DNA from: an uncultured Pseudomonadota bacterium
GTDB lineage: Bacteria > Pseudomonadota > Alphaproteobacteria > UBA3830
DNA length: 49,480 nt
Reading direction: 5' to 3'
Assembly (NCBI GenBank): GCA_902796155.1
Contig: CADBNZ010000050.1
Span: 1 to 49,480 of the forward strand
This document shows positions 1 to 49,480 of the stretch, piece by piece. The position numbers were made by a program, and so were the translations under genes. The stretch's first letter is position 1, and the number at the start of each line of letters is the position of its first letter. The notes under the pieces were generated by a model. It was not told the DNA's origin, did not search any database, and saw nothing but the letters and a program-made list of their open reading frames with translations.

Positions 1-40
1 CTCTGAAATGTACGTATGTTTTATATATCTGTTTTTCATC

Positions 41-149
41 TTAGCATTTCCGCTCAGATTATCAACATAATCTAGTCAAGAACCAAAAGATATTAGATGG
101 ACATATACCAGGCAAACCAATAGAAATAGATTTAGCAAAAACAAAATGA
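41..149 (+). other. possible tail of an unrecognised coding remnant
   Basis: An open frame runs from just after a stop at 42-44 to a TGA at 147-149. It reads like protein (it contains NQKILDGHIPGKPIEIDL), but has no start codon and I do not recognise a family. It may be the eroded 3' end of a gene whose body lies outside or was deleted. It sits just upstream of the broken acetyltransferase at 189. Chance is a real alternative for so short a stretch. Confidence 0.15.
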
Positions 150-188
150 TTTTATAGAGATTGTCCAAGTAACTTCGAGGAGAGAAAA

Positions 189-799
189 ATGGAAAAGACA
201 TACCGCGATAGCACTATTTTTGTGAATCAGCATGAGATCAGAAGTCGACATGTGAAAGTTGGCGACTACACTTATTATTCAGGGTATTATCACAGAGGGA
301 ATTTCAACGATTGCGTACTGTATCTTGATAAAGTTGATGACGAAATCGAAGTAACGGATGAACTGATCATCGGAAAATTTTGTTGTATCGCGAGCGGTGT
401 GAAATTTATGATGGGGGGAAATCAAGGACACAGTTACAACAATATGACAGCATATCCGCTCGATATTTTAAGATCAGATTTTCCAGGATACTACACAGAA
501 GAAAATCCAGGTGCCTATCATAAAAAGGCGATACAGTCATTGGAAATGACGTTTGGATTGGTTACGAATCGGTGATAATGCCGGGAATTCACATCGCAGA
601 CAGGGCAGTTATCGCATCTCGATCGGTCGTTACAAAAAACGTCGGACCATATGAAATCTGGGGAGGCAATCCTGCGAAACTCATCAAAAAGAGATTTTCA
701 CAAGAAAAAATTGATGAGCTTTTGGAAATGAAATGGTGGAATTGGGATCTGCAAAAAGTTTTAGAAAATATCGACTCGTTGCTCGCTCCAGCAGAGTAA
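189..799 (+). pseudogene. Vat/CatB-type xenobiotic acetyltransferase, frameshifted
   Basis: This is a left-handed beta-helix (hexapeptide repeat) acetyltransferase of the Vat/CatB type, a family that acetylates streptogramins or chloramphenicol using acetyl-CoA. The first part (189-575) carries the family's YYSGYYH and IGKFCCIASGVKFMMGGNQGH segments. The second part, in another frame and ending at 799, carries MPGIHIADRAVIASRSVV, GGNPAK and the closing helix. The hexapeptide segment GDTVIGNDVWIGYES joins them when one base is added around the A-run at 522-526, so a single A appears to be missing. Total length of about 203 residues suits the family. A good ribosome site (GAGGAG) precedes the ATG at 189. 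A sequencing error in the homopolymer or slippage could restore the frame. The native substrate is unknown. Confidence 0.85.
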
Positions 800-816
800 A
801 TTAAGACTTTAAAATA

Positions 817-1287
817 ATGCTCAAAAATTTAAAAATCATTCCGTTAGCTAATCGCAAAGACTTAATTCCAACGGTCACGCAGTGGTATTTGGCGGCTTTT
901 GGACGGAAAGAAACGACAATTGAACAATGCGAAGAAATTTTGCGCAGTCGATTGAACACTGACCGTTTAACTTGTTGTTTTCTCGCATTTATTGAAGACG
1001 AAGTTGTCGGAACTGTTTCGCTGACGGCGAATGATATTCCGACAAAACCTGAACTTAGTCCCTGCGTTACGCATCTTTTTGTTTCTGAAAAATATCGACG
1101 CCAAAATATCGGGCAAAGTTTGGTTGAATACGCAAAGCAAAAATCGAGAAAGATGAATTTTCGGAAAGCATATCTTTATACGACTAACAAAACTATTCAC
1201 AAATGGTACGAAAAACTTGAATGGAAAATTATCGGAGAAGGTATCTCGAATGGTTTTGCAATAAAAATTATGGAATATGAGCTGTAA
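817..1287 (+). CDS. GNAT-family N-acetyltransferase
   Basis: A 156-residue GNAT acetyltransferase, which transfers an acetyl group from acetyl-CoA to an amine. The fold can be followed through FLAFIEDEVVGTVSL (beta 2-3), the beta-4 segment THLFVSEKYRRQNIGQSLVEYA with the Q/R-x-x-G-x-G/S-type CoA pyrophosphate loop (RRQNIGQS), and the C-terminal AYLYTTNKTIHKWYEKLEWK, which is the usual 'YxkxGF' region. It starts 17 bases after the broken acetyltransferase, but no clear Shine-Dalgarno sequence is visible. The substrate cannot be told from sequence. It belongs to an accessory block that looks acquired or decaying. Confidence 0.8.
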   Translation: MLKNLKIIPLANRKDLIPTVTQWYLAAFGRKETTIEQCEEILRSRLNTDRLTCCFLAFIEDEVVGTVSLTANDIPTKPELSPCVTHLFVSEKYRRQNIGQSLVEYAKQKSRKMNFRKAYLYTTNKTIHKWYEKLEWKIIGEGISNGFAIKIMEYEL

Positions 1288-1320
1288 TTTTCGGAGTAGC
1301 AAAGCGACTACCATACTGGA

Positions 1321-1803
1321 CTACAGCCTAACATCTACAACGGCAACATATATCGCGCACATAATAATGCTAATCGCATTTGCAACGAATACCCATTTAT
1401 ATGTCTTTTTAAAATTAAGCTTCAGCATTAACTGGATGATGATACTTTCAATGATTGTATTGATAATTACCGCAAAAAAATATGTTGCAATCCAAACGAC
1501 TATGTGGAACGTAGGCACAAACGCCATTAGCATTGCTACTCCAAGTCCCCCTATTGCTATTATAATATTTCCGATAATTCCTGTCGCCAAGTTCATTACA
1601 ACGGATACCAAAATTGTTTTCCACCAATTTTTTCTTGCAAAGTATTTTACGAATCCCGTTTCAACAAGTAACCCACCAATGATAACCCAAATCGACGATT
1701 TTCCAGCAACAACATATAGAGCTGGCCAAGCAATGTCTGCATTGACATCCGACGTCGCAAATAGCAGTAACGATACAATCAAGTACTTTGCGTAATGAAA
1801 CAT
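1321..1803 (-). CDS. small multi-pass membrane protein, unknown
   Basis: A 160-residue protein with an N-terminal signal-like stretch (YLIVSLLLFATSDVNA, a plausible signal peptidase I site) followed by three or four hydrophobic segments rich in Gly, Ile, Val and Ala (about residues 35-60, 65-95 and 100-125, with a last one near 140-155). The start is supported by a strong GGAGGT just upstream of the ATG at 1803. That is why I prefer this strand over the open frame lying opposite. I do not recognise a family. Its neighbours are two lipoproteins on the same strand, so a role in the cell envelope is possible but unproven. Confidence 0.6.
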   Translation of the reverse strand: MFHYAKYLIVSLLLFATSDVNADIAWPALYVVAGKSSIWVIIGGLLVETGFVKYFARKNWWKTILVSVVMNLATGIIGNIIIAIGGLGVAMLMAFVPTFHIVVWIATYFFAVIINTIIESIIIQLMLKLNFKKTYKWVFVANAISIIMCAIYVAVVDVRL

Positions 1804-1839
1804 AACCTACCTCCACAAAAAATTTTAGCAACTACATCA

Positions 1840-2703
1840 TTAACAATCCAAATCTCCAGGATCAGATTTCCATTGCTTTGTCTTTATAAAATCTTCAAAG
1901 CGTTTTCGTTCTGTTTCAAAATCTGTTGTGCGGATTTTCATATGCTTCACTTTTGTGTACTCAATACAAGTACAAGGAATCTTCAGCTCCTGACATGCGT
2001 CGAAAACAGAGCGAACATTTTTAACACCGTCATCAATAAATATGATTTTTATGATTTTTGAAAACTTTAACTGAGAGCGTTTTAGAAAATGCTTTAGAAT
2101 TACTCCCTTTTCAACTTCACAAGTAAAAATCATTCCATCTTCGAATTTTGGATAACACGTTATACCCCAGTCTTCTATAGTTGTTGGAAATTCTTCAAAA
2201 GTAAAGTTCGGACAATCTTTCCAAGACTTTTTAAAATTAAAACTGAAACTCTCCATTTCAGATTTCCTTAAATCTTCAATCCACTCTATATTGCGAACTT
2301 TGCCCGTCAACATTGCTGTTAGCAAAAGTACTCTTACTCCTTTTGCTTGCAAGTTTTGAATAATATTCGGGAAATTTTTGTTTACTAATTTCATCGGCCA
2401 TTGTTTTCGCGATTCGTCTAATAACTCATTTTTAGCCTCTACTCCTATCTTATCAATTAGGTACTTTTTAATCTTGCGGAAAACTTGAGCGTTTTCTGTT
2501 GATGAGAGAAACAAAACATCTTTGGGCATGATTAAAACTAAGTCGCAATCAAAGATAACTAATGTGTTTTGATCAGCTTCATTTAAGATATTTTCAATGT
2601 AGTTATCATCGTCTATAGAAATAATCTCTGATTTTTCCGTAAAAGAACATGTGGTCAGAACCCCTAAAAGCGAAAACATTAAATACTGAACAATTTTTCG
2701 CAC
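1840..2703 (-). CDS. DUF2608-like HAD-superfamily lipoprotein (copy 2)
   Basis: A 287-residue exported protein resembling the DUF2608 family, a HAD-like group found mainly in Legionella and protist symbionts. I use the GTG at 2703 rather than the upstream ATG at 2733, because it gives the same N-terminus as the neighbouring paralogue and follows a GAGGT five bases away. Residues 1-19 form a lipoprotein-like signal (LLGVLTTC); the Thr before Cys19 is unusual. HAD motif I is IFDCDLVL (Asp52 and Asp54), motif II is VLLLTAM, and motif IV is IIFIDDGVKN. It lies 36 bases downstream of the paralogue on the same strand, so the pair probably form one transcript. The substrate is unknown; acid phosphatase-type activity in the periplasm is an inference. 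Confidence 0.8.
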   Translation of the reverse strand: MRKIVQYLMFSLLGVLTTCSFTEKSEIISIDDDNYIENILNEADQNTLVIFDCDLVLIMPKDVLFLSSTENAQVFRKIKKYLIDKIGVEAKNELLDESRKQWPMKLVNKNFPNIIQNLQAKGVRVLLLTAMLTGKVRNIEWIEDLRKSEMESFSFNFKKSWKDCPNFTFEEFPTTIEDWGITCYPKFEDGMIFTCEVEKGVILKHFLKRSQLKFSKIIKIIFIDDGVKNVRSVFDACQELKIPCTCIEYTKVKHMKIRTTDFETERKRFEDFIKTKQWKSDPGDLDC

Positions 2704-2739
2704 TGAGTACCTCGCAACTTTAACTAGATTCAAACTTTC

Positions 2740-3573
2740 TCAATCTTCAGGATCAGATTTCCACTGTTTCGTCTTTATAAAATCATCAAAACGTTTTCTT
2801 TCTGTTTCAAAATCTACTGTACGGATTTTCATATGTTTCATTTTTGTATATTCGACGCAGGTACAAGGAATTTCTAACTCCTTGCATACCTTAAAAACAG
2901 ACTGAATATTTTTCATTTTATCGTCAATGAATATAATTCTTGAAAATCTCATCGGAACGTGTTTCAAAAAATAACTTAAAACAACACCTTTTTCAATTTT
3001 ACATCCGAAAATCATTCCGTCATCTAATTTCGGATGAAGCTTTATGCCATCTCTAACTTTAGACAGGTCATAAAATATGAAGTTTGGACAATCAAGCCAA
3101 GACTTCTTAAAATCAAAATTAAGATGGGTTAATTCAGCTTTTCTTGTATCTTCAACCCGTTCTATATTGCGCCAATTACCAGCCCAGTGAGACGTTAGCA
3201 AAAGAACCCTTACTCCTTTTGCTTGCAAGTTTTGAATAATATTCGGGAAATTTTTATTCACCAATTTTATCGGATATTGTTTCCGCATTTCGATAAACAG
3301 ATCGTCTGCTGCCTCTTTCCCAATTTTATTTCGTAGATACGATATAATTTTTTTGCAAATTTCAGAGTTGTTTGGGTAATAGAGAGCATCTTTAGGGGCA
3401 ATCAAAACAAAATCACTATCAAAGATAACTAACGTGTTAGGATCGGCTTCTTTCAGAATGTTTTCAACGTATTCATCATTGTTTGTAGAAATAATTTCTG
3501 ATTTTTCTGTAAAAGAGCAAGCTGTTAAAACTCCTAAAACCAAAATTACCAAATACTGAATAATTTTTCGCAT
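2740..3573 (-). CDS. DUF2608-like HAD-superfamily lipoprotein (copy 1)
   Basis: A 277-residue paralogue of the adjacent downstream gene, sharing long blocks such as NFPNIIQNLQAKGVRVLLLT and the near-identical C-terminal KRFDDFIKTKQWKSDPED. The N-terminus is a clean lipoprotein signal with lipobox LTAC at Cys19, and GAGAGAAAGCT lies before the ATG. HAD motifs are present: IFDSDFVL with two Asp residues, VLLLTSH, and IIFIDDKMKN. The family is known from Legionella and amoeba-associated bacteria, with no firm function. The tandem arrangement points to a local duplication followed by divergence, with the middle third (substrate cap region) differing most. Confidence 0.8.
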   Translation of the reverse strand: MRKIIQYLVILVLGVLTACSFTEKSEIISTNNDEYVENILKEADPNTLVIFDSDFVLIAPKDALYYPNNSEICKKIISYLRNKIGKEAADDLFIEMRKQYPIKLVNKNFPNIIQNLQAKGVRVLLLTSHWAGNWRNIERVEDTRKAELTHLNFDFKKSWLDCPNFIFYDLSKVRDGIKLHPKLDDGMIFGCKIEKGVVLSYFLKHVPMRFSRIIFIDDKMKNIQSVFKVCKELEIPCTCVEYTKMKHMKIRTVDFETERKRFDDFIKTKQWKSDPED

Positions 3574-3692
3574 AGCTTTCTCTCAACAACTTCAACCGAT
3601 TGCGAATATCAAAATTTATGTTGATTAGCAACGTCGACTTTACAGGTGTACATATGAACTTTATCATGTACGCAGATTATTAGGACAGATAC

Positions 3693-4166
3693 GTGCTTGA
3701 AGCCATAATAAAAATTCTCGCGCATACTCCGATCTGGGCTTTCGCCGTTTTTGCTTGGCTGATATTTATCGGAATTCGATCAACAAAAAATCGAGAAATA
3801 CGGTTGAACGGTTTGCTGGTTACTCCCGTAACATTTTCGCTTTTCTACATTTACGATCTCACGAAAATCGATATCATCAGTTTAGTATTTCTTTCTGTCG
3901 CATTGGTTTTAATGACGTTAGGGACTACTTATTTTCTACAAAATGAACCAATTGTTCAAAATAAAGACGGAAAATTTATTCGCTCCGGATCTTGCTCTAC
4001 ATTAATTTGCGGAATGGTTACATTTTTTGTGCGATACTTTTGCGAATACAAAAAAGCAACTGTCGGAGATCCTTATCTTGTGCTTAGATTAATATCGTCA
4101 GCAATTATCGGCGGATTTTCTGTCGGAAAAAATCTGAAGTTCTTTATCCACACGAAAAAATCATAA
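3693..4166 (+). CDS. DUF6622-like inner-membrane protein
   Basis: A 157-residue protein with about four predicted membrane helices: residues 5-25 (IKILAHTPIWAFAVFAWLIF), 40-55, 62-82 and 100-115, with a further one near 130-145. The opening 'I-L-x-HTP-x-W' pattern and the overall spacing resemble the DUF6622 membrane family; this assignment is from memory of the family pattern. The start is a GTG at 3693 with AGGAC upstream. No function is known. It stands alone between the lipoprotein pair on the other strand and a recombinase fossil. Confidence 0.6.
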   Translation: MLEAIIKILAHTPIWAFAVFAWLIFIGIRSTKNREIRLNGLLVTPVTFSLFYIYDLTKIDIISLVFLSVALVLMTLGTTYFLQNEPIVQNKDGKFIRSGSCSTLICGMVTFFVRYFCEYKKATVGDPYLVLRLISSAIIGGFSVGKNLKFFIHTKKS

Positions 4167-4249
4167 AAAACGAACAAACTCAACTTATCGTTTGGTAGCA
4201 ATTTTCTCATACTGCTCGGACAGGTGATATTTCCGCGCTTTTTTGGAGT

Positions 4250-4655
4250 TATTTGAAAGTTTTAAAAACCCGGCATTTATCCAGCGATTTGCATCGACGT
4301 GACTTCCTCAAATTCCACAAAAAGCTACATGATTTTTCTTCGTGTAACATCCAATTGTCGCACTTCTTTCCCTGAAAATAGCTTGCCTCCGCAATTTCTG
4401 TTTGCGCATGAACTCTTTCTTTAGTACGAACCCCATGTCGATTGAAAAAATCCGCTACTATTATTGTGCACAAGCCAGCTTCATCGTAATAGCTTCTTTC
4501 GTATTGATAACGAGCTTCCTATTTTTAACATTGTATCCCAATAAAGGATAACCTCCATTCAAATGCCTAATTTTTTCTACGCCGCTTTATCTCGGATTCT
4601 GATAACTTCTCTTTCAAATTGAGTGAAACTAAGCAGCATGTTTCACATAATCAAT
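4250..4655 (-). pseudogene. fossil serine site-specific recombinase (resolvase/invertase type)
   Basis: No intact frame remains, but the minus strand read piecewise gives a large serine recombinase in the right order. At about 4650-4575 there is NMLLSFTQFEREV followed by RIRDKAA and a stop. At about 4555-4465, in another frame, there is GGYPLLGYNVKNRKLVINTKEA. At about 4450-4400 there is FFNRHGVRTKERV, and just after it, in a third frame, GGKLFSGKEVRQL. In the family these correspond to the end of the catalytic domain (LLSFAQFEREV...RIRDKIA), the recombinase domain start, and the (N/R)RGIRTK...GGKPFSRG...L segment. The catalytic N-terminal Ser region is not visible. Several stops and at least two frameshifts mark an old relic of a phage or transposon. 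Confidence 0.7.
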
Positions 4656-4671
4656 ACTGTCCTATTCTCAT

Positions 4672-4699
4672 TTGAATTTCATTTATTTTGCGTTATTCT
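4672..4699 (+). promoter_or_regulatory. candidate promoter of iscSUA
   Basis: A TTGAAT (4672-4677) and a TATTCT (4694-4699) are separated by 16 bases, about 30 bases before the iscS start. Both match the sigma-70 consensus only partly. The region between is very AT-rich, so chance matches are likely. No IscR-type binding site could be recognised. Confidence 0.35.
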
Positions 4700-4728
4700 A
4701 TTTATTAATAAAATATTAATGGAATAAT

Positions 4729-5904
4729 ATGGAACAACCAAATAGACAAATGATCTACATGGATTATCAGGCTACTACGCCATGTGATCCTAGAGTATTA
4801 GAGCAGATGTTGCCGTATTTTTGCGAAATTTATGGCAATCCGCATTCATCTACTCACGCTATGGGCGAAGAAGCAGAGGCTGCAGTTGAAAAAGCGCGGA
4901 AACAAGTAGCAAACATAATCGGAGCAGCAGATCCAAAAGAAATAATATTTACTTCAGGCGCCACAGAAGCTAACAATCTCGCAATTCAGGGAATCGCAAA
5001 GTTCTATAAAGAGCGTGGAAACAGGATTATTACAAGCGAAATCGAACATCCGTGTGTAAAAGAGACATGTAGAGCGCTTGCAAGAGAAGGTTTTGACGTA
5101 GTTTTCGTTCCCGTCTTAAATAATGGCATAATAGATCTGGATTTTTTAAAAAAATCGCTCACAGATAAGACAATTTTAACGTCAATAATGACCGTAAACA
5201 ATGAAATCGGAACAATACAGCCTGTTGAAGAAATCGGAAAACTTTGTCGCGAACAGGGCGTCATATTTCACACAGACGCAGCTCAAGCGGTCGGAAAAAT
5301 TCCTGTAAATACGGAAAACGTTGATCTAATGAGCATATCAGGGCATAAAATATATGGTCCAAAGGGAATCGGAGCGTTATATATAAAGGGAAAGTCACGT
5401 TTGAGGTTGGCGCCGTTATTTCATGGAGGTAAGCAAGAACGCGGAATGCGCTCTGGAACGCTCCCTACACCTCTTTGCGTCGGGATTGGAGCAGCATGTG
5501 AAATAGCTCAGAAGGAAATGAAAGAAGAATACGAGCGTTTGTTGAAGTTTAAGGATTATTTCTTGAAGAAAATTTTTGATAATCTTCCGAAGGTATATTT
5601 AAACGGAGATAGAGACAAGCGTATTCCGGGATGTATAAACCTCAGTTTTGATGGTGTCGAAGGCGAAGGAATGATGCTCGGAATGGATGATATATGCGTA
5701 TCTTCAGGGTCTGCATGTTCTTCGCAGACTCTGGAGCCGTCATATGTACTGCAGGCGATATCTATCCGCGAAGATCTGGCGCACTCTTCTCTTCGTATAG
5801 GTTTCGGACGTTTTACGACAATGGAAGAAATAGATTATGTAGCGTCAAAAATCATAGAAGTGGTTAGAAACCTTCGCAGTATGAGTCCGATTTGGGAAGA
5901 TTAG
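4729..5904 (+). CDS. iscS: cysteine desulfurase IscS
   Basis: A PLP-dependent cysteine desulfurase that takes sulfur from L-cysteine as an enzyme persulfide for Fe-S clusters and tRNA thiolation. It is 391 residues, near the usual 390-404. The PLP lysine is Lys207 in [10 protein letters not shown], and the persulfide Cys330 sits in SSGSACSS on the long mobile loop typical of IscS (group I). The N-terminal [14 protein letters not shown] and [11 protein letters not shown] blocks match well. It is followed 18 bases later by the scaffold gene iscU and then iscA, so they form one operon. No iscR regulator gene lies upstream: a recombinase relic occupies that place. It probably also supplies sulfur to MnmA, encoded at 11755. 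Confidence 0.97.
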
Positions 5905-5922
5905 AAAATAAGGAGAAAATGA

Positions 5923-6315
5923 ATGGAATACTCAAAGGAAGTCATGGATTTATATAAAAATCCAAAAAATATCGGAACTTTTGATGAGAATGACGCAAAT
6001 GTAGGAACGTCTGTTGTCGGTGCGCCAAGCTGTGGAGATGTCATTAAACTGCAAATCAAAGTTGACGAAAATGGATGTATATCTGACGCGAAATTTAAGG
6101 CATTTGGATGTGGTGCTGCAATCGCTTCAAGCGCTCTTATAACAGACTGGGTACGCGGAAAGAATCTCGATGATGCAAAACAGATCAAAAATGAAGAAGT
6201 AGCAGACTATTTATCTCTTCCGCCAGTCAAGCTGCATTGTTCTGTACTTGCAGAAGAAGCCGTCAGCAAAGCAATCGAAAATTACAAATCAAAGCAGAAG
6301 AAAAAGGAGGAATAA
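5923..6315 (+). CDS. iscU: Fe-S cluster scaffold protein IscU
   Basis: The scaffold on which IscS-derived sulfur and iron build [2Fe-2S] clusters. The 130-residue protein has all three ligand cysteines, Cys37 (GAPSCGD), Cys63 (FGCGAAIASS) and Cys106 (LHCSVLA), plus Asp39. It also keeps the LPPVK motif (residues 99-103) through which IscU binds the chaperone HscA. That suggests an HscA/HscB pair exists elsewhere in the genome, since none follows here. AAGGAG precedes the ATG. The C-terminus ends in a lysine-rich tail (KSKQKKKEE). Confidence 0.97.
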   Translation: MEYSKEVMDLYKNPKNIGTFDENDANVGTSVVGAPSCGDVIKLQIKVDENGCISDAKFKAFGCGAAIASSALITDWVRGKNLDDAKQIKNEEVADYLSLPPVKLHCSVLAEEAVSKAIENYKSKQKKKEE

Positions 6316-6320
6316 AAGGA

Positions 6321-6686
6321 ATGGAAAACTTTATCAATATTACACCTGCAGCAATAAAGTTTATAAAAGCATCTATTGAATGCGAAAAATGTCTCGGAAT
6401 TCGATTAGATATCAAGCCTGGAGGCTGCAGCGGAATGAGCTACGAGATGGAATTTGTACACGAACCTAATCCAGCGGATTTAGTAATCGAAAAAGACGGC
6501 GCGACAGTTTATATTTCCTCAAAATCTGCTCTTTTTGTGGCAAATATGACCATGGATTATGTTACAACTCCTATGGGAGGCAATATTGTATTCGAAAATC
6601 CAAATGCAAAGGTAAAATGCGCTTGCGGAAAATCATTCTCAATGGATGACTCCCTACCCTGCTCTTCTGAATGCTGTAAAAGATAA
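6321..6686 (+). CDS. iscA: A-type Fe-S carrier protein IscA
   Basis: A 121-residue A-type carrier that receives or delivers Fe-S clusters or iron. The start is the ATG at 6321, six bases after the iscU stop, with AAAGGAGG overlapping the end of iscU. The three family cysteines are present: Cys36 in GGCSGMSY and Cys100/Cys102 in KCACGKSF. The tail SLPCSSECCKR adds three further cysteines beyond the usual end of the family, which is unusual. The ISC operon stops here: instead of hscB-hscA-fdx the next gene is fabF on the other strand. Confidence 0.95.
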   Translation: MENFINITPAAIKFIKASIECEKCLGIRLDIKPGGCSGMSYEMEFVHEPNPADLVIEKDGATVYISSKSALFVANMTMDYVTTPMGGNIVFENPNAKVKCACGKSFSMDDSLPCSSECCKR

Positions 6687-6815
6687 GGAATGAAAAGAAA
6701 TTCCTGACTTATGTAGATTGTAATTTAAGTCTGTAGATAATGAATTAGAACATTTTGTTACAGCTATTATTACAGGCACAAGAACATGAATATGCTTTCG
6801 ATTATTTCGAGAATA

Positions 6816-8078
6816 TTATAGCCTTCTCATTATCAAACTTGCGTTTGTTCCGCCAAATCCGAAAGAGTTAGACATCGCATATTCGATCTTTCGTTGTTTT
6901 GGCCGTAACGGCACAAGATCCAAGAAAGTTTCCTCAGAATCATGCAGGTTCAATGTAGCCGGAGCGACTTGGTCTCTCATCGCAAGTATGGAGAAAATGG
7001 CCTCAACAGCTCCCGCAGCACCAAGCAAATGTCCAATTGCGGACTTCGTCGACGACATAGATGCCTTTGTCCCTTCCCCAAGAAGGCGCTCCACGGCCCT
7101 CAGCTCGCCTACATCTCCAGCCGGAGTAGATGTTCCGTGAGCGTTTATGTAGTCTATGTCATCATGAGAAAGATTGGCAGACCGTAAAGCCTCACGCATT
7201 GCCCTGTAGGCTCCGTCGCCATCTGCAAGAGGCGCTGTAACGTGATACGCGTCTCCCGACATTCCATATCCAACGACTTCGCCATATATTTTTGCTCCAC
7301 GCTTGACTGCGTGTTCTATTTCCTCAAGAACAACGATTCCAGAGCCTTCTGCCATGATAAAACCATCACGCGACTTATCCCAAGGTCTCGATGCTTCTTC
7401 CGGAGTGTCATTTCTGCCTGTTGAAAGCGCTCTAGCCGCAGAAAAACCAGCGATACCAGCACGACAAACAGCCGCTTCTGTTCCTCCTGCAACCATGACA
7501 TCAGCTGAACCGACCTGAATAATCCTCGCTGCGTCACCAATAGCATGCGTTCCTGTAGCGCAAGCTGTAACAACTGAATGATTCGGCCCTTTTAAACCAA
7601 ATTTTATCGAAACGTGCCCCGAAGCTAAGTTAATCAATGATGACGGAATAAAAAACGGAGAAACTCGTCTCGCTCCGTTCTCATGCATATTAACAGATGT
7701 TTCGTAAATTGCGGGAAGTCCGCCAATTCCCGAGCCAATTAAAACGCCCGTGCGTTCTTTTTCCGTATCACTAAATGAATCTACACCAGAATCGGCAATT
7801 GCTTCCGACGCAGCAGCAATAGCATACACAATAAATGTATCTATCCTGTTGAGTTCTCTGGCTGTCACATAATTTAAAGGATCGAAGAGAGTATCTGCTT
7901 TCTGTTCGACATGCTCTGACGGAACCTGTCCGGCAATTTTGCACACCAAATCGCTCACATCGAACGACTTGACCTTTTTTATGCCCGACTCACAGTTAAG
8001 TAGACGCCGCCAAGACTCCACAGTTCCCACTGCCAGCGGAGAAACCATACCAAGGCCGGTTATAACTACCCTCTTCAT
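6816..8078 (-). CDS. fabF: beta-ketoacyl-ACP synthase II FabF
   Basis: The condensing enzyme that elongates acyl-ACP with malonyl-ACP in type II fatty acid synthesis. The 420-residue protein has the Cys-His-His triad: Cys173 in VVTACATGTHA, His314 in INAHGTSTPAGD and His350 in KSAIGHLLGAAG. The glycine-rich end NSFGFGGTNAS is present. AAGGA lies a few bases before the ATG. It follows acpP by 10 bases on the same strand, the common acpP-fabF pair, so substrate carrier and enzyme are co-expressed. Length and motifs are ordinary. Confidence 0.97.
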   Translation of the reverse strand: MKRVVITGLGMVSPLAVGTVESWRRLLNCESGIKKVKSFDVSDLVCKIAGQVPSEHVEQKADTLFDPLNYVTARELNRIDTFIVYAIAAASEAIADSGVDSFSDTEKERTGVLIGSGIGGLPAIYETSVNMHENGARRVSPFFIPSSLINLASGHVSIKFGLKGPNHSVVTACATGTHAIGDAARIIQVGSADVMVAGGTEAAVCRAGIAGFSAARALSTGRNDTPEEASRPWDKSRDGFIMAEGSGIVVLEEIEHAVKRGAKIYGEVVGYGMSGDAYHVTAPLADGDGAYRAMREALRSANLSHDDIDYINAHGTSTPAGDVGELRAVERLLGEGTKASMSSTKSAIGHLLGAAGAVEAIFSILAMRDQVAPATLNLHDSEETFLDLVPLRPKQRKIEYAMSNSFGFGGTNASLIMRRL

Positions 8079-8088
8079 TAATTAATCC

Positions 8089-8331
8089 TTATTTTCCGCA
8101 TTTATTTTCGATAAAGCTGATCGCATCTTTAACAGATTGAATCTCTTGCCCTTCTTTGTTGGAAATTTCAATGTTGAATTCTTCCTCGAGAGCCATGACG
8201 AGATCAACTGTGTCCAAGCTGTCCGCACCGAAATCATCAACGAAGCGCGCTTCATCTGTCACTTTCGCGATATCGACGCCTAGCTTGTCAGCGATAATCT
8301 TCTTTACTTTATCAGCAACGTTTTCACTCAT
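8089..8331 (-). CDS. acpP: acyl carrier protein AcpP
   Basis: The small acidic carrier of growing fatty acyl chains, 80 residues. The phosphopantetheine attachment site is Ser38 in [19 protein letters not shown]. The ATG at 8331 gives the usual N-terminus ([13 protein letters not shown]); an ATG two codons upstream at 8337 is nearer the AGGGA ribosome site and could be used instead. It heads the acpP-fabF pair. fabD and fabG, which often precede acpP, are not upstream here: that side holds mobile-element remnants. Confidence 0.96.
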
Positions 8332-8454
8332 AATCATTTTCCCTAAAAATAAACACAAGCAGGAAATTAGCACAAAACGATCGAAAATGAAAGAATAAGT
8401 GCAACGAATAGGGAAAGTTATTCATTTAATCCTCAAATTTAATAAATGGATGAC

Positions 8455-8474
8455 CTATCGGCTAAAGCCGATAG
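8455..8474. repeat. perfect 8-bp hairpin, likely IS200/IS605-type end
   Basis: CTATCGGC and GCCGATAG form a perfect stem with a TAAA loop. There is no T-run, so it is a poor intrinsic terminator. It lies 65 bases beyond the stop of a decayed tnpA fragment, where IS200/IS605 elements carry the subterminal hairpin that their transposase recognises. The link to that element is inference. Confidence 0.45.
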
Positions 8475-8539
8475 CGCCGTAGTCTGATTGGAAAGTGGAT
8501 AAAAGACTAAAATTTCAAAATTTTGATATTCTGAAATTA

Positions 8540-8660
8540 TCATACTTCATGATGCTCTTCTTGCTATTCTATGTATCTATGCACATCTTCTATATTGAGG
8601 GTTTCGGCTGTTACAGAAAAATATCCTTTAGCCCAAATATACTGACCCAATATCTATAAA
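8540..8660 (-). pseudogene. 3' fragment of an IS200/IS605-type tnpA (Y1 transposase)
   Basis: The minus strand here reads GQYIWAKGYFSVTAETLNIEDVHRYIE, a stop, then QEEHHEV and a final stop at 8540-8542. The order W-A-K-G-Y-F, then V-T, then a helix ending in Y-I-x-x-Q fits the C-terminal end of the Y1 single-strand transposase family, where the tyrosine of this last helix is the nucleophile. One in-frame TAG interrupts the end and another lies upstream of the fragment. The metal-binding HUH part is not recognisable, so the element is dead. Confidence 0.6.
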
Positions 8661-8929
8661 ACCTCTTGCAAAATTAATTTTAAGAACTTTTTAGATTCTG
8701 ATAATCAAAGGTTAAAAAAGGCTAATTTCGACTTTCGCAAGAACTCTATTCTTCAACTTTTCGAACGCTTGTTGTAATTTTCGACTACTCTTACCTTTTA
8801 TGTATTAATGTATTATTACACTGCATTCAATATTAATATATGTGTCGGCACCGACATTAATAATATATACTGCTCCGAACATATATTCTTGTTTATTATA
8901 TCTATTCGAAAGCTATTTCCTGGACAGAA
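8661..8929. other. non-coding stretch with a dyad, next to mobile-element remains
   Basis: About 270 bases with no credible gene. It is AT-rich and contains an inverted repeat at about 8831-8866, with core TGTCGG-CA-CCGACA flanked by TTAATA-like arms. It may be the remaining left part of the IS200-type relic, or a protein-binding site. Nothing else is seen in it. Confidence 0.3.
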
Positions 8930-8937
8930 ATGAATTT
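8930..8937. repeat. 8-bp target-site duplication, left copy
   Basis: ATGAATTT directly abuts the left inverted repeat of the IS1595-family element and is repeated exactly at 9662-9669. Eight bases is the duplication length known for this IS family. Confidence 0.9.
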
Positions 8938-9661
8938 GGCTCTAGACCAGCATTGAGGTAAGGATGTATGGTATAAGGCATGAGATACAGCAGATTAAAC
9001 AGATATAAGATCAAAAAAATAATTGAATGTTTTAATGAAGACATAACGGCAAGTTCGGCGGCGAAAATTCTGAAGTTAAATCGTAAAACGGTGAACAGCT
9101 ATTACAACGAGTTTTGGAGACTGATATTAGAGCATTCACTGCGAGAACAAGAGAAGGAATTAGGCGAGTTTGAGTTAGATGCAAGCTACTTTGGAGCGCG
9201 ACGAGTCAGAGGTAAACGAGGCCGTGGAGCGGCTGGAAAAACGCCAGTTTTCGGGCTTTTGAAAAGGAACGGGAAGGTATTTGTGACAATCGTCCCGAAC
9301 TGCTCTCGAGAAGAATTAATGCCGATTATTCAGGGAAAAATTCTCGAGGGCTCAACGATTCATACCGATGGCTGGAAAGCCTACGATGGTCTGATTCTCA
9401 ACGGTTACACCCATTACAGAGTATTTCATCATGAAAATGAATTTGCTCGCGGAAAGTCTCATGTTAACGGCATCGAGTGCTTTTGGAGTTATACCAAAAG
9501 ACGCTTATCAAAATTCAACGGTTTAAGCGATAATAAATTCATCTTGCATTTAAAAGAAAGTGAGGCTAGATTTAATCATAGAGATGATGATTTTGCTGCT
9601 TTTGTTGCAAAATTATTCTTTGTAAAAAAGTAAAATCAAAAAAAGATACTGGTCTAGAGCC
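8938..9661 (+). mobile_element. complete IS1595-family insertion sequence (724 bp)
   Basis: The element is bounded by perfect 13-bp terminal inverted repeats, GGCTCTAGACCAG at 8938-8950 and its complement at 9649-9661, and flanked by 8-bp direct repeats ATGAATTT. It carries one intact transposase gene (8980-9633) reading away from the left end. Intact ends, target duplication and gene together indicate a fairly recent transposition. It landed in non-coding DNA between the IS200-type relic and rpmB, so no gene was visibly broken. The size is typical of the small IS1016-like subgroup. Confidence 0.92.
8980..9633 (+). CDS. IS1595-family transposase (ISXO2-like DDE domain)
   Basis: A 217-residue transposase of the IS1016-like branch of the IS1595 family. 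The N-terminal third holds a helix-turn-helix (SAAKILKLNRKTVNSYYNEF). The ISXO2-like catalytic domain begins at ELDASYFGARR (first Asp) and continues with GKTPVFGLLKRNGKV, STIHTDGWKAYDGL (second Asp) and HVNGIECFWSYTKRRL, which holds the third acidic/Asn site of this DDN/E family. The frame is uninterrupted and the gene sits neatly within the inverted repeats. The zinc-ribbon seen at the N-terminus of longer family members is absent, as in the short branch. It is likely functional. Confidence 0.93.
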   Translation: MRYSRLNRYKIKKIIECFNEDITASSAAKILKLNRKTVNSYYNEFWRLILEHSLREQEKELGEFELDASYFGARRVRGKRGRGAAGKTPVFGLLKRNGKVFVTIVPNCSREELMPIIQGKILEGSTIHTDGWKAYDGLILNGYTHYRVFHHENEFARGKSHVNGIECFWSYTKRRLSKFNGLSDNKFILHLKESEARFNHRDDDFAAFVAKLFFVKK

Positions 9662-9669
9662 ATGAATTT
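9662..9669. repeat. 8-bp target-site duplication, right copy
   Basis: ATGAATTT immediately follows the right inverted repeat and matches 8930-8937 exactly. Confidence 0.9.
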
Positions 9670-9746
9670 ATGTATACAACGATTTTTCACTCGCGAATAT
9701 CAGCACTGCTGACCGCTATCTAGAAACAATGATTTCTAAAAAATGT

Positions 9747-10040
9747 TTATTCAGCTGTAGGACAACACTTTTCTGCAATAATTTTTTTGAGTTTCCGGAA
9801 CTTTCCTGAAAGCAGACAATCGCACGTGTTAATCAAGTAATTGTCGATTCCGCCTTTCTTCTCTACCGAACGAATGGCACTTGTTGAAAGTCTCAACCTA
9901 ATCTGACGGCCAAGTTTATCGCTTAAAAAGGATACATTCTGCAAATTCGGCATGAATCTACGCTTTGTTTTGTTATTCGAATGGCTCACATTGTTTCCAT
10001 ACTGAACCTTCTTACCGGTTAACGGACAAACTTTAGACAT
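9747..10040 (-). CDS. rpmB: 50S ribosomal protein L28
   Basis: Large-subunit protein L28, 97 residues as usual in Alphaproteobacteria. The N-terminal CPLTGKKVQYGNNVSHSNNKTKRRFMPNLQ is the family signature region, and KLGRQIRLRLSTSAIRSVEKKGGIDNYL is the conserved middle. Its own promoter, with near-consensus elements, lies upstream at 10082-10110. AAAAAGGTG stands before the ATG. It is transcribed away from pyk and is not part of a rpmB-rpmG pair here. Confidence 0.97.
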   Translation of the reverse strand: MSKVCPLTGKKVQYGNNVSHSNNKTKRRFMPNLQNVSFLSDKLGRQIRLRLSTSAIRSVEKKGGIDNYLINTCDCLLSGKFRKLKKIIAEKCCPTAE

Positions 10041-10081
10041 GATTCAACACCTTTTTCATTCAAAAATCTCTAAACAACACG

Positions 10082-10110
10082 CTTATACAGCCAACAGATG
10101 TCTATGTCAA
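10082..10110 (-). promoter_or_regulatory. sigma-70 promoter of rpmB
   Basis: On the minus strand a consensus TTGACA (10110-10105) is followed after exactly 17 bases by TATAAG (10087-10082). The rpmB start lies about 40 bases downstream. It is one of the two best promoters in the window, which fits a highly expressed ribosomal gene. Confidence 0.75.
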
Positions 10111-10276
10111 GGCACATTAATATAGTTTGATGCGCAATTTGATTAGAGATTACGAACTTATTCGAGATTTTTATCTTTTTGTTTTAATTTTTTTTATGGA
10201 TTTATAAATTTTTTAACATTATACTTTATACTTCTTAAAAAGGGACTTTTCGGTTTTAATTTAATTAGGAGATATT

Positions 10277-11683
10277 ATGGGACGTTATCGTTGCGGAAAG
10301 ATTGTGTCTACAATTGGGCCTGCGAGTTCTAGTCATGAAAAACTAGAAGAACTTTTTCTTAAAGGAGTCGATGTCTTTAGGTTGAATTTCTCGCATGGTG
10401 TACATGATTGGCACGCACAAGTATACGAAGCAATTAGAGCTATCGGGAAAAAATATAATCGTAATCCGACTGTATTGGCCGATCTGCAGGGACCAAAATT
10501 GCGAATCGGAACGTTTGAAAATGACAAAATCATTCTTGATGAGGGGGATACTTTTCGATTTGATTTAGATAAAACTCCCGGCAATACACGGCGTGTAAAT
10601 CTACCACATCCTGAGATTTTAGAGGCTTTACACATTGGAACTACGCTTTTGTTGGACGATGGAAAATTGCGTTTTGAAGTTACCGATTGCAGAAAAGATT
10701 ATGTAGATACAAAAGTACTTGTAGGTGGGCCTCTGTCAAACAGAAAGGGTGTTAATATTCCGCAAGTAAGGCTTAATATTCCGGTTCTAACCGAAAAAGA
10801 TCTTAAGGATCTACAATTTGCGCTTGATTTGGGAATAGATTGGATTGCCTGTTCCTTTGTACAGACGGTGGAAGACATAGAAAATGCGAAAAGAATCGTA
10901 AACGGACGTGCAGGGGTAATCACAAAACTTGAGAAGCCTCTTGCGGTTCAAGCAATGGAACCGATTATAGAGGCTTCTGATGCTGTAATGATTGCCCGTG
11001 GAGATTTAGGCGTTGAAATGGAGCAGGAGGAGCTTCCGACAATTCAGCGTCGCATTATCAACACGTGTCATAGGATGGGACGCCCTGTTATTGTGGCTAC
11101 GCAAATGTTGGAATCTATGGTCTTATCACCCAATCCGACTCGGGCAGAAATATCTGACATCGCAACAGCAGTTTATAGTGGAGCTGATGCGACAATGTTA
11201 TCGGCAGAATCCGCCTCAGGCCAATATCCATTCGAAGCCGTTTCGATTATGAGTAAGACAATTGCTCATGTAGAAGCCGATCCGTATTGTCAGAGCAAAT
11301 TGGAAGAAGATACACAATTGCCGCAAAGAACAACGATTGATGCAATTTCGGCTGCGGCAAAAGAAGCGGCGGAGTACTCTTGTGCCACTGCTATCGTGAT
11401 GTTTTCGGATAATTTTGAGTCCATTGTACGATGTGCGCGTTTGCGTCCACAAATTCCTGTTGTTCTTGTGACATCGTCGATAAAAGTCGCAAATAAATCG
11501 GGGTTGTGCTACGGTGTTTATGCTGTTCATGAAAATATTTTCGAGAACAAAGAATTCGATACCTCCGTAATGAGCAAAGCTGCAAAAGATATTGCGAAAG
11601 AACGTAAATTTGCGAAAGTTGGAGACAATATAGTTGTTTTGAATGATCTAAAAGGACATTCAGTAGAGATTTGCCAGCTGTAA
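10277..11683 (+). CDS. pyk: pyruvate kinase
   Basis: The last step of glycolysis, phosphoenolpyruvate plus ADP to pyruvate plus ATP. The 468-residue protein has the N-terminal barrel start (KIVSTIGPASSS, FRLNFSHG), the Arg/Asn/Asp sites, the catalytic KLEKP followed by the metal-binding ARGDLGVEM, the PVIVATQMLESM helix, and a C-terminal domain beginning near residue 350. An AGGAG is placed before the ATG. A strong terminator follows at 11708. Its presence shows that at least lower glycolysis is retained, which is not the case in Rickettsia. That is a useful hint about lifestyle. Confidence 0.97.
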   Translation: MGRYRCGKIVSTIGPASSSHEKLEELFLKGVDVFRLNFSHGVHDWHAQVYEAIRAIGKKYNRNPTVLADLQGPKLRIGTFENDKIILDEGDTFRFDLDKTPGNTRRVNLPHPEILEALHIGTTLLLDDGKLRFEVTDCRKDYVDTKVLVGGPLSNRKGVNIPQVRLNIPVLTEKDLKDLQFALDLGIDWIACSFVQTVEDIENAKRIVNGRAGVITKLEKPLAVQAMEPIIEASDAVMIARGDLGVEMEQEELPTIQRRIINTCHRMGRPVIVATQMLESMVLSPNPTRAEISDIATAVYSGADATMLSAESASGQYPFEAVSIMSKTIAHVEADPYCQSKLEEDTQLPQRTTIDAISAAAKEAAEYSCATAIVMFSDNFESIVRCARLRPQIPVVLVTSSIKVANKSGLCYGVYAVHENIFENKEFDTSVMSKAAKDIAKERKFAKVGDNIVVLNDLKGHSVEICQL

Positions 11684-11707
11684 TTTTTTCGCGCGAAGAA
11701 ATAAAAT

Positions 11708-11740
11708 AGGTCGCCGTTATTTTTTGCGACCTGTTTTTTT
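11708..11740 (+). terminator. intrinsic terminator after pyk
   Basis: AGGTCGC and GCGACCT form a perfect 7-bp stem around an 11-base loop, followed by G and seven T residues. It ends 15 bases before the mnmA start, so mnmA transcription probably depends on readthrough or on a promoter overlapping this region. Confidence 0.85.
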
Positions 11741-11754
11741 GGAGATGATTTTTT

Positions 11755-12786
11755 ATGAAATGCGTTGTTGGCATGTCTGGAGGTGTAGACAGTTCTACTG
11801 CTGCTTTTCTCATGAAAGAGCGCGGATATGATGTCGTTGGCTGTACTCTCAAACTGTTCAATAATGAAAAGGCGGAGGCTTCAATTCGTGATGCACAAAG
11901 TGTTGCGAAATTTTTAAAAATCCAGATTGAAGTACTCGACTGTGTGCAAGATTTTCAACAATACGTTATAGATTATTTCATTGATTATTATAAAAACGGA
12001 AAGACTCCGAGTCCGTGTGTGATTTGTAACGAATTTATCAAGTTTCGATATTTGAACGAGTTCCGAAAAAAACACGAAGCAGATCTTTTGGTTACCGGCC
12101 ATTATGCAAAAATAAAAAGAGGCGGAAGTTTTTCTGAGTTACATCAAGGAGCATCATCGAAAAGAGATCAAAGCTATTTTTTATACGCAGTAGATCAGAG
12201 TATTTTATACTATACAGAATTCCCATTGGGAAATCATGAAAGCAAATCTGTTACTAGAGATATAGCGAAAAAAGCGGGAATACAGGTCGCAGAAAAGCCC
12301 GATAGCCAAGATATTTGCTTTATTTTAAACAACGATTACATATCATTCATAAAGCACGAACTAAAGGGAACTTTTGAATTTAAAAGCGGAAATATTGTCG
12401 ATACAAACGGCAAAACTTTGGGCCAGCATAATGGAATCATCAACTATACGATTGGCCAACGCAAAGGATTGGGACTTTCCGGAGGACCTTTCTTTGTTTA
12501 CAGGATAAATGCGGAACGAAATGAAATTATTGTGTCGAACAAAGAAAAAATACAAGCGAAGAAAATATATTTAACTAATGTAAAATTCATAAATTCACCT
12601 TTTGAAGGGGAATGTAAAGTAAAAATAAGATCTAACGGAGAAAAAATTCGAGCGAGGCTTTTCTACGATTCTGATCGAAAATGTTGGTGCGTTGATTTGC
12701 TCGAAAAAGAGTATGGAGCAGCTCAGGGCCAACATTGTGTGTTTTTTGATGGCGACAGAATTTTGGGGGGCGGAGAAATCAACTAA
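11755..12786 (+). CDS. mnmA: tRNA-specific 2-thiouridylase MnmA
   Basis: It thiolates U34 of tRNA-Lys, -Glu and -Gln using ATP and sulfur relayed from IscS. The 343-residue protein opens with the PP-loop GMSGGVDSS (residues 6-14). The two catalytic cysteines are Cys91 (PCVICNEFIKF) and Cys188 (SQDICFI). TGHYAKI and DQSYFLYAV are also family blocks. GGAG lies ten bases before the ATG. The C-terminal beta-barrel domain (from about residue 215) is shorter than in E. coli (368 residues) but complete. It follows the pyk terminator and is separated from hpf by 94 bases. Confidence 0.96.
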   Translation: MKCVVGMSGGVDSSTAAFLMKERGYDVVGCTLKLFNNEKAEASIRDAQSVAKFLKIQIEVLDCVQDFQQYVIDYFIDYYKNGKTPSPCVICNEFIKFRYLNEFRKKHEADLLVTGHYAKIKRGGSFSELHQGASSKRDQSYFLYAVDQSILYYTEFPLGNHESKSVTRDIAKKAGIQVAEKPDSQDICFILNNDYISFIKHELKGTFEFKSGNIVDTNGKTLGQHNGIINYTIGQRKGLGLSGGPFFVYRINAERNEIIVSNKEKIQAKKIYLTNVKFINSPFEGECKVKIRSNGEKIRARLFYDSDRKCWCVDLLEKEYGAAQGQHCVFFDGDRILGGGEIN

Positions 12787-12880
12787 TAACTCGATGAAAA
12801 ATACAAGGTGTTTTTTTGTATAGATTTTATTTATACTTTCTTTGTATAGTTTAGTTGTTGTTTTTGTTTTGGAGGAAGTC

Positions 12881-13420
12881 ATGAAATTTTCTTTTTCTGG
12901 CCGTCATATGGAGATAGGAGAGTCATTAACGACTCGAGCGGAAGGGGCATGCGAATCTCTCGCTGAAAAATACGATACAGAATTTTTGGATGTTAATATT
13001 GTTATGAAAAAGGAGAATCATCTTTTTTATACAGACATATCAATAAAGAGCTGTGCTGGTAACACATATCAAGCTAGCGATAATGATGACGATCCTGTTG
13101 GAAGTTTTCTAAGCGCATTGCAAAAAATAGATGTGCAAATAAGGAAGAAGAAGAAAAAAAAGACGCATGATAGAACATCTGGAAGAGTTGGCGTTGAAAT
13201 AAATAATTACGACAATTCGTTGGAAAAAGAAAATCAGCCTATGATCATTGCTGAAATTTTAGACGATTTGCCTCTTATGAGCGTCAGTGAAGCGACAAAG
13301 AAAATGACAGATACTCGACGTGTATTCATATTCGAAAATATAGCCAATAATGCCGTTAATGTTGTTTACAGAAGAGAAGACGGCAATTTCGGTTGGCTCG
13401 ATTACAAGATTAAACGATAA
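12881..13420 (+). CDS. hpf: long-form ribosome hibernation promoting factor
   Basis: It binds the small subunit in stationary phase and drives dimerisation of 70S ribosomes to 100S. From the ATG at 12881 (GGAGG just upstream) it has 179 residues. Residues 1-97 are the S30AE/RaiA-like domain, ending in a lysine-run (RKKKKKK). After a linker, residues 118-179 match the long-HPF C-terminal dimerisation domain (PMSVSEATKKM-like core, FIFENIANNAVNVVYRREDGNFGWLDY). The long form is usual in Alphaproteobacteria and Firmicutes. A terminator follows. In Alphaproteobacteria it often sits near rpoN and ptsN, which are not seen here. Confidence 0.93.
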   Translation: MKFSFSGRHMEIGESLTTRAEGACESLAEKYDTEFLDVNIVMKKENHLFYTDISIKSCAGNTYQASDNDDDPVGSFLSALQKIDVQIRKKKKKKTHDRTSGRVGVEINNYDNSLEKENQPMIIAEILDDLPLMSVSEATKKMTDTRRVFIFENIANNAVNVVYRREDGNFGWLDYKIKR

Positions 13421-13438
13421 CTCATAATAATCTATAGT

Positions 13439-13473
13439 CCCGATGTTACAAAAATATCGGGGCTTTTATTTTT
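13439..13473. terminator. terminator between hpf and hemW
   Basis: CCCGAT and ATCGGG pair around an 11-base A/T loop and are followed on the plus strand by GGC and then TTTTATTTTTT, giving an intrinsic terminator for hpf. It also separates the convergent hemW, whose stop codon overlaps its end. Confidence 0.75.
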
Positions 13474-14636
13474 TAACTACATAAAAATTCTACTATTGAA
13501 TTTAATTTTAATATTCCCGATTCGGTTAGCCTGATTTGTTTCGGATTTTGTAATTTTATGAGTCCTTGCGACTGCAAAAATTCTAGTTTTTTATATGAAA
13601 TCATTTCTTCAACTACATTTTTCGAAACTTCTTCATATAAATCGCATAAATCTAACTCTTTAAGTAATCGTAATTTCATAATCAATATTTCTTGTAAAAT
13701 TTCTTCTTCATTTAATTTAGAAAATACCGAATAAGTCTCTTGCTTTTCCTCAATTGCTTTTGCCCATTCAAATGGATTTCGGATTTTTTCCGTAGCGTAT
13801 TTGTAATTTCCTGATTTTATTCGCCCGTGTGCAGCCGGTCCGACCCCCAAATAATTGCAATAATTCCAATATGCTAAATTATGTTTGCACTCGAAACCTT
13901 TTTTTGCGTAGTTAGAAATTTCATAACGAAAAATTCCGTATGGTTTTAAAAAATCATCGATAAATTTGTAGAATAGAATTTCTTGTTCTTCAGAAATTGT
14001 TTTTATGATTCCCGCCTGCAATTTTTTTTGAAACAAAGTCCCTTCTTCGAAAGTTAGTTGGTAACAAGATATATGTTTGCAATCGTAATTTATTGCTGTG
14101 CGCAAATCTTTTTCAAAAGATTTGATGGTTTGACATTCGTATCCGTAAATAAAATCGAAGCTGAAGTTATCAAAAATTTTCGCGACAATTTCGGCTGAGG
14201 AAATTGCTTGATGAGAATCATAAATTCTTCCTAGGAATTGTAAATTGGTATCTGAAAAGCTCTGAATGCCAAGAGAAATTCTATTTATTCCGGCATTTTT
14301 AAAATCTCTCATTTTTTGCGAATCAAATGTAGCAGGATTGGCTTCAAGAGATATTTCCGCATTAGCATTTGTTTTAGTCTGCAAAAATTTTTGTATTTTT
14401 TCTATTCCTTTTGCAGACATTAATGATGGCGTACCTCCGCCGAAAAAAATAGTTTCTATTTGAAAGTCGTAATCTATTTTTTCTAATGAATTTTTTAAAT
14501 CCAATAAAAGCAGTTCGGCGTATTTTTCGAAAAGTTCATCATCGTTTTGTGTCGGTATACTCATAAAATCGCAATACGGGCATTTCGATAAACAAAATGG
14601 CCAATGCAAATATATCGAAAGTTTTTTTTGGCTCAT
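13473..14636 (-). CDS. hemW: radical SAM heme chaperone HemW
   Basis: A radical SAM protein of the HemN-like group that acts as a heme-inserting chaperone rather than coproporphyrinogen oxidase. The 387 residues begin with YLHWPFCLSKCPYCDF, whose Cys15-x3-Cys19-x2-Cys22 holds the [4Fe-4S] cluster. FFGGGTPSLM is the GGGTPS SAM-binding block, and ISLGIQSFSDTNLQFLGRIYD and ISCYQLTFEEGTLF are conserved HemW segments. The HemW_C region ends in QIRLTESGILKLNSI. It lies 23 bases after rph; in many Alphaproteobacteria rdgB stands between these two, and it is absent here. Confidence 0.93.
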   Translation of the reverse strand: MSQKKLSIYLHWPFCLSKCPYCDFMSIPTQNDDELFEKYAELLLLDLKNSLEKIDYDFQIETIFFGGGTPSLMSAKGIEKIQKFLQTKTNANAEISLEANPATFDSQKMRDFKNAGINRISLGIQSFSDTNLQFLGRIYDSHQAISSAEIVAKIFDNFSFDFIYGYECQTIKSFEKDLRTAINYDCKHISCYQLTFEEGTLFQKKLQAGIIKTISEEQEILFYKFIDDFLKPYGIFRYEISNYAKKGFECKHNLAYWNYCNYLGVGPAAHGRIKSGNYKYATEKIRNPFEWAKAIEEKQETYSVFSKLNEEEILQEILIMKLRLLKELDLCDLYEEVSKNVVEEMISYKKLEFLQSQGLIKLQNPKQIRLTESGILKLNSIVEFLCS

Positions 14637-14659
14637 TCAAATAAAATTACTAAACGGAA

Positions 14660-15364
14660 TTATCCTAACAATATATCTTTTTGAATTTTGAAAATTTGAT
14701 TAATTCCTTGACGAGAAAATTCTAACATTTCCATCAATTGAGAACTTTCAAAAACATTTTTTTCACCTGTAGCCTGAATTTCAACAAGCCCTCCGGTATC
14801 TATCATTACGAAATTCGCGTCCACTTCTGCGCGAGAATCTTCCGAAAAATCCAAATCCAGCAAAACTTTACCATCGACAATCCCGCACGACACCGCCGCT
14901 ACCAAATTTCGAAACGGATTTACTTTTAAACGCATTTTTTTAATGGCCAATCCGATTGCAACGCAAGCTCCGCAAATTGAAGCCGTACGAGTTCCTCCAT
15001 CGGCTTGAATAACGTCACAATCTATTTTTATTTGACGTTCTCCGAAGTTATCTAAAGAAAAAGCCGCGCGCAAAGACCGTCCTATTAATCTTTGAATCTC
15101 ATGCGTACGTCCTGTTTGCTTTCCTTTTACCGCTTCTCTTTCTGTGCGAATACTAGTGGATCGAGGAAGTAGCGAGTACTCAGCGGAAATCCATCCTGTC
15201 CCGGTTCCTTTTAAAAAAGGAGGAACCTTATTTTCAATTGTGGCGGCACAAATTACTTTTGTATTTTCAAACAATATAAGACAACTTCCCTCTGCGTGAT
15301 CTAAAAAATCCGGAATAATTTCGACTTTTCTTAACTCGTTATTTGCTCTACCTGAAATACGCAT
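14660..15364 (-). CDS. rph: ribonuclease PH
   Basis: A phosphorolytic 3' exoribonuclease that trims tRNA 3' ends. I use the ATG at 15364, preceded by GGAGGAG, giving 234 residues and the expected opening (MRISGRANNELRKVEIIPDF). The family blocks are present: GTGTGWISAEYSLLPRST, TGRTHEIQRLIGRSLRAA (phosphate-binding arginines), CDVIQADGGTRTASI and DLDFSEDSRAEVDANFVM. It lies 48 bases downstream of yggU and precedes hemW on the same strand. Since tRNA genes here may encode CCA (see tRNA-Gly at 34429), the trimming role is conventional. Confidence 0.96.
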   Translation of the reverse strand: MRISGRANNELRKVEIIPDFLDHAEGSCLILFENTKVICAATIENKVPPFLKGTGTGWISAEYSLLPRSTSIRTEREAVKGKQTGRTHEIQRLIGRSLRAAFSLDNFGERQIKIDCDVIQADGGTRTASICGACVAIGLAIKKMRLKVNPFRNLVAAVSCGIVDGKVLLDLDFSEDSRAEVDANFVMIDTGGLVEIQATGEKNVFESSQLMEMLEFSRQGINQIFKIQKDILLG

Positions 15365-15412
15365 AATACTCCTCCATGCCACAACAATATGATTATAATG
15401 CTATTGCAAAAA

Positions 15413-15706
15413 TTAACTTTTTGAAATAGATAAACGCGATAAAACTTCTTCTATATTTTTTGCGTCGATAGATATTTTTTTATTGCGATTTTTTTGGCCC
15501 GATATTATTTGCATTTTTGATTTCGGAACGCCGATTTTTTTACTTATCAAATCTATAATCGCAATATTCGCTTTGTTATTTTCAGGAACAGCTGTAACTG
15601 ATATCAATAATTCGTCGTTTTTAACTCCGCGAATATCATTTTTCGAAGCCTTTGTTGTTACTCTTACGTTAATGAAAAATATGCCGTTTTTGAGTGAATA
15701 AAACAT
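15413..15706 (-). CDS. DUF167 (YggU) family protein
   Basis: A 97-residue YggU/DUF167 protein of unknown function. The diagnostic pattern is VRVTTKASKNDIRGV near the N-terminus (residues 15-28), then VPENNKANIAIIDLISKKIGVPKSKMQIISGQKNRNKKI. It heads the yggU-rph-hemW group. In many proteobacteria this gene sits near yggT or folD, which are absent. Its conservation near RNA and heme genes gives no firm clue to function. Confidence 0.88.
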   Translation of the reverse strand: MFYSLKNGIFFINVRVTTKASKNDIRGVKNDELLISVTAVPENNKANIAIIDLISKKIGVPKSKMQIISGQKNRNKKISIDAKNIEEVLSRLSISKS

Positions 15707-15862
15707 TTGAGATATCCGTAAAATATTATCAATGAATAATTGCGTTTATTTGAAAAAAAATCAATGCGGCAAAAAATTGTGGATTTTTATGCTCCAAAAA
15801 AGAGATATATAATCTGCAATAAATTTATATTAGAATCAGTCGAACTTTAAGGGAGCTATAAG

Positions 15863-16939
15863 GTGTCTTTAGAAACGACATTGGATAAAATTTTTGAACG
15901 ATACGATTTTTTAAAAGATGAAATGCTAAAAACTGTAAGCAATGCGGAAACTTTTGCGAAAGTTTCTAAAGAATTTTCAGCTCTTGAAGATATCGTTAAT
16001 TTAGAAAAAAAATATAAGAAATCTATTCAAGAAATTTCAGATTTAGAAAATATAATCGGTGACCCTAACTCGGAAAACGATTTAAAAGAACTCGCGACAT
16101 CGGAAATAAAAGAATTAAAAGAAGCAATTCCTGAGATGGAAAAGGAAATAAAAATATTACTGCTTCCGAAAGACGCGAATGATGAGAAAAACGCGATTAT
16201 AGAAGTACGTGCGGGAACAGGCGGAGATGAAGCTGGTCTTTTTGCGGCAGATCTTTTTCGTATGTACCAAAAATACGCAGATCATCGTGGCTGGAAATTT
16301 GAACTTTTATATGCACATGAATCAGGAATCGGCAGCATAAAGGAAGCGGCGGCCAGCATTTCCGGAAAAGGCGTTTTTTCTTATTTGAAGTTTGAATCAG
16401 GCGTGCATCGTGTGCAGCGTGTTCCTGTAACTGAATCAAGCGGTCGTGTGCATACTTCAACAGCAACTGTTGCGGTTCTTCCTGAAGCAGAAGAAGTCGA
16501 TCTGAAGATTGACGAAACTGATTTGAAGATAGATGTTATGCGAGCATCAGGAGCGGGCGGGCAGCACGTTAATAAAACAGAAAGCGCTGTAAGAATTACG
16601 CATATTCCGACAGGAATAGTTGTTGTTCAGCAAGATGAACGTTCTCAACATATGAATCGTTTGAAAGCTATGAAAATTTTGCGTGCCCGCTTATATGATT
16701 TGGAATGCCAAAAACTTCAGTCGGAGCGATCAGAAAATCGGCGTTTGCAAGTCGGAACAGGAGAAAGATCGGAGCGTATTCGCACATATAATTATCCGCA
16801 GGGGCGCGTTTCCGATCATCGTATAAATCTTACTTTGTACAAATTGCCTCAAATTATGGAAGGCGAAGGTTTGGATGAAATAATAAAAGCGCTTGTTGCC
16901 GCAGACCAAGAAGACCAAATAGCGAATTTTCAAGAGTAA
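15863..16939 (+). CDS. prfA: peptide chain release factor 1
   Basis: It reads UAA and UAG and triggers peptide release. The GTG at 15863 follows GGGAG and gives 358 residues, the usual size. The GGQ motif is at residues 232-234 (RASGAGGQHVNKTES), the glutamine being the methylation target of PrmC, whose gene follows. The anticodon-like P-x-T tripeptide is PVT in VQRVPVTESSGRVHTS. The stop overlaps the start of prmC by one base, so enzyme and substrate are translationally coupled. Confidence 0.97.
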   Translation: MSLETTLDKIFERYDFLKDEMLKTVSNAETFAKVSKEFSALEDIVNLEKKYKKSIQEISDLENIIGDPNSENDLKELATSEIKELKEAIPEMEKEIKILLLPKDANDEKNAIIEVRAGTGGDEAGLFAADLFRMYQKYADHRGWKFELLYAHESGIGSIKEAAASISGKGVFSYLKFESGVHRVQRVPVTESSGRVHTSTATVAVLPEAEEVDLKIDETDLKIDVMRASGAGGQHVNKTESAVRITHIPTGIVVVQQDERSQHMNRLKAMKILRARLYDLECQKLQSERSENRRLQVGTGERSERIRTYNYPQGRVSDHRINLTLYKLPQIMEGEGLDEIIKALVAADQEDQIANFQE

Positions 16940-17802
16940 TGGTCGTGAAAATCGCTTTTGATTTATTAAAAAATACTACTACAAATATTATTCGGGATAT
17001 TCGAAAAATAATTGCTCATATAAAAAATATTTCGTACGAACAGGTTCTGTTTTCTTCCGAAAAAATCGAATTAAGTGATGACGAAATACAAAATTTCTAC
17101 GAACTTTTATCAAGATATAATCGACATGAACCAATTTCAAAAATTATAGGGAAAAAAGATTTTTGGAAGCATACTTTTTTCATCGATTGTAATGTATTAG
17201 ACCCACGCCCGGAGACAGAATTAATAATAGAAGAAATTTTGGCGCGATTTAATATCAATGAATCTTTCAATTTTTTCGACATTGGTACAGGAAGCGGATG
17301 TATTTTGTTGAGTATTCTATTGGAATTTAAACAATCTAAAGGGATTGGTATTGATATAAGTAAAAACGCAATAGAGGTTGCGGAAAGAAATAAAAGTAAA
17401 TTAAAAATCGATAATGCGACTTTTCTTAATATTAGTTGGAAAGAGATTTTTTCCTGCTCAAAAATAAAAGATATGGATATTGATATTATTGTTAGCAATC
17501 CTCCGTATATTCGTACGACTGATATCGATTTTTTGGATGAGAACGTGAAAAATTTTGATCCCCACATCGCTTTGGATGGTGGAGAAGATGGATTAGTCGC
17601 TTATAAAGAAATATGTTGTATCGCCAAAAACCTTTTACGAAAAAATCGGAAAAGTAAAAAGGAAAAATATATTTTTTTGGAAGTCGGATATGATCAAGCA
17701 GAAGATGTAAAAAATATTTTAGAAGAAAACGCATTTTCCAATATATCTTTTTCAAAGGATCTATCTGGAATAAACAGAGTGGTTATTGCTCAAATAATAT
17801 GA
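16939..17802 (+). CDS. prmC: release factor glutamine methyltransferase PrmC
   Basis: An SAM-dependent methyltransferase that modifies the GGQ glutamine of release factors. The 287-residue protein has the N-terminal helical domain, EPISKIIGKKDFWKHTFFID (the family's P-x-x-Y-I-x-G-x-x-x-F block), PRPETELIIE, the SAM loop DIGTGSGCILLSIL (about residue 115), and the catalytic NPPY at residues 187-190 (IIVSNPPYI). It is coupled to prfA by a TAATG overlap. It is rich in Lys, Asn and Ile, more AT-shifted than prfA. Confidence 0.95.
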   Translation: MVVKIAFDLLKNTTTNIIRDIRKIIAHIKNISYEQVLFSSEKIELSDDEIQNFYELLSRYNRHEPISKIIGKKDFWKHTFFIDCNVLDPRPETELIIEEILARFNINESFNFFDIGTGSGCILLSILLEFKQSKGIGIDISKNAIEVAERNKSKLKIDNATFLNISWKEIFSCSKIKDMDIDIIVSNPPYIRTTDIDFLDENVKNFDPHIALDGGEDGLVAYKEICCIAKNLLRKNRKSKKEKYIFLEVGYDQAEDVKNILEENAFSNISFSKDLSGINRVVIAQII

Positions 17803-17807
17803 TGTGA

Positions 17808-20800
17808 TTAATATTTATACTTCCAGCTTATTCCGGCTTCTCCGTTAGTGTTCGCCTTCACCGATATTTTTGGCGTCAATGAATAGTCTATATCAAAAGA
17901 AGTCGTTTCATCTGATTTTTTATTTACGCTGATAAAAAGATTATCTCCTATATATTTCCCCGCACTAATGTTCAGATTTTTTTGCGCTTCGGATGTCTGA
18001 GTATTCGTGTTTAATGAATTCGTTCGAGAATTTGTATCAGTAAAAGAAATGGTATCGACTACGCCGCTGTTCTTGAATGTGTTTAATATCGAAAATATAT
18101 AACCGCCGCTTTGATTGAAGCTGCTCATAGCTTGTGCGAACTGTGCAGCTTCAGAGACACTAAGGTATTTCAGGTCTTTTCCGAATAGCATATGAGATAA
18201 AATCGTTTCTTGTGACTGAGACGGAACAGAAAACAAATCAAACGTAACTCCTTTCTCCGGAGAATTTTTTATTTTGAGATAAACAACCATATCTCCGAAA
18301 TTATTTTTGCAAAGCAACATCAAGTTCGGATTAAAAGGATATTGTTCAAAAAAATCTGCTTTACCTTTTCGCATTACCATTCGTTTACCGAATAAATCCA
18401 GCTTTCCTTTTTGTAGTAAAAGTGAACCGATTAAAGTAGCTCTGTGATCGTAGCTTGCTAATCGTAAATCTCCGCCAAAGATTATTTCATAAATGTCTCC
18501 GACAACAAGAACCTTCGGACAGTGCACAGCAATATCATATCTGCAAAAATCCTTTTCAACTTTTTTATCATTTAAATGTTTTTTTGATACATTAATTTCA
18601 TTATCGATAATTATGCCGTCATTTTGATTGCTATCTCCTGTTCCCATGTTTCGAACAACACATTTTGTTACGTCAACCGATCCGCTTACAAGAAGGTCGT
18701 TTATAGGACCGGAAATTTTTCCGTCCCCTTTTATTTTTATGTTTAGGTCTTCGGAATCAAAAAGAGTAAAATTGTCGCTGTGTAACGTCAGATTAGTTTT
18801 TATGTTTGGGATAAATCCATCAAAGAAGAAGTTTCCATTGCCTGTTGCTGTCAGTTTCTTCTTTTGATTGTCTACAAATTCCGCATGAGATACATTTATA
18901 TTATTTCCGTAGCAACTGAGTAAAATATTTCCTCGTCTCAAGAAGATGTCGCCTATTACAAAGTAGCCATCTTTCAAAGATGCTGTACCATTTATTCTTG
19001 GATTCTCGAAACTGCCTGAAATTTTTAAGTCACAATTGAATAAACCGCGAGCATCTGTTCTATCCGGCAATTCAAAAACGTGTTCTAAGCGGGTTGCGCC
19101 GAATATATGGCAATTCAGTGGAGTCGAGTTCGCTGATATATTCTCATTTTTTTCTAAGAAAAACGGAACGAGTGTATTACATCTAAGTGTATTTTTGGCG
19201 CTTTTTATTGTTCCGTCTAATTGTAATTTGTTATCAGTAATCTTGCCATTTAACTCAACAGTGCTTCTTCCTGATAAGAGTTCGGAAACTGTAATTGTCC
19301 ATCCTCCTGATAATTTTTTTTCAGAATGATTGAATTTTACAAAACCTTCTAAACTGCATTTTGGTATCCATATCCCGAATATTTTACCTAACATATTCGG
19401 ACGAAATGAAGCAAATTCCAGTTGAGTTACTGTTTCATTCTTTTTAAATTCTACGTGACCTGATTTGTTTGTTTTCTTATTAAAAACATCGAATGCTATA
19501 TCATAATAATTTTTTTCAAAATCTAAATCACACTTTTCTGTGTCGCACTTGACTTCGTCAGAAACTAACGAGCATTGATTTAAAGATATTTTTTGGAATG
19601 AATCGGAAATTTTTCCATCAGCGGATATTGAAGAATTATCATTTGCTTTGCTCGTTAATTTCAGATTGTTATCGGCGATTTTGAAAGAAAGATTCTGCCA
19701 CTTTGATGCAAAACATTGGGCATTTTTGGATGTAAACGAGAGGTTTTTACCATCAATTAAAGCATGATAATTAGTTAATTCAGCGTTTTGGAGGATTATT
19801 TTGTTGCCAGTTCCTTTGGCTTTTATGATTCCATCTTTATATGAAATATCACCATTAATATCGCCGGATATCGAAATAATTTTATTCCAAAAATCCAATC
19901 GATCGAACTTGAACGTAAAGTCCATTTCTATCGGAAGAGCAGCCATAAGGAAAATCGGCTTAACTAACTTTATTAATCCGCTTTTTGGCGCGTCAAAAAT
20001 AAGATTCTCGATTAAAAACGCTTTTCCGATTTTTCCTGCTAAAGTTATATCGAAATCTATGCCGTGAATTTTTGCGGTAATTTTTTTTAAATCTTGAATT
20101 TCGCAATCTAAATTTTTTAATTGGTAGCCATAAATATTTATCCAGTCCAAATTCCCATTTATATTTAATTGATGATTTTTAAATATTCCGCAAATTTTTC
20201 CGATACTAGTTTTATCTTTTTCAAAATCCAAAACAAATTCGCTTTTTATGCTTTTATCAAAGAAATATTTTGCTGTTAAGTTTGCGAAAGTATCTGAAAA
20301 ATTCTTTTTTATTTCATAGGGTAATGCCTCTGTAAAATTATTTGAGTCAGTATGTAGTTTTAAAAAAATGTAATCATTCAAAAAATGTATATCACCATTT
20401 ATGGAGTATGTTTTTTTATTATGCTCTAAGTTAAAAGATTCGATAGTGATTATTTCGTTATCTTGAATATTCCCGAAAGAATTAAGTGCTAGATTGGTCT
20501 TGTTGATATTTAATTTGTAATTAGCAAACGAATTTCCAGGATTATTTATTTCTACAGCGCCATTACAATCCATGAATTTTTCAAAAGATACATCTACTTT
20601 TTTGCAGCCAAATGTTGACCATTGCAAACGGCAATCGAAGGGGATTTTTTTATCCAAACAAAACGAAAAAACGTCTTCTGATTTTTTCAAAATATATTTT
20701 ATATCGCTTAATGAATAATTTTTATCCGAAACCGTTATATTTCCATTTTCTATATGTAATTTTTTTATAAAAGTTCGCAGAGTTTTTATAAACGGAATAG

Positions 20801-21155
20801 GATTTTTGAAATTTATTTCAGACTTGGAATTATCACTCAATCGAAAAATAAAATTATTCACGTGAATATCGGCTTTTGAGAAAACACCGTTCTTTTTTAA
20901 TTCGATTTTTGAAGTGGAAATTTCAAAATTGTTTGGTGCTTTTATAGAGACGCTATCAATTTTCGCAAAGTTTTTATCTATGCCTTTAATTTCGCAATCT
21001 ATACCTCTCCATTTTAAGTAAGAAGTTGCTCCGTCAATTAAAATCAACCGTCCACAATCAAAGAAAAGCATAAAAACAGGAATGCTCGCGACAGTAAAAA
21101 CCACTCCAAATATTTTGAGAAAATTTTTTAATATTTTTACATATCTTCTCTTCAA
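17808..21155 (-). CDS. tamB: translocation and assembly module protein TamB
   Basis: The inner-membrane-anchored partner of TamA, a long beta-taco protein spanning the periplasm and moving outer-membrane proteins or phospholipids. The 1115 residues begin with a membrane anchor (about residues 9-32, LKIFGVVFTVASIPVFMLFF), continue as repeated beta-strand segments typical of AsmA/TamB proteins, and end with the DUF490/TamB domain (VVGDIYEIIFGGDLRL, LFGKRMVMRKGKADFFEQYPFNPNL, DYSLTPKISVKANTNGEAGISWKYKY). The final aromatic end is typical. Its ATG overlaps the tamA stop by four bases. E. coli TamB is somewhat longer (1259). Confidence 0.93.
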   Translation of the reverse strand: MKRRYVKILKNFLKIFGVVFTVASIPVFMLFFDCGRLILIDGATSYLKWRGIDCEIKGIDKNFAKIDSVSIKAPNNFEISTSKIELKKNGVFSKADIHVNNFIFRLSDNSKSEINFKNPIPFIKTLRTFIKKLHIENGNITVSDKNYSLSDIKYILKKSEDVFSFCLDKKIPFDCRLQWSTFGCKKVDVSFEKFMDCNGAVEINNPGNSFANYKLNINKTNLALNSFGNIQDNEIITIESFNLEHNKKTYSINGDIHFLNDYIFLKLHTDSNNFTEALPYEIKKNFSDTFANLTAKYFFDKSIKSEFVLDFEKDKTSIGKICGIFKNHQLNINGNLDWINIYGYQLKNLDCEIQDLKKITAKIHGIDFDITLAGKIGKAFLIENLIFDAPKSGLIKLVKPIFLMAALPIEMDFTFKFDRLDFWNKIISISGDINGDISYKDGIIKAKGTGNKIILQNAELTNYHALIDGKNLSFTSKNAQCFASKWQNLSFKIADNNLKLTSKANDNSSISADGKISDSFQKISLNQCSLVSDEVKCDTEKCDLDFEKNYYDIAFDVFNKKTNKSGHVEFKKNETVTQLEFASFRPNMLGKIFGIWIPKCSLEGFVKFNHSEKKLSGGWTITVSELLSGRSTVELNGKITDNKLQLDGTIKSAKNTLRCNTLVPFFLEKNENISANSTPLNCHIFGATRLEHVFELPDRTDARGLFNCDLKISGSFENPRINGTASLKDGYFVIGDIFLRRGNILLSCYGNNINVSHAEFVDNQKKKLTATGNGNFFFDGFIPNIKTNLTLHSDNFTLFDSEDLNIKIKGDGKISGPINDLLVSGSVDVTKCVVRNMGTGDSNQNDGIIIDNEINVSKKHLNDKKVEKDFCRYDIAVHCPKVLVVGDIYEIIFGGDLRLASYDHRATLIGSLLLQKGKLDLFGKRMVMRKGKADFFEQYPFNPNLMLLCKNNFGDMVVYLKIKNSPEKGVTFDLFSVPSQSQETILSHMLFGKDLKYLSVSEAAQFAQAMSSFNQSGGYIFSILNTFKNSGVVDTISFTDTNSRTNSLNTNTQTSEAQKNLNISAGKYIGDNLFISVNKKSDETTSFDIDYSLTPKISVKANTNGEAGISWKYKY

Positions 21156-23083
21156 AATGCCTGTCCCAAACTAAGAATAAACTGCATCTTTGAATCTATA
21201 CCCTTTCGACGTCTTATAGGAAATGCAAAATCCGCTCTTATAGGTCCGACGCTCGTAAAATACCTGATTCCAAAACCTACAGAATGGAACCATCTTTTCT
21301 TTTCAATTTGCATATCACTATATCTTGAATGATTTTGAAAAACTTTCGCACCATCGAAGAAAATAACGCCTCCGAAATCTGTAGAAAATTTTCTTCGCAA
21401 TTCCGTATTAAATTCGATCGCCCTTTTTCCTCCCATTACGGTATCGCGACCAATGACCGCATCCGTCGCCATTTGATTCGCATAACCGCGAACAGAAGCC
21501 ATACCTCCGGCATATACTCTTTTATCAAGCGGGATATCGTCTATAGATTTTCCGAAAATCATCTTATTTTCTATATTGAACGCGAAGATTGTTTTTTTCA
21601 AATCATCCAGCGGCAAATTATAAGAAAATCCCGCATTCGCTGTATGTAGATTATTTATTTTCGCATGTCTCAATTTTATATATGAGTAAGACGCAAAAGC
21701 TCTATAGCCTTGAGTCGGATTAAGCATGTCATCGGTTCGGTCTAAAATAAATTCTATTGGAATAATTAAATTTTCGTACCTTTTCCGTTCGTCTTCTTCT
21801 CCAGAAAATTCTTCACAGGAATCAACATAATTTTTTTCTAAGATACATCCGCTGCGAACGGCTGTAAAAAACCATATCGGATAACTAAATAGCGCGGAAA
21901 CTTTATCATTTTTCTTGAAAAATACATTTGTAAGCTCTTGGCGTCTGGAAACAATATACTCCGCTGTGTTGTTTTTTATAAAGACATCTGGTTGAACTAA
22001 AGCTGCTTCAAAAGCGTAATCAGTTCGACGTTCTTTAACTTTTACAGGAGTGCCTTCTACGGTAAATCTCAATTTTTCTCCGCCACCAAAAGCATTGCAA
22101 TTAGTCCAAGAAATTCTTCCGATTATCGATTTCAGTCTTCTATTTGTGTTCGATTTTTTTTCGAAATTCATGCTTCGCATTCCAGAATAAAGTAAACTTA
22201 AATCTACGGTATGTTTTTTATCTTCCTTTACAGAAATCAAAACAGGTGCTTCCGTATCCGTAATTTTCTTTTCATCCGCTTCTACTTTTACTTTTGAAAA
22301 AATTTGAGTCGCATACAAACCATCAGAAGTTTGTTCCAATTTTTCTATGTCGAATAATTCTCCTTCCTGCCATGCGATACGATTTTCTATAAATTTCGGG
22401 TCTATATCCGGAAAAGCATTTATAGTAACCTTTGAAAAAATTACTTTTTTACCGGGATTAATCGTCAGATTCAAAACTGCTTCTTTTAAAGCGTAATTCA
22501 GCCAAACTCTTTTTTCTTTTACTTCAGGATTATAATATCCGTTTTTTTGCAAATCTCGAACCGCTTCTGTTATAAGTTGTTTCATGTCAGAAATAGAAGC
22601 CGTAAGATTCGCGACTTTATCTTTTAATTTTTCGCTGTATTCTTTTTTAAATGCTTCATCTTTATTGGTGTAATTAACGTTGAGTTTTAATTTAAATATT
22701 TGTCCGAAATCGACGAAAATCGTTATAAGCAGTTTATTGTTATCCGAAACGTGGGTTTTATATTTCACGGTAGCGTCATAAAATCCCAAATTATGCGCTT
22801 TCTTATGAATTTCGGATATATCTGCATTGATTCTATCAGAAAGTGCTCGCAAATTGCTAACTCGTTTGTTCTGTTCTGAAAAAGTGCGCAAAGATAAAAT
22901 GTCGTCTTCTATTTCCGAACCTGTAAAAAGATCTCCGATTCTTCCTAAAAGACTGCGTTCCATATCGATTACAAGATCTGCTTGGTAATAGAAATCATGA
23001 AAACCTTCATCGATTGCATACAATGCGGAAAAAAGGAAAAAATAAAGCGAAAATATAATTTTGCGAAAAAATTTCAACGCCAT
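21152..23083 (-). CDS. tamA: outer-membrane translocation protein TamA (BamA/Omp85 family)
   Basis: An Omp85-family barrel working with TamB. The 643 residues start with a signal peptide (FFRKIIFSLYFFLFSALYA), then three POTRA-like domains to about residue 290, and a C-terminal barrel. The conserved VRGY of loop 6 is in GGMASVRGYANQ (about residue 535), and the barrel ends SVGPIRADFAFPI...ILSLGQAF, with the usual terminal aromatic. It is placed directly before tamB and overlaps the end of tgt by 10 bases, so the group is one operon. Confidence 0.93.
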   Translation of the reverse strand: MALKFFRKIIFSLYFFLFSALYAIDEGFHDFYYQADLVIDMERSLLGRIGDLFTGSEIEDDILSLRTFSEQNKRVSNLRALSDRINADISEIHKKAHNLGFYDATVKYKTHVSDNNKLLITIFVDFGQIFKLKLNVNYTNKDEAFKKEYSEKLKDKVANLTASISDMKQLITEAVRDLQKNGYYNPEVKEKRVWLNYALKEAVLNLTINPGKKVIFSKVTINAFPDIDPKFIENRIAWQEGELFDIEKLEQTSDGLYATQIFSKVKVEADEKKITDTEAPVLISVKEDKKHTVDLSLLYSGMRSMNFEKKSNTNRRLKSIIGRISWTNCNAFGGGEKLRFTVEGTPVKVKERRTDYAFEAALVQPDVFIKNNTAEYIVSRRQELTNVFFKKNDKVSALFSYPIWFFTAVRSGCILEKNYVDSCEEFSGEEDERKRYENLIIPIEFILDRTDDMLNPTQGYRAFASYSYIKLRHAKINNLHTANAGFSYNLPLDDLKKTIFAFNIENKMIFGKSIDDIPLDKRVYAGGMASVRGYANQMATDAVIGRDTVMGGKRAIEFNTELRRKFSTDFGGVIFFDGAKVFQNHSRYSDMQIEKKRWFHSVGFGIRYFTSVGPIRADFAFPIRRRKGIDSKMQFILSLGQAF

Positions 23084-24249
23084 TTCCTTTCTACTTCATC
23101 TAATTTCTCTTCAAATATTCCATCGCGAATTTCTTCCATCAATCTATTCATGAATCTTATATTGTGAACAGCGATTGCTTGTATTGCAAGCAGTTCTTTT
23201 GCTTTTAAAAGATAATGCAAATACGCCCTTGAAAAAATTTTACATGTCGAACAATCGCAATCTGTTTCTATCGGATTATCATCTTCGTTATATTCTGATC
23301 GCTTTAAGTTTATATGTTCTCGAGAAGTGCTGTCACGAAAAGCCGCTTTAACCAATGCACCTCCATGGCGTGCTATTCTTGTTGGATGTACGCAATCAAA
23401 CGTATCAATTCCCAATCGAACGCCTCTGAAAATGTCAGCAATTCCGCCGATTCCCAAAAGATGAATAGGCCGACTTATGTCGAGACCATTCATGGCCATT
23501 TCTACAACTTCATACATTTGTTCCTTCGTCGAGCCTAAAGTTCCGCCGATTGCTGTTGCGAAAAACGGATGACTGCTTACAAATTCTGCGCTACGTTTTC
23601 GGAAATCTGCATAAATTCCTCCCTGAACAATTCCGTATAGCGCTTGGGTGAAATCATTTCTTCGTAAAAATTCATCTAAAGAGCGTTTTTCCCATCGATG
23701 AGAACGTTCCATGGATTTTTCTGTGTATTTTTTGTCGCTATGATACGGAGTGCATTCATCGAATGCAACAATAAGATCAGCGCCGAGATCGCATTGTACT
23801 TTTATCGATTTTTCAGGAGTTAATAATTGTTCGCTTCCGTCCCAATAAGATTTAAAAAACGCACCTTCTTCGTTTATTTTCGATAAAGTGGAGATTCCCG
23901 AGCGTCTTCCTTTTATTTCATCAGCGACGGAACCATGTCCGAGACTGAATATTTGAAAACCGCCTGAATCGGTAAACATAGGTCCGTTCCATCCTAAAAA
24001 TTTGTGAAGTCCTCCGCGATTTTTTATATGTTCCGAACCCGGATATGAAAATAAATGATATGTATTTGATAAAATAATTTGAGTTTTGTTTTCAATAAGT
24101 TGTTGCGGTGAAATTCCCTTCACACTTGCTTTTGTTCCGCAAAAAATAAAGGCGGGCGTTTTGATTTTTCCGTGAGGAGTAGTTATTTCACCGACTCGAG
24201 ATTTCTCTTCCGATTGATAAATTATTTTGAAGCCGAAATTTCTATACAT
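23074..24249 (-). CDS. tgt: queuine tRNA-ribosyltransferase
   Basis: It swaps guanine 34 of GUN tRNAs for a queuosine precursor. The 391 residues hold Asp94 in FTDSGGFQIFS, the nucleophile region FDCVHPTRIARHG (Asp285), and the zinc site Cys331, Cys333, Cys336 and His362. The transporter gene for a queuosine precursor lies two bases upstream on the same strand, so precursor uptake and insertion are joined. Whether the substrate is preQ1 or queuine cannot be told from the general motifs. Confidence 0.96.
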   Translation of the reverse strand: MYRNFGFKIIYQSEEKSRVGEITTPHGKIKTPAFIFCGTKASVKGISPQQLIENKTQIILSNTYHLFSYPGSEHIKNRGGLHKFLGWNGPMFTDSGGFQIFSLGHGSVADEIKGRRSGISTLSKINEEGAFFKSYWDGSEQLLTPEKSIKVQCDLGADLIVAFDECTPYHSDKKYTEKSMERSHRWEKRSLDEFLRRNDFTQALYGIVQGGIYADFRKRSAEFVSSHPFFATAIGGTLGSTKEQMYEVVEMAMNGLDISRPIHLLGIGGIADIFRGVRLGIDTFDCVHPTRIARHGGALVKAAFRDSTSREHINLKRSEYNEDDNPIETDCDCSTCKIFSRAYLHYLLKAKELLAIQAIAVHNIRFMNRLMEEIRDGIFEEKLDEVERKWR

Positions 24250-24251
24250 TT

Positions 24252-24986
24252 TTATACATCATTTTCTTTCGAAATAAAATTTCCTGCTAATCTTACAAGA
24301 GGAACACATAATGCAGCAATGACTAATCTTATCATGTACGTAATAAAAATGTACGTTTTCCATAGGAGAGTTAAAGAAATCGGATTTTTTGCAAACACAA
24401 TCCATGCAAAAAAAGAAAATACGAAATTATCGACGAAAGCAGAAATTGCCATAGAAATCATGGAGCGCGCAGACAAATATTTTCCATGCGAAAGTTTTTT
24501 CAACAGCGAATAAATGAAAATATCGGTATATTGCCCTGCGAAATACGCAATCAAACTAGAAATAAAAATACCAAATGCAGGAGAAAAAATTTTTTCTAAT
24601 TCCGAGTGCAAATTGACGCACTCTGAATTGATAACCGCAGGGTGCCAAACCGCTATTTGCATTACTATGACGAAAAATAAATATCCGAAGAAACTGATAT
24701 ACAGACCTTTTTTTGCTGCTTTCGCTCCGTAGTATTCCGTCAATATATTATCCACTGCAAAAGTCGTCGAAAACAATACTGTTCCCAGCGCAATTGGATT
24801 TGAAATCAATGAATATTGTGTGAGTTTCAAAACTTGAATGTTCGAGGTTATAGTTACAATTGCTGAGTATGCATATAAACCATATCTTCCGAAAAATTTC
24901 GCGGCACATAGTATAGTTATGAAACAAATTACTAATGTAAACGTACTTAATAATTCCGGAAGAAAATGAAAAAATTCAATCGCCAT
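24252..24986 (-). CDS. queuosine precursor transporter (YhhQ/DUF165 family)
   Basis: An inner-membrane protein with about six helices of the YhhQ family, which imports preQ0 or preQ1. The ATG at 24986 gives 245 residues; a TTG start at 25022 would add 12. Neither has a clear ribosome site. Family blocks include FSTTFAVDNILTEYYGAKAAKKGLYISF, YFAGQYTDIFIYSLLKKLS and SMAISAFVDNFVFSFFAW, where the acidic and polar residues inside helices are typical. The position two bases before tgt supports the assignment. No queCDE synthesis genes are in the window, consistent with salvage, though they could be elsewhere. Confidence 0.9.
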   Translation of the reverse strand: MAIEFFHFLPELLSTFTLVICFITILCAAKFFGRYGLYAYSAIVTITSNIQVLKLTQYSLISNPIALGTVLFSTTFAVDNILTEYYGAKAAKKGLYISFFGYLFFVIVMQIAVWHPAVINSECVNLHSELEKIFSPAFGIFISSLIAYFAGQYTDIFIYSLLKKLSHGKYLSARSMISMAISAFVDNFVFSFFAWIVFAKNPISLTLLWKTYIFITYMIRLVIAALCVPLVRLAGNFISKENDV

Positions 24987-25120
24987 TTTATTATTTGTGT
25001 TTTTTCTTATATTGTTTCGCAATTTATTTACTGGCTTCAGTCAGCAAGTTTATATATATTATAAAAAATTGAGTTATATAAGAAAATTCTTAAAACTATT
25101 TTGTATTTTTAGAGGAAGAC

Positions 25121-25402
25121 ATGACGAAATCCGATTTAATTATGAAAATTTCAGAAATTTATCCGTATATGAGTATTCGAAATGTAGATAGAGTGGTTTC
25201 AATTGTTATAGACAGTATTGTTGATGCCTTAAAAGAAGATCGTCGTGTCGAATTGCGCGGATTCGGATCTTTTTGGGTAAAGACGAGAGGAGCGGCGCAA
25301 AGAAGAAATCCTTGTACAGGTGAAAAAGTTTTTATTGAATTTCGCCGAGTGCCTTTTTTTAAAGCGGGAAAGCAATTGAAAGAAGTCATCAACGAAAAAT
25401 AA
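25121..25402 (+). CDS. ihfB: integration host factor beta-type DNA-binding protein
   Basis: A 93-residue HU/IHF-family protein that bends DNA. It opens MTKSDLIMKI and has RVELRGFGSFWVKTRGAAQRRNPCTGEKVFI, the arm with the RNP-x-TGE tip, and ends VPFFKAGKQLKEVI. These features (ELRGFG, VPFFKAGKxL) are closer to IHF-beta than to HU. AGAGGAAG stands before the ATG. It precedes rppH closely. The opening of the arm with an inserted TRGAAQ segment is typical of alphaproteobacterial IHF-beta. Confidence 0.9.
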   Translation: MTKSDLIMKISEIYPYMSIRNVDRVVSIVIDSIVDALKEDRRVELRGFGSFWVKTRGAAQRRNPCTGEKVFIEFRRVPFFKAGKQLKEVINEK

Positions 25403-25443
25403 TTTTGGGTTGTTTGGATTTTTTGGTCGAAACAGATAAACAG

Positions 25444-25914
25444 ATGATCGATAGCAATTACAGAAGATGTGTAGGTATATTTGTTTTGCAAAAGCGATCA
25501 GGACTGATTTTTGCTGCGGAACGAATTAATGAACCGGGCGCATGGCAGATTCCTCAGGGAGGTGCGGAAGATGGCGAAGAAGATTATGATGCTGCTTTGC
25601 GTGAACTGCGAGAAGAAACGGGAATTTGTTCTGTAAAGTATTTAGCCAATACAAAAGGTCGACATAATTACGATTTTCCAACCTATATTTTGGAGAAAAG
25701 AAAAAAGCGGGGTTGGGCTGATTACAAAGGTCAGAGTATAAAATTTTTTCTGTTCGAATTTATTGGAAACGAATCTGAAATTAATTTAGCTTCATCAAAA
25801 GAAATCGAATTTTCTCATTGGAAATGGATCGAAGCTAAGAAAATTGTCGATCAAATGATCGATTTCAAAAAAGAAGCTATATATGCGGGCGCGAAAGAGC
25901 TTGAGTTAGTTTGA
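25444..25914 (+). CDS. rppH: RNA pyrophosphohydrolase RppH
   Basis: A Nudix hydrolase that removes pyrophosphate from the 5' end of mRNA and so starts decay. From the ATG at 25444 it has 156 residues with the expected opening MIDSNYRRCVGIFVLQ; a TTG start at 25405 would add 13 residues with no ribosome site visible for either. The Nudix box is GGAEDGEEDYDAALRELREETGI, matching G-x5-E-x7-R-E-x-x-E-E-x-G. AWQIPQGG directly before it and the downstream GQSIKFFLFEF and HWKWIEAKKIV are RppH blocks. It follows ihfB closely. Confidence 0.93.
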   Translation: MIDSNYRRCVGIFVLQKRSGLIFAAERINEPGAWQIPQGGAEDGEEDYDAALRELREETGICSVKYLANTKGRHNYDFPTYILEKRKKRGWADYKGQSIKFFLFEFIGNESEINLASSKEIEFSHWKWIEAKKIVDQMIDFKKEAIYAGAKELELV

Positions 25915-25942
25915 TTTTTTTAGAAAGATAATTTCTGTTTTT

Positions 25943-27247
25943 CTAAAGTAACTTCATTTGCGTTGGTTCGTGTCGTACTTTTATATCTCCGTCTGAAAAT
26001 ACTAAACTGAACGACAAATGTTTTTTTGCTTCTTCCGCTGATGTAATCGGCTTATCATTTTCGCCTTTTACGAAGGCGAATCCTTTTCGCAGTATTTTTA
26101 CATAAGAATTACCTTCTAATCGGCTGGATATCGCAACGAAATTATTTTTTACCGAATCAATTTTTGAAAAAAACCGAATACTTAAGTTGCTGAAAATATT
26201 TTTCACATCATCTTTTATGATTGGTTTCGGAATGAAAAGTTTTGCGAAACGTATTTTATTTTCTGAAATAATTTTTTCTAACTGTGCTCCGATTTTTTCA
26301 AAAGTATAGTCTGCGGTTTGGGATTTTTCCGAAATTATTCCTCGAATATTTAGTATTTTTGCGGAACTGAGAAACAGTTTTTTTCTTTCTATATTATTCA
26401 GTACATTTATTTTTAAGTTTGAAAATGTCTTATCGACGTCCATCTGCAATTTTATCTTTTCAGGAACAGCAAATTCGGCGGCGGCGGTTGGTGTTGGCGC
26501 TCGCAAATCCGCAGCATAATCGATAAGTGTCGTATCTGTTTCATGGCCGACTGCAGAGATAATAGGAATTTCGCTTCGTGCTACAGCTTTTACAATGTCT
26601 TCTTCATTAAATGGCATCAAATCTTCAAAACTGCCGCCGCCTCTTGCAACAATAAGCACGTCAGGACGCTGTTCTATAGGTAGATTATTCATTCCATCGA
26701 TTGCCTCAACGATTTGTCGACATGCATCAAGTCCCTGAACTAAAGTAGGCCATAGCAAAATCGGTCTAGGAAATCTTTGACTTATCCTATGCCGTATATC
26801 TTGTATAACAGCTCCTGTAGGTGAAGTAATAACACCGATTATACGTGGCAAAACAGGAATAGGCTTCTTTTTCGCAAGATCAAAGTATCCTTCTGCTGCG
26901 AGTTTTTTCTTTCTCTCTTCAAGAATTTTTAAAAGTTCACCAATTCCGGCGAGTTCAAACTCTTTTATTACAAATTGATATTTAGATTGTAGTGGATAAG
27001 TTGATACAGAGCCTATGCATTTTATTTCCATGCCATCTTCAAGACGAATTTTTTGCTTTATCGCTGTCCATTTCCAGCAAACCGCGTTGATTATCGCTTC
27101 CGAGTCTTTAAGAGAAAAATACAAGTGCCCGGACGAATGAACCTTTAAAGCACTTACTTCTCCTTTCAAACAAATATCGCTGAAATTTTGTTCTATGGAT
27201 CGCTTTATTAATGCAGAAAGTTGAGAAACGGAAAATTCCTCGACCAT
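25943..27247 (-). CDS. xseA: exodeoxyribonuclease VII large subunit
   Basis: The catalytic subunit of exonuclease VII, which degrades single-stranded DNA. The ATG at 27247 is six bases after GGAG and gives 434 residues starting with MVEEFSVSQLSALIK. The N-terminal OB-fold (EVSALKVHSSGHLYFSLKD, INAVCWKW) is followed by the catalytic domain (IGVITSPTGAVIQDIRHRISQRFP, DVLIVARGGGSFEDLMPFNEEDIVKAVARS, IPIISAVGHETDTTLIDYAADLRAPTPTAAAE) and a coiled-coil C-terminus. The small subunit xseB is not adjacent. Confidence 0.96.
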   Translation of the reverse strand: MVEEFSVSQLSALIKRSIEQNFSDICLKGEVSALKVHSSGHLYFSLKDSEAIINAVCWKWTAIKQKIRLEDGMEIKCIGSVSTYPLQSKYQFVIKEFELAGIGELLKILEERKKKLAAEGYFDLAKKKPIPVLPRIIGVITSPTGAVIQDIRHRISQRFPRPILLWPTLVQGLDACRQIVEAIDGMNNLPIEQRPDVLIVARGGGSFEDLMPFNEEDIVKAVARSEIPIISAVGHETDTTLIDYAADLRAPTPTAAAEFAVPEKIKLQMDVDKTFSNLKINVLNNIERKKLFLSSAKILNIRGIISEKSQTADYTFEKIGAQLEKIISENKIRFAKLFIPKPIIKDDVKNIFSNLSIRFFSKIDSVKNNFVAISSRLEGNSYVKILRKGFAFVKGENDKPITSAEEAKKHLSFSLVFSDGDIKVRHEPTQMKLL

Positions 27248-27338
27248 TTTCATCTCCAATATTGCGAAAAAACAGTAAGATGATATCAAAAAAAATTATA
27301 TTATGATAGAATCGATAACATAGCTTGAGGAACTGTAT

Positions 27339-28670
27339 ATGTTCGATTCTTTTTCCAACAGGATTTCTGAAATTTTCGAAAAACTGCGCAGAAGCGGTGT
27401 TCTAAAAGAAGCAGATGTTGATACGGCTTTACGAGAAATACGTATCGCACTTCTTGAAGCAGATGTTTCTTTGGATGTAGCGAAAAAGTTTATTGCCGAT
27501 GTAAAAGAAAAAGCTATCGGTCAGAATGTTATAAAATCGATTTCTCCTGGGCAGATGGTAACAAAGATTGTTCATGATCATCTTATCGAACTTCTAGGAA
27601 CGTCATCGGAGATAAATGTAAACAAAAAGCCTTTTAAAATTATGTTGGTTGGTTTGCAAGGTGCAGGAAAAACTACGACGGCAGCTAAACTGGCGAAATT
27701 TTTTACGAAAAAAAACAAAAAAGTCGTTCTTACATCAACTGATACTCAAAGACCTGCAGCAATAGAGCAGTTACAGGTATTATCAAAAAAAATCGAGGGG
27801 ACACTTTTCGCTTTTCCTGACGAGAAACGAAATTATCAAGATATATCGGAATTCGCTCTGAAAAAATTGTCGGAAGAAAATGGCGACATTCTTATTGTAG
27901 ATACCGCTGGGCGCTTACATATCGACGACGTAAAAATGAATGAATTAATCGATATGCAATCGATAATAAAACCTGATGAAATTTTTTTGGTAGCGGATAT
28001 TATGACCGGCCAAGATGCAATTAATATCGCGAAAAGATTTTCTGAGTCACTAAACATCAGCGGAATAATTTTGACGCGAGTTGACGGCGATGCCCGAGGT
28101 GGAGTTGCTTTGTCGATGCGTGCTCTAACAGACTGCCCGATAAAATTTCTTTGCGTTGGCGAGAGATTAGATGATATCGAATTTTTCGATCCAGACAGAA
28201 TTGCGGGTCGATTGCTTGGCATGGGAGATATCGTTTCGCTTGTTGAAAAGGCGCAAGAAAATTTTTCGAAAGAAGAAGCGGAAGAATCTGCTAGAAAAAT
28301 GCAAGCGGGCGTGTTTACTTTCGATGATCTCGCGAATCAAATTGAGAAAATGTCGAAGTTAGGTGGTTTGAAATCAATAATAAAAATGCTTCCGCAGAGC
28401 GGGCAATTAGAATCATTAATGGAATCACAAGGAATTTCTGATAAAACCGTGGCGAGAAATCTTGCGATAATTCGTTCGATGACTAAAAAAGAAAAGAGGA
28501 ATCATAAGATTCTAAATGGTTCCAGAAGAAAAAGAATAGCGGCTGGATCAGGAACGACGGTTCAAGAGGTGAATAAATTGGTCAAACAATATGAAGGAAC
28601 TCTTGAGATGATGAAAAAATTCAAGAAGATGGGCGGATTTTCAAAAATAATGTCAACGTTGGGAAGATAA
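27339..28670 (+). CDS. ffh: signal recognition particle protein Ffh
   Basis: The GTPase that binds signal sequences and 4.5S RNA for co-translational targeting. The 443 residues comprise the N domain, the G domain with P-loop GLQGAGKTTTAAKLA (from residue 105), DTQRPAAIEQL, DTAGRLHIDD and TRVDGDARGG, and the methionine-rich M domain, ending KKFKKMGGFSKIMSTLGR. It is longer at the end of the M domain by only a few residues than E. coli Ffh. rpsP, rimM, trmD and rplS, which often follow ffh, are not here: an acyltransferase gene lies 12 bases downstream. Confidence 0.97.
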   Translation: MFDSFSNRISEIFEKLRRSGVLKEADVDTALREIRIALLEADVSLDVAKKFIADVKEKAIGQNVIKSISPGQMVTKIVHDHLIELLGTSSEINVNKKPFKIMLVGLQGAGKTTTAAKLAKFFTKKNKKVVLTSTDTQRPAAIEQLQVLSKKIEGTLFAFPDEKRNYQDISEFALKKLSEENGDILIVDTAGRLHIDDVKMNELIDMQSIIKPDEIFLVADIMTGQDAINIAKRFSESLNISGIILTRVDGDARGGVALSMRALTDCPIKFLCVGERLDDIEFFDPDRIAGRLLGMGDIVSLVEKAQENFSKEEAEESARKMQAGVFTFDDLANQIEKMSKLGGLKSIIKMLPQSGQLESLMESQGISDKTVARNLAIIRSMTKKEKRNHKILNGSRRKRIAAGSGTTVQEVNKLVKQYEGTLEMMKKFKKMGGFSKIMSTLGR

Positions 28671-28682
28671 GAGGTAAAGAAG

Positions 28683-29837
28683 ATGAACAACGAAAAGAAT
28701 CTATTAGAAGACATAGAAAGGCTTAGAGGTTTCGCTTGCCTGCTCGTGTTAATCCATCATATTTCTTTTATTTGTCCGCTTCGATATGTATATAATGTTG
28801 TACCATACCGACTTCTTCTCGGTGAAAGCGGTGTATTTATATTTTTCGCTATATCAGGCTTTGTTGTTACGCTTTCTTTGCGAGAAAAAATCGCGAAATT
28901 ATCAGGAAATGTTTTTTTGGAAAGACTAAATTCAGCGAAATCGATGATTGTTGCGTTTTATAAAAGGCGTTTTTTCAGAATTGCGCCCGTTATGCTGTTT
29001 TGCGTATTAATGACAGGGCTATATCTCTGCATAAGTGAGCCGAATTTTGATTGGCTTAGGTCGTGGTTACGCGCGACTCCGGAATTGTTTTGCGGGGTGT
29101 TTCAATATTCTGAGGAACTATATCAATTTACGGACAAACTACATAACGGAGGTATGGGGCCTTTGTGGACTTTGGCCGTCGAAGGTCAATTTTACTTGTT
29201 ATGGCCGATTATTCTTTTGATGTGTAAGAATAATAATGCAAGAGCGATAATGTCTTTACTGACAGGATGTCTGTTTCTGTTTGTTGTTCAACCGATTGTC
29301 GCGGGTTTTGTCGGAATAAAGTACTACGCCATATATGGTCATCTTCCTTGCTTATGTTTAGGGGCATTCTTTGCGTTTTTATATACCGATGATATTGGAA
29401 AAAACATCAACAAAACATCTGCAAAAATCATAACGGCATTTTTGGCTTTGATAATTTGGTATTACCCTAATTCTATCGAGCGGACATATTTTTGCAGAAT
29501 GCCATTGCATATTGCGGCTACTTTTCTTGTAGTTTTTTGTGCTTTTGTGAAGGATAGTTTTAATTTTCCGATTCTGGGGCGTTTTTTCAGATTTTTAGGA
29601 AGTCGTTCTTACTCGTTTTATGTAATGCAAACAGTACTAGCAAATTATATCATTTTTTTCACAAATTCTATTTATTTTCCTAAAGAATCTCTTTCGGAGT
29701 ATGAATTTTATCTTTATCAGTTTATAATATTCATTGTGGCTTTGTTTATTACAACGGAATTGGTATATCGTTTTATAGAAAGGCCATTTAGACGTTTGGG
29801 TTATAATAATAGTATTGATAACACAGATAAGAAGTAA
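28683..29837 (+). CDS. acyltransferase-3 family membrane protein (OafA/YrhL type)
   Basis: An integral membrane acyltransferase with about ten helices over 384 residues. The family start, DIERLRGFACLLVLIHHISF, has the R-x-x-A...HH pattern, followed by GVFIFFAISGFVVTLSL, FYKRRFFRIAPVM and GPLWTLAVEGQFYLLWPII (the W-x-L-x-x-E block). It ends ELVYRFIERPFRRLG, the common E-R-P-F end. These proteins O-acylate polysaccharide or lipid in the envelope. The target here is unknown; LPS or peptidoglycan are possible. It lies 12 bases after ffh and is likely transcribed with it. Confidence 0.9.
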   Translation: MNNEKNLLEDIERLRGFACLLVLIHHISFICPLRYVYNVVPYRLLLGESGVFIFFAISGFVVTLSLREKIAKLSGNVFLERLNSAKSMIVAFYKRRFFRIAPVMLFCVLMTGLYLCISEPNFDWLRSWLRATPELFCGVFQYSEELYQFTDKLHNGGMGPLWTLAVEGQFYLLWPIILLMCKNNNARAIMSLLTGCLFLFVVQPIVAGFVGIKYYAIYGHLPCLCLGAFFAFLYTDDIGKNINKTSAKIITAFLALIIWYYPNSIERTYFCRMPLHIAATFLVVFCAFVKDSFNFPILGRFFRFLGSRSYSFYVMQTVLANYIIFFTNSIYFPKESLSEYEFYLYQFIIFIVALFITTELVYRFIERPFRRLGYNNSIDNTDKK

Positions 29838-29862
29838 TAGTGGTTTTTGTAGGAGGTTCACC

Positions 29863-30612
29863 TTGAAGAACACAAAAATGTATGCAGCAATTTCAATTTG
29901 TTCTCTAGTATGGTTGTTTGGTTGTTCAGGACCATCTTCTGATGGAGGTGGCACTTCAGCTTCTATGATACGAATTGCGCAAAAAGCCAGAAAATCCGGT
30001 AACTCTGAGGCTGCAATCAGTTTTTATAATAAGGCGTTAAATATAGATCCAAGCAGTGCTACGGCATATTTTGGTCTGGCGGAAGTTTATATTGATACCA
30101 ATTTGCTTGACGGAGCATTAGAGTATGTTAAAAAAGCAGAAGAATTAGATGGAAGTCCTTCGAAAGCAGCCTATCTAAGAGCAAAAGTTGCTCTTTTAAC
30201 AGGAGATTCAAAAAAAGCAGAAAAGTTGTTCATGAAAAGCGGATCTATAGATGCGCTGAATGCTCTCGGAGCAATCTATGACGAAAGAGAAGAGCATCAA
30301 AAAGCTCAAGTGATGTATAAAAAAGTAATTTCGATGGATCCGAATTATATAGATGCATATAACAATATGGGATTGTCGCTTTTGCTTTCGGAGAGATATA
30401 GAGATGCGATATTTTATCTGGAAAATGCCTGTTCATTACCTGAAGCTAACGTAACATATCGCAGTAATCTTGCGTTGGCATACGGATTGTCAGGGAATAT
30501 AGCAAAGGCTCGCGCGGTATATGCTCAAGATTTCGAAGGCGATGATTTGGAAGAAAAAGTCGCTTATGTAGAAGACTTGCTGGCATCAAAACAAAAGAAA
30601 TCGCTGAAATAA
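29863..30612 (+). CDS. TadD-like tetratricopeptide-repeat lipoprotein
   Basis: A 249-residue TPR lipoprotein. The start is a TTG at 29863, eight bases after a strong AGGAGG, giving a signal peptide with lipobox LFGC near residue 22. Residues from about 35 onward hold five to six TPRs (GNSEAAISFYNKALNIDPSSATAYFGLAEVYI; YIDAYNNMGLSLLLSERYRDAIFYLENA). The end, SNLALAYGLSGNIAKARAVYAQDF, resembles TadD of tight-adherence pilus loci. No other tad gene is in the window, so a role in pilus assembly is only a resemblance. It follows the acyltransferase and precedes the sigma-54 activator. Confidence 0.82.
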   Translation: MKNTKMYAAISICSLVWLFGCSGPSSDGGGTSASMIRIAQKARKSGNSEAAISFYNKALNIDPSSATAYFGLAEVYIDTNLLDGALEYVKKAEELDGSPSKAAYLRAKVALLTGDSKKAEKLFMKSGSIDALNALGAIYDEREEHQKAQVMYKKVISMDPNYIDAYNNMGLSLLLSERYRDAIFYLENACSLPEANVTYRSNLALAYGLSGNIAKARAVYAQDFEGDDLEEKVAYVEDLLASKQKKSLK

Positions 30613-30710
30613 AATTTAGCAAAAATCTTTTTCGGATTTTAACTCATTGTTCACAAAAAGGATGATAGCATTCTCGCTGTGATGTGTGGATGTTAGAAAG
30701 GTGCAAAACC

Positions 30711-31646
30711 GTGACACCTATTATTGTGGACAGTGTTAGCGTAAATTTATTTGGTATTGCGGACAGAGTTGCTCCTACCGATGCGACTGTGCTTATTTCC
30801 GGTGAAACGGGAACAGGAAAAGAGGTCCTCGCTAGATATATCCATAAAATGAGCAACAGATCGAAACAAAATTTTGTTGCAATAAATTGCGCAGCGATTC
30901 CTGAGACACTTTTGGAATCTGAAATTTTCGGCCATGAAAAGGGAGCTTTTACGAACGCACATCAAAGAAGAATCGGAAAATTTGAAGAAGCAAATCACGG
31001 GACAATACTTTTAGATGAAATAAGTGAAATGCCTCTGGCTTTACAGGCGAAATTATTGCGGATAATACAAGAAAAAGAGTTTTCACGGCTCGGAAGTAAT
31101 GAAAAAATAAAGGCAGATGTCAGAATAATCGCAACAAGTAATAGAAATTTAGAGCAAGCTGTTCGTGAAGGAACTTTTCGTGAAGATTTGTTCTATAGAT
31201 TGAATATCATTCCTTTGGAAGTTCCTGCATTGCGTGAAAGAAAAATGGATATAATTCCTCTAGCGATTTATTTTTGTAAAAAGTATTCGCATTCTCAAAA
31301 AGTATTATCGAAAAATTTGCTGAATAAATTGAAATTAAATCAGTGGAAAGGCAATGTCAGAGAATTGGAGAATTTTATCCATAGAGCGGTGGTTTTATCA
31401 ACAAAAAATGTAATCGATGTTGAAGACGTATCTGACTGGATAGTAATGCCAAAAAAAGATTTTTCATCGATATCAGAAAAAACATTAGCTGAAATCGAGA
31501 AAGAAACTATTTTCGGAGCTCTTGAAAAATTTGGAGGCAATAAAACCGTCGTTTCGGAAAAATTAGGTATTCCCGCACGAACATTGCGACATAAATTGAG
31601 TGTTTACAAGAAAGAAGACAGCGAAAAATTAGTGAATTTAAAATAA
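30711..31646 (+). CDS. sigma-54-dependent activator lacking a sensor domain (FlbD-like)
   Basis: A bacterial enhancer-binding AAA+ protein that remodels sigma-54 polymerase. GTG at 30711 follows AAGG and gives 311 residues; a GTG at 30684 or an ATG at 30690 would add nine or seven. It starts at the AAA+ domain with no receiver or other regulatory domain. Walker A is GETGTGKE (31-38), Walker B TILLDEISEM (98-107), and FREDLFYRLN the arginine region. The loop that contacts sigma-54 is GAFTNA (78-83), not the near-invariant GAFTGA. A Fis-type HTH ends the protein (KTVVSEKLGIPARTLRHKL, about 280-300). The AAA+ part resembles FlbD/FleQ activators of flagellar genes. No rpoN or flagellar gene is in the window. 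Confidence 0.9.
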   Translation: MTPIIVDSVSVNLFGIADRVAPTDATVLISGETGTGKEVLARYIHKMSNRSKQNFVAINCAAIPETLLESEIFGHEKGAFTNAHQRRIGKFEEANHGTILLDEISEMPLALQAKLLRIIQEKEFSRLGSNEKIKADVRIIATSNRNLEQAVREGTFREDLFYRLNIIPLEVPALRERKMDIIPLAIYFCKKYSHSQKVLSKNLLNKLKLNQWKGNVRELENFIHRAVVLSTKNVIDVEDVSDWIVMPKKDFSSISEKTLAEIEKETIFGALEKFGGNKTVVSEKLGIPARTLRHKLSVYKKEDSEKLVNLK

Positions 31647-31691
31647 TGAAATTCCAAATATTTTTCTCAATAAAAAAATACAGTTATGGTG

Positions 31692-31697
31692 TATAAT
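31692..31697 (+). promoter_or_regulatory. possible -10 element for dnaB
   Basis: A consensus TATAAT stands 28 bases before the dnaB start, in the short gap after the activator gene. No convincing -35 element lies at the right distance, so it is only a weak candidate. Confidence 0.35.
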
Positions 31698-31724
31698 ATT
31701 GCTTCAGTTTAGGCAGAGGCAGTC

Positions 31725-33173
31725 ATGGAGCCTGTAAAGGGCGTTCACATAGAGAATCAAATGCGAATCCTTCCGCATAATACGGAAGCGGAACAATCGC
31801 TTCTTGGCGCCATTTTGTTAAACAACGAATGCTTGGAGAATGTTTCCGAATTTTTGCAACCGGCGCATTTCGCAACGCCTATCAACGGTAAAATTTACGA
31901 CGCAATTATGAAGGTGACATCGCAAGGTTTGGTCGCTGATCCTGTCACTCTCAGGGCCTATTTTGAAAAAAATGATGAACTGAAAAGTGTTGACGGCGGA
32001 AATTATTTGATTCAGCTCGTTAACTCTGTCATATCAATATCAGGTGTGCAGGATTACGCAAAAATAATATACGATTTGTATTTGCGCCGTCAGTTAATTA
32101 TGTTGGGAGAAGATATTTCGCAGCGTGCGACAACATTTGCTCTTGAAGAAAAGGCGATGGATCAAGTGGAAATCGCGGAAGCAAGGTTGTATGAAATTGC
32201 AACTGCGGATAAGCAAGGTGGTTTTATTTCGTTCGCAGGTGCTTTGTCATCTACAATGGATGTGTTGGAGGTTGCGTATAAAAGCGACAGCAGCATAACA
32301 GGCATTACTACTGGATTTATAGATATGGACAAGTGGACGGGCGGGTTAAGCCGTTCTGATCTTGTAATAATCGCGGGGCGTCCTTCAATGGGAAAAACAG
32401 CTCTTGCGACAAACATCGCTTTTAGTGCAGCAACAGCGTATTCAAAAAGAAGCGATGGAGGCGGGAAAGTCGCTTTTTTCTCTCTCGAAATGTCAAAAGA
32501 ACAGTTAGTTACGCGAATTTTGGCTCAAGAGTGCAATATTCCCTCAGAAAGGATTCGTCGAGGAGAGATAAAAGAAGAAGATTACGCGAAATTAGTTGAA
32601 GTGAAGAAGCAAATAGCCGATCTTCCGCTTTTTATCGATGATACGCCGGCGTTGACTATATCTACTGTACGATCGAGATCTCGTAAATTAAAACGCCAAT
32701 TTGGACTTGATTTGATTGTGATTGACTATCTCCAATTACTTCAGGGATCTGCCGACAAAAGGAACGAAAGTCGAGTGCAAGAAATATCGGAAATCACGAG
32801 ATCTTTAAAAACAATCGCGAAAGAATTGGATGTGCCCGTTATTGCTTTGTCGCAGTTATCCAGAGCTGTTGAGGCGCGTGATGACAAACGCCCTCAATTG
32901 GCAGATTTGCGTGAATCAGGTTCTATTGAACAGGATGCCGATGTTGTTATGTTTGTTTTCCGAGAAGAATATTACGAATCCCGAAGGGAACCGACTCCGG
33001 GAACTGATGAACACGCGAAATGGATGGATAGAATGGCCAAAGTTCACAATTTAGCGGAAGTTATTTTTGCCAAACAGCGACATGGACCTGTTGGTACTGT
33101 AAGGTTGTTTTTTGATGGAAAATACACTAAATTCGACAACCTATCCGATAGCAGAAAGAGCGAAGAATCTTAA
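31725..33173 (+). CDS. dnaB: replicative DNA helicase DnaB
   Basis: The hexameric helicase of the replication fork, 482 residues. The N-terminal domain (RILPHNTEAEQSLLGAILLNN) is followed by a linker and the RecA-like motor with Walker A (IIAGRPSMGKTALATN), FSLEMSKEQLVTRILAQE, the Walker B DLIVIDYLQLL, and ALSQLSRAVEARDDKRPQLADLRESGSIEQDADVV, which holds the arginine finger region. It ends in the usual AEVIFAKQRHGPVGTV. There is no intein. The next gene is alr, 40 bases on; the dnaB-alr pair (often with radA) is common in Alphaproteobacteria. Confidence 0.97.
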   Translation: MEPVKGVHIENQMRILPHNTEAEQSLLGAILLNNECLENVSEFLQPAHFATPINGKIYDAIMKVTSQGLVADPVTLRAYFEKNDELKSVDGGNYLIQLVNSVISISGVQDYAKIIYDLYLRRQLIMLGEDISQRATTFALEEKAMDQVEIAEARLYEIATADKQGGFISFAGALSSTMDVLEVAYKSDSSITGITTGFIDMDKWTGGLSRSDLVIIAGRPSMGKTALATNIAFSAATAYSKRSDGGGKVAFFSLEMSKEQLVTRILAQECNIPSERIRRGEIKEEDYAKLVEVKKQIADLPLFIDDTPALTISTVRSRSRKLKRQFGLDLIVIDYLQLLQGSADKRNESRVQEISEITRSLKTIAKELDVPVIALSQLSRAVEARDDKRPQLADLRESGSIEQDADVVMFVFREEYYESRREPTPGTDEHAKWMDRMAKVHNLAEVIFAKQRHGPVGTVRLFFDGKYTKFDNLSDSRKSEES

Positions 33174-33213
33174 AAAAATTGGAATGTAGAGAATAAATTA
33201 TTGGAGCGAAAAA

Positions 33214-34341
33214 ATGGAAGAAATTTTGAAATCTGTTGAACCTTATGTAATGTCCGTAGCCACTATTAATTTGGATAAATTGAGCAATAATTATAGAAAA
33301 GTTCAAGCAGAACTCGCTCCGGAAGCTGTTATTGGCGGAGTGGTTAAGGCAAATTCATACGGTTTTGGGGCTGTTCCTGTCAGTAAGCGGCTATACAAAG
33401 AAGGCTGCAGACATTTTTTTGCGGCATCTGTTGATGAGGGATTAGAAATTCGCAAAGTCCTGAATAACGACGCCGAAATATTTTTGCTGGCGGGAATATT
33501 GAAGGGCTGCGAGCAAATCTGCCTCGAAAATAGCTTGACTCCTGTTTTGAATAGCATGCATGAAGTTGATTTATGGATAGATTTTTCGAAAAAAGTCGGA
33601 AGGAAAATAAAAGCAGCAATTCAAGTCGATACAGGAATAGTCAGAAACGGTCTTTCGATGACCGAAGTTGAAAAATATCATCAAAAGATTATTGATAACA
33701 TCGATATTGCTTTTGTAATGAGTCATCTTGCTTGCGCTGATATACTTGGGCATTATAAAAATGAGCAACAACTGCATAGATTCAAAGAAGTTTTGAAATT
33801 TTTCGGAAATAATGTAAAAGCAAGTTTATCGGCTACCAATGGAATATTTTTAGGACCTGATTATCAGTTTGATATAGTTCGTCCAGGGAAAGCATTATAT
33901 GGTTTTTCAATTAGAGAAGATAAAATCGGAACATTTGAACCCGTGATGGATATTTACGCCAAAATTATGCAAATCAATGAAATACCGAAAGGGGAAACTA
34001 TCGGATACGGAGCGACGTATACCGCAGAAAGACCAATGCGCACCGCTACTATAGGCATGGGGTATGCGGATGGTTTTATGCGCAAGTTCACTGGTTTCGG
34101 GCATGCTTTCATCGGAGGCAAGCGAGTACCGGTTGTCGGTCGTATTTCAATGGATTATATGGCGATTGATGTAACCGATATAGAAGATGATTCTTGTTTG
34201 CAGATAGGCGGATGGGCGGCTTTAACTCAATCACCTGATTATACGCTCGAAAAATGGGCTCTGGAGATGAACACGCTTCCTCATGAGGTGTCGTGTCGTT
34301 TTGGCCCTCGCGTGAAGAAGGTATATATAGGCGAACCATAG
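33214..34341 (+). CDS. alr: alanine racemase
   Basis: It makes D-alanine for peptidoglycan using PLP. The 375 residues have the PLP lysine Lys45 in VVKANSYGFG and the second catalytic tyrosine Tyr284 in GMGYADGFMR. IQVDTGIVRNGL, SHLACAD and GRISMDYMAIDVTD are conserved family blocks. GGAG lies before the ATG. With PBP1A (40233), it shows that the cell wall is still made. Confidence 0.96.
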   Translation: MEEILKSVEPYVMSVATINLDKLSNNYRKVQAELAPEAVIGGVVKANSYGFGAVPVSKRLYKEGCRHFFAASVDEGLEIRKVLNNDAEIFLLAGILKGCEQICLENSLTPVLNSMHEVDLWIDFSKKVGRKIKAAIQVDTGIVRNGLSMTEVEKYHQKIIDNIDIAFVMSHLACADILGHYKNEQQLHRFKEVLKFFGNNVKASLSATNGIFLGPDYQFDIVRPGKALYGFSIREDKIGTFEPVMDIYAKIMQINEIPKGETIGYGATYTAERPMRTATIGMGYADGFMRKFTGFGHAFIGGKRVPVVGRISMDYMAIDVTDIEDDSCLQIGGWAALTQSPDYTLEKWALEMNTLPHEVSCRFGPRVKKVYIGEP

Positions 34342-34386
34342 TAGAAGGCAAGAACAGAAGGATAGATAGAGCAATTGTTTTGGATA

Positions 34387-34415
34387 TTGAAAACGTTTTG
34401 TGCATAAGATACTAT
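34387..34415 (+). promoter_or_regulatory. sigma-70 promoter of tRNA-Gly
   Basis: TTGAAA (34387-34392) and TACTAT (34410-34415) are separated by exactly 17 bases and end 13 bases before the tRNA. It lies in the gap after alr, so the tRNA gene has its own promoter. Confidence 0.65.
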
Positions 34416-34428
34416 CGACAAGTTCTGT

Positions 34429-34502
34429 GCGGGTGTAGCTCAATGGTAGAGCACGAGCTTCCCAAGCTTGTGACGAGGGTCCGATTCCCTTCACCCGCTC
34501 CA
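34429..34502 (+). tRNA. tRNA-Gly, anticodon CCC
   Basis: A complete 74-base tRNA with CCA encoded. The acceptor stem pairs GCGGGTG with CACCCGC, the D stem GCTC with GAGC, and the anticodon stem CGAGC with GCTTG (one G-T pair) around loop TTCCCAA, giving anticodon CCC for GGG codons. The T stem GAGGG/CCCTT holds loop TCCGATT: the base at position 55, almost always T (pseudouridine), is C. T54, C56, G18 and G19 are kept. A single-base sequencing error could explain C55. Rare tRNA-Gly species lacking the T-psi-C sequence are known for non-translation roles. Confidence 0.93.
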
Positions 34503-34525
34503 CTCTTTCTGCCACCTTCTTTTTT

Positions 34526-36205
34526 ATGAGAAAAAATATGTTGGAAATCAAACAGATAAGTATAAAAAAGATTTCTCTTATTCTGACATTAATATTAGTC
34601 ATTTTTTTCGGATATGAGATCGGAAATCGTCCTTTTGCCGATCCTGATGAGGGAAGATATGTCGAAATTCCAAGAGAAATGGTTGTAACGGGGGATTATG
34701 TGACGCCCCGTCTGAACGGTCTGAAATATTTCGAAAAACCTCCGCTGATTTATTGGCTGCAAGCCGCAACAATAAAAACCGTGGGAATAGGCGAATATTC
34801 CATGCGTTTTTGGATAGCATTTTTCGCAGTTTTAGGATGCTTAAGCGTATACTTTGTTGGCCTGGCTTGTAAATCCGTTACACTTGGCCTCCTGTCTACA
34901 GGAATTTTAGCGACGAATCTGCTTTATTACGCCCATAGTCGCATAATCATATTAGATCTTGCAGTTTCGGTACTGATGAGCGGAGTTTTATGGTGTTTTT
35001 TCCTTGCATTTGTACGAAAACGGGAAAGGCCTTCAAAAAAACTCGTAGTAAGTATGTATGCTTTGGCTGCTCTGGCTTGCTTAACAAAAGGCCTTATAGG
35101 AATAATCCTGCCTGGTTTTGTTGGTTTCTTGTGGATATGTTTCACGAATAATTGGAAAAAAGTGAAAGATATAATCTCAGTTCCTGGAATCCTCATTTTC
35201 CTGGTAATTTTTTTGCCGTGGCATATCGCTGTTTGTATGCGAAACGCGGATTTCTTCCATTTTTATTTCGTCGTCGAACATTTTCTCAGATACACAACAC
35301 AGTTGCGCAGCAGATATCAACCCGCTTGGTTTTTTGTCCCTATCATAATAGCGGGACTGCTTCCTTGGACAGGTTTTTCATTGGTTGCGTTAAAAGAATC
35401 CGCAAAGAACATAATCAAAAAGGCAGATAATGACGAAGATATATTTTTGCTGTGCTGGATTTTGGGAATTTTCGGTTTCTTTTCTTTTTCAAACTCAAAA
35501 CTTGTTCCGTATATTCTCCCGATAGTGCCTCCGATAGCTTTTCTTACCGCGAAGATGATTACAAAAATCAATGCGGCTGACAGAAATTTTAAAATCGGAG
35601 CTTGGCTGAACATCGCAATATTCGCGCTTGCTATAATTGCTTTTCATTTCGAAAAAGGCAGAGTAGCAGACGTACTTGGAGCGTTTTCCGAAGTTCATAT
35701 TTTAATGAACGTTTTTGCGTTAGTTCTGTTTGTATGTGTGGTTCTGCTGTTGTTTGCAATTTTTTCACAGAAAAAACAAATAGATAACGCAATTATTATA
35801 TACGTATTTCTTGCAATGAATTTAATGTGGATATTAAACAAAGCTGCTCCATTCTATCAAGCCGTAAAAAAACCATCAACGAAACAACTTGCAGAAGTAG
35901 TTCGCATGAACGCAAGAGATGAAGACTTAGTTTTTTGTCACAAACAATATCAACAAGATTTTCCTGTTTATTTAGGGAGGTTAGTTGGCGTAACTGACCA
36001 TGCGGGCGAACTCGATTTTGGAAATAAAGCAGAAAAGAACGACCGACTAATAACAGAGAAACAATTATTTCGGCGTTGGGATTCTGATAAAAGGATTTTC
36101 TTGCTCATGACTCGAGAAGATTACAGAAAATTTTTTCATGAAAGATCTTTAAAACATGTAATCTTAGATTTCGATCGTGATTTTGTTGTTATCACAAATA
36201 AGTAG
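34526..36205 (+). CDS. GT39/ArnT-type membrane glycosyltransferase
   Basis: A 559-residue integral membrane glycosyltransferase of the PMT/ArnT superfamily. The first periplasmic loop carries the diagnostic acidic motif FADPDEGRYVEIPREMV (about residues 38-54) and GLKYFEKPPLIYWLQAATI. About eleven to twelve helices follow, then a small C-terminal soluble domain. Family members move a sugar from a polyprenyl phosphate, for example aminoarabinose to lipid A. Whether this one is ArnT is not decided by sequence alone: no arn operon is adjacent. It follows the tRNA gene by 23 bases. Confidence 0.85.
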   Translation: MRKNMLEIKQISIKKISLILTLILVIFFGYEIGNRPFADPDEGRYVEIPREMVVTGDYVTPRLNGLKYFEKPPLIYWLQAATIKTVGIGEYSMRFWIAFFAVLGCLSVYFVGLACKSVTLGLLSTGILATNLLYYAHSRIIILDLAVSVLMSGVLWCFFLAFVRKRERPSKKLVVSMYALAALACLTKGLIGIILPGFVGFLWICFTNNWKKVKDIISVPGILIFLVIFLPWHIAVCMRNADFFHFYFVVEHFLRYTTQLRSRYQPAWFFVPIIIAGLLPWTGFSLVALKESAKNIIKKADNDEDIFLLCWILGIFGFFSFSNSKLVPYILPIVPPIAFLTAKMITKINAADRNFKIGAWLNIAIFALAIIAFHFEKGRVADVLGAFSEVHILMNVFALVLFVCVVLLLFAIFSQKKQIDNAIIIYVFLAMNLMWILNKAAPFYQAVKKPSTKQLAEVVRMNARDEDLVFCHKQYQQDFPVYLGRLVGVTDHAGELDFGNKAEKNDRLITEKQLFRRWDSDKRIFLLMTREDYRKFFHERSLKHVILDFDRDFVVITNK

Positions 36206-36271
36206 AATTATCTTCTTGCTGGAAACAGGCCTAGTTTTGACGTGATAATTATTTGAATTAACCAGAAAATT

Positions 36272-37630
36272 TTATAACGGAGAAGTAAAAAATCTCTGTT
36301 CGACTCCTATCGTCTGCAAAAAATCTTCATCGTGAGATATAACAATGAATTTGAATCGGTAATTTTTTAAAACATCTGCAATATGGTTTCGTGTCTCTAA
36401 ATCGATATTGTTTGTAATTTCATCAAGGATAAGCAAAGCAGGAGGATTAATTGCAATTTTCGCCATACATAATCTCGCACGTTCACCTCCTGAAAGATAT
36501 TTTATTTGAGAATTAACCTCTTCATTTTTTCTGAACAAAAAATCATTCAAATATTTACGAATTTCTACTGTGTTTAAATTTGGAGCACATTCTTTTATCG
36601 TTTCAAAGGGCGTCTTATCTGCCTCTAAAATAGAATAGTGTTGATCAATATAACCGACCTTCTTGGGAACGTTCCATTGTCCTGACTTATACACTGCAGG
36701 ATCGTCCATTATCGCTCGAACCAATGTAGTTTTACCTGATCCATTATTTCCTATAATAGCCAAACTATGTTCCAAATTAATATTTATGTCGCGAAGAATG
36801 AAATTGTTTGGAGAATATCCAACAGCGCCATCAATAATAGCAAACGAATCTCCAAAACCTATTCCTTCAAAATTAAATTTTGGTTCTATAACTTCTGGAA
36901 TAAAAATTTCATTGAGAGATTCTGCTAATTCTTTTTTTGAGTCATTTAAATCTCGCAAATTTTTTCCATGTGATTTTTCAGCTCGGCTTGCTTTGGAATT
37001 GCCTACTACTTTCATCCATTTTTTATTCGCAATTTTTTTCTCTCCACTTGCTCTACTTTTTGCCGCTTTCTCTTGGCTTTTATCCATTTTTTCCCGGAGA
37101 ATTTTTTCTTGAATTTTTATTGATGAAAGTTTTTTTGAGATTGAATCTGCCTTATGTTTTTGCTCAATCATATATTCGTCATAATTTCCATTAAAAATGG
37201 TGATTTTTCCATTTTCTATATGCCAGATCGTATTTGTGCAATTGTGCAAAATCTCTAAATCATGTGTTACTATAATAATCGTTCCATGAAATTTTTTAAT
37301 CATTCGCATAAGGCTGTGCCGATTGGATATATCGAGGTGATTTGTTGGTTCATCGAGCAGCAAAAGTTCAGGATTATGTGCAAGAGCTTCTGATAATTTT
37401 TTATTGAATCTTTCACCTCCGCTTAATTTTTCATTTTCTGTAATTATTTGCGGAACCAAAAAACTTATACTGTTCCCGATTATTTCATGAATCAATTTTA
37501 ACAGCGATGACTTGCCGGATCCATTACGTCCGATTATCGCTATACGATCACCTTCCGTTATATTGGCGGAAAAATCCTCAAAGCAAACTTTATGAGGAAA
37601 AACTAACGTAAGATTACTTAAGTGAATCAT
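36272..37630 (-). CDS. ABC-F family ATPase
   Basis: A soluble protein with two ABC domains and no membrane part, 452 residues from the ATG at 37630. Walker A motifs are GRNGSGKSS (first) and GNNGSGKTT (second), signatures LSGGERFNKK and LSGGERARLC, and Walker B LLLLDEPTNHLD and LLILDEITNNID. The linker between the two is charged and helical (about residues 155-230, rich in K and E). ABC-F proteins act on ribosomes or give target-protection resistance to antibiotics. The small size without C-terminal extension recalls Vga/Msr-like or EttA-like forms, but I cannot place the subgroup. It stands alone, convergent with the glycosyltransferase. Confidence 0.87.
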   Translation of the reverse strand: MIHLSNLTLVFPHKVCFEDFSANITEGDRIAIIGRNGSGKSSLLKLIHEIIGNSISFLVPQIITENEKLSGGERFNKKLSEALAHNPELLLLDEPTNHLDISNRHSLMRMIKKFHGTIIIVTHDLEILHNCTNTIWHIENGKITIFNGNYDEYMIEQKHKADSISKKLSSIKIQEKILREKMDKSQEKAAKSRASGEKKIANKKWMKVVGNSKASRAEKSHGKNLRDLNDSKKELAESLNEIFIPEVIEPKFNFEGIGFGDSFAIIDGAVGYSPNNFILRDININLEHSLAIIGNNGSGKTTLVRAIMDDPAVYKSGQWNVPKKVGYIDQHYSILEADKTPFETIKECAPNLNTVEIRKYLNDFLFRKNEEVNSQIKYLSGGERARLCMAKIAINPPALLILDEITNNIDLETRNHIADVLKNYRFKFIVISHDEDFLQTIGVEQRFFTSPL

Positions 37631-37759
37631 TAGAAAACTGAATTTAAAGTACGGCAATACCGTATCATATTTTTTTAGAGAACGTAATGTTTTTAGACGA
37701 ATCTTTAGTATTCGAAAAAGTGTAAAAGAATATGCTGAACTCGTTTTTTGAAATAATAG

Positions 37760-40213
<2,454 letters not shown>

Positions 40214-40232
40214 CATAAATTGACGGACTATA

Positions 40233-42149
40233 ATGACTCGACGAAGAAAATTCAGTCGAAAAAGAAATGCGGCTCTCAGTAGAGGCAATAAGTTTTCCGC
40301 AAAAATAATATCTATGATAATATTCGGAGCGGTTTGCTGTTTCTTTGTTGTTTTATTTTTTATCCATAACATGCCGGACTTAGATCATTTGGAGTCAAAG
40401 GGACGGCGCGCGAGTATTGTTTTTGAATCATACGATGGAAAGACAATCGCGACTTACGGCGATCTTTTCAGAAATGTCGTTAGTATTAATAGTCTTCCGA
40501 AATATATTCCCAATGCGGTTGTCGCAATAGAAGATCGGCGTTTTTATAAGCATTGCGGAGTCGATTTTATTGGAATTTTGCGAGCTGCTTATACAAATCT
40601 GGTGCACAAACGAATTGTTCAAGGAGGCTCGACTTTAACTCAGCAACTCGCAAAAAATTTATTTCTTTCGCAAGATAGGTCTTTAAAACGAAAAATTCAG
40701 GAATTTATTCTTGCGTTATGGTTAGAAAAAAAATTTACGAAAAAACAGATTTTATCGATTTATCTCAACAGAGTTTATTTTGGTTCTTGTGCGTATGGAA
40801 TAGATGCGGCGGCGTTTCGTTTTTATGGAAAGAAGGCAAAGCAGCTTACTTTGTACGAGGCAGCGAAACTTGCGGGAACTTTAAAAGCTCCTTCTTTGTA
40901 TTCGCCCTTTTATAATCCAGCTAAATCTGATCAGCGAGCTGAAACCATTCTTGCTTGTATGGTGGATGAAGGATACATCACGAAAAGCGAAATGAAAGAT
41001 GCTTTGCAGCAAAAAGATAAATTGAGCAAACTTTCTGTTCCTATGGATGAGAATCGTTATTTTACGGATTGGGCTTTGGAGCAAGTTCAAGAAATAGTCT
41101 CGACGGATGAAGAAGATTTGATTGTTCGAACCACTCTTGATTCAAAATTGCAGCAAAACGCAACTTATGTAATAAGAAATGTGCTGGTCGAGCAAGGCTT
41201 TAAAAACGGAGCTGGACAAATGGCGCTTCTGGCTCTCGATAAAACGGGAGCAGTCAGGGCAATGGTCGGCGGACATACTTATGGCACAAGCCAGTTTAAT
41301 CGAGTTCTTGCTGTTAGATCATTTGGATCGGCTTTCAAATATTTTGTTTATCTTGCTGCGTTCGAAAACGGAACAGATATATATGACATGGTAAGCGATA
41401 TGCCGCTTTCAATAAACGGATGGTCTCCAAAAAACTACAAATACAAAAGTGTCGGGAATATTTCAGTTCTTGAAGCCTTTGTGAAATCGGTAAATACATG
41501 TGCAGTGCGAGTTGCGCGAAAAATAGGCATGGACAAAGTTGTTGAAGTTGCCGAGTCGTTGGGAATAACAGACGTAAATAACAATCTTGCAACTGTTTTG
41601 GGCACAAGCGGAACAACTCTTCTTGATATAACAGCAGCATATGGAACAACCATGAATAATGGGCAGAAAATGACGCCTTTTGGAATAATAAGTATAAAGA
41701 CGGCGAAAGGAAAAGTTTTGTATAGGGCATATCATTCATCGAATAAACAAGTAATTTCGCAAGAATCATGTGAAAAAATGAAGATAATGATGAAAGAATT
41801 GATGGTGAGAGGTACAGGCAAGCGCGCAAAGATTCCGAACATAGATTGCTATGGAAAAACAGGAACCAGCAACGACAGTCGTGACGCGAGTTTCATCGGA
41901 TTTGCTTATCCGCTTGTTGCCGGAGTATGGGTTGGCAACGACGATAATACGCCGATGCATCAAAATATTACGGGAGGTACACTTCCCGCACAGGCATGGA
42001 AGGAATTTATGATGACAGCTTTCGGATTGCAAAAAAAAGTCGATGAAATCGAAATCAAACCGAATGATGCAAACAATATTAAGAATAAAAACGCAGCAAT
42101 GTTGCAGAAAAAAAGGAAACACAAGAAGATATCTGATATGTTGAAGTAA
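40233..42149 (+). CDS. bifunctional penicillin-binding protein 1A
   Basis: A class A PBP that polymerises and cross-links peptidoglycan, 638 residues. A cytoplasmic basic tail (RRRKFSRKR) precedes one membrane helix (about 27-50). The glycosyltransferase domain has Glu100 in EDRRFYKHCGVDF and GGSTLTQQLAKN. The transpeptidase domain has Ser366-x-x-Lys369 in GSAFKYF, Ser419-Val-Asn421 and Lys542-Thr-Gly544. The block before the catalytic serine is RSFGSAFKYF instead of the usual RQPGSAFKPF, with both prolines lost. The C-terminus is lysine-rich (KKRKHKKISDMLK). It is shorter than most PBP1A (about 750-850) because the OB insert is missing. It follows gyrB closely. Confidence 0.93.
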   Translation: MTRRRKFSRKRNAALSRGNKFSAKIISMIIFGAVCCFFVVLFFIHNMPDLDHLESKGRRASIVFESYDGKTIATYGDLFRNVVSINSLPKYIPNAVVAIEDRRFYKHCGVDFIGILRAAYTNLVHKRIVQGGSTLTQQLAKNLFLSQDRSLKRKIQEFILALWLEKKFTKKQILSIYLNRVYFGSCAYGIDAAAFRFYGKKAKQLTLYEAAKLAGTLKAPSLYSPFYNPAKSDQRAETILACMVDEGYITKSEMKDALQQKDKLSKLSVPMDENRYFTDWALEQVQEIVSTDEEDLIVRTTLDSKLQQNATYVIRNVLVEQGFKNGAGQMALLALDKTGAVRAMVGGHTYGTSQFNRVLAVRSFGSAFKYFVYLAAFENGTDIYDMVSDMPLSINGWSPKNYKYKSVGNISVLEAFVKSVNTCAVRVARKIGMDKVVEVAESLGITDVNNNLATVLGTSGTTLLDITAAYGTTMNNGQKMTPFGIISIKTAKGKVLYRAYHSSNKQVISQESCEKMKIMMKELMVRGTGKRAKIPNIDCYGKTGTSNDSRDASFIGFAYPLVAGVWVGNDDNTPMHQNITGGTLPAQAWKEFMMTAFGLQKKVDEIEIKPNDANNIKNKNAAMLQKKRKHKKISDMLK

Positions 42150-42279
42150 TATACAAAGGACTTTTCCCGTTGGATTTTTTAACTTCGTATGTTTTTATGA
42201 AATCAAATAATTTTCGTTTGTCTTTTAAAAAAATCGTTCCTATATTTAATGATGAATAGGGAATAAAGGGGAGTATTTT

Positions 42280-43502
42280 ATGAAAAAAATTATCAGCTTC
42301 ATTTGTTTTGTTACATATTCACAAATTTTTTGTTCGAACCCACTGGTTTTGGAAAAGGCAACTGATGGAGCTATTTTCTCACGTCAACAAGAAGTTGAGC
42401 AGCTTAATATTGTCGATGATATATTGGATAATTCTCAATGCAAAAGTGGCGTTGTTTGGAGACCATTCGAAGAAGGAGAAGGGGATATAAAGGGTATTGT
42501 TTTACATTATACAGTTACTCAAACTTATGAGTTAACCAAACGTGCTTATTACAATGCTGGAGTATCGGCTCATTATACGATCAATTTTAATGGGGTCATC
42601 TTTAAAAATGTCCCAGATGGAGCAATAGCTTTTCATGCAGGTGCATCGGGTTTCGATGGAAATATTTCACTTAATCGCTTCTATGTTGGTATAGAACAAG
42701 TACACCCAGGTTACGTGGAAAAAGGTAAGGAATATACGGGAGTATGGAGTAATACAATACTAGGGTAAGGCATTGCCCTGGTGATGATACAATTCTATGG
42801 TTTGAATTTTTTAAAGAACAATATGAAGCTACAGGAAAATTAGTAAGACAACTACAACTAACGTACAGAATTTATGGAAGGTTTGTCATTACTCATGCTG
42901 ATGCAGCACCGGGCAGAAAGTTCGATGCTGGTCCTATGTTTCCATACAGATTGGTATTTGAAAAATTTAAAGCAGGCTATTATCCATCATTTGATAACGT
43001 CGAAAGGTATACGCCTTTACTTTCATTTCTGCAATATGAAGATTTTCTTGGCCTTCTTGGCGTGTATGGTTATGATTTTTTGTTACCTACTCGCTATTTG
43101 AAGGATTATGAAGAAAAGATGAAAATTTATGAAGCTGAGAAGGAAATTTACGAAAAAGATAAAGAAGGGAAAATTGAACCGAAGAAACCAAGAATGCCAA
43201 ACGTACCAAAATAAGAGGGATATGAGAAACTTGTTTTAGGTTCTTTCCGTTTGCATTTTTGTTCGGATTTGGAGACATTAAAATTGTTATCGCGATTTGG
43301 TAGTGTTTCTGAACTTCATTCAGGAGAACTTTCTAATTTAGAGAAAATGGTAATATTGAGTCTTACTCTTAGTTATTATAATTATAAAGACGAACAACTG
43401 GGATATGATATGCCTTTTCGAGAGAAACTTGAAACTTTCGCTCATGATTCGGCACGAGAAGCTCGAATGGTAGAATTTATATCGTTACTAGGCAGCAATT
43501 GA
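42280..43502 (+). pseudogene. N-acetylmuramoyl-L-alanine amidase (Amidase_2), broken
   Basis: An exported AmpD/AmiD-like zinc amidase that cuts between muramic acid and the stem peptide. The first part (42280-42768) has a signal peptide, the zinc ligand His76 in IVLHYTVT, SAHYTINFNGVI and FHAGAS. It stops at 42766-42768. The continuation in another frame holds the second zinc His and the Asp in ITHADAAPGRKFDAGPMFPYRL (about 42885-42950). One base missing around GGG at 42763-42765 would join them. A TAA at 43212-43214 then interrupts, and the same frame continues to 43502 with a lysine/glutamate-rich region and a helical end of unknown function. All catalytic residues survive, so the damage is recent. 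GGGG before the ATG at 42280 is a good ribosome site. Confidence 0.82.
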
Positions 43503-43536
43503 TATATTCTTTCGCTAGGTTTTAAAAGAACAAAAA

Positions 43537-44775
43537 TCACGAATACCTGAGAATATCGACAGGATTAAGTCTGCTGGCTTTGCGCGCTGGATAGAGAGTC
43601 GAAACACATGACAGAATCAGTGCGACAGCCACTGTAATCGCCACATCCATTGGACGCAGCAAAGAAGGAAGATGAGTCAGAAAATAGACTTCCGGCGAGA
43701 ATACTTGCGTTCCTGCAATTGCTTCAACAGCGGCTTGTATCTTCTGAATATTCAGTGAAAAGAGCAAGCCAATCACTGTTCCGATTAATGTTCCCGTAAT
43801 TCCTATAGACGCTCCCAATATAAAGAAGATTCTCATTACAGATTTGCGCGCGATACCTATTGTGCGCAAAATCGCGATGTCTTTTTCTTTGTCTTTTACG
43901 AGCATAATCATGCAAGATATAATGTTGAAGCTCGCTACGAGAGTAATCAGTGTCAAAATCAAAAACATAACGTTACGTTCTATCTCAACGGCTTTCATAA
44001 ATGAGCTGTTATTCTTCTGCCAATCGGTTATATAAAAATTGCTGCAGTATTTTTCTTCTATTTTCTTTAAAACGTTAGTAACTTTCATAGGATCGTTCAG
44101 AAAAATCGAAATAGCAGTTACGGAATTATTGATTTTGAATAATTTTTGTGCAATTTCCAGCGGAATAAACGAAACAGAAGTGTCATATTCATGCATTCCT
44201 GATTTAAATGTCGCTGCAAGTTTAAAGGTTTTTTTGCGAGGGACAAATCCAAAACCAGTTTCATCCATTTCAGGAACAATAACGATAACATCGCTGCCTA
44301 TTGTTAGGTTGGCGCGCAAAGCAAGTGAATCCCCCAGCACAATTGAGTCTTTTTCGGAAAAGTCATCAAGATCACCTCTAACAATATTATCCGCAATAAG
44401 ACTTTTTTTTGCTAAATCTTCTTTAGAAATGCCGTGACATAAACTTCCGCGTACTGTTCGAGTGTTTGAAATGAGCGCTTGACGTTCAATCGTCGGAACA
44501 GCTTGCACAACGTGCGGAAAAGACAATACTTGCTTTGTAATTTGTTCATAGTCAGGATTTTCTTGAAGCAAACTCATGGAAATGTGTCCGTTAAATCCAA
44601 TAATCCGCTCAGTAAATTCTTTGCGAAAACCGTTCATTACAGACGTTACGATAATTAAAGTCGCCACTCCTAATGCGATTCCTATAAGCGAAAAAACTCC
44701 GATTGCCGAGATGAATTTTTCACGGCGTTTTGACTTCAAATACCTCCAAGCGATAAGTAATTCTGTCTTAATCAA
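43537..44775 (-). CDS. lolC: lipoprotein-releasing ABC transporter permease (LolC/LolE)
   Basis: The membrane subunit of the LolCDE complex that lifts lipoproteins from the inner membrane. The 412 residues have one N-terminal helix (FISAIGVFSLIGIALGVATLIIVTSVMNGF, about 20-48), a large periplasmic domain (about 49-265), and three C-terminal helices of the FtsX type, with FNIISCMIMLVKDKEKDIAILRTIGIARKSVMRIFFI between them. It ends TLYPARKASRLNPVDILRYS, as in LolC/E. It overlaps the proS stop by four bases and is transcribed with it. The ATPase gene lolD, which normally follows, is absent: the amidase relic comes next. Confidence 0.92.
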   Translation of the reverse strand: MIKTELLIAWRYLKSKRREKFISAIGVFSLIGIALGVATLIIVTSVMNGFRKEFTERIIGFNGHISMSLLQENPDYEQITKQVLSFPHVVQAVPTIERQALISNTRTVRGSLCHGISKEDLAKKSLIADNIVRGDLDDFSEKDSIVLGDSLALRANLTIGSDVIVIVPEMDETGFGFVPRKKTFKLAATFKSGMHEYDTSVSFIPLEIAQKLFKINNSVTAISIFLNDPMKVTNVLKKIEEKYCSNFYITDWQKNNSSFMKAVEIERNVMFLILTLITLVASFNIISCMIMLVKDKEKDIAILRTIGIARKSVMRIFFILGASIGITGTLIGTVIGLLFSLNIQKIQAAVEAIAGTQVFSPEVYFLTHLPSLLRPMDVAITVAVALILSCVSTLYPARKASRLNPVDILRYS

Positions 44776-46040
44776 GCGTCCATAAACCTCGTGATTACTT
44801 GTTCACATGACATGTCTGTGATTTCACCTGCCTTTCTGTTTTTCAATTCGACTATTCCATTTTCATTTTTTTTCTGTCCGATGATTATTTGATATGGAAT
44901 ACCAATTAAATCGGCATCTGCAAGCTTTTCACCGACAGTAATATTGCGATCATCATACAAAACTTCCCTTTGCAACGACAAGGCATCATAAATTTTGCGA
45001 GCTGTTTCTACGCATTTTTCATTTTTCGTATGCAAATTCAAAATTGTTACATCAAACGGAGCAACAGGCTCAGGCCAAATAATTCCACGCTCGTCATGCG
45101 AAGCCTCAATTATAGCTCCGACCAATCTGGAGACGCCAATTCCATACGATCCCATTTCCGGGTAGATCTTTTCGCCATTTTCATTTAGTACAAAAGCATT
45201 CATTGGCTTTGAATATTTCTGTCCGAAGTAGAAAATATGACCAACTTCTATACCTTTTGAAACAATTAAGTCGGATTCTGCAATAGGGCATTCTTTCGGG
45301 TTATATTTCTCGTCGGTGACTGCAAAAGTTGTCATTAGTTCTTCATCGGAAGCGGTAAATAGTCTTTTGTCAGAGTAAATTGTGCTTTCCCCTGTTTCCG
45401 CAAGAACCTGAAATTCATGACTCATATTGCCGCCTATAGCTCCCGGATCGGCTTGAACAGGGACTGCTGTTAATCCCAGTCGTCTGAATGTACGCACATA
45501 CGATTTGAAGATTTTTTGATATGTTTCTTTAGCCGCTTCGAAATTAATGTCGAATGAATAACCATCTTTCATAAGAAATTCACGACCGCGCATAACGCCG
45601 AACCTTGGACGAATTTCATCGCGAAACTTCCAATGGATTTGATACAACATAACAGGCATTCCGCGATAACTTTTCACGTATTTGCGAAATACATCAGTTG
45701 CTTGTTCCTCGTTAGTTGGACTGTATAAAAAATCTCCATCTTTGCGGTCTTTTATACGAAGCATTTCTTTGCCGTAGGCGTCGTATCTGCCACTTTCAAT
45801 CCATAAATCTGCCGGTTGAATGGTCGTGAAATAAACTTTTTGCGCACCTATACGATCTTGCTCTTCACAAATTATTTTTGTGATTTTTTCCATAACTCGG
45901 ACCGCCAAAGGAAGCCAGCAATATATTCCAGAAGCTGTTTGTGAAATCATTCCTGAACGCAACATTAAAATATGAGAAGCGATTTTCGCATCAGCAGGAA
46001 TATCTTTTGAAGTTGGTGCGAAAAATTGTGAAAACAGCAT
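44772..46040 (-). CDS. proS: prolyl-tRNA synthetase, short alphaproteobacterial type
   Basis: It charges tRNA-Pro. The ATG at 46040, nine bases after AAGG, gives 422 residues. This is the short class IIa type lacking the YbaK-like editing insert, usual in Alphaproteobacteria. Class II motifs are visible: TASGIYCWLPLAVRVMEKI (motif 1), RPRFGVMRGREFLMKDGYSFD (motif 2) and GSYGIGVSRLVGAIIEA (motif 3). The anticodon-binding domain starts near residue 320 (FDVTILNL). It is coupled to lolC, the same order as in many Alphaproteobacteria (proS-lolC-lolD). Confidence 0.96.
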   Translation of the reverse strand: MLFSQFFAPTSKDIPADAKIASHILMLRSGMISQTASGIYCWLPLAVRVMEKITKIICEEQDRIGAQKVYFTTIQPADLWIESGRYDAYGKEMLRIKDRKDGDFLYSPTNEEQATDVFRKYVKSYRGMPVMLYQIHWKFRDEIRPRFGVMRGREFLMKDGYSFDINFEAAKETYQKIFKSYVRTFRRLGLTAVPVQADPGAIGGNMSHEFQVLAETGESTIYSDKRLFTASDEELMTTFAVTDEKYNPKECPIAESDLIVSKGIEVGHIFYFGQKYSKPMNAFVLNENGEKIYPEMGSYGIGVSRLVGAIIEASHDERGIIWPEPVAPFDVTILNLHTKNEKCVETARKIYDALSLQREVLYDDRNITVGEKLADADLIGIPYQIIIGQKKNENGIVELKNRKAGEITDMSCEQVITRFMDA

Positions 46041-46141
46041 AATTTGATACCTTTTTGCAGCTAAAATATTCTGAAGAATAACATACACAACTATGCTTTT
46101 CTACAGTAACTCAAAAAGATTACAAATTTAGCTGCGTTTTT

Positions 46142-46543
46142 TTAAGCAGCTTGAGATGATTGTGTATCAGCTGAAAAAGCTTCTACATACACACCTGTTT
46201 TCGTAAAAACGGGAGTTAGTTTCTCATTTGTATCATATCCGATCGGAGATTCGTACTTACTCATATCTTTTGAAATAAGATTCTGATCGGTAAGAGCTTT
46301 CAGCATAAAATATGCTTCCTTATATACTTCGCTTTTCTTGCTGTCGGCATCAAATATATTTATTGCGTTTCCATTCTCAAAATAAGTTTCGCGAACATAA
46401 CTGTCCAGAATGTAACTATTAATAGATTGAAGCATAGGAATAACACACTCTTTTGATTGATTCATAGCAACATAATCGTTTACTTGCTGAAGAGTATCTA
46501 CATCATCATCTTTAATAATCGCGTCGACCCTGTCTTGTTGCAT
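46142..46543 (-). CDS. small acidic protein of unknown function
   Basis: A 133-residue protein I do not recognise. It has no signal peptide or membrane segment, is acidic at the N-terminus (DAIIKDDDVDTL), and is mainly helical with a short beta-like end (TPVFTKTGVYVEAFSADT). GAGGAAAAAAAA directly before the ATG at 46543 supports translation. It is about 100 bases upstream of proS on the same strand and divergent from the broken STAND-like regulator at 46701, with a shared AT-rich gap. It could be regulated by, or acquired with, that gene, but nothing proves this. Confidence 0.55.
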   Translation of the reverse strand: MQQDRVDAIIKDDDVDTLQQVNDYVAMNQSKECVIPMLQSINSYILDSYVRETYFENGNAINIFDADSKKSEVYKEAYFMLKALTDQNLISKDMSKYESPIGYDTNEKLTPVFTKTGVYVEAFSADTQSSQAA

Positions 46544-46643
46544 TTTTTTTCCTCATAAGTTTTTATCAACAAAACTACTTTAGTACCCATTTATACTTAT
46601 TTTTAATACTAAAAAAATAATTATATGAATAATTAAAAAATAA

Positions 46644-46673
46644 TTAACACAAATAAATACGATGATGTAAAAT
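46644..46673 (+). promoter_or_regulatory. candidate promoter of the HTH-STAND gene
   Basis: TTAACA (46644-46649) and TAAAAT (46668-46673) lie 18 bases apart, 28 bases before the ATG at 46701. The surrounding DNA is over 80 percent A+T, so this is a weak call. Confidence 0.3.
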
Positions 46674-46700
46674 CATTATTATAGGTCAGGTCAGTTTGAT

Positions 46701-49131
46701 ATGGAGCATTTACAGAATAACAATAATATTGTTTTTACGGACAGAGAAGCTGATATTATTGCGTGCCTCATAAATGGTAATACAGCAAAATCTATAGCTG
46801 ATTTGCTCTCAATCTCTCCTAATACTGCTAATGTTCATATAAGAAATATTATGCAGAAAATAGACGGCGCTTCGAAAAATGATTTGGTAAAATATATCGA
46901 ACAATCTTCTCAATATAAAATTTTTCGAGACCGTTATGATAATTTGATAAGACTCAAGAAATTTTATGAACTTTTGAGAAAATTATCTAAGTTAGCGATT
47001 GAGAAAAAAAGTTGTTGTATAAGATTTAATGAAGAATGTAGTGCATATGTAGAGTTAATTAATTGCTTAAAAACAGCAGGAATTAATACATATATTTATG
47101 ATGAGGAACCAAAATCGAAAGATTGTATTTATATCATTTGTTCAGAGAATCTCTCGAACATATCAGATGTAAAAAATACCATAATATTCACAAAGAATGC
47201 CGGAAAAAATCTTTCACAAAACATAATAGAATATGAGCACAATCTGCCAGATGCTATTTTAAAATGCATCGGAAAAATCTATGCGGAAAATAATGAGATT
47301 CAGTCTTTAATAGCCGCATTTTCTCCGTTTAATTCAGAAAAAGAAAATAAAGGAAACTTAACTCAAATAATTTCCGAACAAAAATTTATAAAACGTAGAA
47401 AATATTTTCTAATCATAAATGCCATTGTAGCTATTAGTTTTATTTCTTTGATTGCTACTAAATTTTTTCATGAAAAAATTTCGGTAAAATCGAATGTTCC
47501 CGTAATTTTTAAAGATGTTTTTTTAGAACGTGCAGATATTGAAGAGAAAATAGATCAGGCATTCGGAAATGGTAAAATAAAAGTTGCGGTTTTGGTTGGG
47601 TACGGTGGAACAGGAAAAACAACTATCGCAAGGCATTATCTTAAGTCGCAAATTAAAACAATATTCTTTGGCTTATACAAAAGGATCAAAGATTTTTATT
47701 CACAGATCTACTAAAGAGATAGGCCAAAAATATTTATTGAATCTTATTCCTGAAAATGAAAGAAATAGAGTTATCGGAAAGATTGTCGAAGCAATGACAC
47801 CATATGAATGCTTGCTATGGTATTCGTATAATAATCAAGAAATGCAACTAAGCTACAAAGAAATAAGCGCGATCATACCCCATTTAGAGAGCTTAAAAAG
47901 CACAATAATTTCAATGCCTTTAGGTGAATCAGAAAAAGAAAAATATATTGTAAGAATTATGTTAGCACTGCTTTATGCATACGTTCCTGAAGCAAATGAA
48001 CAAAAAATGAGAGAGTTGGCAGAGGAGATTATTCAGCGAAACAAGGGCTTTATAAAAGGTTATGATTTGGCTGCGCTATTTCTTGAGCATACATACTGCG
48101 GAATAGGTTATTTATCTGATAAAGATGAGAAATATTTGAAAAGATGTATTGAACTTTGTACACAATTAAAAGCCAATCATTTATTGGCTATCACTTATAT
48201 ATATTTGTCTTTGTATTTTTCTGAAAGAAAAGAAATCGAACTTTACAGACATTTTTTGCGCGAATCGATGAAATTGGCAGAAGAAATAAAAACAAGAATG
48301 TTATTGAATTATCGTTACTGCGAAGTCGCTTTATCTTTATGTAGCTCTAAAAAAGAACTGGAAGATGTTTTGAATTATACTTTGGAAACATTAAAAATAC
48401 TTGGTGTATCTCATTTCTTTTATAAAACAAGTGAAGAGTATGCAGATAAAGGAGCATCAAAGAATTGCATTGCTGCTCTTAGAAGAATCATGGTCAGAAT
48501 ATATAATCGTCTGGAAAAGTACGATGATGCAATTGAAAATTATAAGGAAGCATCTTATTTCTATGCAAAAAGGAGAGAAAAAGGAAACAGAATACCTATA
48601 AAACGAGAAACAGCTTTAGAAATAGAGCATGCGAATACTTTATTACGAATAAATCGAGTTTCGGAAGCGAGGAACAAACTTGAACAGGCAATAAAAGCAA
48701 AAGTGGAACATAGTTATAATCATGGTTTGTTCCAAGCTTTTATTTATAAGGCTGAAGCTGATTTTCGATTAGGAAAGTTAGGTGAAGCTTATGATGATTG
48801 TTTGAATGCTTTGAAATACAAAGAAAAATCTGAATCGAATTTTATGCATTTGCTGAATATGCGTTTGCATTACATAATGGCGATTACAAAATATAAGCTT
48901 GGTGATTCGCGAAAAGCGATTGAATATTTCAAAACATTTGTAGCTCTTGCCAAAATATGGTTTTCAAATTATTCGGATAATAATTCAGGATACGAAAAGA
49001 TCTTGGATGAAAAAATATTTTCCGGATCAACAGATACAAAAATTGAAGATTATTTTAGAGGCAGCTTAAAAATATTCACTGAAATTTACGGAAAAAAACA
49101 TTCGTTTGTAAAAAATTTTGTTAGCTTATAA
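46701..49131 (+). pseudogene. membrane-anchored LuxR-HTH / STAND NTPase / TPR protein, central domain lost
   Basis: The first part (46701-47714) has a LuxR/GerE-type HTH at residues 11-55 (FTDREADIIACLINGNTAKSIADLL, SISPNTANVHIRNIMQKI), an unknown alpha/beta region (about 100-200), a membrane helix at 235-256, then LERADIEEKIDQAF and Walker A GYGGTGKTT (300-308) as in NB-ARC/STAND proteins. The frame then fails. From about 47660 a second frame gives SLAYTKGSKIFIHRSTKEIGQKYLLN and a long helical tail with TPR-like units (YDDAIENYKEASYFYAKRR; LGEAYDDCLNALKYKEKSE) to 49131. Walker B and the rest of the NTPase domain are absent, so an internal deletion with frame change has joined the ends. The gene is probably dead. 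The part before the break could still make an HTH-membrane protein. Confidence 0.75.
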
Positions 49132-49158
49132 AAAAGCCCACGATTTTCTATCGCAGGC
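49131..49158 (-). terminator. intrinsic terminator of rpmA
   Basis: On the minus strand GCCTGCGAT and ATCGTGGGC form a stem with two mismatches and a 5-base loop (GCC/GGC plus CGAT/ATCG), followed by six T residues. It lies 37 bases after the rpmA stop. The stop codon of the convergent gene overlaps its end. Confidence 0.7.
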
Positions 49159-49194
49159 TCTCAGTTATCTTTAATATAAGAAAAAGAAAAAATT

Positions 49195-49455
49195 TTAGCC
49201 TTCTATCGCTTCGACAGAAACCATACTTCTTCCGCTGGAATTTTTCGAAAACCTCACTACGCCGCTTGCTGTAGCAAATAAAGTATGATCTTTGCCGATA
49301 CCAACATTCGCTCCAGCCTTGATTTTTGTTCCTCTCTGTCTTACAAGAATGTTTCCAGCCAACACGCTTTGACCGCCATAGCGCTTTACTCCCAAGCGTT
49401 TACTTTCAGAATCTCTTCCGTTTTTGGAACTACCGCCAGCTTTTTTGGTTGCCAT
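49195..49455 (-). CDS. rpmA: 50S ribosomal protein L27
   Basis: A ribosomal protein whose N-terminus reaches the peptidyl transferase centre. The 86 residues open [29 protein letters not shown], the form without a cleaved extension, and continue with [36 protein letters not shown] lies before the ATG at 49455. rplU is expected upstream, beyond the end of the window. Confidence 0.97.
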
Positions 49456-49480
49456 AGTCTAACTCCTAATGCTTTATTTC

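Follow-up and report, generated by a model that had tools for sequence, protein, structure and literature searches.

A tandem pair of predicted exported HAD phosphatases of the DUF2608 family in an alphaproteobacterium

Two adjacent paralogous genes of the DUF2608 family (PF11019), here called P1 and P2, lie in the 49,480-nucleotide stretch of alphaproteobacterial DNA that we analyzed (herein referred to as the window), and we think it probable that they encode catalytically competent, Mg-dependent HAD phosphomonoesterases that are exported, tethered to the envelope and cleave phosphate in the periplasm or at the interface between bacterium and host. The pair arose by duplication, and its most likely role would be the scavenging of phosphate, or of nucleosides and sugars, from host phosphoesters. 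Judged from their sequences, the two appear to form a real, well-conserved pair of exported phosphatases that is probably active. An earlier note on this DNA had drawn attention to the pair; its observation is real and is partly confirmed here, with corrections. The genome assembly to which the window belongs (1.07 Mb in 58 contigs, 79% complete) comes from a small bacterium that probably lives inside protists. Both the distribution of DUF2608 and the giant-virus proteins that resemble it in structure merit further study.

Two Adjacent DUF2608 Genes

P1 precedes P2 on the same (minus) strand with 36 bp between them (table 1), and their products are 66% identical overall. Membership of DUF2608, defined as a Pfam profile score over the curated cut-off of 22.6 bits, holds for both by a wide margin (115 bits for P1 and 106.3 bits for P2), so that the adjacent paralogues reported in the earlier note are confirmed. 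As read from the sequence, P2 most likely starts at GTG 2703 and not at TTG 2733, the codon picked by the ORF lister: a Shine-Dalgarno-like GAGGT lies five bases from the GTG, and direct reading found no comparable sequence for the TTG, 30 bp upstream.

Table 1. Features of the DUF2608 gene pair and its downstream neighbor (positions in the window; motif counts refer to the 31-sequence alignment and the 130-domain survey; pLDDT values are means).
Feature	Positions	Strand	Basis
P1, predicted DUF2608/HAD lipoprotein, 277 aa, ATG start	2740..3573	-	ORF; PF11019 E 5.3e-33; AlphaFold2 pLDDT 94.0, HAD fold
P2, DUF2608/HAD paralogue, 287 aa, GTG start	1840..2703	-	ORF; PF11019 E 2.3e-30; AlphaFold2 pLDDT 92.5, HAD fold
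Shine-Dalgarno-like GAGGT ahead of P2 GTG	2709..2713	-	direct sequence reading
Small membrane protein, 36 bp downstream of P2	1321..1803	-	ORF; DUF4396 E 4.7e-4, 21 bits, under cut-off 27
P1 signal peptide with terminal lipobox LTAC (Cys19)	3517..3573	-	sequence; Lgt, LspA, LolCE encoded
P2 signal peptide with irregular terminal lipobox LTTC (Cys19)	2647..2703	-	sequence
P1 HAD motif I DSD (D52, D54)	3412..3420	-	family alignment
P2 HAD motif I DCD (D52, D54)	2542..2550	-	family alignment
P1 insert at C1 cap position (residues 58-104, two helices)	3262..3402	-	model; 47% identity to P2
P1 motif II Thr127	3193..3195	-	invariant T in 31/31; T or S in 130/130
P2 motif II Thr129	2317..2319	-	alignment
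P1 motif III Lys195	2989..2991	-	invariant 31/31; 127/130
P2 motif III Lys199	2107..2109	-	alignment
P1 motif IV D217-D218	2920..2925	-	invariant 31/31; 119/130 and 116/130
P2 motif IV D224-D225	2029..2034	-	alignment

No terminator-like site was found in positions 1200-3750 of the window, and P1, P2 and the small membrane protein possibly share a transcript. The membrane protein gene was not seen in the flanks of two relatives (L059 and L062); a conserved operon was considered and rejected, these flanks having no visible neighbors in common with the window or with each other, and genomic context thus gives no substrate.

Several other features were recorded in passing. An acetyltransferase-like gene (by eye) at 189-800 has an apparent stop at 575 with similar coding beyond, and its first part has no Pfam match at E<=0.1. 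An IS1595-type transposase (E 2.6e-26) lies at 8980-9633, and a queuosine precursor transporter (TIGR00697) at 24252-25022 adjoins a gene at 23074-24249 that, by its sequence, we take to be a tRNA-guanine transglycosylase. A LuxR-type DNA-binding regulator at 46701-49131 is spread over two overlapping frames and looks frameshifted; it contains what by eye is a P-loop-like stretch, and its second part weakly resembles TPR-type regulators. A further DUF2608 copy in the same genome (L056; G000:C52:8416-9185) likewise consists of two overlapping frames, of 164 and 128 aa, and is either a frameshifted gene or an assembly error.

Catalytic Residues and Predicted Fold

All four HAD motifs (DxD, T/S, K and DD) are present in both P1 and P2. 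The nucleophile pair (DCD or DSD), motif II and the DD motif had already been noticed, and the motif III lysine (K195 in P1, K199 in P2), which the earlier note did not mention, is in place as well. The residues of motifs II, III and IV are among the eight invariant columns of the 31-sequence alignment. A broader survey covered 130 domains that remained after removal of duplicates (174 to 145) and of 15 domains lacking a motif I or IV column; drawn from relatives, named genomes and selected Chlamydiota, Dependentiae, Gamma- and Alphaproteobacteria, it consists mostly of higher-scoring rows and leans to good matches. Within this survey the nucleophile Asp, far from being lost in most orthologues, stands in 125/130 domains, the residues of motifs II to IV are kept at the frequencies listed in table 1, and 125/130 domains combine the nucleophile Asp with T/S, K and one or both acidic residues of motif IV.

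The Asp at +2, the general acid, is kept in 114/130 domains and replaced in 16/130, so not every DUF2608 member need be a phosphatase. These 16 replacements, together with the five domains that lack the nucleophile, would suit non-catalytic binding proteins built on a HAD scaffold, but P1 and P2 keep every catalytic residue, the motif II, III and IV residues are invariant across the 31 sequences and the motif residues persist in most of the 130 domains, and for this pair we regard a purely binding function as very improbable. A catalytic reading is the one we prefer. From the roles that these motifs play in HAD enzymes generally, Asp52 would attack the phosphate of a phosphomonoester with Asp54 serving as acid/base, Thr127 and Lys195 would hold the phospho-intermediate and Asp217/218 would bind Mg.

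AlphaFold2 models built from the 31-row alignment predict a HAD fold for both proteins, with a beta-alpha core into which two helices (67-84 and 86-99 in P1) are inserted between motifs I and II, at the C1-cap position. The substrate pocket may be shaped by this small helical insert and by the strands after motif II. The clear HAD ranking among solved structures comes from VIA, a re-alignment of Foldseek's PDB list whose rows are HAD enzymes by title or by what is known of them. For P1 the top row is 8a0m, a multienzyme of capsule synthesis (Z 12.3, rmsd 3.6, 157 aligned), of which the matched part is presumably its HAD phosphatase domain; other rows include MDP-1 (1u7p; Z 10.7, rmsd 3.0, 130 aligned), a plant vegetative storage protein (4fyp; Z 10.1, rmsd 3.4, 157 aligned), the class C acid phosphatase of P. 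multocida (3pct; Z 10.0, rmsd 3.8, 158 aligned), Legionella Lem4 (6cdw; Z 9.8, rmsd 2.8, 135 aligned) and lipoprotein e(P4) (3et4; Z 9.2, rmsd 3.6, 155 aligned). P2 gives similar HAD rows, and with Z values of about 9-12 for the models the matches are too near each other to choose a HAD subfamily for either protein.

The top rank of the capsule-synthesis multienzyme, along with the fusion of one DUF2608 member to a weak Kdo/APH-like kinase region, speaks for a self-directed envelope enzyme whose targets would be phosphates in the bacterium's own periplasm (on the lipid carrier, LPS or nucleotide-sugar intermediates). Against this, numerous HAD matches score almost as high as the multienzyme, and the distribution described below fits a general envelope task poorly; we judge this reading unlikely.

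Foldseek by itself was weaker, with a single PDB match for P1 at E<=0.001 (9m7e; E 2.4e-5, TM 0.38), and its further rows mix HAD chains with unrelated folds such as pantothenate synthetases. By sequence, P1 comes no closer to a solved structure than E 0.36; the 31-row profile reaches E 0.011 with a small periplasmic protein that is not a HAD enzyme, and HAD chains appear at E of at least 0.15. All 31 members of the alignment match DUF2608, and weak matches to general HAD profiles occur among them (TIGR01681, HAD-IIIC, in 25; TIGR01509 in 22; PF00702 in 20; PF03767 in 8). In the Pfam search at E<=1, PF00702 and PF03767 matched neither protein of the pair, and P2 weakly matches TIGR01662 (HAD-IIIA; E 0.05).

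Predicted Export and Membrane Attachment

The genome encodes the lipoprotein machinery Lgt, LspA and LolCE (LolCE at 43537-44775 of the window). The lipobox of P1 is regular, although the protein reaches only E 0.4, under the cut-off, against Pfam LPAM_1; that of P2 has Thr at -1 instead of G/A/S, which makes lipid attachment of P2 less certain. As far as these signals can be read, P1 is very likely tethered to the envelope by a lipid, in one membrane or the other, and P2 probably is. An enzyme so anchored might split host metabolites into phosphate and a residue fit for import, or alter host phosphates.

Across the family, 99/134 members have an N-terminal signal of some kind. A home-made rule, which visibly misfiles some rows (L099 as no signal, L067 as lipobox), sorts the 134 N-termini into 61 that are signal-peptide-like without a lipobox, 32 with a lipobox, 6 with an irregular Cys (P2 included), 33 with no signal and 2 internal. 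In one group of similar relatives (L040-L045) the protein starts directly at the DUF2608 domain. Export of DUF2608 proteins thus appears common but not universal, and lipid anchoring seems to be one version of it and not a family trait. The description of the pair as exported lipoproteins therefore holds well for P1 and less so for P2, and does not extend to the family, in which 32/134 carry a lipobox.

Some members carry additional regions. A Bdellovibrio protein (L092:3998-5149) is fused to a DUF952 domain (E 7.1e-14), and one from the Chlamydiota sample (L113:211-1458) to a GNAT acetyltransferase domain (E 1.3e-13); the C-terminal region of a Holosporales protein (L074:3965-5641) weakly resembles Kdo/APH/protein kinases (E about 0.02, under cut-offs). 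Two Holosporaceae proteins (L063, at 3700-4176, and L087) have C-terminal extensions of ~200 residues that are alike by eye, and a Pfam scan of 159 aa of the L063 extension gave no match at E<=0.1.

Origin and Divergence of the Pair

In the family tree, P1 and P2 are sister branches (support 99/96), and their branch adjoins one protein each from four relatives of another genus of the same family (L059-L062; support 100/100), to which they are 39-42% identical. The genomes of these relatives (G021, G027, G029 and G031) have 2-3 DUF2608 matches each and, at the locus examined, one gene only of the P1/P2 branch, from which it follows that the pair arose by duplication. It is an ordinary, lineage-specific duplication. 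Adjacent or fused DUF2608 copies are found elsewhere too (G011:C35, G292:C2, G1208:C57 and G1151:C8, and within one frame in G449:C57 and G1195:C16).

Identity between P1 and P2 is uneven along the proteins. It amounts to 65% over residues 1-20, 73% over 21-46 and 82% over 47-57, falls to 47% in the insert (58-104), rises to 96% over 105-128, and is 42% over 129-154, 54% over 155-191, 52% over 192-219, 67% over 220-243 and 81% over 244-277 (88% for the last segment in the 31-row alignment). The earlier note had seen nearly identical ends around a differing center; this is only partly right, for the most identical block, of 24 residues, lies mid-protein. In the two of the four relatives compared (L059 and L062), identity to the pair is 38-62% over residues 105-128 and 6-15% over 244-277. 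The 96% block contains a 47-nt run identical between the genes (codons about 107-122), a length reached in 0/5000 codon permutations (mean 19.9), but the longest run of identical synonymous codons does not clearly exceed expectation (p 0.056). Patchy gene conversion between P1 and P2 is possible on this sequence evidence.

Diversification of the substrate-binding cap after duplication had been suggested, and the evidence for it proved weak. The insert at the cap position is indeed more divergent than the remainder (23/49 identical residues vs 158/238; Fisher p 0.014). Divergence is just as high, however, in the stretch that follows motif II, part of which is core (48/96 vs 133/191; p 0.0018). 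Positive selection as the cause of cap diversification is not supported, dN being lower than dS in 18/18 windows.

A Family Concentrated in Chlamydiota and Dependentiae

Counted at E<=1e-3 with the seed genomes included, DUF2608 occurs in 32/60 of the window genome's own relatives, in 105/151 Chlamydiota (the phylum of the Parachlamydiales seed genome), 52/86 Dependentiae (49 over the cut-off), 31/385 Alphaproteobacteria (30 over the cut-off), 20/369 Gammaproteobacteria (the class of the Francisellaceae seed; 19 over the cut-off) and 1/194 Verrucomicrobiota, where the Puniceicoccales seed is the sole positive; it is found in 0/14 named control genomes. When the genomes chosen for having DUF2608 are set aside, the counts are 104/150 for Chlamydiota, 50/84 for Dependentiae, 19/368 for Gammaproteobacteria and 0/193 for Verrucomicrobiota.

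The family had been described as concentrated in bacteria of amoebae and protists. The figures for Chlamydiota and Dependentiae bear this out in part, with the intracellular bias resting largely on these two whole phyla, which represent few independent lineages; the family is not limited to amoebae. Indeed, 23 of the 105 positive Chlamydiota genomes measure 1.0-1.3 Mb, the size of animal Chlamydia, and animal pathogens probably carry DUF2608 too. When small genome size is taken to indicate an intracellular lifestyle, a weak test for which 20 negatives were listed per class, positives are skewed toward genomes of <=2.6 Mb in Alphaproteobacteria (30/31 vs 11/20 among the negatives listed; p 4e-4) and show no such skew in Gammaproteobacteria (10/20 vs 11/20 among the negatives listed; Fisher's test run with 10/20, p 1). 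It is this host-associated concentration, together with the absence of the family from the 193 other sampled Verrucomicrobiota, that fits poorly with trimming of the bacterium's own envelope phosphates.

The Puniceicoccales proteins (L078-L081) are separated from the rest by a long branch and group with the proteobacterial sequences across a split supported at 97/98; they likely reflect gene transfer, on a tree whose root is midpoint only.

Within the open-licence literature searched, DUF2608 is not mentioned, PF11019 appears only in Plasmodium or malaria contexts (one through Plasmodium gene names), and nothing was found on Chlamydia HAD proteins with a signal peptide in connection with amoebae. 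The Holosporales are described as obligate associates of eukaryotes, mostly protists (PMC11909080), and a search of that review for phosphatases and lipoproteins found neither. Present in ~70% of the sampled Chlamydiota and ~60% of the sampled Dependentiae, DUF2608 keeps its catalytic residues and often bears an export signal, which makes it a testable candidate for a common enzyme of intracellular life.

Giant-Virus Proteins of Similar Structure

Tupanvirus, Pithovirus and Yasminevirus infect amoebae or other protists, and each encodes a protein to which P1 and P2 give long structural matches in Foldseek searches of a viral structure library. For P1 the best match is A0A6N1NU56 of Tupanvirus soda lake (E 7.3e-12, TM 0.66/0.75), with A0A481YN40 of Pithovirus LCDPAC01 (E 8.7e-12, TM 0.57/0.69, 20% identity) and A0A5K0UB50 of Yasminevirus (E 2.7e-9, TM 0.61/0.54) close behind; for P2 the same three give E 5.0e-13, 7.5e-13 and 5.0e-9. 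The next viral match stands at E 2.5e-5 for P1 and 1.0e-5 for P2. All three outscore the best solved structure in the comparison made for P1 (E 2.4e-5), and although E-values obtained with two different libraries, viral and PDB, should be compared with caution, the TM scores (0.66 vs 0.38) point the same way. The three viral proteins therefore appear, on these models, to share more with P1 and P2 than the general HAD core.

Pattern scans of viral contigs matched patterns and confirmed no relative of DUF2608, 50,697 phage records searched by tblastn with a single Chlamydiota member instead of P1 gave nothing, PHROGs gave nothing for P1, so the link to giant viruses is a structural one. Nothing on the Yasminevirus secreted protein was found in the open-licence literature searched. 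Among plasmids, P1 had a single hit, to a Vibrio record of 1.7 Mb, with 27% identity across 55% of the P1 sequence.

We tentatively entertain a wider hypothesis, as possible but still some way from probable, in which DUF2608 is an exported host-exploitation phosphatase common to giant viruses of protists and to unrelated bacteria that live inside the same kind of host (Chlamydiota, Dependentiae, Holosporales and others). The family would in part have been exchanged among them, and it would act on host phosphoesters in the occupied cell or vacuole. Should the viral matches be confirmed by sequence, the same enzyme would be present in viruses of similar hosts.

A more specific proposal is that the enzyme is released, or displayed on the cell surface, and tunes the host cell by removing phosphate from its proteins or lipids. 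The concentration in Chlamydiota and Dependentiae and the structural relatives in giant viruses suit such a host-directed phosphatase, as do the Legionella effectors Lem4 and Ceg4 among the fold matches and the secreted HAD phosphatase of Mycoplasma bovis, which reportedly damps MAPK signalling (PMC11019793). Yet Lem4 and Ceg4 share the general fold only (Z 9.3-9.8, a level that many metabolic enzymes reach as well), and a lipid anchor would keep the window proteins on the bacterium; we hold direct tuning of the host to be unlikely for this pair and continue to favor scavenging.

Relation to Known Systems

P1 and P2 belong to PF11019, a known family without assigned function, both scoring >80 bits over its cut-off; they differ from many of its members, which have a plain signal peptide or none, in forming a tandem duplicate with lipid-anchor signals. 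The three giant-virus proteins resemble them over long structural alignments, but identity in these alignments is 15-20%, the proteins are unnamed or called "putative secreted protein", and the likeness is one of structure. MbovP0725 of M. bovis resembles the predicted products of the pair by description, as a HAD phosphatase that a host-associated bacterium secretes (PMC11019793).

Among HAD groups, the HAD-IIIC or MDP-1-type phosphatases are close in that 25/31 members weakly match TIGR01681 and in the Z score of 1u7p, whereas DUF2608 models add the two-helix insert between motifs I and II, and P1 and P2 add an export signal. The class C (HAD-IIIB) acid phosphatases, including e(P4) and 3pct, resemble P1 and P2 in having a HAD core and in being exported, and 8/31 DUF2608 members weakly match PF03767; P1 and P2 differ in having no PF03767 match, and the fold comparison (Z 9.2-10.0) barely sets class C apart from many other HAD groups. 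Lipoprotein e(P4) is lipid-anchored and is said to scavenge phosphate, or nucleosides and sugars, from host phosphoesters, and by analogy with it scavenging from host phosphoesters would be the most likely role of P1 and P2.

Follow-up and report, generated by a model that had tools for sequence, protein, structure and literature searches.

Regulators of the ToxR/CadC type have an N-terminal cytoplasmic DNA-binding domain, an OmpR-type winged helix, followed by one membrane helix and a C-terminal extracytoplasmic sensor. MalT and other LAL regulators instead combine a LuxR-type helix-turn-helix (HTH), a STAND ATPase and a TPR-like sensor in one chain, with MalT being soluble and carrying its HTH at the C-terminus. 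In AfsR and other large SARPs, an N-terminal DNA-binding domain precedes the NOD/NB-ARC and TPR regions, and in AfsR ATP binding relieves the inhibition exerted by NOD and TPR while the oligomeric state stays unchanged (PMC10936776).

Known regulators are few in intracellular Alphaproteobacteria, and how these bacteria sense their hosts is largely open. The stretch of DNA analyzed here (the window; 49,480 bp) forms contig C50 in the genome (1.07 Mb, 79% completeness) of an uncultured alphaproteobacterium (UBA3830). Close to the 3′ end of the window lies a gene that we read, with a probability of roughly 0.6, as belonging to a family of ToxR/CadC-like regulators with one membrane pass in intracellular Alphaproteobacteria, and as having been inactivated recently; the STAND sensor of these regulators would lie outside the inner membrane. 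A preliminary description made from the letters alone had proposed the order HTH, membrane helix, P-loop and TPR, which Pfam searches and hydropathy bear out for the window gene, and the helix it placed at residues 235–256 corresponds to the hydrophobic segment listed in Table 1. It overlooked two further elements, a TIR-like domain filling the interval between the HTH and the helix and a divergent gene of 133 aa, a possible partner. The DNA-binding domain belongs to the GerE (LuxR) family, with no Pfam match to a Trans_reg_C, OmpR-type or BTA domain. The Pfam AAA_16/NB-ARC match is weak in the window copy because the domain is truncated, and NB-ARC is recognized at E 9.7e-7 in the intact orthologue described below. 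Directly 3′ of the regulator gene, we noted an ORF resembling, by eye, ribosomal protein L27 (rpmA; 49195–49455), and, at the far end of the window, two neighboring, similar, Cys-rich lipoprotein-like genes on the minus strand (1840–2733 and 2740–3573).

Table 1. Features of the regulator locus, in window positions.
Feature	Position	Strand	Description or evidence
Divergent 133-aa gene, candidate target or partner of the regulator	46142..46543	-	Synteny; dN/dS 0.12
Intergenic footprint, candidate operator/promoter	46574..46653	.	Conservation with L042 and in G008
ORF 46701-47714	46701..47714	+	337 aa; GerE/LuxR HTH, membrane segment, Walker A
N-terminal LuxR/GerE-type HTH, residues 1-75	46701..46925	+	Pfam GerE E 8.2e-14 (match = residues 11-65)
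Degenerate TIR-like domain, residues about 86-217	46956..47351	+	Profile-profile comparison
Single membrane helix, residues 235-253 (YFLIINAIVAISFISLIAT)	47403..47459	+	Mean Kyte-Doolittle 2.25 over 19 residues
Start of NB-ARC including Walker A (GYGGTGKTT, 47598-47624)	47508..47652	+	Remainder deleted
ORF 47584-49131	47584..49131	+	TPRs (TPR_12, E 7.3e-9); +1 frame relative to ORF 46701-47714
Junction of the 758-bp frame-shifting deletion	47652..47653	.	Pairwise alignment with L042
Out-of-frame remainder: NB-ARC end (MHD-like IHRST) and TPR sensor	47653..49131	+	TPR_12; 83% identity to the C-part of L042

An intact syntenic orthologue of 1066 aa (L042:3294–6494) is encoded on contig CAJODB010000012.1 (L042, identical with G005:C12), which belongs to a red-deer MAG. 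Upstream of the regulator, the two contigs share the proS, lolC-like and 133-aa genes; on the 3′ side the synteny breaks, with a cation-efflux gene in L042 where the window has the rpmA-like ORF. A loss after Walker A, resuming in another frame from about 47660, had already been suspected, and alignment with L042 confirms it and gives it a size: exactly 758 bp (L042 4243–5000; residues 317–569) are missing, comprising almost all of NB-ARC beyond Walker A, and since 758 is not divisible by 3 the frame changes. Walker A and the MHD-like end are the only STAND motifs left. Having lost its frame along with Walker B and the sensor motifs, the window copy cannot switch, and it would yield, at most, a constitutively tethered HTH.

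The flanks of the deletion are 83% identical to L042 over 4.2 kb and 1.5 kb, with no further stop or frameshift in either remaining half in this alignment, and dN/dS comes to 0.10 in the C-part and 0.24 in the N-part, where the HTH taken singly gives 0.16 and the middle domain 0.37. Given halves that are otherwise open and show past purifying selection, either this is one recent lesion or the assembly is wrong here. The second alternative, with the gene intact in the organism, strikes us as unlikely: although the deletion is known from a single MAG contig, 0.3 kb from whose end the gene lies, and neither half carries another lesion, the junction is clean, both flanks are colinear with the orthologue, and the breakpoints show no repeat that could account for the junction or a collapse. 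We regard the window copy as most likely a young pseudogene, recently inactivated. It is improbable, in our judgment, that the copy still functions in truncated form, the 337-aa product acting as a membrane-tethered HTH with a constitutive or dominant-negative effect. Its frame is intact through HTH, TIR-like domain, membrane helix and P-loop stub, and a natural mini-protein of this kind, an HTH of 109 aa stopping just past the membrane helix, exists elsewhere (see below); against this, the truncation was found in no other genome examined, and the downstream 1.5 kb, under strong constraint in the past, has not decayed, which leaves too little time since the truncation for selection on the short form to show. 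Intact copies, which the preliminary description had raised as a possibility in the form of paralogues, occur in sister genomes, while the window's own genome, as far as it is covered (79%), yielded no intact paralogue and no other sequence similar to the N-part.

Searches of the order and class, together with reading of the loci, gave a family set of 50 proteins of about 750–1240 aa from many alphaproteobacterial families whose genomes are small. All of them follow one layout, in which the HTH is succeeded by a single membrane helix, then NB-ARC, then TPR, the two exceptions (L054 and L121) differing only in that the HTH is absent from the reading frame. Thus, the two halves, which the preliminary description had considered might prove to be separate genes, belong to one chain: helix, NB-ARC and TPR are fused in 50/50 homologues and the HTH in all but two, near the N-terminus wherever it is present in full-length members. 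A membrane segment lies 40–77 residues (median 50) ahead of the P-loop in every homologue; exactly one segment exceeds a Kyte-Doolittle value of 1.6 in 46/50, two do so in 2, and two proteins fall just under the threshold. Both NB-ARC and TPR exceed their Pfam cut-offs in intact relatives, and across 20 homologues the NB-ARC motifs GxGGxGKT, LLFDN, TTRN, PxxPLD and IHR are invariant or >90% conserved, which would imply ATP binding. A structure prediction of the intact orthologue with AlphaFold2 (3-row alignment; mean pLDDT 46.5, pTM 0.35) was set aside and supports no claim made here.

The family also reaches two plasmids of Ca. Megaera polyxenophila (Rickettsiaceae), sequenced from a culture of its host ciliate Euplotes woodruffi, whose relatives have the HTH, one strong membrane helix and NB-ARC. 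On these plasmids (L145, L146; CP113872.1, CP113868.1) the family members sit within a few kb of porin genes, and the one on CP113868.1 is split into several ORFs. In another genome (G004), two family members that group as sisters on the tree stand in tandem (L043:3881–7255 and 7339–10221), one with and one without a TIR-like domain. Sampling 398 genomes across the phylum, with an unspecified share of classes other than Alphaproteobacteria, yielded no carrier apart from G155. The suggestion that these membrane STAND one-component regulators may be a family not described before holds up, given the fused architecture in 50 homologues, and the literature covered, with few subscription journals, contains no account of such an architecture. 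It is a new arrangement of familiar parts, a LuxR HTH, a TIR-like domain, a membrane helix, NB-ARC and TPR, that occurs in many lineages, with several copies in many a genome, and that is built like a host sensor.

In the long forms of the protein, 120–170 residues separate the HTH from the helix. This middle region matches Pfam TIR_2 over the cut-off in L121 (E 8.3e-7), a second protein, L139, also gives a match at a similar position, and profile comparison joins the remaining long forms to these two (99%, E 1.8e-19). The window's own clade, whose middle domain has no direct Pfam match in the window, links to the TIR-like profile built from the other family members with a probability of 97% (E 1.8e-11). 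The combined profile finds four independent TIRs at 89% (E 2.2e-6); compared directly, without intermediate sequences, the same four TIRs match the domain weakly (19%). In the window and L042, the domain is shortened and fast-evolving, and the segment expected to hold the catalytic glutamate, as judged by alignment only, is absent. When long and short forms are labeled on the NB-ARC tree, 7 changes are required, of which at least 4 are forced by well-supported branches, and the TIR-like domain has been lost several times while the HTH was kept. The form with the TIR-like domain, present in most lineages, is likely ancestral. We also considered a degenerate response-regulator receiver for the middle domain, an assignment dropped when profile comparison indicated TIR.

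A combination of NB-ARC, TIR-like domain and TPR recalls components of NLR-like receptors in bacteria and of TNL immune receptors in plants, and L121 gives a weak bSEFIR match; a defence receptor had been offered earlier as an alternative. That the protein is an NLR-like anti-phage receptor and not a transcription regulator is, in our estimation, very improbable. The window's clade retains the HTH but has a degenerate TIR-like domain that was lost several times; PADLOC returned no match for the orthologue (P0003) and only weak TPR, bSEFIR-like, CARF or NTPase cross-matches for relatives; we recognized no defence genes beside the regulator; and no relative was found on the viral contigs searched.

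Within 15 residues of the helix, Lys and Arg average 3.86 on the HTH side vs. 2.02 on the NB-ARC side, with the same bias in 42/50 proteins (p 2.5e-7). In all 12 DsbB-positive carriers tested, whose genomes are related to one another, Cys is lower in the NB-ARC-TPR part than in the N-part (p 5e-4), which fits an oxidizing periplasm where DsbB exists. DsbB-negative genomes, the window's genus among them, show no clear Cys depletion of this part, and in the window's own order exported proteins are likewise not Cys-poor, so the Cys argument fails there. The depletion could instead be a property of TPRs, Cys content showing no difference between TM and other NB-ARC forms; no Cys-matched, soluble NB-ARC control emerged, because the NB-ARC proteins examined from those genomes bore a membrane or export segment.

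Those proteins are informative in their own right. Among 20 further NB-ARC proteins (from G283, G293, G326 and G288), none was clearly cytoplasmic, and the HTH-less ones begin with signal-peptide-like segments, read from the sequence, that sit directly ahead of NB-ARC (e.g., MLNKTLLSRFLILVSIHLTAHSQ in L190 and MILKFYFKPVLFLIFFISINNLVYS in L193); the large TIR/NB-ARC proteins of L194–L196 also carry such a segment at the N-terminus. Export of NB-ARC-TPR proteins thus seems normal in these bacteria. The HTH-less NB-ARC-TPR proteins with signal-peptide-like N-termini (L190:1689–4019, L192:1612–3969, L192:4462–6171, L193:1015–3384, L182:555–2936 and L183:535–2916) are 569–793 aa long, come from G283 and G326, and appear to be STAND proteins exported by bacteria of an intracellular type. 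The large candidates for export (L194:1323–6500, L195:114–4625 and L196:638–3976) range from 1112 to >1700 aa, with L196 additionally bearing a TIR domain and Sel1 repeats.

From the charges, Cys content and signal peptides of siblings, the HTH is probably inside and the NB-ARC-TPR half outside the inner membrane. The opposite placement, with the NB-ARC-TPR half cytoplasmic, the helix lying in-plane or forming a hairpin, and the protein serving as a membrane-anchored MalT/AfsR-like regulator run on the bacterium's own ATP, would agree with the strictly conserved NB-ARC motifs, with the cytoplasm as the usual location of ATP and with a C-part whose Cys content is normal in the window's own order. 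We nevertheless consider it unlikely, if worth keeping in mind, as the span is a plain, strongly hydrophobic stretch of 19–22 residues in 50/50 proteins with a positive-inside bias for N-in, the chain cannot come back through one span, and sibling NB-ARC-TPR proteins bear signal-peptide-like N-termini.

An NB-ARC domain outside the inner membrane raises the matter of its nucleotide. We know of no precedent for a periplasmic ATP-dependent switch, and with no ATP in the bacterium's own periplasm, an NB-ARC domain there would need ATP diffusing in from the host cytosol. The ATP/ADP translocase is a mark of intracellular life, and bacteria possessing it import host ATP across the inner membrane, so host ATP must reach the periplasm. 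We detected the translocase (PF03219) in the window's own genome and in 43/46 genomes of the order examined, vs. 0/14 control genomes. It is present in 13 of the 14 strong family carriers compared to 55/385 genomes of the class sample (Fisher p 3e-11, phylogeny ignored), and in one genome (G347) the family was present and no translocase was detected. Five tlc translocases have been reported in Ca. Megaera (PMC13134042). A periplasmic NB-ARC domain could, we infer, use host ATP.

The immediate neighborhood offers candidate targets. The divergent 133-aa gene, which has no Pfam match, is confined to the 3/50 genomes of the order that hold the orthologous regulator (G000, G005 and G008), where it is always divergent from it. 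Between the two genes, 50-base windows of the footprint in Table 1 are 86–92% identical to L042, against 55–61% at 4-fold sites of the neighboring genes, and tandem repeats of AAAAAATAATTA occur at 46612–46623 and 46635–46646 with a 23-bp step. This repeat pair is unique in the window (0 expected from shuffles) and is kept in G008. On this arrangement, the 133-aa gene is likely the regulator's target. Elsewhere in the family, an intact regulator lies directly 5′ of an F-type tra operon (TraE, TraK, TrbI/TraB, TraV) in G012, and the corresponding tra-upstream position in G030 is taken by the 109-aa LuxR HTH mini-protein mentioned above (L062:5545–5874). With the 133-aa gene and footprint in the window's clade and the tra operon as neighbor in G012 and G030, local targets that differ between subfamilies are likely.

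Building on the observed order of parts, its conservation, the deletion and the translocase association, we can outline how an intact protein may work. The cytoplasm would hold the LuxR-type HTH and, in forms that have it, the degenerate TIR-like domain; one membrane helix would follow, and the NB-ARC STAND switch and TPR sensor would lie outside the inner membrane, facing the host. The TPR sensor may bind a host- or envelope-derived ligand, upon which the NB-ARC domain, loaded with nucleotide presumably drawn from the host cytosol, would open and self-associate, as in MalT and NLRs. The AfsR precedent cited above indicates that self-association on ATP binding is not a given. The single helix would convey self-association by pairing the tethered HTHs on the membrane, and the HTH dimer could then act on a nearby, usually divergent promoter, in the window's case that of the 133-aa gene, in the interval 46543–46701. 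In its full form, an extracytoplasmic NLR-like STAND receptor fed by leaked host ATP and signaling through the helix to a LuxR-type HTH, the proposal is a tentative one, and equally tentative is the picture of such a receptor as a host NLR turned inside out that lets a symbiont read its host. If the STAND half does face the host, there would be a nucleotide switch where none was expected, and sensing of host ATP or a host ligand by a symbiont would become directly testable.

Several described proteins share parts of this design. Membrane-spanning, one-component, LuxR-type regulators of Eggerthella and other Coriobacteriia show that LuxR HTHs can work from the membrane; they differ in their 10–12 N-terminal helices and C-terminal HTH, with no NB-ARC or TPR sensor described (PMC9734109). 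The nearest NCBIfam model to the NB-ARC part is that of the FxSxx-COOH system TPR protein (NF040586, E 2.6e-23), which scores L056, from another order, at 278.5 bits (E 1.4e-82) and P0003 at 82.4 bits, under the cut-off of 300 bits; its match spans neither HTH nor membrane helix. Ca. Megaera polyxenophila WPX99664 and WPX99920 are true relatives, with HTH, middle region, one membrane helix, NB-ARC and TPR, and are annotated by HTH and TPR only (‘HTH and tetratricopeptide repeat-containing protein’), the plasmid 1 copy being split. AfsR differs in its OmpR-type domain and BTA and in having no TIR-like domain, and its description, as searched, mentions no membrane part (PMC10936776). MalT lacks the membrane tether and N-terminal HTH of the family, and ToxR and CadC the LuxR/GerE HTH, the NB-ARC and TPR sensor and the optional TIR-like domain, whereas they share with the family, by sequence, an N-terminal DNA-binding domain in the cytoplasm and one membrane helix and, on the predicted topology, would share an extracytoplasmic C-terminal sensor. 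By analogy, the switch would be modeled best on AfsR and the membrane part on CadC/ToxR, and the family is a variant that newly combines membrane one-component regulators with STAND regulators, both of them known kinds.
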